Origin: Xylona heveae TC161
Taxonomy: Eukaryota > Ascomycota > Xylonomycetes > Xylonales > Xylonaceae
DNA length: 64,000 nucleotides
Direction: 5' to 3'
Assembly (NCBI RefSeq): GCF_001619985.1
Contig: NW_017264195.1
Location: 1,984,001 to 2,048,000 of the forward strand
Numbering within the stretch: the first letter of the stretch is position 1; the number at the start of each line of letters is the position of its first letter. Shown here in pieces: positions 1-64,000 of this stretch. Under the pieces are notes generated by a model, which saw only the letters and a program-made list of their open reading frames with translations, was not told the DNA's origin and ran no database searches. A program made the translations under genes and the position numbers.

Positions 1-89
1 GCGAAGCGCTGCATCTGCTTGGATTAGAGCATCTTTCCGAGAGCGATGCGCGGTATTTGCTCGAGCGGCGATTAGAATTATCTGGGTGA
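1..89 (+). CDS. 3' end of an unidentified gene
   Basis: Frame 3 is open from the window edge to a TGA at 87-89 and reads EALHLLGLEHLSESDARY followed by LLERRLELSG and stop. The charged, leucine-rich helical composition looks coding. The other two forward frames are less protein-like; one of them also stops early. Only about 28 residues are visible, so no family can be named. The AT-rich, T-rich sequence that follows fits a 3' UTR. Confidence 0.5.
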   Translation, partial: EALHLLGLEHLSESDARYLLERRLELSG

Positions 90-362
90 TGCCTTCCTAG
101 ACTTTTATCTTCTTTTTCTTCCTCATTTTTTATCACTTCCTCCCTATTCCTTCACCTACTCTATGATTTCATTCTGTCTGTTGTTCCATCCGCTCTATTC
201 CTTCATCCACTATTATCCCATCCCGCCTGTTCCTTCATCCCCTCTTACCAATCCAATCCTGTAAACTATACCATATATACATTCATACGTATAATACCAT
301 GTAGAAAAGTATCATCACTATCCATTATTGGACAAGACTCGTCACTTGTTTAAAAGTCTAAG

Positions 363-394
363 AATCTACAAATCTACAAATCTACAAATCTACA
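363..394. repeat. Tandem octamer AATCTACA x4
   Basis: Four perfect consecutive copies of AATCTACA. This is a short microsatellite in an intergenic region with no other visible feature. Confidence 0.9.
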
Positions 395-881
395 TTATCC
401 CTTCCATTCCCTTCATGATATGAAACGGAAAAGAAATTGAGTGACGCGGTTATTTCGACAGTCCTAGTATATCCTTCCATAATCCTTTGACGTACAGCCT
501 ACTCCTTCCTAAAAGAAGACATTTACGTATTAAGGGCTGTCTTGAATCAGGCTGATTCTTACGGTCTCTGATCAAGGCAGAACAACTAAAACAGGAAAAG
601 AGGGCAGAGTGAAGATGCGAAGAAACAGAAAACGAAAATGGGAACTAAGTGTTGAAAAGACTTCAAGTGATTAATTTAATTAATATTCATTTATGAAAGT
701 AGAAGTAAGGAAGAAGAAGAAAAGGGAAACAAAGAAAAAAAAAGGATAAAAAGGACTAGAATGTATGTATGTACAATACAAAAATCAAAAAGTGCAAAAG
801 GCGAGACGCGAGGCCAACCGTGCGAGTTGGACCCCGCGGTACACAGAAGTCTCGGGAGTCCTTGGGCACGCCGGAGAAATT

Positions 882-917
882 AGAAAGAGAAAGAGAAAGA
901 GAAAGAGAAAGAGAAAA
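882..917. repeat. AGAAAG hexamer microsatellite
   Basis: Consecutive AGAAAG/GAGAAA units form a purine-only tract of about 36 nt inside a longer purine-rich stretch. It generates spurious open frames on both strands (R/E-rich on +, F/L/S-rich on -). Confidence 0.9.
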
Positions 918-1313
918 GGTGAGAAGGATATCTCGTGAAAAGAAGTTACACCGAGTAAGGAAAAACGTTTTTTTGAGTTCCCAAAAACCAGGGACGAGGG
1001 AACGGGAAGGTACAATAATAACAATGAAAAAGCTGCGTGGGGGTATTTTCGCAGCGGTTCTTGCCAAGAAACAGCACGCGGGGGGGTGGGGGTGGGTTTA
1101 TTTTTGGTTTCCAAGGACGCCTTCCCAAAATACGCGACACCTAGGGAAAAGGAGAAAGTGAAAAGGAGAAAGAAGTAAAAGAAGAAGAGGAAGAAGAAGG
1201 GTGGAAATAGTTGAACACTAGCCGCTTCCGGTCCAAATCGAATTGCCTCTAAGAAAAGGACAAAACAAATGTGGGGCTGAATATAGTAAAGGAAATAAGA
1301 AGCCTTGATACTG

Positions 1314-4300
1314 TTAAGCAGTAATACTTTCTGGACTCATCATCCCTACACCCGAGCCTGTAGTCGCGTCGTCTTTGTCTGCGTCACTGCCTTTACTACT
1401 GTCCATGCGCTCGAGAAGCGGAGGACCAGGAAGATTGAGTTTAGGTTTTGAGGTACTGCCAGCACTGGCACCGGCTCCGCCGGATTTTGTAGGAGTTGTA
1501 GTCGATCCGGTCTTGGATGTGCCGTTGACTCCAGAAGCCGAGTCGTCGTCCTTGGAAAACGAGACGTTGTTGATTTCCAGCTTCTTCTTCTTTTTGAGAT
1601 TGCCTGCGCCAGTTTGCTGGAGTGGCCGTTTGCGGGGGCTGGAAATCTTGCCCGTTGGTGGAAGGCGAGGCTTGGGGAAGCGTTGCTTTTGCGGGAGATC
1701 TTCGTCTTCGACCAGAGGCTGGTCATCGTTGGCGCGCAGTTTAGACAGGAAGAATTCTTGCACGAGTCCGATTTCTTCCTTGATGTTTTCAACAGTAACG
1801 TGATCAAACGGCGCAGGCGGTGGGAAGGCGGATGCAGCAGTAGACGTGACGCTGTTGATATGAAGTGTTAGTACAAATCGAAATATTCTTGCAAGAGGTC
1901 CGGTTTCACGTGAGCAGAGGAGGCGGAGAAGGATGCCATACCTTGTATTTTGTGCGGTATAAGCGTTGTGCATCCGGTTCTGCAGCAAATGTAATGGAAC
2001 GCTGAGCGATGCAAGACCAAATTCCCTGTCGAGACCAAGTTCTCTGAATCCGAAAAAGTCTTCGTCGATTTCTTCGGCGAAATCTCCGCCAACAAATTGT
2101 TCGCTGCCGTCATTAAAGGCGCTTGAACCGTCTGGTCCGGCATCGCCAAGAGCGGGGCGCTATTAAAACTTAGTAAATAGGACCAAGGTAAGATGATCAG
2201 GTAGCAGAAGGTACATACCAATAACTCAGCGAGATGCGCCTTCATCCGCTCGTGCATATTGGCGAGCTTCGAGGACAGTCGGTCAACATCATCCTTGACG
2301 TAGCTTTCGAGAGCCTCAATATTGATGCCATGCTCGTGCATCGCATGGAGGATAATCTCTTCTGTGCTAAATCTGTTCTTCCAGCCAGGCCTGGATTGTT
2401 CCGCTGGACCAACGGTAGCCTTTTCCGGTACTTTGGGCACCTCTCTATATACCCCCAGGGTATGCACAAGGCGAGCGAAGAAATCGCCGGCAATATCCGT
2501 AACGGCATCTAACGCCGAAGGTTGAAACTCTTCAAAGCCCGCGTGATAGAATAACTTGCCCACCGATCGCTGCAGAGCCGCTCGACACACCCAGGGAGCC
2601 ATAACGGGTCCATCATCTGAGACTACATGTGGGGGAATGTCTTGTTCCACAAACGGATCAGGATCGTACTTTTGGAATTGATTCTGATACATCTATACGG
2701 AAAGTTTATGTCAGTCGGAATATCCATGTCAAAAAGATCTCGTTGATACCAACCTGCGACTGCAGCTGCATTTGCTTGACAATCCCAATCTTTGCGCAAA
2801 CTTTCCTCGTTTCCTGCATTTGTCTCATGTTTGCCTCCATCTTCTCAGCGAAGGTACTGTGAGGAGACGTAAATTGCCCCTTTGGAACAACCCTCATATA
2901 CTCTTCCGATGGGTCGATGATCTGGCCTTCGGAGTCTTCCAACCATCGTAATCGTTCTGGCAGTTCTGGTATCCCAGCTAATACATCGTAATAGTCTGGC
3001 AGAGCTGGCTCCTCCTCGCCCTCCATACCCTCGGCCAGCGTAGCTGAGCCCTGAGGTTCGGGCTCTACCTCCTTATCTTCGATGCCAACTTTGACGTCAC
3101 CAGCCGCTCCCAAGTTGACTGCCTCGCGACGCTTCCGTAACCACCGCCGCATTCCGGCCTTTGTGCGGAGGAGCGCCGGTTCGTCGGGATTTAGATGGTC
3201 GCCTTGGAAAAGTCGGTGACGCTCAGCGGCAACGCGAGCACGGTCCTTTTTTGTGACTTGTTTCCAGGTCTTGAATTCAAGACTGTCGTACTCTGTGTCA
3301 TCTCTAGCCCCACCTAAGCCACTCTCCAACCCATTAAGCGGCCCTATCCCATCGATATCCATGGCGTCGCTCTGTGCGCCGCTATTCGATGCGCCGTTTG
3401 CCCCAGCGGGAGTAATGCTGCCGGGCGGCGGGGTAGAGAACTCGGTCTGGCTTCCTTCCATTGGCGCATCAGAATCTGCTCGAAGAAATTCATTCTTGAG
3501 ATTAGTTCCGGAATTGCTATGAGGCAGTCCAGGAGGCGGTTTCGCTTCGGCACCAGGAGTACCCTCCGGCACAGAAGTCGGCGCTGTGCGAGAAACCGTG
3601 GTGCCTTTCTTTGACTTCATGCCTGGAGCTTTTCGGCCCCGCGAGGACATGATAGGTTCTACATGGTTATCGGTTGTCAGTATATGCCCAAGAACGTCCC
3701 TATCCCAAGCACTGAGGCATGCAACTCACCGTCATCACTCTCCTCGCCCCCTTCAAGATCAGCCTCCGCATTTTGCAGTCTTCGTTCTTCTGCCTCCACT
3801 TCTGCGCGATCTCGAATAACAATGTCCGGAATTAGCGGGACGAGCTTCTCCGTCTCTTTCCGCATATAAAGTGCATGCTTTCGCAGAAAATGTTCAGGAT
3901 TCGCATTATACTTTAGACAATTGGACCATATGAGATTCAAGTCGTCAACGAATTCCTTTTTTGATTTGTATTGAAGACCCTTTAGCTTTTTCGTCATTGT
4001 TCCGAGATCCATAGGATGTTTGATCACTGCAGATGCACATTTTAGCAGGGGAAGGACCATTGTACAAGGTCATAGGGCCTTACCATTGTAGTAATCAGGA
4101 GCTTCGCGCTTATTAACACGGCTCAAGAATGCCGTCGAATGCTCCGTCATAGCTTTCAGCTCGCTGAGAACCTTTTCCGCCGCCTCGTACAGCTCTTCCT
4201 GGCCAACCTTGTCTTCACTAGCCCATTTGCTCCGATTTTTTCGAACTTCGCTCATAAGACTCCGAAGCTCAGCATCGGATGCGCGGACCTGATCACGCTT

Positions 4301-5197
4301 TGCGTCGATCCGCGCGATAAGGTGCTTGAGAGTCAGACTGGAAGCACCGAGGTTTGCGCTACTTAAACTGCCTGGTTGAGATCCACCAGCAGACGTGTTA
4401 TTGGCATTGTTCGCGCTTCCGCCGGGACCAGACATTTCAGCATCAACTTGACGTTCGGACTCATCCAGCTTCTGCTGGTCCAACATTGCATCCCGGTCAT
4501 TTTCCAATGTATAGATGAGGGTATTGAAGCTTGCTTTAGCTGCTGCCTCTGCCGCCTTTTTATCTTCCTCGAGCTTCTTGCGGACTTCGTCGGACGACTT
4601 CTCCTGCTCGCGCGAAGAGGGGAGTTTGATGGCGGGGGAAGTTGTTCCTGTCGCGGGAAGCCCGGGCTTCGTGGGGCTGGCAGTCGCGGTTGTCGTAACG
4701 GTGCTGCTATCTTTCGCAGTCGAAACGCGGCTGAGCGGAGCCGGAGCCTCTTCTTCCTCATCTTCGTCGTAATCATCATAATCATCCTCATTGATAGCTC
4801 GTGCAGCTTTCTTGGGAGGTGGAGCCGCATCCCGAGTAGATCCTTCCGCGGCTCTACCATGTTCTAGGCCAATATCAGCTTCATTCGAAGCTTCGCCTTC
4901 CTCAACCATGGGCGCGTCATCATGGCGACTGAAGAGAGAAGCAATCTTTGCTTCACTTTTTCTAAATAGCTCATCAAATTCCGCTGCCCTGGGGTCCTCT
5001 TCGACAGCAGGTTCCCCGTCCAAAATTATATTGCCAGATTCGGCACCTCCGATGGTAATCTCCGGTAATGTATTTGGCGTCCGGGCCCGCGAACTGGGCG
5101 CGCCAGACGTACTCTGAGAGAAGAAATTGAAACCATCATCTAGGTGCCGTAGGTGCGCCGGGGGCTGCCAGGGTGGATTGTTGTTGGCGGACGACAT
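1314..5197 (-). CDS. spt7: SAGA complex subunit Spt7 (bromodomain + histone-fold)
   Basis: Six exons: 5197-4084, 4026-3730, 3658-2754, 2692-2219, 2159-1942, 1851-1314, giving 1181 aa. The N terminus is acidic and disordered. The bromodomain spans roughly residues 300-440, and its [14 protein letters not shown] core is rebuilt exactly across intron 1. A basic linker beginning [12 protein letters not shown] follows. Around residues 780-870 lies a bromodomain-associated (BTP-type) histone fold with motifs [22 protein letters not shown] and [16 protein letters not shown]. Exon 5 carries the Spt7 signature [20 protein letters not shown], and the C-terminal tail is lysine/serine-rich. In yeast, Spt7 scaffolds SAGA and pairs its histone fold with Ada1; that function is transferred by homology. 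The start was chosen as the first ATG of the long first exon. A divergent promoter is shared with the VanZ-like gene. Confidence 0.93.
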
Positions 5198-5714
5198 CTC
5201 CCTTCCGCGCTCAACTTTGGGGGCCCCTCTCCCGCCGTTAGAGACGGTTGTAACTCCAGGATGAGCGCGCCGTGGTGAAGCTCGCCAAATCGTCGCACTA
5301 AGGTGAAATCGGTATGAATAGAGAGCCCGACGGCTCTAGCTATCAGGCATGTGGATTCAAGGATGGAAATCGATTGATGGTGGACGACAATAGATGGATG
5401 AAATAAGGCCGATCCTGGGGGATTGTCGCGCTGAGGACGACTTGACGTTCGGCTTCACCTGCGTCCGCTAAGCGACGCCGCGTGCAGTGACCTGACGCAC
5501 CGGGTAATCTGTTGGATCTGTTGTACTTGCCGCGGGATCGGCGAGAACGATGCGGTCATCCGACGGGGCCAGCTCGGAGCTGAGGGATGAATGAGATGAA
5601 TAGTTTGAAGGGGCAAGCTACTGACCATTGTGCCTACCACATATCGTTGCAAGCATAATTAAGGAGCTAGAATCAATCTTTGGAATCTAATGATATCGTG
5701 TTGTTGAGTTTATC
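5198..5714. promoter_or_regulatory. Divergent promoter between SPT7 and VanZ-like gene
   Basis: A 517-nt region separates the two start codons. I see no clear TATA box and no repeats. Sequence near 5198-5290 is GC-rich, as in leader sequence. The role as a promoter is inferred from geometry only. Confidence 0.5.
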
Positions 5715-6566
5715 ATGCGGGTACGGCCACCTTTCGCCGGTAAGTGTCTCGCCGGCCCCGTGTTTGACCTGTGCCAGTTGTAGGTTACGCTGGGGAATTG
5801 AGAAGCTCACTGTAAGCTTTCATGTAGGGGGATTCTGCGTCCTCCTCTTAGGTGCCGCATATTTGGGCCTCTCGAGCATTCAAATAAAGGTTATCAACGA
5901 CAAAATACTCCATCTTGTGACCTTCTTCATCCTCTCAGTAAGCCTTACTCATTCTCAAAGGGAGCTCGATGGGCAATCAAATTAGCCGTGCTAATACAAT
6001 GCGAATTGCAGCTATGCTTTTACTGGGTTTTGGAAACAACCCGCCGCAGGGCGATGAACTTCACTTTGATTGTCTGCACGGGCATTCTTGGTGTCGGATC
6101 TGAGTTTATACAGGCGGTGATTCCGGTACAGCTAACATCTTTGCGCTATTGCTTGAATAAGTAACTAATTTTATGTATCTAGAATGGTCGACAATTCGAT
6201 CCATATGATATCCTGGCCAACCTCGTCGGATCTCTCATAGCTGTTGCTCTGTGTAGCTGGTATCACAAGGGAATGCTCGAACGTCGCCGGCGAACTAGGC
6301 AGTACCAAGCCGTCTCTGGCCAGGAGGAAGAGCCAGACGTTGAACTTGGCGGTCTGGAACCCCAGGAGACTGGTGTGACAAGAGATGAGCCGCAGGAGCG
6401 CACAGTGGAGGAGGAGCTTGATAACTGGGATGAAAACGCCGAAGACAATTGGGAGGACGATGAACCATCTGCTCAGCCAGAAGGCAGCAAGGCTACAGGC
6501 CAGAAAGCCTCTGGTGGTGAGGGTGCTGTGGACGAAGCTGGGAAAGGAAAGAAGAGAGACGACTGA
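5715..6566 (+). CDS. VanZ-like domain membrane protein
   Basis: Four exons: 5715-5739, 5828-5937, 6012-6125, 6183-6566, giving 210 aa. The start MRVRPPFAGGFCVLLLG was chosen because the first exon joins in phase 1 to GGFCVLLL. About four hydrophobic segments follow, with the VanZ-type motif NDKILHLVTFFILS near the first pair, then CFYWVLETTRRR, ILGVGSEFIQAVIPNGRQFD and PYDILANLVGSL. The pattern NDK..H...F plus E-(F)-Q..P-R-x-(F)-D-x-D/N...N..G is the conserved VanZ core. The last 95 residues are acidic, hydrophilic and probably cytosolic (EEELDNWDENAEDNWEDDE). Fungal members are uncharacterised; bacterial VanZ is linked to teicoplanin resistance, and no function should be transferred from that. 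Confidence 0.85.
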
Positions 6567-7128
6567 TAAATGACTTCAATCAATCTTGAATTATGATATC
6601 CTGTTATCGAAATGAAAGAAATAATAGCATTCACCTTCAACGTACAGCAGGGCATTTATTGTGGATACAGTAAGCCGTACGCGCATTACGTTTCTATGGT
6701 CAGCACCGGCATACACTTTCCCGGTAATTCCTCTTAGAATATTGAGTGCACGTTAATTCAAAGGTCCACGTTCGAATCAGGGTTAATAGGTCGATATTTC
6801 TCTGCTTGCGCCAATTTTTCTTTTCTTTCTTCCCATGAGAAACTGAAAAACTAGAGAAATATTCTATCGCGAGGCTCTAAGTTGATATAAACAGTCCAAG
6901 GCGCTATTTGGATATCTTCGTCGCCAAAACTTCGCTAGGCCAAAATCTGTTCGGCCACTCTGATGTATAGACACTGAAAGAAACTATTGCATGCTGAAAA
7001 TGAGGGGGGGGAAAGAAAAAAGGGGTGGATGCTGAGAAGAAAGAGAAAAGAAAAGAAAGCAAGGGAATATCCAAGGGAAGTTAACCCAACTTGGAGATGC
7101 TAGTAGGGTCATAGAAATTGGAAGTGCC
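6567..7128. other. Convergent 3' flanks
   Basis: Region between the stops of the VanZ-like gene (+) and the tyrosine phosphatase gene (-). It contains a G7 run and purine stretches near 7000-7070 but no gene-like open frame. A GTTCGAATC string near 6770 is not part of a tRNA fold. Confidence 0.5.
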
Positions 7129-8516
7129 TTATTTTGATGCTTCCTCGCCCTCAGAAGGAATAGGTCCATATGCCTTCTGAACATTCTGTACTAGCTCAGC
7201 CAAGAGTCTGGCTCTTTTTGCAGAGGGTCCGGCTTCGTCATTATAGTCTTCCTCATCACTGTCTTCCACTTCATCGATAGGCGTTTTATCAGTTTGTGCC
7301 GGCTCTGGAGAAGCGGGAATGCTTCCAGCTTGCCTTGCATTCCACTCCTCCATGAGTACCTGGTAGATGAATGCATATTGCGGTTCCGATTGAACCATCC
7401 ACATGCGTTGCTCTCGCAGGGAGGTGACTGTCTCATATATCTTATCGACATCATCTGGCACATTGTCCATTCCTCCCGAGTGCAGCTCTCGCAGGAGGTG
7501 GTCCAGGGCGATAAAAGTTCCAGAGCGACCGACACCAGCGCTACAATGTACAATGCGAGGATTGTTTGTGCCTTCGTTCTTCTCTACTGATAGCGCAATC
7601 AGCTTGACCAACGCAGCACGATCCTCGCGTTCTGGGATGGTGTGATCAGGCCAGCCAGCAAAGAGAAAATGCCAGACTGTCTTCTCAACCTCGCCCACAC
7701 GCAATGAAAGTTTACGAATAATGGACCGAGTAGCATCATCTTCGGAATATTCCTCAAGCCTGATGCTTCCTTCGACCTCTTTGCTTGATTCTGTGCTCAC
7801 TTGGAACATCATTGGCTCACTTCCCATCTCTGCTGGGAAGTACTGTGAGCATTTCTCGCGTCCACTCTCAAACGTCCTTGTGAGCATAACAATGACTGCC
7901 ACATCTGCAGTCTCATGCCAGACCATTCCCCAAAAATGACCAAACAATAGGTTCTTGGGACCCTATTCAAATCCCTGTCAGCACGTGATCAAGTAAGAGC
8001 AGCCAAAAAATGCATGTTGTCAAGGACCATATACCTGGGTTGAAATATACTTTTCTACTGTACCAGTCGAGCTCTGCAGAGACACAGGAGAAGCGTTTAT
8101 ATAGTCGCATTCACCCTCTGGAACTTTGAGGTGGACTCGAGAATTGGCCCAAGGCTGAATGTCCAAGTAACGATTCCGCACCAAGGATGCCTCATCTTGA
8201 GGCAATTTGAATCTCGACTCGGGATTTTTGTGTGCATCCTCAAGCCGTCCTCTTTGGAGAACAGTGAGACTGGCGAACTTTTGCCGCAATGCTTAATCGA
8301 ACACTATCAGCAACGCATTCTCCGAATGCTCCTAAGAACAAGCATCTATGTCAACGCAGCATGATAAAAATGCTTACCAAGGCGACTTTGGCGTAAAAAC
8401 GCCGGCGGATGAAGTTCTACTAGAGCATTTCGAGATTGCTCACGTGACGAAGGAGGGCTGGAGGAAGTTGAAGACGAAGCAGCGGCAGGTCTCGGTACTG
8501 ACAAGGGCGCAGCCAT
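7129..8516 (-). CDS. Protein tyrosine phosphatase (classical PTP)
   Basis: Three exons: 8516-8378, 8291-8035, 7962-7129, giving 409 aa. Exon 2 holds the substrate-loop motif RYLDIQPWANSRVHL...DYINAS. Exon 3 begins GPKNLLFGHFWGMVWHE and carries the WPDH-like loop (AGWPDHTIPE) and the P-loop HCSAGVGRSGTF with catalytic Cys272. The Q-loop region (REQRMWMVQSEPQYAFIYQ) follows, then an acidic tail. The family dephosphorylates phosphotyrosine through a cysteinyl intermediate. It resembles yeast Ptp1 and S. pombe Pyp proteins, which act on MAP kinase signalling; the exact orthologue is not settled. The start chosen is MAAPLSVPRPAA, because an upstream in-frame ATG at 8651 would add a basic 45-residue stretch that looks like leader. 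If the longer start is used, the N terminus could be a targeting sequence. Confidence 0.9.
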
Positions 8517-9807
8517 AGCCTGCTCGGCTGGGCGATTGCCTGCAGCTTTGCGCCGCCAATGGACTCGGAGGTGATGCAGGTTGACCGAGCTGACGGTGGT
8601 TGGGCGAGCAAGGCGAGCAAGGCGGTTAGCGGTGATGTCTCGATGCAGCACGGTGCAGGAGCGACTATGCCCACTGCAGATTTATCGCCAAAAGCGCTGT
8701 GGGGACGTCAGGGACCACCAGGGCGAGGAAATTGAGTGCGCAGTGGGAAGGCGAAGGACACCGGATGACACCCAAGAAAAATCCAAATGGAAAGGTGCGT
8801 GATGCAGCCCTATCTATGATATTTATATCCGATAGATATACACAATACAGTATACACTGGCAGCAATTTGTCAACCCTTCTGTGGCAAGTGCCTGTGTTT
8901 CAAGACGAACCTTGAGAGTTAGTTCCAATATAGTATATATATTCGGGGAGCCGAATAATCTGACAGGAGAGCCTAAAAAACACACTAGGTGGGCTAATGA
9001 ACTCGACTCTGCCTATGGCTTGAATCACTCGCAGTGAGGGACGAGCTTACGACCCTTGAGCCACTCGTCCCGCATTTGAAGGGGGCGATGAAATCACCTG
9101 GTACGGTCATTAATTGTGTTTCAAGAAGCCAACAGGGTGGATGATGGGCTAAGCCCCTTGGACGCCCAACGAAGACCACGAATTGTGCTTCGATGAGATT
9201 TTACTCGAATCAAGAATCGGTAACCATATAATCCCGCTTGCTTGATACGCATATAATATCTCTATTAATATATTTCATACGGCCAATTGGTGTTGCGAGG
9301 CTGGACGCTGCCGCACATGACATTGGGCATCTATCTTTGGGAAAGCAAAAGCAATTTACTTGACTACCCTAGTCTTGCTTTACATGGTCAATCATTTCAT
9401 CGAGAAAGAAGAAGAACAAGAATGAAAATTTTGGTCTTGTATGAGTGAAATCTCTTTCTCATAGTACTTCTGAAGAAATTATAAGTAATATAGTGGTCAC
9501 TGGTAAGTTAGCAATAAAGACTTTAAAAAGTACAGTGGATCATTAAATTTATGCATATTTTGTGCCAACATGCGTGGGTTTGCTTCAGCGCCCAGCTGCT
9601 TATCTCACCAAGTGGCGTCGCTTACATGCGTCGATTGTTTCTCCTTCTCCCCACACCAACATCGCTCTCTACATCGTACATTTTCCAAACAGTACCTAGC
9701 CCACATGGCTTTCGACAAAGCTTTTGATTAAAGCAATGCATTTCACACCTTGCTCAGATCTATTTGGATAGTTGGGGATATTATACGTGACTAACATTGT
9801 TGCAGCC
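8517..9807. promoter_or_regulatory. Divergent intergenic region with tRNA-like hairpins
   Basis: Lies between the phosphatase gene (-) and the small spliced gene (+). Sequence at 8800-9000 and 9190-9560 is AT-rich. A pair of adjacent hairpins at 9025-9071 is listed separately. The last part (9590-9805) looks like a transcribed leader: a TC-rich stretch, then a TGACTAAC branch site and TTGCAG acceptor at 9805, two bases before the ATG. This suggests a 5' UTR intron. Confidence 0.55.
9025..9071 (-). repeat. Adjacent hairpins resembling a tRNA/SINE head
   Basis: Two abutting inverted repeats: TCACT-CGC-AGTGA (9025-9037) and GGGACGAG...CTCGTCCC (9038-9045 with 9064-9071, 18-nt loop). Read on the minus strand, TGGCTCAAGGG matches an RNA polymerase III A-box. 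GATTCAAGCC, about 38 nt further on, resembles a B-box. The acceptor-stem partner lies where an anticodon arm should be, so this is not a working tRNA gene. A tRNA-derived SINE head or a chance structured element is possible. Confidence 0.3.
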
Positions 9808-10223
9808 ATGTGGCTTCGAGTATTTGAGGTTCGTATCTTACACCATCCCACGTCTAGGAAAGCTTGCTAAGACAGACATTGAAGGCCTGGCTGACCGCCC
9901 GAGTACGTCAACATCTATTGGCCCGAGATTGCTGAAAAGTGTTTCTATTTTACTGATTCTTGATGGCAGCTCCTCGCGAGTCCGGGTTTCCATCGTGCCG
10001 TTCGACGAGTCTATGGGAAGGTCCGCGAAATCCGACATGGTGAACCTTCCCAGGAAGTTGACAGCACACGTTTGGATAGTAAGCACCCTGCGTCTATTTC
10101 TATGATCATCATAACTCTGACTAAATCCATGTAGGAAATGACAATTTTAATGGGAAAAAATTCATCCAATACTATGTCGAGGAACTCAAGGAGCAGCTTC
10201 GTGGTGGCCCACCAAAACGATGA
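9808..10223 (+). CDS. Small helical protein, possibly Mrx7-like (mitochondrial)
   Basis: Too short for simple ORF finding. Exons: 9808-9819 or 9808-9828, then 9858-9902, 9970-10078, 10135-10223. The product is about 84-87 aa: MWLR(VFE)ESLLRQTLKAWL, TARLLASPGFHRAVRRVYGK, VREIRHGEPSQEV..., ending FIQYYVEELKEQLRGGPPKR. Introns 2 and 3 have GTACGT/GTAAGC donors and CAG/TAG acceptors, and phases agree throughout. The basic amphipathic N terminus and the LLxSPxFHxxVxxxYxKV pattern recall the MIOREX component Mrx7 family, a mitochondrial protein of unknown function; that assignment is from memory and tentative. Intron 1 is odd: 38 nt with a GTATTT donor or 29 nt with GTTCGT, both very short. An in-frame stop just before exon 2 requires an intron there. 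Confidence 0.62.
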
Positions 10224-10924
10224 TTGCCAACCCTATCTGGCGTGGCAGTGCACACGTTCATGCATTTATTGACACTCTCGGACCGGATTTGATTCACGCT
10301 CTAGCAGGCGCGGTCTGGCGTTTGATTTTATTGGATTCTTGTAGACGAAAACTGTACAATTGCGATATACCCCACATATGGTCGTTGCTCTTCCTCTCAT
10401 TTCATCCTTTCAATTCAGGACTTGACGCACTATCATCAACCCGGATTTTAGGTTTGGGCTATCTTGTCATATCTCCATGTTATTTGGCTCTCATTCCTTC
10501 CGGAGAGGAACCACTCTTTGGAAACCTAGAACCACGCACTACCACAATTGCGCGGATTCGTTCTCTGTCGGTGTACATATCTCTATTATCCAGTTGGCGT
10601 AGGGGCGCCGCGCGGCTAAAGGATCTCAATCCATTGGCTTTGCGCTGGCACGCCTCTCTTAAATCCTTTTGAGATGTATTAATATACAAATATATGAATA
10701 TACAAGTGTATGCTTTTGTAGAACTTCAAACCCGCTGAAGCTATGATCAGTTCCGCAGAAGATCAGTAGGCATCACGCTGTCGAGTGGGGCCTCTGATTA
10801 TGCCCAACGCCAAAACCCCAACCAAGAGAATTACTACCTTGGTGCTGGCTACTAGCAAGCGAAGCCTGAATTCAACTATTCAAGTATTATCGGCTTTGTA
10901 CGCCTCGGCCGGATGTTTCTCGAT
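10224..10924. other. Convergent 3' flanks, no gene seen
   Basis: Region between the stops of the small gene (+) and COX20 (-). A 150-codon open frame at 10220-10672 starts inside the last codon of the upstream gene, has no recognisable domain and lacks biased composition. I treat it as chance. AT-rich sequence near 10670-10720 fits polyadenylation signals. Confidence 0.5.
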
Positions 10925-11576
10925 TCACCAACCCTTCCAGGAGCCCCAGCCTCCCTTCGACTTCGCATGTTCTTCAGCTTGTTGGTCTGCTTCCTCTTTG
11001 GCTTTTCGTCGGGCGAGCCGCGCCTCCTCCATCTTCTGTTCTCGGTCAACCTTTTTCTTGTCTATGATCTCGACCGCTCTCTTCATTCCCTCTAATTCCA
11101 TATGTCTCTTGATCTGGCAGTACTCGTAGGCAGCAAAGGACATGACACAGAAAGTTCCGACGGCCCAATTAGACGCCTTGGGCAATGGTGCTGTTTGTCA
11201 AACAGTTAGCAATAACCCAATTGACAACTGAAGTCAGTGCATGACGAGGTTCCCTACCGCCCAACACAGCCCGAACACCTCCCAGCCCAAAGCCACTTGC
11301 AATCCCTGTCAGCAGGGAATCGCGAACACAAGGCTGTTTATGCACATTTTGAAAGTCCGAGATCTGAATAGTCTTCGCTGCTTCCATGAATCCTGCTTCG
11401 GGAGATGTGCCCCCGGCGGTATTTACCGAGCCGCCTGGAAGAATATTGGCGCTCTCTGGGGGAAGATTAAAGGTTTCATAGACTTTTTGATCATGCGTGG
11501 ATGCTGCGGCTTGATCAGCGGGATGTCCGCTTGGCGGTTGAGATGCTGCGGTGTCCTCTCGACTGTCAGCTGCCAT
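10925..11576 (-). CDS. cox20: Cytochrome c oxidase assembly protein Cox20
   Basis: Two exons, 11576-11258 and 11190-10925, giving 194 aa. The N-terminal half is hydrophilic. The conserved block FMEAAKTIQISDFQNVHKQPCVRDSLLTG leads into TM1 (GIASGFGLGGVRAVLG), and after the intron the loop APLPKASN precedes TM2 (WAVGTFCVMSFAAYEYCQ). The C terminus is a long charged helix (KRAVEIIDKKKVDREQKMEEARLARRKAKEE). Cox20 is an inner-membrane chaperone for newly made Cox2 and presents it for assembly into cytochrome c oxidase; this role is taken from yeast and human. The two short transmembrane segments with a tight loop and the conserved RD before TM1 are as expected for the family. A convincing orthologue with normal length. 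Confidence 0.9.
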
Positions 11577-12002
11577 GGTTGAATTTGCTTATCCGAGTGT
11601 TATGATCATCCCTGGTGAAGTCTCAGACTGTGACAGTGTTCGCTCTATGCATTTTTCGCTTGCCGTAGTTCTGTCGCTGGATTGGGAATGAACAGTTTCT
11701 CTGCTTAGCGCGTCACAGAGTTACGGCGCGTCCGCGTCGGTAACCACTTTACGCGTCGCCGAAAAGGGAACACCAAGTTGTCAGGCATACCTTAGTTACC
11801 AGTCTTGACGGAGTGGACAAATATTCCTGACCCCAGTGTTTTCAACTATCCATTGAAACCTATATTGATTCGGCCGTGCCTTGTGTGGTTTTAGAGTATC
11901 AGCACGTCTTTCTTAATGTCAGCCTTCAGAGGGGTTTAACCCGTACAAACAGCAGCCAGAAGCGCTCGCAAGTCAACCGTTACCATCTACATCGCCGCCA
12001 AT
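11577..12002. promoter_or_regulatory. Divergent promoter COX20 / POL2
   Basis: A 426-nt region between divergent start codons. It contains GCGTC-rich stretches: GGCGCGTCCGCGTCGG near 11725, and ACGCGTCGCC near 11751, which holds ACGCGT. ACGCGT is the MluI cell-cycle box bound by MBF in yeasts, where it drives S-phase replication genes. Its use here for POL2 is inference. Confidence 0.5.
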
Positions 12003-15000
12003 ATGCCGGTACGACGACCAGGGCAGCCATACCGACATGTCTTCAAGAATGGACAATCCTCTTATGGGGCTCGACGCACCAAGACCGTCGAGGCTTCCAG
12101 CCTCCGCGCCAGCGAGGCCACTTCACAGAATGAAAAGGCCGAGGCGGTGAAACTCGCCCACAGTATTGACGAGGCAATGGGGTTTGCGCGATATGAATCT
12201 GGAAAGCCGAAAATGGGATGGCTGTGCAACATGCACAGTACCTCAGTCGAGGATGAGGCTGTACCTGCAGGACGAGCAGGTGTGGATTTCTACTTCATTG
12301 AGGAGGATGGCGGCACATTTAAGGCTACGGTCGAATATGATCCTTATTTTCTGATTGCTGTCCGAAGAGGGAAAGAGGAGGAAGTAGAGGAATGGTGCAA
12401 GAGAGCATTCGAAGGAATTATAAAGGGGATCAATCGGGTAGAGAAGGAGGACTTGCAAATGGTTTGTTTTATTTCATTTATATGATATCTGACCATGTCC
12501 CCAAACACTAATTTGTGTGTTTAGCCAAATCACCTCCTTGGATACCGCAGAACACTCCTGCAGCTGCGTTTCGCCAACGTTGGGGATCTTCTGGCGGTAA
12601 GAAAGGTTCTCCAACCGATTGCGGATAAGAACAAGAAAAGCATGAATGCAATGGATACATATGCCGAGGTCGCCAGGTTAGTACCCAATTGAACGATAAT
12701 TGAGCTGACTTTTGATTTCTAACATGCGTTCACTTTCAGTGCAAATGCTGGTTTTGATCTCTTTGATGATGAACGAGAACACGACGCACGATTTACTGGA
12801 ATTGCAGATGCAAGCGATTATATTGTTGATATTCGAGAATATGATGTTCCTTATCATGTACGGGTCGCAATTGATAAAGGTATTCCTGCCAACATGATTC
12901 TCTAAAACGGTTCCGGGCTGATTATGTTCAGATATTCGTATTGGAAAATGGTACACTGTCGAGGCCAAGCATGGCGTTATTGGATTAACTTGCATAGAGG
13001 AGCGTCTACAGCGAGCCGATCCGGTGGTCCTGGCCTTTGATATTGAGACTACCAAATTACCTCTAAAATTTCCCGACTCTGCTTTTGACCAGATCATGAT
13101 GATATCATACATGATCGATGGCCAAGGATTCCTTATCACAAACAGGGAGATTGTCTCTGAGGATATTGCCGACTTTGATTATACCCCTAAACCAGAGTAC
13201 GAAGGCCCCTTTATAATCTTCAACGAACCAGATGAAAAGGCAGTATTGGAACGATTCTTCCTTCACGTCAAGGAGGCCCGACCCACAGTGATTGCAACAT
13301 ATAACGGAGACTTTTTCGATTGGCCATTCGTTGAGGCCCGGGCAAGCATTCTAGGAATTGACATGTACCGGGAAATTGGATTTCGCAAGAACAGTGAGGA
13401 TATATATCATAGCGACTATTGCGTGCATATGGATTGTTTTGCCTGGGTCAATCGAGACAGCTATCTTCCTCAAGGGAGTCGAGGTTTGAAAGCCGTCACG
13501 GTTGCAAAGTTAGGCTACGATCCAGACGAGTTGGATCCAGAATTGATGACAATGTAAGGTTTCCCATTTAGACTTTTTCGTTCTACGAATGCACAGGCTA
13601 ATTCCTTTTAGCTATGCCTCAGAACGCCCGCAAACCCTTGCAGAATATTCCGTTTCAGATGCTGTGGCGACTTATTACCTGTACATGAAATACGTGCATC
13701 CTTTCATCTTCTCCCTGTGTACGATCATTCCACTGAACCCTGACGACACATTGCGTAAGGGAACAGGAACGCTGTGCGAGATGTTATTAATGGTGAGAAA
13801 GCATCTTGAATTATAAGCATCAACATTCGCTGATCCGTGATAAGGTACAAGCATATCAAAAAGAGATCTTGCTTCCCAACAAGCATCAGGCTCCAAAAGA
13901 GTCATTTTGGGAGGGACATCTTGTAGAAAGTGAAACATATGTCGGCGGCCACGTTGAGAGTATCGAGGCTGGCGTATTTCGAAGCGATATTCCAGTCAAC
14001 TTTGCGCTAGATCCCTCGGCATTTGATGAACTTATCCACGACCTAGACGCCGCTCTCACGTTTAGCATCACTGTTGAGGAGAAAAAATCCATGGACGATA
14101 TTGCTAATTACGATGAGATCAAAGCGCAAATTGTTGAAAAACTGCTCAGTCTAAAACAAACTCCGAATCGACACGAAAGGCCATCTATTTACCATTTGGA
14201 CGTCGCGTCCATGTATCCAAATATTATGACGACAAACCGTCTGCAGCCTGACTCAATGATTCAGGAATCTGACTGTGCTGCCTGCGACTTCAACCGTCCT
14301 GGTAAAACGTGCGATAGGAGGATGCCATGGGCGTGGCGAGGAGAGTTCCTTCCTGCGAAACGCGACGAATACAATATGATTCGACAAGCATTAGAAAACG
14401 AAAGATTTCCTGGAAAGCGTCCAAACGCGCCAAATCGGACGTTCCAGGATCTTACAGAAGACGAGCAGGCTTCTTTAATAAAGAAGCGGTTACAAGATTA
14501 TAGCAAAAAGATTTACCACAAGATTCACGACGCCAGAACAATCGAGCGCGAAGCAATTATTTGTCAACGAGAAAACCCGTTCTATGTCGACACAGTCAAA
14601 AATTTTCGAGATCGACGATATGATTTCAAGGGACAGCAGAAAGTCTGGAAAAATAACACGGACGCCTTGAAGTCTTCAGGCGCAACAAGTCTCGAGATTG
14701 AAGAGGCAAAGAAAATGATTATCCTTTTTGATTCTTTGCAACTTGCTCATAAAGTCATCCTCAACAGTTTCTACGGGTATGTCATGCGAAAGGGTTCGAG
14801 ATGGTATTCAATGGAGATGGCTGGAGTGACCTGTTTGACTGGCGCGCGCATTATCCAGCTGGCTCGATCCCTTGTTGAGAGGATAGGGAGGCCACTTGAG
14901 CTCGATACCGATGGTATTTGGTGTATTCTTCCCGGCACGTTTCCAGAGAACTTTGCTTTTACATTGAAGAACGGCAAGAAGCTTGCCGTCTCGTATCCTT

Positions 15001-18000
15001 GTGTGATGTTAAACCACCTGGTACACGAGCGATTCACCAATCATCAGTACCAGACTCTCGTGGATCCTGTCACATTCAGATATGAGACGCACAGTGATAA
15101 CACCATTTTCTTCGAAGTCGATGGGCCTTACAAAGCCATGATCCTTCCCACATCCAAAGAAGAAGACAAGAATTTGAAGAAGAGATACGCTGTTTTCAAC
15201 CACGATGGCTCACTAGCTGAGCTGAAGGGTTTTGAAGTAAAGCGGAGAGGCGAGTTGAAGCTCATCAAGATATTTCAGACACAAATTTTCAAGTTCTTCC
15301 TCGAGGGCACGACACTCGCCGAGACCTATGCATCTGTTGCAAAAGTTGCAAACCGATGGCTTGATGTTCTGTATCAGCACGGTTCTACGCTGGCGGATGA
15401 GGAACTTATTGACCTCATTTGCGAGAATAGGAGCATGACGAAGACCCTGGAAGAATATGGCGGGCAAAAGTCAACCTCTATCACTACTGCACGCCGCCTT
15501 GCTGAATTCCTTGGCGAGCAAATGGTGAAGGATAAAGGGCTGAATTGCAAATATATTATTTCAGAGAAACCCCGTCATGCGCCGGTCACGGATCGAGCCA
15601 TTCCTGTAGCCATCTTCTCGGCAGAAGAACCCATAAAGCGGTTTTTCTTGAAGAAGTGGCTCCGAGAAGACCCCGGAGACATGGACCCCCGAGATGTAAT
15701 TGATTGGGATTACTACTTGGAACGTTTGGGGTCTGTCATCCAGAAGCTGATCACGATTCCAGCCGCTCTGCAAAAGATTCGTAATCCTGTTCCGCGCGTT
15801 GCGCACCCGGATTGGCTTCAGAGAAGAATCAATACAAAGGACGACAAATTTAAGCAGAAGAAAATGACCGACATGTTTGAGAAGAAAACACTTGCGGACA
15901 TTACCAACACTTCTTTGGAAACGCGCGTGCCCGACTTTGAAGACTTTGGCGTGAAACCACTTACGAAACCCAAGAACGGTGTCCTGACAAAGATGTCGCA
16001 GAAAAGAAAAATTATCGAACCATCCACTCCGCAGAATCTGGATCCTTATGCCAGCCTACCAGCTAAGATACCATCAATTTCAGAAGACTATGAGGAGTGG
16101 CTGCAGTATCAAAAGAAGAAATGGAAGATCCAGAAACAAGCTAGACTGCGCCGGCGACAGCTCTTTGGAGAGCGTAACAATGCTTCGTCGGATGCCATTG
16201 GCAGCTTTTTCAGAAACCAGGCTGAAATGCTGTTTGTTGGTACCTGGCAAGTACTTCAGCTGCGTGAAACTGAAACTCCCGGATTGGTCAACGCTTTTGT
16301 ACTTATCGACAAGAAGATTCATAATCTCAAGGTAAAGGTGTCTCGACAGGTTTATCTCAATCTCAAGAGCAAAGATTTGCCAGATGTCGATGTCGAAGGC
16401 TGCTCAGTGGAGAAAGTCAACCACACCTTACCAAATGGTCATCCGTCTGTCCATCTGTTTAAATTGACCATGTCCGAAGAAACTTATATCAACGAGGCGA
16501 AGAAGCTAGCTCTTCTATTCAACCATCCCAGTGTCGAAGGAGTATACGAGAAGCAGCTGCCTCTTAATGTCCGAGCCGTGCTTGAGCTAGGTAACCTTTG
16601 TACCATCGATTCCAGTCAACGCGGCGTACTGGGTAAAGGATTGGAACAAGGTTTTGATCTTTCAGCTCTCAAGCAAGCAGAAGCAAAGCAGCCATATCTT
16701 CAGCAGTCGCCCCTTGGATATGTCTTTTTGTATCACATTGTCACGAGCATGCGCCAAGTCTTTGCGCTTTTCTCCACCACGAAGCAAGAAGCCCATGTGG
16801 TTGTGCTGAACAAGTCTCGCGAAACCAACAACTTCCCAAACATTGACAGGATTTACTCGGAACAACTAGCCAACGCCTTGGAAGAGGCTGGTGGAGCGCC
16901 GTGGCAGAACTGTATCGATTATCAAGAGAAGATTCACTTCAAGATAACACAGGTTACCACGAAGCGAAAGGCGCAGCTCGAGTTGGGAGATTTGCTGAAG
17001 AAGATACGCAATGATGAGAGCGGGCCACTGATGTTGGTCGTTCAATCACCGCAGCGCCGCGTCCTAGAGCATGAAATTCCGATGCTAAAGGAATTTCCGA
17101 TCATGGCGATAAAACCTGATCCTGATGACGGTACGCTTCCGGCCCTTGAATGGGAAAAGTTCTTTGCGCATAAACGGATTGTACCTCGCTATCTTTCTCT
17201 AGGATCCTGGATATCCCATCTCATAGAATTGGCCAGATACGGAGATGTTCCACTATGTAATTTGGAAAAAGATGATCCACGATTCCTGATTGATGTTGCA
17301 TATGCTCGTCGATTGCAAAAGAACAATATTGTCCTTTGGTGGTCCGCTGGCCCGCGGCCAGACCATGCCGGATATGAGAAAGATGATGTCGTCAGTAGAA
17401 TGGAAAAGGTCGATATGCCTTCGGTCAATAACCCAGGCACCTATTCGTCCGTTTGCATAGATATCGAGGTTCGAAATCTGGCAATTAATACCATCCTCAC
17501 CTCGTCTCTCATCAACGAGCTCGAGGGAAGCGATTCGGTCTCACTCAACCCTGCTGCACCTGCCGACGATGCGCCAAGTGACGGTACCAATGTAATTTCC
17601 GCCGATAATGCATTTGCCTCTGCTGGGGTTGGGGTGCTCCGCGAGATGGTCAAGGCCTGGTGGACAGAAGCTTGCAAAGGCAGTGACCTCGCAGATATCA
17701 TGGTACAACATCTAGTGCGCTGGGTCGAAAGTTCCGAATCGTGCATGTACGACCGCGCATTACATTATTACGTGCAGATCATGTCCAAAAAGGCATTCCA
17801 GCAGCTCATGATGGACTTTCGTCGGGTGGGATCACATGTCGTCTTTGCAAACGCGAACCGTCTACTGCTGCAGACCACCAAGGCCGAAGTCGGTAATGCA
17901 TACGCGTACAGCCAGTATATTCTCAAGTCGATCAAGTCCCGGCCGCTATTTCATTTCCTCGACCTCGAAATCAAAGAATACTGGGACTACCTGGTATGGT

Positions 18001-19031
18001 ATGACGACTTCAATCACGGCGGCAAAGCTTGCCAAGAAGTCGTAGAAGCCGAACAACAGGACCTACACACCATCATGCACTGGCAGCTCAGCAAATTCCT
18101 CCCGCCTGCGCTCGAGACGGTCTTCAACGACTGGGTAATCGAATTCATAGAGCTCATGCACGATGCCAAGCGGCCCAAACCTACTCTAACCGCCGAAGGG
18201 GTAGCCATCTCCTCCACCCCATCCAACACCACCGTCCGTCTCACCCAACTGCCTGTCCGCGCTGGCCTCAACCCCGAGAAGGAGCAGGAAATCTCCAACG
18301 CCATTCTCGGCAGCAACTTTGAAAAGCCACTCAAAAAACAAATCGCTGCTCTCCTTCGTCGCCAAAAAGAGGAAATGTTCCATCCCTCACTCGCATCAGA
18401 CTACATCTTCCCCCACCTCCCTGGCTCTCACCTCAACCTGACAAATCCCGTCCTCGAACTCGTCAAATCTCTCATGCAAATCCTCAGTCTCGACAAGAGC
18501 ATCACGCTCTCCGCGCGGCTCTTGCGCAAGGAGCTCCTCGCCCTCTTTGACGTCCGCGAATTCGCCCCCGAAGCGCGCTTCGTCAACCCCAGCGAATCGC
18601 TCCTCATCGAACAAGTCGTCTGCGAAAACTGCACCCACGCGCGCGACTGGGACCTCTGCCGTGACGAGGCCCTCTACCCAGAAGACCCAACCCCGGGTGG
18701 TGCAAGTTCCACCGAGAGACGCATCGATTTCCGCACGTGGCGCTGCGAAATGTGCGGCACAGAAGTCGATCATTTGGCCATTGAGCAAATCCTCATTGCC
18801 CGTGTCGAGAAACTCGTCCTGGAATGGCAGGTCCAAGACCTCAAATGTGCCAAGTGCGGCGCCCTCAGAGTCAATGACTTCCTCGACCATTGCTCCTGCA
18901 GTGGTATTTGGAAACCAACTGTCGATCGCACCAAGAGTCTACGGTCCCTTAAAGTTATCAGTAACGTCTCCAAGTTTTATGGCTTTAGAATGTTGACTGG
19001 TATGGTCGAGGAGGTTGTCGGTGGATTGTAG
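12003..19031 (+). CDS. pol2: DNA polymerase epsilon catalytic subunit Pol2
   Basis: Six exons: 12003-12461, 12525-12676, 12740-12879, 12932-13553, 13612-13792, 13845-19031, giving 2246 aa, the normal size for the family. The exonuclease ExoI motif is [15 protein letters not shown], with Asp287 and Glu289 as catalytic acids. Polymerase motif A is [10 protein letters not shown] (Asp637), motif B is [20 protein letters not shown] and motif C is DTDGIW (Asp872/Asp874). Three cysteines of the catalytic-domain iron-sulfur site are seen at 662, 665 and 674. The C-terminal half is the inactive polymerase-like module and ends in two cysteine clusters, near C2111/C2114 (CENC...CEMCG) and C2186/C2189 (CAKCG...HCSC). 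It is the leading-strand replicase and a checkpoint scaffold by homology. The start [18 protein letters not shown] is the first ATG in a frame open to the first intron. Confidence 0.97.
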
Positions 19032-19828
19032 ACCTTGTGGTGTTTTCCTTGTCGATCCAGCATTTCTCTTGTGTTTGTTCTCCTTTCTCGATTCAGCATT
19101 TCTCTTGTTTTGTTTTGTTCTTGATCAGCTTTTCATTTCATTTTTGATCCCCCGTCTCCCACTAGTACATATATATATCCCACGCCCATTACTGGGCTGT
19201 TGCGGATGTGGCGTCTCGTTTGAAACTTTCTGTTTTTTAAGAGGGGGGGTGAATTCAAGGACGTCAGGAGTATTAGGTGTCCATGCTGGTTTTATTTATT
19301 GCATTACTACTTTGATTAGTTTTATGTCGAATCCATTGCATAGCGACTTGTTTACAATTTAATCTTCTTCTTATTAGATAGAAAATCTTCTCATTCGATA
19401 CAAAGTAGAAATGATAGAATCATCTACGGAAGCTGAATTACCTAGGTACTTGTGTCCCATTTCGTGTTTCTATCTTCTCTTTCTTGACCGTGGGTTTTGA
19501 CTCTCGGGGGAATGGTCTCATCTAAAGAGGAGATTTCTAAAACTATTTTCAGACAGGGATACGGAGGCAGTAGTATTCGAAATAGTATTGATATTGATGG
19601 CAAGATGTAAATGTTTTTTGTAGGACCTATATCAACACTCTGAAAATGTTTAACTCCAGTAAACTAGGGAAAATGGGGTATCTTTGTGCTCAGTCTTTAA
19701 AGCAAAAGGGGAAGAGAACGAGTCAATATAGACAGAAGAAGAAAAGAAAACTTGGAAAGATGGGGGCAATTAAGAAAAAGGGGGAGTGACGGGGGCAAAA
19801 GTACGAGGCAGAAAAAGCTCATGGGGAG
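19032..19828. other. Convergent 3' flanks of POL2 and disordered-protein gene
   Basis: About 800 nt of T-rich, then A-rich sequence. It contains a perfect 10-bp palindrome, TACCTAGGTA, at 19439-19448. Short open frames here resemble no protein. Confidence 0.5.
19439..19448. repeat. TACCTAGGTA palindrome
   Basis: Perfect 10-bp palindrome in a convergent intergenic region. It belongs to a family of ACCT/AGGT inverted repeats found in several intergenic stretches of this window. Confidence 0.8.
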
Positions 19829-21892
19829 TTACGCGTCGTCGAGAAGAAAGCGGACCCTCTTCTCGCCGGATAGCGCTTCGTCCTGGTCCATTCCGGCTTC
19901 TTCGACTTCGTTACTAATCCCCTCCTTATGAAACCCTACAATAGAAGCAGCGCCAGCCTCGGTGCCGAGGCCGACGCCTGAGCTTCTTCTTCTTCTGCTG
20001 TTTCTTGCGCCGATACTTCCGCCGCCTTTACCGGTGCGTAAAGCGCTGACTCCACCGCCATTTGGGCCTGCGACACGGCGATACATGTTGCGTCTCTCGC
20101 TCCGGCGTTGTCGTGCTTCGCGTGCTTCCCTGTTGCGCCAGTCGGCAATTTGCTGTTTGCGTTTCTGCGCGCGGGCGTAGGCTATGCTGGGCGTGGGGCG
20201 GAAGCCGACGCCGTTGAGACCGACGCCGTCGTCGTAGTCTGCGTCGTTGATGTCTGTGACTGTTTCGATTGCGGTGTTGTTTGTTGAGGAGACTTCTTCT
20301 TCTTCCTGGGGGACGGGGCTGGTGGGTCTGGGTATATCCGAGGTAGAATGATTAATGGAAGGGATGGTCGGTTCAGTGGATCCGTTTGGACGGAAGGAAA
20401 ATGAAGTGGTCGATGGAGCAGTGGTTTGGGATGAGGGGTTGTTGGGTTCCGGGAATGATGATAATGATGGTAGAGGAGTGGTTGAAAGGTTTGATGGATG
20501 CCCTGTGATATCTGACATGTCTGGGAGGTTTGTCAGTCCTGGGGGTGGTGGAGATTTTGGCCGTTTTCGTTGTTTCGCAGCGATTTTTGTTCGATTAGTT
20601 GATGTGGATGATTTGGAGGATTTGGATGTTCGGGATGCTCGTGAGGGCCGTATTGATGAAGGAAGCAAGGGTGTCGAAGATGATGTTTGGATGTCGCTTT
20701 GCGGGTTCACTTTGATTGTTTCATTAAGGTGTGCATCGACTGGTGGCGCGTCGTTAAGCGCAGGCTGTTTGGGAGATGTAGAAGTTGTTGTTATCGAGGC
20801 TTGCGTTTCGTCTCCTCCTTGTGGAAAATGGACTTTCTTGGCCGTTCTCTGCGATCGAGTATTTGCTTGCGTTGGGTCTGAAGAATCCTTGTTGGAGAGT
20901 ACAGGTGCTCCGGCCTCACCCTGTTTGCTGACAGAGTCTGAAGGATCCACTGCGACCTTCTCTTCAGTTTGCGCTCCGCCGCTTGCGCCGTCTCCTCGAG
21001 CTTTTGCTGGAATATCCTTGAATCCAAAACCGTAACCATCCATATCCATAGGAGAAGGGGAGGGCAATGGCGAAGCAATATCGAGGTTTGCTTTCTCCAT
21101 GCTGCTCTTTCCAGTCCCCTGAGCGCGCCGCTTGCGCGCGCCGCCCTCACTGGTAAGTGTGCTGTCATCTGTATCCGTGCCTATTTCATCCTGCTGTGCC
21201 TTCCCAAGTCCAAAGTTCAATCTACGCACACCGTGTCCTCCTTCTTGCCCAGGGTCGCCACTGCGCAAGTGTAAATCTCCCAATTTTCTTGCAACCGCAG
21301 AACGAGGGCTACCCTCCCCGGCACTACCAGTTGTGCTGCCAGCATATGATGAACCTTCTTGTGCTGCAGAACTCATGTCTACTGTTGAGCTGATATGTGG
21401 TCCAGATGAGCTGCGTAAATCGTGACCGCTCGCAGCAGAATTAGGCATACTGGCACCAATCTGTAGACGTAATGGCAATGATGACGGCCGGTATTCAAAC
21501 CCTGCCGATGAGCTGCTTCCATTCCGTTTGCGCTTGGGCGAGGTATATGTGGCTTGCATTAACGCCGAGGTTGGTGCGTTCTGCTGTTCGGTCCGTGAGG
21601 ATGAGGCGCCCAAGGCTGCTTCGCTGGAACTGGCTAAAACTGGAATTGAATTGGAAGTTGCAGGCAAGACCGATGTGAGACTGACACTGGAGGCAAGTCC
21701 TGTGTTTGGGGGTTTTGCCGAGTTCATATTTGAACGCTGCTGCTGCAACTGTACCAGATCTGGACAGAGGTCAGGTCCATTAATCTGACATTCCGAAGCT
21801 CTCAGTTGGTGCGCAGTGGAGGTTAATGTCGGATCAAACTTGACAGTGCCATTTTGAGGATCACGTTTGTCGTTGTCAGCCGGCTGCGTCAT
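19829..21892 (-). CDS. Large intrinsically disordered protein of unknown function
   Basis: A single exon of 687 aa. Composition is dominated by S, T, P, G, D and E with no hydrophobic core. Short patches recur: SPKRKRNGSSSSAGFEYRPS, an SRASRTSKSSKSSTSTNRTK run, and KQRKRPKSPPPPGLTNLPDM. The C-terminal 100 residues are different: GVGLNGVGFRPTPSIAYARAQKRKQQIADWRNREA leads into an arginine-rich helix (REARQRRSERRNMYRR) and ends GEKRVRFLLDDA. That basic helical block is the part most likely to be conserved and may bind nucleic acid or act as a nuclear signal; this is inference. The family is not recognised. Codon use and the single long uninterrupted frame over 2 kb make it a real gene. Confidence 0.85.
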   Translation of the reverse strand: MTQPADNDKRDPQNGTVKFDPTLTSTAHQLRASECQINGPDLCPDLVQLQQQRSNMNSAKPPNTGLASSVSLTSVLPATSNSIPVLASSSEAALGASSSRTEQQNAPTSALMQATYTSPKRKRNGSSSSAGFEYRPSSLPLRLQIGASMPNSAASGHDLRSSSGPHISSTVDMSSAAQEGSSYAGSTTGSAGEGSPRSAVARKLGDLHLRSGDPGQEGGHGVRRLNFGLGKAQQDEIGTDTDDSTLTSEGGARKRRAQGTGKSSMEKANLDIASPLPSPSPMDMDGYGFGFKDIPAKARGDGASGGAQTEEKVAVDPSDSVSKQGEAGAPVLSNKDSSDPTQANTRSQRTAKKVHFPQGGDETQASITTTSTSPKQPALNDAPPVDAHLNETIKVNPQSDIQTSSSTPLLPSSIRPSRASRTSKSSKSSTSTNRTKIAAKQRKRPKSPPPPGLTNLPDMSDITGHPSNLSTTPLPSLSSFPEPNNPSSQTTAPSTTSFSFRPNGSTEPTIPSINHSTSDIPRPTSPVPQEEEEVSSTNNTAIETVTDINDADYDDGVGLNGVGFRPTPSIAYARAQKRKQQIADWRNREAREARQRRSERRNMYRRVAGPNGGGVSALRTGKGGGSIGARNSRRRRSSGVGLGTEAGAASIVGFHKEGISNEVEEAGMDQDEALSGEKRVRFLLDDA

Positions 21893-22500
21893 AATTGATG
21901 GGTGAGTGCGAACTGTGAGGGAAGTGATAGCTGATTACGACGTCATTTGAATGACAGTGATGAAGGCCGAAAGATCGTCGCGACGTTATGGGATTTGAAA
22001 CGGACCAGAACGGCTCGAATGAGAAGAGAGACGGTAAGTACCATGAATCTAAAATGAGAGCTACCAAAAGAAAAAGGAAATTGTCAAGCCTGGAGTTGTA
22101 TATCATTGACTGTCAATCGGAAGCCTCAACACATGCGGGGAGAGGAGCTGAGGGTGTTGGTTCGGTTCGTCGGACCGGGGTTCCAAAGGCGGTGAGACAA
22201 GGGCAGGGGTAAGCTCCGCAAGATGGTCTTTTTGTCACTATCCAGTGGTAGATTCTGTCCACTTTTACAGAGGACCATTTCCATGAAATTCCCTAATTTT
22301 CTTATACGCGAATGGGTTCCTTCCCCTGAAACCATAGAATTCTACAATATATCAAAATGAATACAAAATTGTGAATTTAAATCAAGGCTTTTTGCATTCT
22401 ATCATTCCCTGTCCTGATGTGAGATGAACAAGAAACTAAACTTGCTATGCTATACATGGCACTATTCGTAACTGGCACCACTAATAGATCGTCGGCATAT
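21893..22500. promoter_or_regulatory. Promoter region of disordered-protein gene / 3' flank of CCT7
   Basis: The upstream gene is CCT7 on the same strand, so this holds its 3' UTR and the promoter of the next gene. A CGTCGCGACG-like element lies near 21976 (ATCGTCGCGACGTT). No open frame is credible. Confidence 0.5.
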
Positions 22501-24592
22501 TTACCTCCTGGGCATACCCCGTCCGCGGCCGCGAAGGGCTCGCTGGGCAGCACCCGGAGGCAGACCCCGCGACGGAGCCTGAGGAGCGGCGGATTCTTCG
22601 TTCTCTGTATCGGAAGGAATGGCATCAGTGCACACACTCTTATGTAATGACGGGAAAGGTTATGATCAGGGAAAAAACTTACTGATAGTTTCGTCGACGC
22701 TGAGAATCAAGCAGCTTGCTTCAACCGCTGCCTGCAGAGCGTTCACCTTGACGAGGCTAGGTTCCCAGACAAACCGCTCCAGGTTGTTGGCAATGCCTTC
22801 ATTGACAAAGTCCACTCCAGCCCATGTGTTGCCCTTCCGGTGCTCGACCCGGAGCCGGTTGAGAATGTCGGTGGCATCGAAGCCAGCGTTGTCGCACAGC
22901 TGGCGAGGAATGACCTCGAGCGCCTTGGCGAGCGCCTTGATGATGGATTGTTGTTTATGAGGAATGTTTTTATCGGCATACGTGTGGAGATAAGCAGAAA
23001 TTTCCATCTAAAACGACGTTAATTGGATGAAGACCAAGGTAAAACGCAGAATAGGAGCAGCATTGAGAGAAATGGGCAGAGGAAAATTCGCTCACCTCGC
23101 AAGCACCACCACCGGCGACGATGCTGTTGTGTTGGATAGCACGCTTGACTATCATGATGGCGTCGTGTAGACTTCGTTCAACTTCGGCGATGAACTGCTC
23201 AGCACCACCTCGCAACACCAAAGTGCATGTCTTGGCCGCGGGGCAGCCCTCAAAGAAATTGTAACGCTCTCCACCAATCTGTCTCTCCTCGAAGCTGTCG
23301 CAAGTTCCGAGATGCTCAGGCTGGATGTCCGAGCACGTTGACTGGATGCTACCTCCGACGGCCTGTACTACGCGCTCCATATCTTCCGACGACACCCGGC
23401 CAGCGCAGAAAATATCTCTATCGGCAAAGTACCTGCGGAAAAGAATCCGTTAGTAATTTTACTTTGTACTTTCTGCGTGAAACCATAAAGCATACTGAGT
23501 AGCCAAGTCACCAATGGGCAGCTTGCTGAGAACGACCTTGGCACCGGTCTTGTATAACGCCTCGAGCTTGTTGTAGATGATCTGCCATTCCGCATCCACA
23601 ATGGCTTGGTATTCTGACACCTGCTCTACACGGACTTCGGCATTGTCTTTTTCGCTCTTCAGCTCAAGTTCGACGTTCAAACACACAATCTTGGGCTGCT
23701 TGAACGATTTGGGCTGCTGCTCGAAACCGGCGTAAGAGAAGGTTTTCTTGAAGGCGACACCGTTGACGAAGAGCGAGTCTTGGAGAGCACCACCGGGGAT
23801 CTTCTTGATACCGATAAGCTTTTCGTTGAGATCGTCCTGGTCGAGCGAAAGAACAGCGTCGACCACCACTAATAGCAAGCTCCCGTCAGCACACACCAAT
23901 CCCACCCTGCCCATTCAGACTTCAGTTTCAACGTACTCTTGGTGAAAAAGTCGGAGTTTCTGTGAATAAGTTTGCTGCTCATGGCAGTTGCTGCCAGTTT
24001 GCTCAATGTCTCTCTCTTGTTTCCGTCCGCTGTGTTCACAGCAATCTCCTTGATCTTGTTGACCGCCATGGCGGACGCTCTCCGCAGACCTTTGATGATG
24101 ACCTGAGAGCTCACGCCTGCCTCCACGTGGTCCTTGACCTCCTTCAAAATCTCGCCGGCGAGAACAACCACCGATGTGGTACCGTCTCCGACCTCAGCAT
24201 CCTGAGAGCGGGCAATGTCGGTAAGAATTCGGGCAGCGGGGTGGACAATGTCGAGGAGCTATTTAAATTGTGAGCTTTCCACTGTTGCCTATCAACCAGA
24301 TTTTGATCAAGAATTAAGCACCTTCATCACGGTAGCGCCATCATTTGTAATGGTTTGTCTTCCATTTGCGTCAACGAGCAAAAGGTCTCCTCCGTAGGGT
24401 CCGAGAGTGCTCTTAATGGTGCCCTGAACCGCCAAACAAGCGTTGATGTTGGAAAGAATCTGACCCCTTCCCTGAGAAGAGTCCGTGCCTATAACTTCGG
24501 TCAGACAGGCCAATGTGAGAGGAAATGGCGGATAGGTGCTACAGACCCTCCTTGAGGACGACGATGGTTGGAGTCTGTGCTCCAAAAGACAT
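22501..24592 (-). CDS. cct7: T-complex protein 1 subunit eta (CCT7)
   Basis: Seven exons: 24592-24547, 24488-24322, 24258-23937, 23868-23496, 23432-23096, 23007-22683, 22604-22501, giving 557 aa, the normal length. It starts [16 protein letters not shown], the typical eta N terminus. The nucleotide-binding motifs are [22 protein letters not shown] and [13 protein letters not shown] (residues 95-99 are GDGTT). The second equatorial part has [17 protein letters not shown]. The apical domain lies between, with [18 protein letters not shown]. The C-terminal tail is RG-rich ([12 protein letters not shown]). It is one of eight subunits of the cytosolic chaperonin that folds actin and tubulin. Introns fall between every structural block, and all phases agree. 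Confidence 0.97.
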
Positions 24593-25579
24593 TGCGAATA
24601 CCGAAGTCTGATGACAGATTGAAGACAAGACAAGAAGAAGAAAATGAGATATTAAAACAAACGGTAGGACTGAAAAAGAATGGCGCAAAAAACACTAGCC
24701 CTGGCAAATCGTCGAGCTGTTGCGCAGAAAATAGAAGTTGTGGCAGCACGGAGATAGTGATAGATTCCTCTAACTTCCCTCAGTTACTCCTGCTACCGCT
24801 TTCCCACGCGTCGGCGAGAAAAAGCTCTGGGCCAATCACAGCTCGGCTTCTCACCGAGGTCGCGACCTGAGAACACCCTGACCTTCCGCTTCATAACTAC
24901 CTTAGGTATGCCATGGCTACATGAGTGACAGCGTAAATATTCAGAGCGATATTCTATAATTATTTTGTAACTTTTCACGTAAAAAAATTTTTTTTTCGGC
25001 GATTGACAGGTGTATGTGTGCAACTATCCCATATAAATTGCCCCGCCAAGCATTTGTCAGACACAGATGAGATGCCACTGAGACTGCTACCCTATTTGCC
25101 GCAGGTTCAGAGCCAGGAAACGTGAATCAAATATCAATCAACTTTTGCATCATTCTCTAATCAGTTAATCAGTTGGCCTGTCTAATTTAATGCTATGTTG
25201 GTGAAAAAGAAAAAAAAAAGGAATCGGAAATTAGCCTTCCATTGACAGATATTCCTATCCAGCAGAAATTTGAATCTTGGAGGAGCCCAGTCCAGAGCGT
25301 GCAGTTTGAATCGTTTTGAGACCATGTGATGCGACGCTCTCACAAAGGAACCGTGCTCTTGGCAAAAGGAGGAGATAATGAAGATAGGCATAAGCCATCA
25401 TGTGCCCTGCAAAAAAAGAAACTGATAAATAAAAAGAGGTAGGGTAGATAAAAAGAGAGAGAGAGAATAAAAACTACAATTCCAAACTTCCAATCCCAAC
25501 AAAACAAAGCACTCCTTCAACATGGATTTCGTGGTCTTTTTCAACATCAACATGCTTGTACGACTATGCGTCTATGCAC
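24593..25579. promoter_or_regulatory. CCT7 promoter and 3' flank of importin gene
   Basis: Nearly 1 kb. The CCT7 promoter lies at the left end. TACCT-T-AGGTA at 24898-24908 is an inverted repeat of the intergenic ACCT/AGGT family. Sequence at 24940-25030 is AT-rich with a T9 run. Sequence at 25180-25580 is A-rich and probably 3' UTR of the importin gene. No coding sequence is seen. Confidence 0.5.
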
Positions 25580-28500
25580 CTAGCTGAAGTATGCTCGAAC
25601 AGTCTGCTGAGTCTCTGGGGTGAGCTGAGCAAGGAGCTGGGCAGGATCGAGACCCGCAGCCCCGACGAGGTGCTTAGCCGCAGCGACAACACGGTTGGCG
25701 GTTTGGCCTTGAATGGTTTCCGCTTCAAGGGCCTGAGCGATGTATACAAAAGACTTGGCAGCCTGAGTAGGATTGTATACTGCAGGGTTTTGTCTGGAGT
25801 CGTATGTTAGCATCACGAATAAATTAGGTCCGTAGCTGTTGTCGAGGGGTCCTGTCCTGGTCCGGGCGCTAAATTAGAGCAAAAGAATTTTCGGACTTAC
25901 TTCTCAATCAGCTGTATGAGGAAAGAATACGCATAAGGAGCAGCCTCTTCATCGTTGACAATGGGGAGTGTGTCGATCCAAGCATTAACAATCTCTTGCA
26001 CGTTCGGAACCTTGGTAGAATTGAAGTGAAGGATTTTGGCAATACTGGCGCAAGCGTTCTCAGTAGCAAAAACGTGATCGTCTTCCCGAGCTTGACCGTG
26101 CTGGGTGACTGCAAAAAGCGTGGGGAGACTGGCGGCCACGAACTCGGACCAGGGCTCCCCACCGAACTGCGCGGCTACACCTACACCGTAGGAAGCAGCT
26201 TGTCGGTTAGCGGCAACGTCATCCTGCATGCCCGCGATCATAGGTTGGATGATGTGCTGGCTATAATTCCACGATTGCGGCCCGCAGAATTCGAGCACAT
26301 CGTCCATGATGCAGAGAGCCCACTGGCGCTGCGTCGGATCCTGGTTCGTAAGGAAGGTTGTATAGAAATTCAGAAGACGTTCCCAGTGAGGCAAGAAAGA
26401 AGTGCCTTGGTTCTTGAAGATGGTGTGGAAAGCCTTGTTCATATCTGAGAGGAGGGTCTGATCGTCTTCAATAGCAAAGAGAGTCTCCTCAGACTCCTCT
26501 TCGCCTGGCTCGCGCTCCGCTTGCTCCTCTAGACGACCGGCAACACGAGTTTGGTACTCCTCGAGAGCAGATTTGGCGGACTCGATAAACTTATTCATGT
26601 GGTCTGCCGAGAGGCAGTTCTTACCCATAACCTCCACCGACTCATAAAAGCATTGATACATTTCGGCCAAGGTGTCAACTGTAGGCTCAGCCATTAGCAC
26701 TTCGAGAAGCTTGTCAACTGTGCCAGCCCAGAGCTGAGCAATCTGTGGTGATTGGTCACCGTGTGCCTTCTTGTATGAGCTGAGGAGCTGCGGAATACAC
26801 TTGGCAGACGAAACTCGGACAGGTTCGTGGAAGAAGAACGCGAGTCCGGGTACAGCAACCTTCTCCATGATCTCAATTACATACGGCTCAAAGGCGGCCT
26901 CGAGAGTTTGAGCATAGATGGTGATCAGCTCAATGGCCATGTTCTTGTCGTCCAGAGTGGCGGTTTTGATACCAATAAATTTGCCACGCAAAGGAACAAG
27001 CTCCCAACCTTCCTCGGATTCCATCTGAGCCACCTGCTCCTCATCGTCGAGAAGCTGAATGTCAGCCTTGGCACTAGCAAGCTCCATCAGGGGAGGCATG
27101 ACAAATGACAAGTACGGCAGGAATCCTTGGCGCAGGACACGGCACATTCTCCCCCAACAGTGAGGCAGGTAGGTTGCCTGAGGATCATCGGCGTCAATGA
27201 CAGTTTGCTGAATTGCTGCCAACACCTGCAAAAGAGCAATTGCATCTTGCCCCATTTTCTGCTCGCCCACAGCCAGAGCAATCAGCGTCGCACACTCCAT
27301 CGCTTTCGCGCGCAGCAATCTATATTCCTTAGACTGTTCCTCCCGTAGAACGTTAAAAAGCAAAGGCATAAGGGTATCATAGTATTTTGAAAAGGCAGTC
27401 TCGGCCGAGTCTGCAACAGTGGCGATTGTTGACAGCGCTTGTTCCTGGACGAAACGCTTTGGGCTCTGAAGAAGCTGAAGAAGATGGCTAAGGAGGTCAT
27501 CAAGATAAGGCTCCAGGATGCTCTTCTCGGCTTCCTCGCAGAAGTTGACAAGCGCCGCAGCAGCATGTGCCTGAACGCGCGGCTCGGTCGATTCGAGAAC
27601 CGGGATAATGTTTGCCATGACAATCTGGTGGTATTTCTCCTGCATTGTACCGGCAAAATCTGTGCTCATTTGGCCTATAGCATTGCATCCGGCCCATCGG
27701 ACGCGAGAGTGCGGGTCTCGCAGAGCGGGAACGACAAGATCCAAGACCTTGTCGAGTTCACCGACCATCAACTCCTGACATCCCTCAGATATGGCTGAGA
27801 TGGCCATGAGGGCAGCGTGCCGGTCTCTCCACGCAGAAGAGGTCATCATACGGGGAAGCCAATTAAAGGTCGGCGGCAGGATAGTCTGGCCTCCGAGTTT
27901 ATTGGCCAGTCTGTCCATCGTCTGCTCGCCAGCAACGTGATTAAGGTCACTGTCTTCAATATCAAGATCTTCGGATGCGTTCCACTCAGCCGCATCGTCG
28001 TCGTCCATGCCAATGTCCGTCATTAAGCTCAAGCACTGAGTAACCATCTCATTCGTGTAAGACGGATCCTTTCGGCACATATCCCGATCATAGTCGGCAA
28101 AAGTAGCCATTAGTTCCAACGCATTTTGTCTCGTCTGATCCTCCAACTCCTTATCCTGGATGACCGTAATGCTGAAAGTCACCAAGTTGTGGAAAAGGTG
28201 CTTGAACATTCTTGGCGCACTTTCGGCAAGATCGATCAAGGCCATGAGAGCGCGAGAGAGCTCATCTGAGTCTTGGGCATCTTTCAGAGGAGGGAGAATG
28301 TTGAGAATGTCCGGAATTAGAGAGTAGTACTTCCTCCGCGATTTTGAATCAATGGCTCTGAAAAAGGAAGCAATGGCCTCTACGGCAGCCAGGCGAACCT
28401 TTGAAAATGTTAGCCATGAAAATCGACACGCAAAGCAAATTTATGTCCTTACAGAGATGTCATCATCCTTGAAGCCTTTCGAGAATGCGCCAAGGACCAT

Positions 28501-29194
28501 CTCTTCGTGCTGCTTCTCAATGATATCCGGAGTGGTCGCGAAGATACGGAATGAACCCTCTCGCTGACCAGCGTCGGTCGACTGGCTGGCTTGGAACAGA
28601 GCGCCAAGTAGTTCCGGCCATGACTCTCCTGGGAATTAATGTCAGCCACTTTGTTCTTGAAGCAACCCTCTCTTGCGCTTGTCCTTGTTCGTACCATCGT
28701 CGACGTATTGTCTGGCGATTTCTGCAATGGCGTCTCCAACCTTGTTCCTCACATGCGGAAGTGACTCGTTCGCCAAACACTCCAGCAGTTTGGTACGGAT
28801 AACAGTCTTCTGAGGTTGATCCAAGGTGAGAAAAAGCTCCTTAGTGGTGTCTGATTTAGGATCTTTTCGTGTCTTGGTCGATATCCGGCGGAAGAGAACG
28901 GCAGCAAATGAACGGGTCTGCAATGCACACGTAAAAAGGGCGAACTGGGTCAGTCGATCATACTCTGGAGAATGACAATAAATGTTTATTTCCGGCTGGG
29001 ATAGAGCTCACCGACGGCTCTGCGGCTCCTTGAATTTGCTCGACCAGTCCGACTAAGAGCACGTCTGGACGAGCAATTACCCATTCATTATTTAGTTGCT
29101 CTTCGGCCTGCGATCGTACAGCGTTGTCGGCGGATGAGAGACCTTGCAGCAGCTGCGAAAGAGCATTGTGAACCTCAGCTGGAAGGACCGCCAT
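25580..29194 (-). CDS. pse1: Importin beta-3 / karyopherin (Pse1/Kap121, IPO5-like)
   Basis: Five exons: 29194-29012, 28917-28695, 28628-28453, 28398-25901, 25793-25580, giving 1097 aa. It starts MAVLPAEVHNALSQLLQGLS, with the importin N-terminal domain (RSQAEEQLNNEWV...RSFAAVLFRRISTKTRKDP). HEAT repeats run the full length, for example LLMPLLFNVLREEQSKEYRL-like and DPHSRVRWAGCNAIGQMSTD helices. An acidic loop near MTDIGMDDDDAAEWNASEDL is the usual Ran/cargo-regulating insert in this group. The protein carries NLS cargo, including ribosomal proteins and transcription factors, through the pore and releases it on Ran-GTP; this is known for yeast and human relatives. Family length is about 1090-1100 aa, so it is complete. 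Confidence 0.95.
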
Positions 29195-29937
29195 CTTGTG
29201 TGGTGGTGAACGTTGTAAAAGGTCAGGAATGCCACGTCTTCAGCGCCCAAACATGAGCCAAACGCCAACCGGGAACAAAAAAAGTTGTCGGGCGGCAAAG
29301 CAAAGGGACCGAAGAATTGCGGACGTGGAAGGTGTCGGCAAAAGGAAAAATCCGCTCGGTTGGCCGCAAAGGGAAAATTGATTGTTCGACCTTGCAAACA
29401 ATGTACTACAAAGAATTGGAATTTGTTGTTGTGAGAGCCGAAGCAAAATAAAAGAAACTGCTCGTTCCTGGTCAAGGCTCAATATCTACTGTACGAGGGG
29501 TCTTTGGTGGGGTTGTTATTAGAGAGACGCGATTCTTCCAAATTTTTTTGGGCGAGTTAATTCGTCTGCACGTGACGGAGACAATGAACGGAATCCATTC
29601 TCGTGTTTACCCACTCTCCGCCTACAGGTAATTATTGACATTACTGCCTGAATGGAAGTACAATAATATAGGGCATTGAACTCTCAAAGGTAGAAATAAG
29701 AATTACAAATAATTGCGCTAGTATTTAAAGTCCTCGAAAAATGATTGGCCCGAATATCTCTAAGTTGGAATGCTAGGCCCTTGTCAAGGGCCTCGTTGCT
29801 GAAGATAAGCGGGAATGGCCTGAGTAGAGAATTGTACGCCAGATAAAGCAATAAATATAGGGACAGATCCAGCAATACAACTCGAGAAACGACATACTTT
29901 GCTCTCGAAAATATCATATTCGCAAGACACTTTCACA
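29195..29937. promoter_or_regulatory. Importin promoter and 3' flank of CBS/PB1 gene
   Basis: A 743-nt region. Short open frames at 29092-29482 sit on the importin leader and have no family. Sequence near 29540-29640 is mixed, and 29640-29937 is AT-rich and likely 3' UTR of the CBS/PB1 gene. No RNA gene is seen. Confidence 0.45.
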
Positions 29938-32120
29938 TCACCGACGGCCTGTCCGACTCAGGGCGAAAACACCGACAATGACCACAGCTAACGTCATAAG
30001 CGCACCCGGCAAAAGCAACTCATTTGGTACACCTGCAATAATCTGTTCCTCTTGCTTGCCAGAAGAAACGATGGGTTTCCGTTCTTTCTTAGAGCTCTCA
30101 TCCTCTGTTGCCTCATCGTCGTCGCTCTCCTGTCTTCGCCTGCTGCGGCTTGCTGTAGTACCAGAAAGAACCGAGGGGGCCTCGCCGATGACGGGTTGGG
30201 GATCCACAGTAGCGGGGAGTGGTGGCTTTTCAGGATCATGAACAAAGAGGTCGACCTTGTCTCGGCCACCCCGCTGAGCCAGAATGATTGCGTCGAGCAG
30301 GTCATGATCCGTGGTAATGGAAACGGTATCGCCTTCGTTGTCCATATAGCTCAAAGCATAGCCCGATTTCCCAAGCTTTCCATCCTCGAAAGTCGGCTCA
30401 CCGCCAACGCCAGCGACTTCGCCACCTAACTTAGCACTGACTCCCGTAATGAGCTCTCCAACACCAGACGCCGCGACAACCTGGATTCGATGGACGCGTC
30501 CGCTCGGAGCCTTGAACTTGAACGGAAAGGGTGTTTCCTCAATGGCTACCAGTGACTGACCTGCAGCAGATGGATCGTCTGCGCCCGTATGTGAAGCAGA
30601 GTCAGTAGGCAGAACGCTATCACCCCGATCAATGGGGGGACGCGAAGAGTCAGGAGACATGAGCGATCGGGTGCCAGGGGTGTGGGGTGCATGACTTCCT
30701 CCCTCTCCAGAAACCATGGATTCTGATTCATTGTCAAGCGAGAACCAGAATTTGTTCCACGCAGGTCCTTCGCCATCTGCAGCGGAAATTTCATTGATCT
30801 ATATATGTATCAGAAGCGCATTTCTGCATTGTAAAATTGACAACACCTACTTGTTCCAAGGTGGCATAGGTGAGCCGCAGCACATCCACCATACCCACAA
30901 TTTCTCCCGCCTCGTTCATTACCGGAAGGTTCAGATAATGTCCGTCTGCTGATATTTAGTTTGCGTTTCTCAAAAACTCAGATTTAGCTATACTGACCAT
31001 GCATCTTCCGAAGCGCAGCTTGAATAGTCATATCAATCTGGGCAAAGTCCGGGTGAGGTGTCATAACCCTCACCACACTGCAGTTCGCGGGATCGAGGCC
31101 GGGAGCAATGACGCGAAGAACGACATCCTTGCTGGTAAAGATACCGGTAATCGAGCCTTGATCCTGCACCAAGAGTGCAGTCGTATGATGCTCTCGCATC
31201 AAGGCTGCAGCGTCTTTGACCGAAGTGCGCACCGAGACCACTGTAGGCGGAATACCATTGAGAACTGTTTCCAAAGTCGGACCAGACATTTTATGCCTTA
31301 AGTTCTCCACGTATTGGATAATCTGCGCAGGCTGGCTGGAACCCAACTCGGACTGCACGCCTTCCAATGCGTCATATAACTTACGAGACGAGCTGTAAGC
31401 CCGCTCGAGCTTCTCCATGGCATCGTAGAAACACTTTGTGATATCTAGCACTCCAGAGATGTCTTGATTCTCATCCATGACTGGAAGGTGGCGGAAGCCT
31501 TTTCGAACCATGAGATCCAGAGCATCTGTGGCACTGGTATCTGTTCTTGCGCAGAGCGGATTCTTGGTCATGATATCCGCAATTGTAATCTCCCTGGCCT
31601 TAACGCCCTGTCCAACCACGCGGAAAGCGAGATCCTTTGCTGTGAAAATACCGGCAATGCGATCATCATCGTCCGTCACCAGCACACAGTCTTCACGCTT
31701 CGCAGCCATGAGCTGAGCGGCCTCTGCAACCGTTGTGTCAGGCTTAATTTGGAGCGCTGGGCTCGGCTTCAATGCCAAAACAGTTCCTGGGGGTGCCTTT
31801 CTGGTCTGGCGGGCGCGAGCTGTAGTCTGCCTTTTTTTGCTGAGATCATTTTCAATTTTCTTTCGAATAGCCTATTGCTAAATTTTAGCTTTAACTTGAC
31901 AAATTTGCATCTGATTGTGTCAATTTCTGACCTCATCTCTTTTGGATTGTTTCTGACGACTAGCACTCAAAGACGAATGTCCTGCGTCACTATGTGCGCT
32001 CGAGGATTGATGGGAATCGTGAGAAGGACGTGGGATATTTGAAGGGCTGTTGGTGTAGGTCGGAATTGCGCCTCTACCTTGCCGATTCGGCGTACCTCTG
32101 AATGTGCCAGTGGAGGACAT
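29938..32120 (-). CDS. mug70: CBS- and PB1-domain membrane protein (Mug70-like)
   Basis: Four exons: 32120-31932, 31871-30998, 30945-30851, 30798-29938, giving 672 aa. After a disordered Ser/Pro-rich N terminus come four CBS motifs in two pairs: KPDTTVAEAAQLM...DRIAGIFTAKDLAFR with IMTKNPLCARTDTS...DISGVLDIT, then VVSVRTSVKDAAALM...SITGIFTSKDVVLR with VMTPHPDFAQIDMTIQAALR. A PB1 domain follows at about residues 475-560 (FPFKFKAPSGRVHRI...YALSYMDNEGDTVSITTDHD). Last comes a single C-terminal transmembrane helix (LMTLAVVIVGVFAL), which suggests a tail anchor. CBS pairs usually bind adenine nucleotides. The S. pombe relative is known from a meiotically up-regulated gene screen; a molecular role is not established. 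Introns 1 and 2 use GTCAG donors, less usual than GTATGT. Confidence 0.92.
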
Positions 32121-33070
32121 AGCGACACAATGAGCCTTGTTGACGAGGCTCTCGTTGGGTGTGAAGTTCGAGAAACAAGTTATGCGTAGGGGAGCCGACG
32201 CGTTCGGGGAGTCAAAAAGGGAAAGTTTTGGAGCAAGAGACCAGAAGGCAGCAGTTAGGCGCGAACTTGAACGATTTGAAGGCAGAGCGGTATGAGAATC
32301 TGCTTCCTGTCTTGGTTGGTTGCTATGGGGTTCCTAAGACACGGATGGGTTAAACCGAGGCCAACGCAATGACGCTGCTTTTAACTAGAACTTGACGGCG
32401 CCGTCAAGGATTCGCGGTCGTTTTACCACAGAACTGACCGTCTACATCAAATTATACATGCTTTCCAGGCATTAGATAAATAAACTTCCATCTTCACTAC
32501 TAATATATCCTTCTTGAATATGGCAGCAGTTGCACCACCCACCCAATCATCCATAAAAATTATGGTCACGGAGACGCCTCTGGGGGCCAGCGAGGGTGCG
32601 TCAAAAGCTTGATGATAAGAGGGAGCATCTCACTAAATGGACGAAACCCAAACAAAAGAGCCAATGGGGGTGAGAGGGGGGCGCGTCCAGCTGTTTCGCT
32701 CGGCAGGGTCCAGGGGGCATAAAGAGGGTCCAGCTGTTTACGAAGGCTCGTCGTTCTGTCATTCGGTTCAAGCGTTTCCCAAAGAGGTAAGAGCCAATAA
32801 ACATCACGTGAGAGATCTATGATACTGGTTACATCAGATCAATGATATGATAAGGGTCAACCGTCATAGCCCTGATCCTCGCTTCGCCTGCATTTGTGCG
32901 GAGCCGCCAGCACCGAAAAACCACCCAGCGACGACATCGTATCAGCTGCCGCGCTCAGCCAGTTCTACTAACAGTCAACAGGTAGAAGGTATGCAATCAA
33001 CCCGGACCATTCTTCTTAAAATCTACTACGACGACCGATTCTGACAATTTCTTTGCAGCGAACAGCAATC
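32121..33070. promoter_or_regulatory. Divergent promoter CBS/PB1 gene / RPS26
   Basis: A 950-nt region. CCAAT is seen near 32660 and at 32794-32798, and CACGTG (E-box) at 32805-32810. They are close enough together to form a composite promoter for RPS26. The 3' part is the RPS26 leader with a probable 5' UTR intron (listed separately). An open frame at 32637-32822 has no family. Confidence 0.55.
32989..33058 (+). other. Probable 5' UTR intron of RPS26
   Basis: GTATGC donor at 32989 (an alternative GTAGAA donor lies at 32982), CTGAC branch-like element near 33041 and TTTGCAG acceptor ending at 33058, 12 nt before the RPS26 ATG. Leader introns are common in ribosomal protein genes of fungi. 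It is inferred from splice signals only. Confidence 0.5.
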
Positions 33071-33677
33071 ATGGTCAAGAAGCGAGCGTCCAAGTATGCA
33101 TAACCCGTTTAATACCAGCAACCCAGTCGAAACTACGCCAGAGTGCTAATCATTCTTGCAGCGGCCGCAACAAGAAGGGCCGTGGTCACGTCAAGCCCAT
33201 CCGGTGCTCCAACTGCTCACGATGCACCCCTAAGGACAAGGCGATAAAGAGATTCACGATCCGCAACATGGTCGAGTCGGCCGCCATCCGTATGTGAACC
33301 CACACGCCTACGAAGCTTCCGATGAAACGAATCAAAACCGTCGATGAATTCGAGTTAAAGATTACGATCCACTGACCGTTTCCTTTTTCAGGTGATATCT
33401 CTGACGCCTCCGTCTTCCCCGAGTACACTGTCCCCAAGATGTACTTGAAGCTCCAATACTGCGTCTCTTGCGCCATCCACGGCAAGATTGTCCGGTACGT
33501 TACATATTGGGGATATATCCCCATGCAGACCTAGGAATATATGAGAAACAGATAGGCTCACACCTGGATAGTGTCCGTTCGCGGGAGGGCCGTCGCAACC
33601 GTGCCCCGCCGCCGCGGGTTCGGTACAACAAGGACGGCAAGAAGATTACCCCCCAGCAGGCTGCCAAGACTGCTTAA
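33071..33677 (+). CDS. rps26: Small-subunit ribosomal protein eS26 (Rps26)
   Basis: Four exons: 33071-33093, 33162-33289, 33392-33494, 33572-33677, giving 119 aa, full length. It starts [20 protein letters not shown]. The zinc-binding cysteines are in [14 protein letters not shown] and [17 protein letters not shown], and the conserved basic tail is [20 protein letters not shown]. It sits at the mRNA exit channel of the 40S subunit. All three introns are between about 65 and 105 nt and phases agree. Codon choice is strongly biased to C-ending codons (for example AAG, GGC, CGC), as expected for a highly expressed gene. A leader intron and CCAAT boxes upstream fit strong expression. Confidence 0.97.
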
Positions 33678-35844
33678 ATGGAGTAACGACTGTTTTAAAT
33701 GGATGAATAAGCCGAGGATGGGCTTTTTTTTGCAGGGCTGGTCTTCTGGCGTGGGCGCGTAATCAGTGCGAGTCGCTTCCGCGCTCGGTGAACGCTTTTA
33801 CGACCCCCGGGACAGGTTTTCGATTTCTTTAGGCGATTATACCTGTACACAAAAGCTCAGGAATGAAAAGTCTCCTCTGCTTCTGCAATTTGTGCGATCT
33901 CTTTGCTTTGGATGAGCTATGTGCAGTGACTCGATTGGAGATATGTTCTTGTCAGGCCAGATCCGGAAATGCGCGCGTGGGACGAAAGTAGTTCCAAATG
34001 GTACATTCTAAACTCCGTTTCCCGCCTGCTGAACAGCCTTGTCAGGCGCAATCATAGAAGCTCCCTGATTCTTGTCCCTTGAAAAGGAAAGTATGCTTCA
34101 CGGCTCCTGCATGGTCTGAGCGAAAGACAACAACGCATTGCCACCCTTCGTGCAGAAGTCGCAGGCACCGGACCACTAAGATTGGACTAGGCAAGCGGAC
34201 ACTGCAACCCAAAGAGGCTCGTGGGGGCGGTGCATTCCTACCAATTGGGCCATGACAGCGAGAGGATTGTGGGAGCCTCAGGAGCTGTACGCCCGCGTCA
34301 GGTGCGCCACCTCAGCCACGGAAGACCGCTAGAATTGGAGGGCCTCGCCACACTTTGCATAAATATTGACACCCTTGTCGAATGTTCAGTCTACACGCCA
34401 AAGATCATTGCTGAATAGGTTAAGTACTGCCTCTATCGATTGTATTTGCGACTGTGGCAAAAAAACTCATCCATGACATTGGGTCTCCGCAACCATTTCC
34501 CGTCTGGGGGAGCCGATGGCGTCCTAAATCGACCTTAAAGCGAATTGTCTCTTCATGCAGCCTCAACAGCCAATTGAAATCGCATGATTTTTCGTTCATG
34601 TCTCAAGGTAAAGTGCTACAGCATTCTTAGATGATGCATCTACAGGCCGACCGATCGCTGCATCGTTAGTAGTTGCACTAGCATTACCTACTAGGTAGGT
34701 CCACGCCCAATGTTCGATACGCAGTAAGGGTAGGCGATAAACATAGTAAAATCAAAAAGATTAGATTCTCAAACCTCGTGGGGTGGCTTTGCGAGTTTAT
34801 TACAGAAGATGGCCACCTGTTGATTTAAAGCATGAAACTTCTCCTCTGTAAAGATTTATGCTCCGGTGCACTCTATTCACCTGGATTTTGTCAGAGCCGG
34901 GCGGTGGTTACGGAGGTACACGAATATCGAGCAGCGAAAGCTTCCAGCTTTGCAGCTAGGAGAGTGCACATAGCCGAAGCGCAATCACATCACTCAAACT
35001 GAGTGCAGCTCGTTGCGTTAGTGGCATTTTTGAGGGTGGTGAGATTTTGAGTTACCTTTTAACCGGGGCAACAGATCAGCCTCTCTAAACTTAAAGAAAC
35101 TCTTCCCCTCAAAAAAGGGACCCTTGACCCGCTCTCTACCAGATCGCCGGACCGGCCAAAAAGACACACGGACATTAGAACTTTCTCGTTTCCCTTAACT
35201 CTTAACCACGTGGGATTTGGTGGTGAAGCGCTTCAGCAAGAGTTCTCGGCTGCTTAATAAACCGGTTAGCAAACCCGTGTGATCAAACTCGACGGTGCCT
35301 GGTTACTTTCTCCGGATTTGTCGGCCTGCTCAGCTTTCTCGGAGTCTTCTCCTTGTCCGTGCAGGTTCAGCTTCTCTCCCGTTCATCCCTTTCCCCCGTC
35401 AAGGGACGCTATCACTTATTTAACATCTCTACCAAGTCAGAACTTTGGCGACCAGTGTCTACGCGTCATCGCCTCGGTATTCTCTTGGCTGACATCTGAT
35501 CCTTCTCGCCAATTCAACAAGATTCTTTTCCCTTTTGTTGTCTTCTCTTCTCGTGATCTCCAGCCCAACTCGGCCTCGCTTCTAGGCGCAATCTGACGGA
35601 ACCCAATTTCCTTGGCGTCTGGAAAGAGACAGTCAATTCCTCCACTTTAACTCATTTTTTGGTTCCACCTCTTAACTGCTCTGTATTCTTCGCCCAGTCA
35701 CTTGTTGCCTTGCCCTCTGCGGCCATTTCTTCATCACAAAGAGAGCGCACAGATCCTATTTTAATACGGACTCGGTCGCATAACTCGAATAACGCTTGCA
35801 ATCTCTGACGTCGAACGATCTGTTCCGCCTCCCAGTACACAAGC
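33678..35844. other. Long intergenic region and metacaspase leader
   Basis: About 2.2 kb without a supported gene. 33678-33900 is the RPS26 3' end. 34195-34265 has a degenerate tRNA-like string on the minus strand. 34686-34700 carries the 15-mer ACCTACTAGGTAGGT. 35200-35844 is pyrimidine-rich and looks like promoter and leader of the metacaspase gene. Open frames of 60-105 codons here have no recognisable domains. Confidence 0.5.
34686..34700. repeat. ACCTACTAGGTAGGT inverted-repeat motif, copy 1
   Basis: ACCTA-C-TAGGT is an inverted repeat with a 1-nt centre, followed by AGGT. The same 15-mer occurs at 56882-56896. Confidence 0.85.
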
Positions 35845-37558
35845 ATGTCATACTATCCTGGCCAAGCATACGTTGGTGGTCATCAGCAAGCTGGTGGATA
35901 TGGACAACCGCCGCCCAATTACCCTCCTCAGGGATATCCCTCCCCATATCCGTGAGATCCCTTTATCGTTATATCCGTTTGAGGACAAGAGTGCTGAAGT
36001 CTAGTCAAGTCCGCAAAATTATGGCTACCCGCCGCCCCAGACGTCCCCTTCTCCCCAACCGCCTTATGGTGGCTACGGAGCGCCGCCACCGCAGCAATAT
36101 CCTTCATACTCGCAGGTAATAAGCGCTACTTTAGTAATAATCTCTGGCATGTGTTCTGAATCTTGAAATTAGCCCCCACCACAACCCGGATACGGATACA
36201 ACTTGGGTCCGCCACAGCCCTATGGCAATCGACCTGGTAGAGAAAACTTGCCGGAATTATCGCAACAGTGCATTTGCTGAGCTTTGTCACTAGGAATGCC
36301 GACTGTAAACTCGAATTCGTTCAATCATGGAAACCATCATGCTCCAGCTCCACCGCCCCAGGGTCAGCAGGGGTTTGGTCAGGGTGCGCCTCAGGGATAT
36401 ACTTTCCAATACTCAAACTGTAAGGGTCGTCGTAAGGCCTTACTGATCGGTATCAATTACTTTGGCCAGCGCGGCCAACTTCGAGGTTGCATCAACGACG
36501 TGAAAAATATGTCAACCTATCTCAATGAGCATTTTGGATACGCTCGAGAAGACATGGTTATCTTGACCGATGATCAACAGAACCCCATGAGCCAGCCCAC
36601 AAAGAACAATATTCTTCGAGCAATGCACTGGCTGGTCAAAGATGCGCAACCAAACGACTCCTTGTTCTTCCATTACTCCGGTTCGTCCACGGTCCACTTC
36701 TGCATATAGCTGCAGCAACTAATGACGATGCAGGACACGGCGGACAAACCAAAGATCTAGACGGTGACGAGGATGACGGTTATGATGAAGTCATTTATCC
36801 GGTTGACTTCCGTAATGCGGGCCACATTGTCGACGATGAAATGCACAGAATCATGTATGACTCCACAATTGCCATCGCACCCAAATCATCCCTTACTTAT
36901 CATCTTTCAAAAGGGTTCGACCGCTCTCACCAGGTGTCCGCTTGACAGCCATCTTTGACTCATGTCACTCGGGCTCCGCTCTCGACCTTCCTTACATTTA
37001 CTCTACCCAGGGTGTACTCAAGGAGCCCAACCTCGCCAAGGAGGCTGGTCAGGGTCTACTCAACATTGTGGGCCAATATGCACGCGGCGACCTTGGTGGC
37101 ATCGCAACCACAGCAATGAACTTTCTCAAGAAGGCCACTACAGGCGACGAAGCCACACAGCGTGCGCGGCAGACCAAGACCTCTCCGGCCGATGTCATCA
37201 TGTGGTCCGGCAGCAAGGACACCCAGACTTCGTACGTTCGCCTAAAACCCTCTCAATTAACCTTTTTTTTTTTGCCGTCCTCTAACGATGACTGCTTCAT
37301 AGACAAGATGCTCAGATTGGGGGCGAGGCGACGGGTGCCATGTCGTGGGCATTCATCACCGCGCTCAGGAAAAATCCACAGCAAAGCTACGTGCAATTAC
37401 TCAATAGCATTCGCGATGAGTTAGCAGCAAAATACACGCAAAAGCCACAACTTAGCTGCAGTCACCCCTTGGGTAAATACATTCTCCGCCTTGTCAAATT
37501 CCTAAAACTCCCCACGGTTAACCATTTACCAGATACGAACCTGCTCTATGTCATGTGA
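35845..37558 (+). CDS. casA: Metacaspase-1 (caspase-like cysteine protease)
   Basis: Eight exons: 35845-35951, 36010-36115, 36173-36236, 36294-36680, 36734-36854, 36914-37231, 37303-37472, 37533-37558, giving 432 aa. The first 120 residues are a P/Q/G/Y-rich prodomain ([18 protein letters not shown]), typical of type I fungal metacaspases. The p20-like part begins [21 protein letters not shown]. The catalytic dyad is His223 in HYSGHGG (the join of exons 4 and 5 falls inside this motif) and Cys279 in [13 protein letters not shown]. The tail ends [17 protein letters not shown]. The family is calcium-dependent, cleaves after Arg/Lys, and acts in protein quality control and stress-related death. 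Intron 1 ends at a CAAG site, chosen because it alone keeps the PPPQNYGY frame. Confidence 0.95.
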
Positions 37559-38874
37559 TTTTAATGCGTAATCTCGACGTGGATCCCAGCAGGGAGCATT
37601 CATTCTTTCATTATATAGTGAAGGCAGTGACGTCGCAGGTCATAGCATGGCAACATCATCCGTTCACTGCACGGATGTGGTATCGGAAACCTTTCCCTGG
37701 TTGGGAATGCTGTGTTACTTGCACAACTATGGCCCGCCTGAGCTCCCCATCGTAAGGTCGAGGTCAACTGCGCCTTTCTTCGATATAATCGATCAACCGC
37801 TAAATCGGCGCTGCCTCATGCCTCTCTTCCCAGAATAATATTGAACCTGCTAGCCTGGGATTTCCCCATGCCTCGTTTCCAGGATGGCTCAGGCGTTTGC
37901 GATCGAAGTGGAGATATTTTAAATCTTTTCCTCCTGATCCTTTGACCCCTCGTTATATGCGTGCATGCATCGTCATCGTCTTGATTATTGCCATTTGCAT
38001 TGGGAATTTTACTCTTATAAAACTTTTGTAATTCACTTGAAATAGCATCATTGTGTCTACCTCGTTCTGAAAATCTTAAATGATGTGATTTTCCAAACAA
38101 ATCCAGTATTTATTCGTGCAAGACTATATGGAGTCTGAAGCTACCTATAGTTAGTAGGTATCTACCTAAGGTAGACGAGAATAGGGAGCTCCTCAGACAG
38201 CGGGGCCGGGTCGGTCCGGCGGCAGGTGTGGAGAAGGGCAGTGGCACTGGGACTTGCTCGCTTCTCGCTTGCATTTTCTGCACGGCGGAGAGCATAGGGT
38301 GGGTTCTCGGTTGATGGGGTCCGTTCGATGGCCTTAACCCGCTTCTACGTAACTAAAGCAAAGTCTAACTGGAACAGGAGCTATCACAGATAATCACCAC
38401 TTGCCGAGCTACTGTATAGAGTCATGGATCTTAACCAACAGTTCTTTTTGCAGGAGGTCATGAGGCTGTGCACCTTCCCTAACTTAACACTTGTCACCGA
38501 GGCGCTCTCACAGCGACACAAACCATTTCGTCAACTGTTGTGGATCGCATTGCGATGGGTTCGCTCGGTCCATATCTGTTCTTCGCACTTAAGCCCTGAG
38601 CAACAGTTTTGTTTCCTCTTCAAAGGTTCGCAACTGATCGCTTTAGTACATGCGGTGAATTTTGAATAGTTGAAGGTTCAAAATTTGGCATACTTGTGGT
38701 TGCTTTACTTTGATGCTTTCATTGAGTAGGATGTTTGCCACGCTGCTCGTCTACAATTGAAAGTTGGCGGTAATTTTCTTACGGCATTCGCGGTTGTTCT
38801 GTCTTGGAGAACAGCACAGCCTGTCGGAAATTGATACATTTACAAAATTCTAGTAAGTCTGAAGGTCAAACATC
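37559..38874. other. Intergenic region between metacaspase and LRR gene
   Basis: 1.3 kb between two + strand genes, holding metacaspase 3' UTR and LRR-gene promoter. It contains CTACCT-A-AGGTAG at 38162-38174, preceded by ctacctatag/tagtaggta repeats at 38141-38160. No gene-like open frame is seen. Confidence 0.5.
38162..38174. repeat. CTACCTAAGGTAG inverted repeat
   Basis: Perfect 6-bp arms (CTACCT/AGGTAG) around one base. It belongs to the intergenic ACCT/AGGT family in this window. Confidence 0.8.
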
Positions 38875-41467
38875 ATGGAAGAGGACGTCCCTCCGTCCTA
38901 TGAGGCTGCTACATCCCGAGACGTCTGGGCTATCGTGGCGCCCTATGCCAGACTTTCGAAGAATGATCTCTGCGCGGCATGCCTCGTCTCATCCCATTGG
39001 TATCACACTTTTGTGAGATACCTTTGGGGTAATCCTGCGAGTCATTTTGGGGTAGATGATGATGCTGTTTATGGTATGTATGTAAATTTCCTTTTCTTCT
39101 GCTTCGTTGTGACTGCTCCACGATTTCTTTCTCAGTCTCATTGGAAATCTCTCACACACGCTCTCTCTCTTTGTTGTTCCTATTGTCATCCTGTTTTCAG
39201 GTCGCCACCAATTTTTGAGATTATGTCTGCCGCACGGTAATGCTTCAAAGATCTTTGCTAAAGCAATGAAATGGGTAGCGGCTCTTACCAGATTCAGGCG
39301 CACGCTATTTTCTGCCCGCTTGAATGTCAGATCGCTCACGCATACTCTGCAACTGCCCCCTGCGAGAGGTGAACTTTACGGCGGCCCAAAAGCAGAGTGG
39401 CTACGAGATTTGCTGGAAATGCTTCCCAATCTCCAGTCGCTACTCGTCTCTGGGCTACCTTTTTTCGACCATGCAGCTATTCAGTTGATTGGGGATTTCA
39501 GCAGTGGCAGGCGTCCTACTAACGACGACGAATCGCCCAATTACCCACTCAGACTGCTTGATGCCTCGGGTTGCAAGAATGCTACGTCACATAACCTATC
39601 TTTAGCACTTCCTCATTTTCCTAACCTGCTTTATTTGGATCTTTCAAGAACATCAGCAGCAAATAATTCCCTTGTGCTCGATAGCCTTAGCTCCCTCCCC
39701 TTCCTCCGAATATTGAAGCTCCAGCGATGTGGTCTCCGGGACGAACACGTTGAAGTACTAGCTTCTGCACTAAAAACAAGTATCCGCAGTCTGGACCTCA
39801 CTGGAAATTACCTAACGGACCGAAGTGCTATCTCCTTGTTGAGCCATTGCTTTTGTTCTCCGCGATCTTACGATTATGCTACAACCAGAAGTCGCCATCG
39901 AGCCGTTTCGTTAATAGACGAGGACTGGCCAGCGGGAATGTACCCATATGCTGCTGGCCCACTGCCAGCTGCATACAATAGCGAAGAGTTGGAGGGGCAC
40001 GTGGCTGGATGGCTCACCCGCGAGTTCATCGGTCGATTAAGCTTTGAGGATGTGCCACCCAATGGAATCACACATTTGTATATTTCCAACAATAGCTTTA
40101 CGCCGAGTGGCCTTCGGCAGCTTTTAAAGACAAAACGCCTCAAGGTGTTGGATTGTGCATCAATGGCAAAGCGCAGTGGGCCAACTTCTCCTCATCACCT
40201 GTTTCCTCCGAACGATCCTCGGCTGCACGGATCCGAGCTACGGATTGAAAACCTTGCGCCGACACTCTATAGATTCTGTCACGACAAATTAACATACTTG
40301 CGCGTGGACTATCAGATTGCCACGGAGCCAACCAGCATTGACGAAGGCGCAGACCGTGAACCATATGCTGTGACGCCGCCTGCGGTGGAGCTTGACGCCT
40401 CCGTGACTGTCCCGGAACTTGATGCGACTAATGTGTTCTACGAGTTGTCGACCGGCGAAGAAATTGCTGAGTTGCCGTCTGATTGTGTCACTTCTCCATC
40501 TCAGCCAGCTACAATAGAGCGCTCTACCCTAATTCCGGAACCAGAAGAGACTCCTGAATCCAGAGTAAGGCGCTCGAGTATCTTCGCGCCGGAAACTTGC
40601 GATCCCGACCATAATTTTCGAGATATGGAGCCTCAACGCTGCGCACCTGTTTCTGAGCTCGGCAGTAACAAGGCCGATAATGATCTCAAGTCCCTCCATG
40701 ACAGCACAACCAGGATTCTAAGACGACGGCAAAATTCTCAGCCAGGTGGTCTTCGCCCCGCAATGCTCCCGAAACTGCGAACACTGGTGTTGACCAGCGT
40801 ACCGAGCAAGACAAGAGATCAGAAAGTTATTGGAGCCTTACTAGAATTCATCCGACAGTGCGCGGAGGAAGAAGGACTTGCGATGTTGCAAGCAACTGTT
40901 GAGCAAGTGAATTTTTCCTTCCTGACAGCTCGAGAGAGGGAGCAGTTCAAACAAAACAGGGCCCACGACATCTTTGCATTACGAAAACTCGTGCTTGGAA
41001 TTGGATCTTCCAATAATGCGTGGAGATCCCAAAACTACGGTCTACATCATGACACTAAGTCATCCACTGAGGACCCGGACAGTGAAGCGTTCTGGGAAGC
41101 TGCTGAGGGAGACTTCTCTTTCTTTGATGATGAAGAATGTGGTGTGCCTGTTCGAGAGCAAAGGCATTCGCTTCCTTCTGCATTCGCGACGGAAAAAATA
41201 GCATTGGGGAGCTCAGAAGCAGAAGATGCGCCAATTGCGACGACGATACCAGAGTTCGACGTCGTCAGTGAGCTGGCCAGGTTTCGTAGAGAAAGCAAGG
41301 CTGCTTTCGCTCATGCACATGCACGTGGGCGTCCATATTCTGAACTTCTTCTCCTCGGACATTGGAGCGGTGAGATCCAAGTGATTCAACAGGATTTGAC
41401 CGCCATTCGACGGAGATGGAACACCGACTGGTATGGCAATGTCTTTGAAGGGGCCATTTACCGATGA
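38875..41467 (+). CDS. Leucine-rich-repeat protein with F-box-like N terminus
   Basis: Two exons, 38875-39073 and 39201-41467, giving 821 aa. It starts MEEDVPPSYEAATSRDVWAI. The first 60 residues (DVWAIVAPYARLSKNDLCAACLVSSHWYHTFVRYLWG) resemble an F-box: a hydrophobic helix, then CLVS-x-W and LW. LRR units follow: LLEMLPNLQSLLVSGLPFF, NLSLALPHFPNLLYLDLSRT, LDSLSSLPFLRILKLQRCGL, LASALKTSIRSLDLTGNYLT and NGITHLYISNNSFTPSGLRQ. The middle (residues about 380-530) is acidic and disordered, and the C-terminal 200 residues contain an RRR-rich end. Similar fungal proteins are annotated only as leucine-rich repeat proteins. A role as a substrate receptor of an SCF ubiquitin ligase is possible but unproved. 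Confidence 0.85.
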
Positions 41468-42064
41468 AGAAACGAGTTGCTCGTCAACAACCTCCTGTGA
41501 AATGAGCATCACTTGATTACAGCCTATCCGAAGCATAGATCTGCCCGAGCTAAACCATATAGCAGAATTGACCTCAGCGAATCTGGGGTGATTATTTATG
41601 TCGAAGAGGCGTTGCAGGTCAGGCGAGTTGGTGCTCTAGTCCCGAAGCCTGCGACTTGGGAAGCTTAGTCATCTTTATCACGTGATCCCTTGGAGACACA
41701 AAACACGTCTGTCGGACTCAGAACTTCAGCTCAACATCTCAGCACTCAAGTCTTGGTCACGACCAGTCCAACTCGAACGCATACCCCTTTCGGAATTCTG
41801 TTGACGTCCCCTGGTCCACCGACCTCCGGACCGGCATACACGCCTCGTCCAGTCGCGTGTCCGGAATTAATTTTCTCAGCTTTGGTCCCGAATGCTCGTG
41901 GCTAGTTGAGGTTTCTAAAAGTTTGCCTGCCCAACCCGACCGCCCACGCCCCGCCGGCATCTTTTGGTCTAGGTCGGGCATTGCGATACTTCAGTTCGGG
42001 GGCTAATAAAGCATGATATAGGTCCAGGAATTCCCAGCACCGACTCTTGGGTGCGCATATCACG
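41468..42064. promoter_or_regulatory. Promoter region of SPT10-like gene
   Basis: A 597-nt region between two + strand genes. It contains the perfect palindrome ATCACGTGAT at 41677-41686, an E-box core of the type bound by Cbf1-like bHLH factors in fungi. An open frame at 41690-41905 has no family. Confidence 0.55.
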
Positions 42065-43886
42065 ATGCCTGCCATGTTAGAGGATCCTAGCGCTCCCATC
42101 TTCTACCGGCAGTCGGGCCCTCCACCTTATCCCAGCGCCTTTACGCCTCTTCCTCCGGAGATTGTACCGTACCAGGTTACCTTGCGCGATCGCATTACCA
42201 TAGCTACGGTGATCCCGTTCTCCTCGCCCGCACAGGTCCCCCACACGCTGCTTGCATACCTGAGCGACCAACTAAATCGCGAAATTGAGCTCGGTGATAC
42301 ATATCCCATGATTGAACCGATTCCCCTCGCGAATTTTGGGCCCTATTGGTTCAACAATTTCGGCGCGGTGATGCTGCTAGGTAGCATTGACTCAGCGGAA
42401 GAGGTTGCACAGATGGAGCGCGAAGGGAAAGATTGGGAGCGGGAGTGTTTGGGGAGTTTCTACATCAAACCGAATTACCCCGGTCGCTCTAGCCATGTAT
42501 GCAACGGAGGATTTCTAGTCACCGATGCAGCGCGCAATCGAGGTGTAGGTAGATTAATGGGTGAAAGATACGTAGACTGGGCTCCTAAGCTGGTACGTTT
42601 GCCTCTATTGACTATTCTCCGGCACTTGAAATACTGCCAATCAATTGGAGGATTGCGTTTGCTGACCGTATTTCCAGGGTTATTCTTACTCGGTGTTTAA
42701 CCTTGTTTATGAGACAAATGTGGCATCTTGTCGCATCTGGGACGCCTTGGGATTCAAGCGCATTGGCCGGGTCAAGGGCTGCGGAAACCTTCGCTCGCAC
42801 CCCTCACAACTCATCGACGCAATTATTTTCGGCCGGGATCTCGGTCCAGAGGGCGAGGATTTTGTATCAGAAGAACGGTTTGATAAGATTCGGTATTACT
42901 TAAAGCATGGCAAATACCCAAATGGTGCCGACCGCGCCGAGAAAAGCAGGCTGAGAAGCGCAGCGACTCATTACAAATTGATGCCTCCTGTCAATGGCGG
43001 AGATGGGCCGGAGCGGCTCATGCTCAAGGATAAGGAGGTTGTTTCGGACCCTCAAAGGCAGTATGAAATTGCGCGCTCTGTACACGTTCAGCAGCATGGA
43101 GGTATCAACAAAACCACGGCAACTATTGCAGAAAAATATCACTGGGTCCGTATCAAGGAAACTGTCAGTCTTGTCATTCGCAACTGTGCAGATTGCAAAG
43201 AACTCGCCAAAGCGCCGATTATTGGCGGGCCCAAGCGGAACAGTACCGCTGTGTCTCCGGCTCCGACCGCAAACGTTGTTTCCGGTCCGCCAAACTCCAC
43301 GCCGCACGTTTCCGCCGCGGGGCGGATTCTCAGCCTCTCCAATACAGGATCGCCATCCGCACGACCAACTTCGGTTCCTTCAAACGCCCATACAGGCATG
43401 TTGCATCCCCACAGCGTAGCGCATCAGTTGCAACAACATGCGCAGCATATCCCGCAACCACAACACAATGCAACACATTTCAACCCTCATCAACAACCGA
43501 CGCCATTACTACCAGACTTTCCTCTCGACCCCCAGATTATGGAAGATGTGCAGCATCATCTCACATCTTACTCGGCGTCACCACATCCTTCCGATCCCAC
43601 CGGTCATCCTGACACGGATCTAGCTCTCAAGGCGTCCGCCACAGCCGCCGCTCGTGCGGCTATCGGCCATCTCCCGTCCGGTCATGACCCGCACCATACC
43701 CATACCCATCATCATGATCCTGACGCGGACGCAGACGCCGATGTGGACCCTGATGCTGACGCGGACGTCGACGCAGAGGGCGATCCCGATGGTGACCATG
43801 AAGAAGAGAGCGCTCGGGAAAGAGATTTGAAGCACCAATTGTTTGTGGCTGGGTTTGGAACTGATGCCGATGCATATGTCGGTTGA
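42065..43886 (+). CDS. spt10: SPT10-like GNAT acetyltransferase with integrase-type zinc finger
   Basis: Two exons, 42065-42592 and 42678-43886, giving 578 aa. The N-terminal half is an N-acetyltransferase domain: YIKPNYPGRSSHVCNGGFLV leads to the acetyl-CoA loop TDAARNRGVGRLMGE, and SVFNLVYETNVASCRIWDAL-GFKRIGRVKG is the usual GNAT C-terminal strand-helix. A second domain has His312, His316, Cys346 and Cys349 (HVQQHGGINKTTATI...YHWVRIKETVSLVIRNCADC), the HHCC fold of retroviral and retrotransposon integrases. This architecture matches yeast Spt10, which binds histone-gene UAS elements through such a finger; the same function is inferred here. The rest is low-complexity: Q/H-rich, then an aspartate-alanine run (DADADADVDPDADADV). 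The first ATG of the frame (MPAMLEDPSAP) was chosen as start. Confidence 0.85.
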
Positions 43887-46109
43887 CGCACAGGTTTTCT
43901 ATTGCCCGTTTCATCTTTATCAGGGCAACTTTCTCCCATGACGAATGACGTTAATCTGTTTATTACCGGGGCGTTTTGTTGTCGAGCGGTTTCAATCGCT
44001 TGGTTCCACAAAAAAGAAAAAAATGGGCTAGATTTGAGTACATTATCGTCTGTCTCTTTGGCGCAAGGGATTTCCTAGGGCTTTTACTAGATTTAGAATA
44101 CCGCACGCGTGCATAGGTATTCGTTATTTGTCATCTGTGGTTCGTCACAAAGTTGGTGGCTGTTGTCGCGGTCCGTTTGTGATCTTGAGCACTTTGATGG
44201 CTACTTATCATTTTCCTTTTATCTTTTTCTTTTTGGAATTGTTGTCAGTCGGTGGCAGGGAGCTCTGGAGTAGCAGGGGTGTTGGTAGTCGTGATATCTA
44301 TCGATTCAGAAGCGTCGCAGGAAGTGACCGATCAGATGTGATATCATCTTTTCTTTTTTTCTTTTTACTTTATTTTTCTCAACTGCACCGTGGTGGTTTC
44401 CGTCTGTACTAGATAATTCGATCCATCTAAGGATAGGATGTAATATGCCTTTTCTATCTTCTTGAGGTTCAAAAGATCTGATGTCATTTATTTTTATCTG
44501 ACGGATATGTGACTGCAAGCAAAAATAAAGGAGAGGGGCGGTTTCCAACGGAACGGCGCGGATGACGACCATTAGAGTGCGCTGCCATGGCCTTGAATAA
44601 GTGCTCTATGGTACGAGGTGTACGGAGCACAGCACGGATTGATAGGAGGCCGAGCTCCGTGCATGAACATTCAACGGCCGATAGCGTTGCATTGACTGGG
44701 TCTTTCGCTGCGCTGATTAGCCGATGAGAGTTTAATTACTCTAAGTTAGCTCTACCTCTCATAACATATCAGCTCTGTTCAAGGTACAAAAGTTCGCTTG
44801 GCTGAATCCCCTGAACTGCAAGGACTGGAAAGGGTCCCTGAGGAATGGCCAATGGGCCAAGCACACGGTGAAGAATACAGTAGCCGAGGCGAGACTAAGT
44901 GAAATAGCATAACCGTAACCTTTACCTATTTGGGACAGATATTAGGTTGACCCTTGACCCTTGATCTGTCACTCTCTCGGTCTCTGTGTGTGAGACGGAC
45001 GTGCTCATGTACGCATCTCGGGGGCAATCAACTTGTCGGATCACCTCCCCAATCCCGCTTGGCTCATTGGTCATTATGTATTAACATAGATTCCATTTTG
45101 ATGCAGTCTTTTGCACTCTCTTCAATTTTTCAGCGATTCTGTGGAGCTCGCGGGTTATCAAACTCGACGAAACTGCGAATGTAACTCTCTCCGTGCCGCT
45201 TGTCGTTCTTAGAGCCAAACCCACGGATTGCAAAATATACTGATTGATCTGCATGAGACCAGAAACATCGAGTATTATTCCTCTCGCAGAAGCACTACAA
45301 CTGTGCTGCACAGATTTCAGAAAACGTCGCCCTCGGTGTTTGTATTACCCAGAACAGAAGACAGCTCTTCGGATCAACTCAGCATCACAACTGCCGGTTT
45401 GAAAAGTTTATTAGGTACAAGGCCCCTGATATCTCGATCGATGCATACTTGATGTAAATGCACCAAACCAAATGAGAAGGGAAATGCTGATATAGGAATT
45501 TTGTGTTTCCTTCAGGATCCAAGGAGCGGCATTTCAATAATTCTGGTTAGCCTTGCCCGACGATCCCAAAGCAACAACTTCCGTAATATAATATCCACCG
45601 AACTTGTGACGCAAGGTTTTTGTATCGCAGCAACGACATAAGATAAAAGGCTGAGGGCATTAAGTTCCTCAATCTAAACCTTCTGGAAAGACATTTCCAT
45701 CACAGCGACTGAGTATTACGTCCAAGTTTGATTCATCACCCTCGGCGCAATCCCGAATCAGCTCGAAACGCAAACTCATAATATCACGATAGAAGTGATA
45801 CGCTCTTCGAAAATATTGCGCAACGCTTGGATCGGCTGTGGGGAGCACGCCAATCTTCGAGGGCCATACATAATCTGTTGAAAAGAGGGGCAGACTTGCC
45901 TGGAGAAATTGGATGAGCACGAAATACCTACAATTCATGAACAGCATTGGGTAACGGAATAGAAGTGTTGGGCGAGAAAAACAAATTTGCTCATCGGGCG
46001 AGATTGTGGTACTGCACTCAACCCCACTTCCGTTGCTATCGTGAAGCAGGGTATAAGACGTGTTGCCTTTCCAAAATTCATCCAGCCAATCTGAAACATC
46101 TTGCTCACA
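43887..46109. other. Intergenic region upstream of Sec7 gene
   Basis: 2.2 kb. 43887-44450 is the SPT10-like gene's 3' flank (T-rich). 44560-45660 holds no credible open frame; short duplicates such as GACCCTTGACCCTTGAT near 44950 are minor. 45669-46148 on the minus strand has a 159-codon open frame with protein-like sequence, listed separately. Confidence 0.5.
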
Positions 46110-46148
46110 ATGAGCTCTTTCGACCGTCGTTCGTCGGGCCAAACACAT
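45669..46148 (-). CDS. Candidate orphan or remnant coding region
   Basis: An open frame of 159 codons on the minus strand. Its right end overlaps the first 39 nt of the Sec7 gene on the other strand, so the two would be divergent and overlapping. The middle and end read like protein (FVLIQFLQASLPLFSTDYVW, then PSVAQYFRRAYHFYRDIMSL and RFELIRDCAEGDESNLDVIL). An intron near 45930-45970 is possible at RYPMLFMNC. The style loosely recalls C-terminal regions of fungal zinc-cluster regulators, but no motif proves this. It could be the 3' fragment of a decayed gene or chance. No start upstream is convincing. Confidence 0.3.
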   Translation of the reverse strand: MCLARRTTVERAHCEQDVSDWLDEFWKGNTSYTLLHDSNGSGVECSTTISPDEQICFSRPTLLFRYPMLFMNCRYFVLIQFLQASLPLFSTDYVWPSKIGVLPTADPSVAQYFRRAYHFYRDIMSLRFELIRDCAEGDESNLDVILSRCDGNVFPEGLD

Positions 46149-49100
46149 GTCAAGTCCCGTCCAACCACGCCGTCACACCAAGGCGCCCCACCAGAGACTC
46201 CCGTCACAAAAATCAGGGCTGGGACAACACCGAAATTGTCAAAGGACAAGAACGCTGCTGGAGAAGTCAACCGCGCACGGGGCGCCCGATCACCTTCAGC
46301 AAGCATTGACAATGTAACACCAAGTCCCGATAATGCAGCCGATCTCAAGGGTCGGGACTCGCACGACCTTTCGCTCTCGCCTCGTCACGTTACACGAGAT
46401 TCCATCGTCGACCATATGCTCTTGTCCCTCGATCAGATCTCCATTGGCGGTGGCGCCGCCGAAGTCGCGCGGCCCTACCCATCCTTTGACCGCGACGAAT
46501 CGTCGGTCCTGCCTCCTCGGGCCCCTCGCCGTCGAGGTCATACTTGTACCAATTCTCTGTCCTCTGACTACAATTTATTTACAGCAGAAGGCTCCGAACG
46601 TCTCACCGCCTTTGGCTCACGCCGCCCGAGGAGCAATAGCAGCGCTCATTACCCTGCTGGTCTCGACAGATTGGAGAGTGTCCGAGCAGACATACAATCG
46701 GCTGGAGGATCGCATTCGCGCGGTGGGACCGGTAAAAAGAGCAGCAACGGCAGTGGATCGTCAAGTGTTGAATTTGGTTACGCCCAGACATATGGCAGCA
46801 ATCGCTGGGTCTATTCACTTGATCATCGCCTCGATGACCGGCTAGTTCATAGCTCTCCGACCAACTTGTCGACAATGCCGGAAGCCGACTTATCTCATCT
46901 CTACACATCTTATGATGACTACGACGCTGCACCCACACCGACCGTCCCGGCTGGTCCGCGACGGAATCAGTCTTCTCCCTCACCAAGCATTCACAATTCG
47001 CAAACGGCCCACCATGGCGGCCTCCCGGCCCCTTTGTTCATGCGTAGTGACAGTCGTCCCGCCTCTGGTAGTGGCCACAACGTTCGACGACCGGCGCCTT
47101 TGGGACACGCGGCCCTGCGAGAAGGCTTTGGTGGGTTTAATGACGAACTCATGGTGCCAACTGTCTTGGATCCACCGGCCCCAAGCCCAACCATATCTTT
47201 CCATAAGCAATCACCTGTCGCGGTACCTCCAGCCTCGACACCGCCGGCCAAGAGCCGACCGGGCTTTTTTCGACGCGTATTTGGATCCTCGAAGACTTCA
47301 CCATTGCAACGTAATATGAGCGCGCCTCAGCTTCCACCCGTAGGACTTCTCTCACAGAGTCGTAGCAGACCTGGATCACAGGGCAAAGTTGAGTCCCCTG
47401 CTTCACAGCCAAGCCCAGCTCCTCGGGCCATTTCCGACGAAAACACGCCCATCACAGCTCGGACGCAACCATCTACCCTAAATAAAAAGCCTTCCTCCTT
47501 CTTTCGTCGCAGAAAGCGATCGATTTCGGTCCAGAATGCACCGCCAGTCGTCCCAAGTCTTCTCCAACCACCCAGCTTCACAGATCAGGCAATTCCTGAT
47601 CCTAGTCCGGTGAGCAGTCTACGTACTGCTATGAATCCCTATCTGAGAGGGGACGATCAGCGCGCGGGAAAGAAACCGGAGGCGAAGGTAGAAAATGCCA
47701 CTGTCAATGATAAAGAGGAGGAGGAGGAGGACCGACCCCGGGGATTTTCTCCCGGTTATCAGCCACACAAGAATGCAACCATTCGAGCAGTAAAGTCTGC
47801 GGAGGAGGAAGGCGATGATGTGGCAACGCCGAGTAGAAGGAAAGAAAAAAGGTCGCCGCTGCCAAATTTTGACAACGCGCCCAGGTCAAGGTCGAGTGAC
47901 AATGGGACGCATGGGCGAAGCAAACCCGAAGTTTACGAAGGATCATTCCTCCACGACAATAGCGAAGAGGAAGAGGACGAAGAGCATGATGATGATCATC
48001 CTCATCATTTGGATAGATCAGCCGGACCTGATGCTGTAAAGACCAGCGCCGGTCCGACTCCTGTTATGAGCGAAAATCAAGCAGCAGGGTCGAGACAGAA
48101 GTCAAAGCTGGGTGATTTGGTGCCACAGCCTTCTCTTTTGGTCCCTGATGCCGGTATGCAAAAGTCGCAGAGTGACAGCGCACTTTCAATAGGTGCAAAC
48201 AACAGGACCGGGTCAGGGGAAAGGAAGAAGCAAACGATTGGCTCTGACAGAAGCTCTCCAACTCCGCAAGATGGTCGTTTGACCCCGCATTCTGGGCTTT
48301 CCCTTCCTCTTGAAGGACCGACGCTTTCTACAAAAGCTTCCGTCTCTAGTATCAGCGATTACAAGTCAGCCGCAAGTCTACCAATCGTGCAAATTGATGA
48401 CGAGGAGATAATTAAGCAAGAGTCGACGACCACAAAGGATGCCACGGAGCAGAAGAAGGAGATTACAGAGGAAGACCGCGAAAGGGCTCAGGATATCTTT
48501 GATGGAGGTGAGCGCTTTGTGAGCAAAGTCCAGGCGGCGGGCTGGCTAGGTGATGCAACTCTTGTTAGCGAAAGAACAAGAATCGCCTTCATGGAATTAT
48601 TTGACTGGTCCAGCATGAGTATTTTGTTCTCGATGAGAAGCCTCTGCAGCAAACTTGTTCTCCGTGGCGAGACTCAACAAGTCGATCGAATTCTCGACGC
48701 TTTTGCATCTCGATGGTGCGAGTGCAACCCAAATCACGGGTTCAAAGCGAAAGGTAATACTCTGGATATCTCTGAACGTATTCGTAAGTACTAATAATCC
48801 AAGCAGATGTCGTGCACACAATAGCCTACTCTCTACTTCTTCTTAATACGGATCTGCATCTTGCCGATATCGAGTCGAAGATGACGCGCAATCAATTTAT
48901 CAAGAATACTGTTCCTACCGTACGGCGTGTTGCGCTTGATTCGGCCCCGGGTGAGGTGGAGACTATCAGAGCGTCGACTACTCCATCCAGAGGGCCAATT
49001 CCGTGGGTGGAGCCGGGTTCTCTGGGCGAGCGGGCTTCCACACTTCCTCCTGAAACAAAGGAGCGACGGCCATCTAACGAGGGCACTCGGCCAACTCAGA

Positions 49101-50966
49101 CATTGCTGAAACGATTTTCGCAGGCTTCCGGTCAGGATGAAGTTTTTGGCGAACGCCCGTTCGACGAATGCGGTCCCCTTGTCAATAAACCTTTTACTGG
49201 GTCAGAAAAAGCGTGGGAATTCCTCATCGAGGCGATTTTGAGAGCATGCTATAATTCCATTCGTCAAAATCGACTTCCGCTGCACGGCGTCATCGGCGAG
49301 CGTGGAACAGAGTCACAGACTTCATCCAGCAATAACTTATCTGTTAACACTCATGGTGTGCTTCGTCGGAGTCCTAGTACAATCAGCAAGGCGCCGTCTG
49401 AAAATTTCAGTTTCCGTGGCAGACCCATGGACAGTCGATCAACGACGGGGCGATTGACATCCAAGACCCGATCTCGTCCTCGCATTTATCATCATTCCAC
49501 GGTGAGCTCAAGCCGCACCAGCCTCGACGACCAATCCTCGGTCTTCAGCCCGTCTACCTCCTCCAGTACTTGGAGTAAATATTCCTTGGGCAAAGTCAAC
49601 TCTGCATATTCTGTAGATACATTTGTCTCTGGTCAACTGCCAGGCGATTATAAGCAGTCCATCGGGTTTGCAAATGCTCTTAGCCAAGCCATCATCCGAG
49701 AAGAAACCGCCTATTCTGGAGGGTCAGAGGAATCGATCCGACCACTTCTCGAAGACGAAACGCTTGAGCTGGCGGGCGCGCCATGGGCCAAAGAAGGTAT
49801 CATTAAGCATAAGCATCACCTTGACGCAGCAGACAAGAAATCCAAGGATCGGACATGGACCGAATGCTTTGCCGTAGTGGAAAAGGGCTGGATGAGACTA
49901 TTTTCCTTTCACGCTAAGAGCGCTTCGACGCGCAACAAGAATCGAAATCGCCCCGCTGTAGGCGGCGTTGTTGGGGGCGGAAACTGGTCTGAGAATGCCG
50001 AAGACCTGGGTAGTTTCATGCTTCGACATACGATTGCATCCGCACTGCCGCCACCAGGATATTCCAAGTCACGTCCTCACGTTTGGGCCCTCTCTCTTCC
50101 TTCTGGTGCTGTGCACTTTTTCCAAGTTGGCACGCCAGAGATTGTCAAAGAGTTTGTGTCCACGGCCAACTATTGGAGTGCCCGTCTCTCGAAAGAACCT
50201 GTCATGGGAGGAATTAGTAACGTTGAATATGGCTGGAGTGATGCAGTGATCAACCCGGCTTTGATTGGCTTGGATGGCTCTTCAGGTGTACCAGCTGCTG
50301 GACCCCCGGCGCCTGCTGCTACGGCTGGTTCTCGGCCCAGTCTGCAGAGTTCGATTCGCAGTTCCATTGATCACGGGCCTCTGTCACGGGCTCGCCTGCC
50401 TGGTGACCGTGTCATGATTAGTGATTGGACTCCCCCGCAGCAGAGTATGATGGCAAGCGTCCTATTGGAGGAGGACCAGTTGAGCAGTCTTAAGGCCTAT
50501 GTAAAGAATGTGGAGACGGAGTTACAGAAGCATAACGAGCTGAGGTCTCCGCTTTTGCTTGCTGTAAGTTCTTTTTTATGCGTTTGCTCTTGATCTCAAC
50601 TTATCATTGCCCATGACATTACGTGGACTTTTTTTTTCACTCGCCCTCCAAGGGAAGGATATGGATACTAACATTGTATAGTTCTCTCCTCGTCATCCGA
50701 ACGCCACCAAAGCACTTGCCAACTGGGAACGCAAATCATCATATCTACTCAAGGAGATTGTCAAATTTAGGACGTACATTGATAGTTTAAATCACGCGCA
50801 GACGCAAAAAGCGCAGGTTTATGCTTCACGGCCGGAGTCATCGGCTGGGAAAGAGACTGTACCCGTGCAGGAGGAGCATCAGGGAAAGTGTGATGAGGAG
50901 GTAAAGGCGGCAGACGAGGGGGCGGATCCAAAGGTCATGCATGGTCAGACCGTAGAGAAGGAGTGA
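46110..50966 (+). CDS. Sec7-domain Arf guanine nucleotide exchange factor with PH domain
   Basis: Three exons: 46110-48753, 48807-50563, 50682-50966, giving 1561 aa. The first 780 residues are Ser/Pro-rich and disordered, with basic patches (SFFRRRKRS, FFRRVFGSSKTSP). The Sec7 domain lies at about 790-960: FMELFDWSSMSILFSMRSLC, then LRGETQQVDRILDAFASRWC with the catalytic glutamate at residue 854, and after intron 1 DVVHTIAYSLLLLNTDLHLA, a diagnostic Sec7 helix. A PH domain spans about 1205-1365 (KEGIIKHKHHLD...TWTECFAVVEKGWMRLFSFH...HVWALSLPSGAVHFFQV). A C-terminal coiled coil follows (LSSLKAYVKNVETELQKHNEL). It should load GTP on an Arf GTPase at Golgi or plasma membrane. The domain order is like yeast Syt1/Yel1 and filamentous Sec7-PH proteins; which orthologue is unclear. 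Confidence 0.92.
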
Positions 50967-53141
50967 TGAAAAATGGCCGCTCAAGGTCAACGGTGGATAA
51001 GTGCTGATTTGTGGTTTATTCGGAGTTTAACATTTGGAAAGTAGACCATGGAACTTTTGAGTCATTTGAGTTTTTAAGCGTGTTCAACTCTTGCATAGCC
51101 TACATCTTTCCTTGGCTACTCTTTTCCACTCAGCGCTACTCATTCTTCTTCTCTACATTTCTTATTTATTTGACGATACATGCAAGTGTGGTTGGGTAAT
51201 TTGTGATCAATTATCCAAGGGAATCATGCGGGATACCCGGCGTTTGCTGAGCAACTCTTTCTTGATCACATTGGGCTTGCTTTCTTTTTGGGTTACTGCT
51301 ACAGAGTGGATATATTTTGCTACTCTTGCAATAGCCTCTTGAGGGCGAGCATACATAGCGTAGATATGTGAGGAAATATTGATTCCTTATCCACTGTTTG
51401 AATTTTGAAATTGTCATGTTTTGCTTGAATATAATTGTGGGTGTGATATGACGCATGTCGGGGTTCGTCAATTTAACCGGGTCGATGCATGTGACAGATC
51501 TGATAAGCCGAATGCGGGGAGAAGATTGAACTTCAGGGCCAAAAACAGATGGATACCGTTGTTGAACGGTGAATACCTCAGATCTTTTGAAAGAATTATT
51601 ACTTCTTTGTTCTGGCAATACTCTAGTACTCGTCCTCTTAGAGTACCCTTGTTTCATGAAGACCCGCGCTTGAAAACCGCCTTTTATTTTGGTCCACAAA
51701 CTTCCCTCGTAGCTAAAAGAACTGGTCCGTAAGAGTTTAGGGCAGGGAGTGTCTTGCAGTTAGATTCGTGAACGCATCACTTCTTTAATTTTCCGACTGG
51801 TTCTGTTAATATCTGATGCCTCAATGGTAAGCTCTATACCCTCGATTGGTATAGAAGGGTTTTTGGTTTGGCGCGGACGGCCAAGGCTGAGATGATGCAT
51901 TCCGCTTTCGCTTTACCGCTTATCGCCAAGTCGCGCGACGGTGGCTTGGCCGAGTTGGTCACTACAGATGGCACTTGATGCTTACGCACGCGAGAAGTGA
52001 TGGGTTGACTGATTTGACTTTGCCGGATTGTTCTATTCATCTCATTGTGGAAGCGCTTTGACGAGCTCCTTGGCGCAAGTGGTCCATCACCGCCTGTATC
52101 TCCTGCGCACGAGGTGCTATTATCTCGTACGCTTCATCAGTCATGCTCCCCTCAATGATACTCCTCCCATTCCTTTAAATCGTCTTTTTTTTTTTTTTTT
52201 TCTCTCTTTTGCGAAATCATTTATCTGATTCAATCGACAACGGGCGCACTACTTTTGCCCTTGCGAGCTTGTGGATCACCTCCTATTCTGTACAGTACCG
52301 AGTTCCTGAGTGCAGCCCTACCGACAGCACATGGGAGATAACCCTTTCATCTAATCAACCCCACCATCTCTATCCTATAATACCAGTTCTACCCGCGCGA
52401 CGACGAAATTGCTGGAGAAGAGTTTCCACAAGGAGACCCTTAAATCGGGACGCCTGCACGACTGCACACCTGCGCGCCTGCATCGCAAGGCACACTCGTG
52501 CTGCATCCTATTTCTGAGACGCCACCAACCACACCACGCTGCATCTGCACCTGCACCTGCTGCGACTGGCTGCTTCGCTTCTGTCCTGTCCCCGCTGTAC
52601 AAAAGACTGCGCCGTACGAGTCCGAGCATCCGATCTGGGCTCCCGCCGCCTCTTCGCCGGGACGCTTGGCCAGTGCGCTCCTTGTTCCCTCAGCTGATCA
52701 ATTTTCTTCTCCACATTGTCGCTGTCGATCGATAATCCAGACTTATCCAAACGTTAAATTCATTTTGTGACCTTTTTCCGGTGTCTGGGCCTATGATTGT
52801 GGCAGTCGATACTGGCGGCAACAGCGGCGACTGAAACACGGCTTCATTTTAAAACACCTACGCCACCTTGTGCACAACATATATATACAGCGTTCAAGAC
52901 CCCTGCTGGCTTTGGTGTGCTCTCCGGGATATTAGAGATTTTTGGTATCGGACATACAACTATAACCCTACTTGGGAAATATCAGATTTGATCGTTGGTG
53001 CGCGCTGCGTGTGTGGAAAAAAAAAATACCACCTACACCACCTCTTTTTCCAATTAGAGGACGATTGATGCATAGCTCGTTGGCGACCTAGAGGAACGAG
53101 AGCTCAGGCCTAGGACAGATTCCATCAAACACAAAGGCAAA
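50967..53141. other. Intergenic region and KHA1 leader
   Basis: 2.2 kb between two + strand genes. 50967-51450 is the Sec7 3' flank (T-rich). 51211-51699 minus has a long open frame with no domain. 51940-52030 has a tRNA-like A-box but no fold. 52185-52201 is a run of 17 T. 52210-53100 is C/T-rich and probably leader of KHA1. No gene is supported. Confidence 0.5.
52185..52201. repeat. Poly-T tract (17 T)
   Basis: Uninterrupted T17 in the KHA1 upstream region, followed by CTCTC. Such dA:dT tracts exclude nucleosomes in fungal promoters; that role here is inferred. Confidence 0.85.
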
Positions 53142-56138
53142 ATGGCCACCTCTGTCGCCTCTGTGGTCACTCGGACCGTGACCGACTTCACCAAAACTGT
53201 CACCAAGACGGCAGGCGCAACGGCGTCAAGCGCAAACAGAGCCGCCCCGCAGGGTGGCATTCTCGAGGGAGCGGACCCTAGCAAATATGACCCGAAGAAT
53301 CCCATTATTCTTTTCATCATCCAGGTAGGCTTTCTTTAAACCGATGCCCAAGTGGCAGCTTCTTGAGATTTGAGTGTGTGTTTTGAAGGTGACTAATTCG
53401 ATAGGCCTCTATAATTATCATCTTCTGTCGCATCCTGCATTGGCCTTTATCTAAGATTCGTCAGCCCCGTGTCATTGCTGAAGTTATTGGTGGCATTTTG
53501 TTGGGGCCGTCCGTCATGGGTCGCATTCCTGGATTCACGGAACATATCTTCCCGCAGGCGTCCATGTCGAACCTAAACCTAGCTGCAAACATTGGCCTGA
53601 TTCTCTTTCTTTTCTTGGTTGGTTTGGAGGTCAATCTCAAGCTATTCCTGGGGAATTGGCGAGTTGCACTGTCGGTAGGCTTCGCCGGTATTGCGCTTCC
53701 TTTTGGCCTTGGTTGCGGTATTGCCTACGGATTATATCAGCGTTTCCGTGAGGATGCAGGCCTTCAACCCATCTCTTTTGGAGTGTACATGCTCTTTATC
53801 GGTATTGCCATGGCGATTACGGTAAGCAATATCCTGGCATGCTTTCTGCACTGATTTGCTAACGAATTGAAATAATAGGCATTCCCTGTACTCTGCCGTA
53901 TTTTGACTGAACTCAAGCTTCTGAGCACACCCGTTGGCGTCATTGTCCTTTCTGCTGGTGTAGGAAATGATGTCGTGGGTTGGATTCTACTCGCGCTTTG
54001 CGTCGCCTTGGTTAATGCCGGAACCGGGCTCACGGCGCTCTGGGTACTGTTGACATGCGTTGGCTGGGCCCTCTTCCTCGTCTACATCATTCGCCCTGGT
54101 TTCATGTGGATTGTGAGACGATCGGGCAGCCTCCAGAACGGCCCTACACAGACTGTGGTTGGCATCACCATTTTGCTTGTATTGGCCTCGGCGTTTTTCA
54201 CCGGCATTATCGGCGTTCATCCCATTTTTGGTGCTTTCATCGTCGGCTTGCTCTGCCCTCACGATGGCGGATTCGCTATCAAGCTGGCCGAGAAAATTGA
54301 AGACTTGGTCAGCGTGCTTTTCCTGCCGCTGTACTTTGCCCTTTCTGGTCTCAGCACTAATCTGGCTCTCCTCAACACTGGCATTACCTGGGCATACGTC
54401 ATTGGTGTGATCGCCGTGGCATTTTTTGGCAAGGTCATTGGTGGCACATTGGCTGCCAGATGCTGCCGCCTCGTCTGGCGCGAGAGCTTAACCATTGGTG
54501 TTTTGATGAGCTGCAAGGGTCTCGTGGAGCTGATTGTTTTGGTGAGTCGAATGGGTGCTTTAAATCCGCTTTACGTTTTGCAATCTAACTAACAAACACG
54601 CCTTGTAGAATATTGGTTATTCCGCAAAGATTTTGAGCCAGCGCACGTTTACCATCTTTGTGGTCATGGCGCTCATTACCACTTTCGCTACCACTCCGCT
54701 TGTAGCATGGCTCTATCCTCCGTCATACCAGAGAAAGCTCGAGGCATGGAAGCGCGGCGAGATTGACTGGGATGGAAACCCTCTTCATCCTCACGAAGGT
54801 CCCGGGTTTGAGAAGCTCAGGAGCAACCAAGTGCACCGCATCCTTGTGTATCTTCGTCTCGAGAGTCTACCTGGTCTGTTGACTCTCACGTCGTTGCTTG
54901 GTAATGACATTTCGGCGACTCCTGTCACACCCAAAGTCCACCGCCTCAAGATCAACGCAGCCAATACTGCTCCTCTTGCCAAAACTCCCCAGCCAGAAAT
55001 CGCGTCCGAACAGTCGGTTGCGATTCATGGCCTTCGTCTGCTCGAACTAACTGAACGAGCTTCGACGGTCATGAAGGTGTCTGAAATGGACGAATTCGCA
55101 ATTCGCGATCCTTGCGTCAACGTCTTCCGCACAGTCAGCCAGCTCAACAATGTGGCTGTATCTGGCAACGTATCAATTGTGCCTGAATCGACGTACGCCG
55201 ATACCCTCTTGACGCAGGCCTCCAACCTGTCTTCGGATATGGTCTTAATTCCCTGGAGCGAGTCTGGTCTCCTCAGCGAACAAAGCTCCCCTCTTTCCGA
55301 CTATCAGGAAACCAATCGATCTACAAGCAGCCCGCAATGTCACTTTGTCACCACCGCCCTCGACCAGGCCACATGCCACACCGCCATCCTCGTCAACCGT
55401 GGCCTCGGCCGATCCCCAGCCGGAAACGAATCTCGCAAACTGCGCAAAACCGTCAGCGGTCTCAGTCTCCAGAGCAGCGGCCATTATGATCAGTCCGCGG
55501 CTCCGGCCAACGACCGCAGCCACCACATATACATGCCGTTCTTTGGCCGTGCCGACGATCGCGTTGCGCTCCGTTTCGCCTTACAGATTGCCCAACGACC
55601 AAATGTCACGGCCACAATCGTCTACTTTGAGGATTCCAGCCCAATTCATTCCGACGAGAATAGCGTCTCTGGTGCCGCACCGAGTACCGATCTCACTGGA
55701 ACCGCGGCCGCTGCATCCGCGACAGGTCGAACTGCGAGCACGATTTCTAAACTCGGGTTCCACAACAACTCGGTCTCAGTCACATCTCAACCCACCAGAT
55801 CATCCAGCATCTCCACCTTTTTTAACTCGGTCCGCAACACCTTGCCCGAGGCACTCGCCTCGCGCGTCGTCTTTGAGACTGTGACGAGCCCTGATCCTGC
55901 CGCCGAAGCGGCCCATCGTGCCGCAGAGGAAGTCGGTCTTGCCCCTCGCAACGCGGGCGATTTAATCATCCTCGGACGCAATTCAACTCCTGAGCATGCA
56001 CACCAACTCGACCACCACCATCATGCGCCTCCAGCGACGGTTGATCCGGCCCGCAGATTGTGTCTTGGCGCTCTTGCCGATACGCTCTGTCAGCGGAATC
56101 TCAAGGCCAGCATCTGTGTCGTTCAGGCCAAGGAGTAA
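53142..56138 (+). CDS. kha1: K+/H+ antiporter Kha1 (CPA2 family)
   Basis: Four exons: 53142-53324, 53405-53821, 53879-54541, 54609-56138, giving 930 aa. A short soluble N terminus (MATSVASVVTRTVTDFTKTV) precedes a Na+/H+ exchanger domain of about 12 membrane helices. Signature stretches are PRVIAEVIGGILLGPSVMGR, FLFLVGLEVNLKLFL, the ion-site region LSAGVGNDVVGWILLALCVA with Asn-Asp, and VLMSCKGLVELIVLNIGYSA. After residue about 520 the protein is cytosolic, with a universal-stress-protein-like part (DDRVALRFALQIAQRPNVTA, NAGDLIILGRNSTPEHA) and a His-rich loop (HQLDHHHHAPP). Yeast Kha1 works in Golgi potassium and pH homeostasis. Introns lie between membrane helices and all are phase 0. Confidence 0.94.
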
Positions 56139-56173
56139 GGTTTTTTTTATTTTATTGTCATTTTTAATTTATT

Positions 56174-56240
56174 TTCGTCTTCTTTTTTTCGTCTTTTTTC
56201 GTCTTTTTTCGTCTTTTTCATCTTTTTCATCTTTTTCATA
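56174..56240. repeat. CGTCTTTTTT tandem simple repeat
   Basis: Several copies of CGTCTTTTTT, then CATCTTTTT variants, just after the KHA1 stop codon. Pyrimidine-only apart from single G/A bases, inside the presumed 3' UTR. Confidence 0.85.
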
Positions 56241-56707
56241 TTTTATTTACCTGTTGGAATATATCTGCCCGGGTACATATTCCCGGGGTCAAGTATATCA
56301 CTCCGATTTCAGCATATGAGCTTGTAAATATCCATGATTCACGAGTATTTATGACATTTGTTTATTTATATTTTATTTATTTTTATCCTCATTCTTATTC
56401 TTATTCTTATTTTTATCATTATTGTTGTTATTGTTATCATTATTTTTTGCAGCATGACGAGCAGGCAATGACATATCATGTCAAAGGATATTTTAATTTC
56501 CGTTTCTTTCCCGTTTTTATACTTTGATATTTTTTTATTTTTTATTCCTTCTCTTTTTATTTCTTCTTTATATTTATGATATCGGTAGTTATATCTAACC
56601 TGACGGATCTAATTTTATCTGTATCTATAGATGCAATTATTAAACATCAGTGTAGTTCAGTGTTCATGTAGTAATTACATCTCCAATCCATCCATCAATC
56701 CTAGCCT

Positions 56708-56722
56708 CCTACCTAAGGTAGG
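56708..56722. repeat. CCTACCTAAGGTAGG inverted repeat
   Basis: Perfect 7-bp arms (CCTACCT/AGGTAGG) around one base, between KHA1 and UNC-50. It is the longest member of the family in this window. Confidence 0.85.
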
Positions 56723-56881
56723 TTCTCTGCATGCGAGTGGCTGCGACTCTGGGGGTTACTCGCTCGTCGGCTAGAGTAGCTCGGGCGAGGAAGAGAGGTG
56801 GTAGTACTCCGTAGGCTGGTACGAGGTAGAACGTGGCTTAACTAAGCGTACCGGAGGTAACCCGTCCCGAGCTCAATTGTC

Positions 56882-56896
56882 ACCTACTAGGTAGGT
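56882..56896. repeat. ACCTACTAGGTAGGT inverted-repeat motif, copy 2
   Basis: Identical in all 15 bases to the copy at 34686-34700. Confidence 0.85.
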
Positions 56897-56963
56897 ATGT
56901 ACTACGTAGCGGCCAAGCAACCAGCCCGCAAGCTATTAGACAGCAACACAGCAAGTTGCATCA

Positions 56964-56992
56964 CAACAACAGGAACAGGAACAGGAACAGGG
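56964..56992. repeat. GGAACA hexamer repeat
   Basis: ACAACAACA leads into three to four units of GGAACA. It lies at the start of the repeat-rich UNC-50 upstream region. Confidence 0.8.
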
Positions 56993-57069
56993 AGAGTTAC
57001 GTTGGTACAGTTTGCAATTTAGAGGTTACGACACATTTGGAAACGGATTTCAACATTCTGTCATTTTGT

Positions 57070-57380
57070 CAATCTGTCGTTCTGTCAAGCATCACGGCTG
57101 TAAAGCACAAGGAACAAGGAACGACGAACAACGCGAACGCGAGGTTCTGGGCCTGGTGTTTTGCCTACGGGTTGCGATTGTCTACCTACGACTCTACGAG
57201 GTCCTGGCTGCCTACGGGGTTTCGACAGGAAGGTTGACAGGCGGATAGAATTCAATCTGTCAGGTATCACGGCTACGACACGACATTCTCTTTACCTACG
57301 AGATTTTACATAGAGGTTTCGACAGAAGAAGGAAGAAGAAGGAGGATTGACAGACGGATAGCTCTGTCAAGCACAAGGCT
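57070..57380. repeat. Imperfect tandem repeat units upstream of UNC-50
   Basis: Shared blocks recur in order. TCTGTC plus a CACGGCT-like block occurs near 57075, 57256 and (degenerate) 57364. TTTCGACAG...TTGACAG-CGGATAG occurs at about 57220-57246 and again at about 57317-57361. CTACCTACGA-like sequence precedes each of the latter. The unit is roughly 100-180 nt and copies differ by short insertions. Confidence 0.65.
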
Positions 57381-57383
57381 GTG

Positions 57384-57476
57384 GCGGACAACGGACAACG
57401 AACAACGAACAGCGAACAGCGAATAGCGAGCAGCAACCGCAAACAGCAGACAGCAGACAGCGAACATTGAACAGCA
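57384..57476. repeat. CGAACAG/CGGACAA-type heptamer repeat
   Basis: About twelve degenerate units of a 7-nt motif (CGGACAA, CGAACAA, CGAACAG, CAGACAG) in tandem. The tract is nearly free of T, consistent with an unstructured leader. Confidence 0.8.
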
Positions 57477-57639
57477 AGTCGACGACAGGTTGACACTCGA
57501 CTGGTGGATCTGCGACGACGACGGGTTGATACGCTGCAGGCTGTCTTCATAAACAAGAAAGCGGAATACGATATACTGCCAAAGCGACATACAGAACACA
57601 ATAATACGATATACTTCCCAATAGACATACCACAACACT

Positions 57640-58957
57640 ATGAATGCATATATTTCCTCGCCGCGACAACATGGCGTGCCGGCCTTTGGAGGCATACATG
57701 CTGGACGAAGCGAAGGGTTCAGAATGCCTCAGTTTTTCAAACGGTATGATTAACGGACCTCGAGTGTGAGACTGGACACTGGTGTTCGCGCTATATGGAT
57801 AACAAAAATCTACGGGGGATACATGACGAAGATGTAGGACTGAAGCTGATCGAGGTTCTCGTACAGGTTATTCAAGCTCTCGCAGATGGACTTTGAAATG
57901 GCCGTGTGGGAAATGACGAGATTGATTGTTGCACCGAAAAAGGTCTTTCGGTCGGTGTATTATCATGTATGTCCCGCCGTCTGTCATGTTCACAACCCCA
58001 TAAATCCTCGACTTATTACGTTCATTGTACTAGCTGGAGACAGGTTTGCTAACAATGTCCGCAGAAACGTAAGGCCTCGATTTAAGAGCTCCAAGCTTCC
58101 GCCCCGAGACCACGCATGCTAACATTTGTAGAAACAAAAAATACTTGGCATCGACCGGACCCGTCATTTACATATCTCTTGTCCTTTTTTCTCCTCTTGA
58201 CCGCCCTCGCGTGGGGTCTCGCATACACGTCATCCGCAACAGGAGTAGTCCGTCTTACGCTCGTCTTCATATTTGTACATTTCCTCGGCGTGTCGCTGCT
58301 GGTCTCGACAATCGCCTACTTTCTCGCTGGACGAGTATTGGGAAACACAATTGCCGGACTGCCTGGCCGGAGAAGGCAAGGCCTGTTTGAGCCCCGAGGC
58401 GGCGATCAGCTCGAATTCGGATACTGCTTTGATGTAAGCCTGCCAAGCCTATCCCATATTTTAGACTGCTCTTGGTCAATTAAGGCCGTAATTCAGGCTC
58501 CATGGTACTATATGACAGTTGCTAACATGAATAGGTTGCGATCCGCGCATATTTCCCCGTGTGGGTCTTTCTCTATGTCGTGCAGTTCTTTATGATGCCG
58601 TTATTATCCAAGGATTACTGGTATGCGCCCCGGGAGACCGACTGAGTATGATAGTCAAAAGCTGACTGGATTAGGATATCCATTTTCCTCGGCAACACCA
58701 TTTACCTTGTTGCCGCTGGGTATTACACGGTCATCTCGTTTCTGGGATATAACGGTATGCTAGGAAATATAACCCCGCCATTTGTACAATTGCATTGTAT
58801 GCTAATTACGTTGCCAGCGCTCCCTTTCCTTCACCACACTGAACTTCTACTCTTCCCCATCGTGGTGTACCTTGTGCTCTGGCTCGTCAGCCTCATTGGC
58901 GGCTTCAACATTGCACGACACGTGGCACCTGCATTCCTGGCCGGCGCAAGAGGATAG
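57640..58957 (+). CDS. gmh1: UNC-50 family protein (Gmh1-like Golgi membrane protein)
   Basis: Seven exons: 57640-57743, 57867-57966, 58065-58068, 58132-58433, 58535-58620, 58675-58754, 58818-58957, giving 271 aa. The hydrophilic N terminus MNAYISSPRQHGVPAFGGIH leads to the family core RLFKLSQMDFEMAVWEM. After PKKVFRSVYYH the conserved KQTKNTW is rebuilt only if a 4-nt exon (AAAC) is included. Then follow membrane helices SFTYLLSFFLLLTALAWGLA, LTLVFIFVHFLGVSLLV, AYFPVWVFLYVVQFFMMPLL, IFLGNTIYLVAAGYYTVISF and LLLFPIVVYLVLWLVSLIGG, with the family motif FLGYNALPFL. Yeast Gmh1 binds the Arf exchange factor Gea1 at the Golgi; animal UNC-50 is needed for acetylcholine receptor traffic. A Sec7-type Arf factor is encoded 7 kb upstream, but co-location is probably chance. 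Confidence 0.9.
58065..58068 (+). other. gmh1: 4-nt micro-exon of the UNC-50 gene
   Basis: AAAC flanked by GCAG and GTAAGG. The upstream intron is 57967-58064 and the downstream one 58069-58131. Both carry TTGCTAAC/TGCTAAC branch sites 10-15 nt before their acceptors. Inclusion changes the frame from an unrelated one to the family motif K-Q-T-K-N. Confidence 0.75.
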
Positions 58958-59430
58958 TGAATGGATATTAGTCCTGGCTCGATCACTTGGGTGTGTCATT
59001 CAACAGATCCATATCACGGCCTTTCCGTAAGCTGCTCCTCGAAAACGGGTCATATGACATGTGCGACTAGATATCTACCAGTCGCCAGAGGGTCATCTAA
59101 TCTAGATCCCACTGGTGGCTTGCTTCACATTTTCTGCATACCTCGGCGTTGGGTCCGGCGTCAATATGGCGTTCGTTGTTGCTGTTCTAGTGTTTTCACC
59201 ATTGTTATCGTCTTTCTCTGTTCGTAGCGTACCGGCATTGCATCGAGTTTTGCGTGAAAAAGCCTCTGAGCATGTACAGTACAATTACCAATAACATACC
59301 TGTAACACATGGCATATCTTCTCTATAGTATCCCTGAAGAGTCGAGAGCTGTTCCAATCCAGTGTCCGACCAGTCACAGGTCACGTTTCACTCCAGTTCA
59401 CATCCATTCAACTATCCCTCTTTGTATAAT

Positions 59431-59471
59431 GTATTGCATTGTATTGCATTGTATTGTGTTGTATTGTATTA
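59431..59471. repeat. ATTGTATTGC simple repeat
   Basis: Alternating GTATTGCATT and GTATTGTGTT/GTATTGTATT units, about four copies, in the UNC-50 3' flank. Confidence 0.85.
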
Positions 59472-60548
59472 TCTTGTCTTGTTTGCAATGTATTCTTTCC
59501 TCTCTTTCGTATAGACATTCGTGTGTCCTATTGTCTCGTTTCCCATCTTTTGTATAGATGTTCAAGTCAATCGAGGTATAGCTGAGGTAGCTATAGCTAT
59601 CCCGTAGAGTTATAATATCTACCTAGTAGTTGCAGCAACTACTGGATAGTAAGTGGTAATGTCCCGCTGTTTAATATTTCCTCAACGCCCATCTAGGTAC
59701 GGACGACCGAGGGGTAAGCCAACGTTTATAATTATATTCTGCCCTCCAATTTCCCCTCCAAGACTATCTATGGGATTTTATTATTTATTTATTTGTGAAA
59801 ATAAACAAACAGAAACAGCCAGAGTGAATATGAAGGGTATCGTATTCTGAAGAAGAAAAGAAAAAAAAAAGAAGAGGAAAGGGAGCGAGCGAGGCGAGAG
59901 AGGTTTTGTGTGGAGCGGACTCGGTTGGAACGAGCGAGGGAAGAGGCTGGAGTTACCCGGTGAGTTGTGAGTTGTGAGGTTCTTGTTTAGGAAGGTTAAG
60001 CGAGTACTTGTAGACACTGAGCCTGCGAGACACACACAGAGAGGGAGCGAGGGGAGAGAGGAGGTACATGGGTAAGAGGGTACAAGGTACGTACCTTTAG
60101 TGTCTGGCCAATGAGATGTGGCGTAAATACAACACGTACAATTACTTGTACTCCGTACTTGGTGTGCAAAGTTGGTGAAAGAAAAAGTTGAAACGTACTC
60201 CACATAAGGTCATGAATCTGAAGAGATTAGTAGAGATGTAAATGTGACTCAGATTTTCAATATCGATATATAATATATAATATACAGATACTAGGATTGT
60301 AAATATACTCTGTATTACTTGTATAAGGTATGCCACGACCAAGGATAAGTTACCTACCCACCTATGGTAGTTGAGATGGGCCTGGCCAGTGACTTGTCAA
60401 ACGAGATAGAGGGGCACAGGCACAAGCACAGGCACAGACGCTGAAACATATTGACCTGCCCGACCCTGCCGACTTGTGTTGTAAATAATTCACTTCCAAC
60501 TTCCCCACACGACACAGATTGAAGGTCAGTCACCACGCACTTCCCCTG

Positions 60549-60647
60549 CGCACTGCACACTGCACAGCACACACTGCACAACCGCACAAAGACGAAAAGG
60601 GCACAGTACTGCAGTATACTGTACAGTGCACGCTGTACAGTGTACGC
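60549..60647. repeat. CACTGCACA / GTACAGTGCAC repeats
   Basis: Repeated CACTGCACA units followed by GTACAGTGCACGCTGTACAGTGTACGC. The second part contains overlapping inverted repeats (CTGTACAG). Lies about 300 nt upstream of the PP28-like start. Confidence 0.75.
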
Positions 60648-60936
60648 TATTCGTCGTTTTGCTGGTCTAGCCTACTGACTCACATTTCTCAACGGCAGGA
60701 CGGTGCTAAACCTACCATCCTCGAAATACTCGCAGTACTTGCAAACATATTTCAGGCACACAAAGGCTTCTTTTCAGTGTCCTGTCTTGACACCCGACTT
60801 TTCCGAATTTGCGACTGCAAATAAGCTGGGCATTTCACAAACGTGCTTCGATCAAGACTTTGCAACAAAGAGAAAAGTGAAATAACACTTCAAACATACA
60901 ACTCTTTGACCACAACGGACAAGAAAAGAAAAGAAA

Positions 60937-62015
60937 ATGGCTCCCGGAGGACGTGGACGTGGTGGCAAGTTTAGCAAGCCGTCGAGAGGAGGTACGTTAC
61001 TTTGGACACAGTTGGAGACAAAGATGAATCCCTTTCTAAGTTCCTGCTCCGTTTGAACGGAAAGCAGAAGATGGAAGATGAATTTAAAGTGCAAGACAGT
61101 ACTGACTGATGATAGGAGGCAAGCATTTCAGCAGAGACCTGCGCCCGCTTGACCAAGATGGGCTTCCCATGGGCATGTGGGGTGTAAGTCTATCCTCTTC
61201 TTCCCTGTCATAACCCACATCTCCTCTTTTCGGTCGCAGACGTTTTATCCTGGGACAAATCTACCACGCACCTCCACTAAGACCCCCCCGCCCCCCACCC
61301 CCCTCCAGGAAACACTAAAAAAGAAAAGAAAACTGACACTGAACAGGAGGGCCGCAAACCCGAAGAATCCTCCGAAGAAAGCGACTCCTCGTCCGACGAA
61401 TCCTCTTCTGGCTCTGAAGCCGGCGGCCCCTCCGGCCCCTCCGGCTCCAAGAAACAAGACCAGCAACAACCAGAGCTGACACGCGAGGAGCGCCGCAAGG
61501 CCGCCAAGGCGCGCAAAGAAGCCGCGATCCGACGAAAAGCCCAACAGGCCGCCGCGCCGGGCGATCTTCCTCCCAACTCTGACGAGGATTCTGGGTCCGA
61601 CGACAACGATAACAACGAGGACGACAACGAGATGCCCGCCAACCCGAACCATACTGCCTCTGCGCGCTCGCAAGCGAGCGGCAAGGCCGCGGACGAGCCA
61701 ACAGACCTGAAAAAGGCCGCGGCAAAGGGCGTCCAGCTGTCGCGTCGCGAGCAGGAGGCGCTCAACGCCCAGCGCGCCAGAGAACATTACATGAAACTCC
61801 ATGCCGAGGGCAAGACGGATGAAGCGCGTGCAGATCTCGCGCGGCTCAGGCTCGTGCGTGAGCAGCGCGAGGAGGCGCGTAAGATGAAGGAAATGCTGGC
61901 CGAGGAGAAACGCGTCAAGGACGAAGAGCGCAATAAGGAGCTGAGAGAGCGAGAGGAAAAGCGGAGAGAAGCGGCGCTGGGGAAGAAGGCCAGTGCCAAG
62001 GGTAAGAAGAAATGA
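60937..62015 (+). CDS. PDAP1/PP28-like phosphoprotein (HASPP28 family)
   Basis: Three exons: 60937-60991, 61116-61181, 61309-62015, giving 275 aa. It starts MAPGGRGRGGKFSKPSRGGG, the typical Gly/Lys-rich head. The middle is acidic with many Ser residues (SSEESDSSSDESSSGSEAGG), likely casein kinase 2 sites. The C-terminal diagnostic block is LSRREQEALNAQRAREHYMK-LHAEGKTDEARADLARLRLV, then a charged helix ending GKKASAKGKKK. The family member PDAP1 was described as a heat- and acid-stable phosphoprotein; its cellular role is unclear. Intron 2 uses a GTGTAAGT donor one codon before a GTAAGT site, because only the former keeps the frame into NTKKEKKT. The ORF-like frame 61177-61479 is the read-through of that intron. 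Confidence 0.85.
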
Positions 62016-62416
62016 ATATGACCTTCCTTCTTTTTCTTCCTCTTCTTCATCCTCTACTTCATCCTCTACTTCATCCTCTACTTCATCTTCTTCCTTCTGA
62101 TCTTATTTTTTCTCGCCTCATATCTCTGCCCCCAGATCCTTTCCTTTGGATCACGAATCGGCTTGTGTCAAGGAAGGGCCTTGAGCCCATATTTACCTTT
62201 TCTGTATGGTAAAGCCTGTCATAAACATACAAACATATATTGATGAAATTTGTCATACAAACTCTTGCCGTTTCAGTGACCTAGGGACTCCCCGTTCCTC
62301 TTTTGTCGGATGTGATGTAAGTTATGTATGATCATGACCAACTCTCGGATTCTCCCATTCTCGGATTCTTGGATCTTATTTGTACAGCTATATATACACA
62401 CTCGATGTTTGTAGGA
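62016..62416. other. Convergent 3' flanks
   Basis: Between the PP28-like gene (+) and the HAD gene (-). Starts with the TTCATCCTCTAC repeat (62046-62081) and then AT-rich sequence with no open frame. Confidence 0.5.
62046..62081. repeat. TTCATCCTCTAC 12-mer x3
   Basis: Three perfect tandem copies plus a partial fourth, directly after the PP28-like stop codon. Confidence 0.9.
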
Positions 62417-64000
62417 CTACAATTCCGGACGAATAACATCTACCAGATCCTCCAGACTCGGTATTATCGCCGTGGGCTTGTATTTGCCTTTGTTCCTCTC
62501 TTGTCGCTTTTGGGACGGTTTAGATCCGCCTCGTTTTCGACGCCCGTAGTTTTCATCCTCTTCTTTATCCTGTTCATTCCCATCCTCCTCCTCATCCTCG
62601 TCCTCCTCGTTTCCTCCTCTCTCTTCGCCGTCATCATCATCATCATCATCGTCATCGTCGTGGTCGTGGTCGTGGTCGTAGGAGTCGGAGTCGGAGTCGG
62701 AGTCATCGTCGTCCTCCTCCTCCAGTAAACAATCTACCCAGCCAGGTCCACCGCCGCGATTGACCCAGACGGCCTTCATCCCTGCGGCGCGCGCACCGAC
62801 AATGTCAAACGGGTTCACAGATACTAACATGCACTCTGCCATATCTGAAACAGCTCCAGCTCCGGATGCGGCTACAGCTCCGTCCTTTCCCACGCGCGTG
62901 GCTAGTTCCTCGTAGACCTCTGGCGCGGGCTTGTAGAGTCGTAGTCCCAGATCATCCATGGTGATGAGTTTGTCGAACAGGTGCTGCTGTTGCTGCTGTT
63001 GATGATGAGGATGATGATAATGCGGGTAATGCGGACGTAAGTCGGAGGATTTGGTCACGCTGTTGGAGACCATGCGCTGTGTCCCGTTGGAGAAGATTAC
63101 GGCTGTAATGTTTCGTTTCTGGGACGAGGAGGATGAGGAGGACGAGGAGGGGGATGGGGGAGAGGAAGAAGGGGAGGAGGACTGCTGGAGTTTGGCGAGT
63201 GCAGACAAGGCAGGATTGACGTCGGGAAATGTCGATAGTGAATCGTATGCGCTCATGACAGTCTGGATGGCGGATGAGGAGAGAACCTTTTTGGTTTTGC
63301 GGGAAGATGTGGTAGCAGTGGACGAGGACGAGGACGAGGACGGGAATGCCTCGGCCAGTGCGTGGTGCAGAGATCGACGAGTTACGGTGGAAAAGGGATA
63401 GTATTTGTCTATTTTGTATTAGATTGTATATTTATCTGGAAAACAAACTGGAACTGCTGAGTGCAGCATGAATGGGTATATGGATTAGTTATTAAAGACA
63501 GGTTATGTTCACAGTACCTAAATTAATAGCTTGAATCCGTGGCCACATTTAATAGCTTGAATCCGTGGGATTTCAGATTTCAGGTTTCAACGAAAAGAAT
63601 GAGGGGTATGGAGCCTCACAATCAGGCAATAAGAAGACAAGGGGAAACAGGAATATGGAGATGGGGATGGAGATAGGAATGGAAATGACATACCCATGCT
63701 ATTCAGCCGCCAGGTATATTCCAGCTGATACCGCCTCCACAGTGTCGCGACTTCATTTGCTTTCTCTCTTGCCGGGCTCGACCCAGATTTTTCCGTTTTC
63801 CCATTATTAACATTGCTGCTTTCGCCTTTGAATTCCTCAATCTCATTGGCAAAGACCTCTGCCAACTTCTCCGCAATCGACTCTGTGGACAGCAGCGTGC
63901 CGTATAGATCAAACGCGATGACGAGGTTCGGATTGCGCTTTGTCCTTTGTGTGTTATTGGTCCTTGTCTTTTGCGTTACGTTTATTGATGTATTGCTCTC
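62417..64000 (-). CDS. Type II haloacid dehalogenase-like HAD hydrolase (5' end outside window)
   Basis: Exon 1 runs from beyond 64000 to 63694 and exon 2 is 63408-62417. HAD motif I is FDLYGTLL with the nucleophile Asp at 63910-63908. WRLNSMDKYYPFSTVTRRSL is rebuilt across the intron. Motif II is AVIFSNGTQ, the lysine is in LYKPAPEVYEEL, and motif III is LVSVNPFDIVGARAAGMKAV-WVNRGGG. This is the L-2-haloacid dehalogenase set. Unusual are a Q/H tract (HHPHHQQQQQQHLF), Ser runs, and an acidic insert of about 85 residues after WVDCLLEEE (DSDSDSDSYDHDHDHDDDDD, E-rich, then KR-rich) before the end PTAIIPSLEDLVDVIRPEL. The substrate is unknown. The frame is open to the window edge with no ATG, so the start lies outside. 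Confidence 0.85.
62580..62725 (-). repeat. GAT/GAC/GAG trinucleotide-rich tract coding the acidic insert
   Basis: Runs of ATC/TCC/GTC units on the + strand (ATCATCATCATC, GTGGTCGTGGTCGTGGTC, GGAGTCGGAGTCGGAGTC), which encode Asp, Glu, His and Ser repeats on the minus strand. Prone to slippage. Confidence 0.85.

Follow-up and report, generated by a model that had tools for sequence, protein, structure and literature searches.

Exons of only a few nucleotides have been described in both fungi and plants. In the available excerpts of these papers, the CYP621A P450 genes of Fusarium contain a 1-nt exon that is found in 20 orthologues and supported by RNA reads in two species (PMC12940212), and the duplicated lipS genes of Dactylellina haptotyla contain 3-nt exons (PMC5639578). 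A constitutive 1-nt exon in Arabidopsis APC11 was demonstrated with GFP fusion constructs (PMC4674806), 1-nt exons are described in both APC11 and VPS55 (PMC8831610, PMC4674806), and a 4-nt micro-exon in the rice gene LOC_Os02g54020 is supported by RNA-seq and RT-PCR (PMC8831610). Larger examples include the shortest exon of the Phanerochaete P450 genes, at 6 bp (PMC1184071), and a 20-nt switch micro-exon in Trichoderma virens Xlr2 with glucose-dependent inclusion (PMC11121469); in PMC8022950, micro-exons appear only as a mapping option. For APC11, Guo and Liu judged exon definition very unlikely and proposed intron definition with recursive splicing (PMC4674806). Ascomycete introns are mostly small, implying intron definition, as shown by the excision of stwintrons in filamentous ascomycetes (PMC6616335).

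Here we analyse a 4-nt exon, AAAC, predicted in an UNC-50/GMH1-family gene of Xylona heveae TC161 within a 64,000-nt stretch of DNA (the window). The reading frame, the match to the protein family and the splice signals indicate that this exon is probably real. Among the matches listed in the open-access literature on micro-exons and stwintrons, there is no report of a micro-exon in UNC-50.

The UNC-50/GMH1-family gene and its surroundings

The gene lies on the + strand and is predicted to have seven coding exons, of which AAAC is the third, with a frame that runs uninterrupted to the stop codon (Table 1). Translation of the spliced product gives 243 residues if it starts at the ATG at 57724 and 271 if it starts at the in-frame ATG at 57640. 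With AAAC included, it matches PF05216 (Pfam UNC-50) at 289.2 bits (E 2.6e-86) across positions 1-217 of the 221-position profile, nearly its whole length, against a curated Pfam cut-off of 22.1 bits. By this profile match, the gene is a member of the UNC-50/GMH1 family, the identity that a sequence-only reading of this DNA had given it. That reading had also placed the exon exactly, at 58065-58068; CCGCAG stands before it and GTAAGG after it. We define a micro-exon as an internal coding exon of at most 15 nt, and AAAC would fall within this class, having complete splice signals on both sides and restoring both the frame and conserved residues when included.

Table 1. Predicted coding exons and introns of the UNC-50/GMH1-family gene, in window positions
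Feature	Position	Strand	Details
Exon 1, coding part	57640..57743	+	frame open from 57640, in-frame join to exon 2
Intron 1	57744..57866	+	123 nt, GTATGA...TACAG
Exon 2	57867..57966	+	...KKVFRSVYYH at end, phase 0
Intron 2	57967..58064	+	98 nt, GTATGT...TTTGCTAACAATGTCCGCAG; branch site TGCTAAC; acceptor CCGCAG
Exon 3, putative micro-exon AAAC	58065..58068	+	Lys codon and first base of Gln
Intron 3	58069..58131	+	63 nt, GTAAGG...ATGCTAACATTTGTAG; branch site TGCTAAC; acceptor TTGTAG
Exon 4	58132..58433	+	phase 1 start, Gln completed: (C)AA ACA AAA AAT ACT TGG = QTKNTW
Intron 4	58434..58534	+	101 nt
Exon 5	58535..58620	+	
Intron 5	58621..58674	+	54 nt
Exon 6	58675..58754	+	
Intron 6	58755..58817	+	63 nt
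Exon 7	58818..58957	+	TAG stop 58955-58957

The UNC-50 family has a role in Arf-GEF recruitment. UNC-50 is a Golgi membrane protein with a role in receptor trafficking, according to the excerpt of PMC4349650. A search of PDB sequences with the UNC-50 protein returned no matches up to E 10. The ATG at 57640 lies 28 codons 5' of the one at 57724, and the intervening segment (57640-57723) would supply a longer N-terminus (MNAYISSPRQHGVPAFGGIHAGRSEGFR-); either start is possible, and in the 243-residue form the Pfam match starts at residue 4.

By eye, imperfect repeats of low-complexity appearance (e.g. CGAACAACGAACAGCGAACAGCGAATAGCGA) occupy 57100-57450, 5' of the gene, and a run of TTGTATTGCATTGTATTG-like repeats lies just 3' of it at 59420-59480. 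Elsewhere in the window, an 847-residue open frame on the minus strand (25897-28440) encodes an importin-type HEAT-repeat protein. The open frame at 13797-19031 (+, 1744 residues) encodes a DNA polymerase epsilon catalytic subunit, with a score of 1772 bits against a catalytic subunit of solved structure. The open frame at 42666-43886 contains Asp/Ala/Val/Pro repeats (DADADADVDPDADADVDAEGDPDGD) near its end, at about 43700-43800, that are of low complexity and possibly variable in length. An Rfam scan of the 64-kb window gave no matches at the gathering score. The genes present and the shortness of their introns suggest a filamentous ascomycete.

Frame, family match and splice sites at AAAC

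Exon 2 ends in phase 0 and exon 4 opens AA-ACA-AAA-AAT-ACT-TGG, leaving a direct join 1 nt (modulo 3) short. Insertion of AAA-C adds a Lys codon and, with its final C, begins a Gln codon, giving HKQTKNTW and a frame free of stops up to the end of the gene. UNC-50 proteins carry a K-Q-T-K motif. The central claim of the sequence-only reading, that the direct join of exons 2 and 4 is out of frame and that AAAC produces SVYYH-KQTKNTW, is borne out by the translation. The predicted junction is CAT-AAAC-AAACAAAAAAT with the micro-exon and CAT-AAACAAAAAAT when it is skipped. Without AAAC the protein reads HKQKILGI... and meets a stop within exon 4, and its PF05216 score is 59.9 bits versus 289.2. 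All four incomplete products end early, at 90 residues (AAAC skipped), 124 (intron 2 kept), 74 (intron 3 kept) and 119 (both kept) versus 271 for the longer full form, which means that production of the protein would require efficient inclusion.

We scanned 16 other versions of the protein against PF05216, consisting of five readings derivable from the DNA by a different gene structure or one added base, a version reading HVETKNTW, and ten masked, substituted or shortened controls. All 16 scored below the 289.2 bits of the AAAC model; the HVETKNTW version, which can be obtained only with non-canonical intron ends, reached 282.7 bits. Masking both K and Q cost 7.1 bits (3.8 for K alone and 3.3 for Q alone), whereas conservative changes cost 1.4 bits (R for K), 1.8 bits (K for Q) and 2.0 bits (E for Q). 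As masking costs more than conservative substitution, the profile is better evidence that two residues belong here than for which residues they are, with a mild preference for K and Q.

Introns 2 and 3 each contain a complete donor, a TGCTAAC branch site and a pyrimidine-AG acceptor, and the sequence-only reading was correct in assigning each intron its own branch site and acceptor. Splice sites were scored with a matrix built from 15 introns of the window, in which training donors range from 6.6 to 11.2 and training acceptors from 3.8 to 7.0. Among all GTs in 57930-58139, the donors GTATGT at 57967 (6.4) and GTAAGG at 58069 (4.5) rank first and second, and the acceptors at 58131 (5.5) and 58064 (CCGCAG, 3.5) are the best two AGs in the same interval that have an upstream branch-site match. 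Compared with the 15 training introns, GTAAGG (4.5 versus at least 6.6) and CCGCAG (3.5 versus at least 3.8) fall below every one and GTATGT (6.4) is slightly under the lowest donor (6.6), a comparison that is partly circular in that 13 of the 15 introns had been chosen by consensus pattern and all were scored in-sample. Two unused acceptors, at 58033 (5.6) and 58043 (4.0), outscore CCGCAG, and both lack an upstream branch-site match. The splice sites bounding the 4-nt exon are adequate, not strong, and at best moderate.

To gauge how often such an exon arises by chance, we generated 5000 versions of the 165-nt interval between exons 2 and 4 by dinucleotide shuffling, with 6 bases at its start and 25 at its end held fixed. 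A candidate yielding HKQTKNTW appeared in none of the 5000 with strict sites and in 0.56% with loose ones (any AG and GT). Strict frame-restoring exons of up to 60 nt occurred in 1.1% of shuffles and those of up to 10 nt in 0.36%, while with loose sites 86% contained a frame-restoring exon of up to 60 nt, which makes frame repair alone weak evidence. The real interval holds three loose candidates and one strict candidate, the latter being AAAC. The case for AAAC is carried by splice-site quality together with the residues it supplies. When both strands were scanned, the AAAC site was the single place in the window with a pair of strict introns separated by 1-12 nt, with a choice of two donors upstream. 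Shuffled windows (n = 200) contained a mean of 0.05 such places, with at least one place in 4.5% of them. The strict single-intron pattern is weakly specific (32 in the window versus a mean of 23.5 in shuffles).

Alternative gene structures and a model of splicing

We consider it very likely that AAAC is a constitutive 4-nt coding exon whose two flanking introns are removed consecutively by intron definition. The frame mismatch could instead reflect a sequence error, in which a single 165-nt intron spans 57967-58131, the assembly has lost a base in an A run (or a copy of AAAC) at the start of exon 4, and the upstream AAAC is a coincidence. Exon 4 does open with AAACAAAAAATAC, whose run of six A is of a kind prone to assembly errors, and adding one A gives HKQKNTW in frame at 279.3 bits, still a good family match. 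That protein is, however, one motif residue short and 9.9 bits under the AAAC model; the variant with an extra AAAC copy yields a protein identical to that of the micro-exon model and is indistinguishable from it by score. An error would also leave the splice signals at AAAC to chance, against the absence of strict HKQTKNTW candidates among the 5000 shuffles and the mean of 0.05 double-intron places per shuffled window, and the 1744-residue DNA polymerase epsilon frame in the same window has no frame break, which speaks for a sound assembly. On balance such an error is very unlikely. A different structure that keeps the frame, either a single intron with other ends or another small exon (ACAG at 58040-58043 or CTGGAGACAG at 58034-58043), appears very improbable indeed. 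As many as 22 single-intron GT/GC-AG structures do preserve the frame, as do the two other loose small exons, yet by inspection KQTK follows SVYYH in 0 of the 22 peptides. We scored one of these 22, which uses the donor at 57967 with TAAGAG at 58088, adds 13 residues and reaches 274.6 bits; the rest were set aside by their peptides and splice sites. The ACAG and CTGGAGACAG exons give 283.5 and 277.6 bits, and their acceptors (58039 and 58033) have no upstream branch-site match.

The 165-nt stretch contains two donors and two acceptors, an arrangement also compatible at first sight with a stwintron, in which a splicing element (donor, branch site or acceptor) of one intron is interrupted by a second intron and the two are removed from the inside out, leaving no exon. 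Stwintrons are known from filamentous ascomycetes such as Aspergillus, as the excerpt of PMC6616335 describes. Here, in contrast, each of the two units has a full set of donor, branch site and acceptor and is independent of the other; removal of all of 57967-58131 breaks the frame, as in the skip product. Among the nested combinations examined, which are a part of those conceivable, we found no internal intron that interrupts a splicing element of an external one with no exon between them, and we regard this structure as extremely improbable. The 4-nt exon proposed by the sequence-only reading is thus favoured over the rivals tested by frame, family fit and chance tests, with splice sites that are only moderate.

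Under the constitutive micro-exon reading, introns 2 and 3 would be ordinary short U2-type introns, each recognised across the intron, and their excision would be successive, since an exon of 4 nt could not hold two spliceosomes simultaneously. Removal of intron 2 first would leave ...CATAAAC|GTAAGG, and removal of intron 3 first would leave ...CCGCAG|AAACAAAC; each should be a normal-looking substrate, and both orders would lead to the identical final product. With intron definition, the 4-nt exon itself need not be recognised. We infer from the sequence that AAAC is spliced in, that its inclusion is constitutive, and that splicing is sequential and efficient. The exon might alternatively serve as a regulated all-or-nothing switch, kept because the order or efficiency of splicing sets the amount of UNC-50/Gmh1. 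On this account, which we consider decidedly unlikely, skipping the exon shifts the frame, its length not being divisible by 3, and the resulting 90-residue dead end would be a target of nonsense-mediated decay.

As to origin, the constitutive micro-exon would exist because two introns sit 4 nt apart within the codons of a conserved motif, and such spacing could result if a new intron was inserted next to an existing one. We looked for signs that introns 2 and 3 are tandem copies and rejected the idea: the highest-scoring local match between them covers 8 nt, TGCTAACA, at the branch site, with a score of 16 that was matched by 14.9% of 1000 shuffles, and introns 2 and 4 align with a higher score of 23. 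The recurrence of AAAC in the exon and in the first bases of exon 4 follows from the codons AAA CAA ACA, making a duplication unnecessary. Nelson and Syed suggest, in the excerpt of PMC12940212, that intron sequence can be recruited as a tiny exon, restoring the frame after base loss; recruitment of this kind is a possible origin for AAAC. Scans of prokaryote contigs for UNC-50 proteins gave 56 and 264 pattern matches with none confirmed, and in viral contigs the protein scan gave five pattern matches with none confirmed and the DNA pattern none, both collections being uninformative on conservation in fungi.

Annotation and known tiny exons

If confirmed, AAAC would be among the smallest fungal exons and would join a short list, in a host gene that is conserved and probably constitutively expressed. 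It also carries a warning for annotation, as a gene caller that misses AAAC must truncate or distort the UNC-50 model, and the same fault could hide in the UNC-50 genes of related fungi. The sequence-only reading had further held that the way the spliceosome defines such an exon is of mechanistic interest. This was overstated: going by the excerpts of the papers concerned, 1-nt and 3-nt exons are known in fungi and plants, and sequential intron-definition splicing has already been proposed for one of them (PMC12940212, PMC5639578, PMC4674806).

Judged from the same excerpts, the CYP621A exon resembles the UNC-50 exon in occurring in an ascomycete, in having been inferred from a phase mismatch, and in lying within a conserved protein motif, and it too was missed by annotation. 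It differs in being 1 nt long with support from orthologues and RNA, whereas the putative UNC-50 exon is 4 nt. Dactylellina haptotyla is a filamentous ascomycete. Its lipS exons are similar in size to that of UNC-50 and belong to a different gene; skipping their 3 nt keeps the frame, whereas skipping the 4 nt of UNC-50 breaks it. The Xlr2 exon, also from a filamentous ascomycete and also missed by annotation, is five times as long and is regulated by glucose. In plants, the APC11 exon is constitutive, as the UNC-50 exon would be, and the exon of rice LOC_Os02g54020 has the same length as the UNC-50 exon, was likewise missed by annotation, and truncates the protein when omitted. Tiny exons, some of them smaller than 4 nt, are already known, fungi included, and the UNC-50 case would add one.
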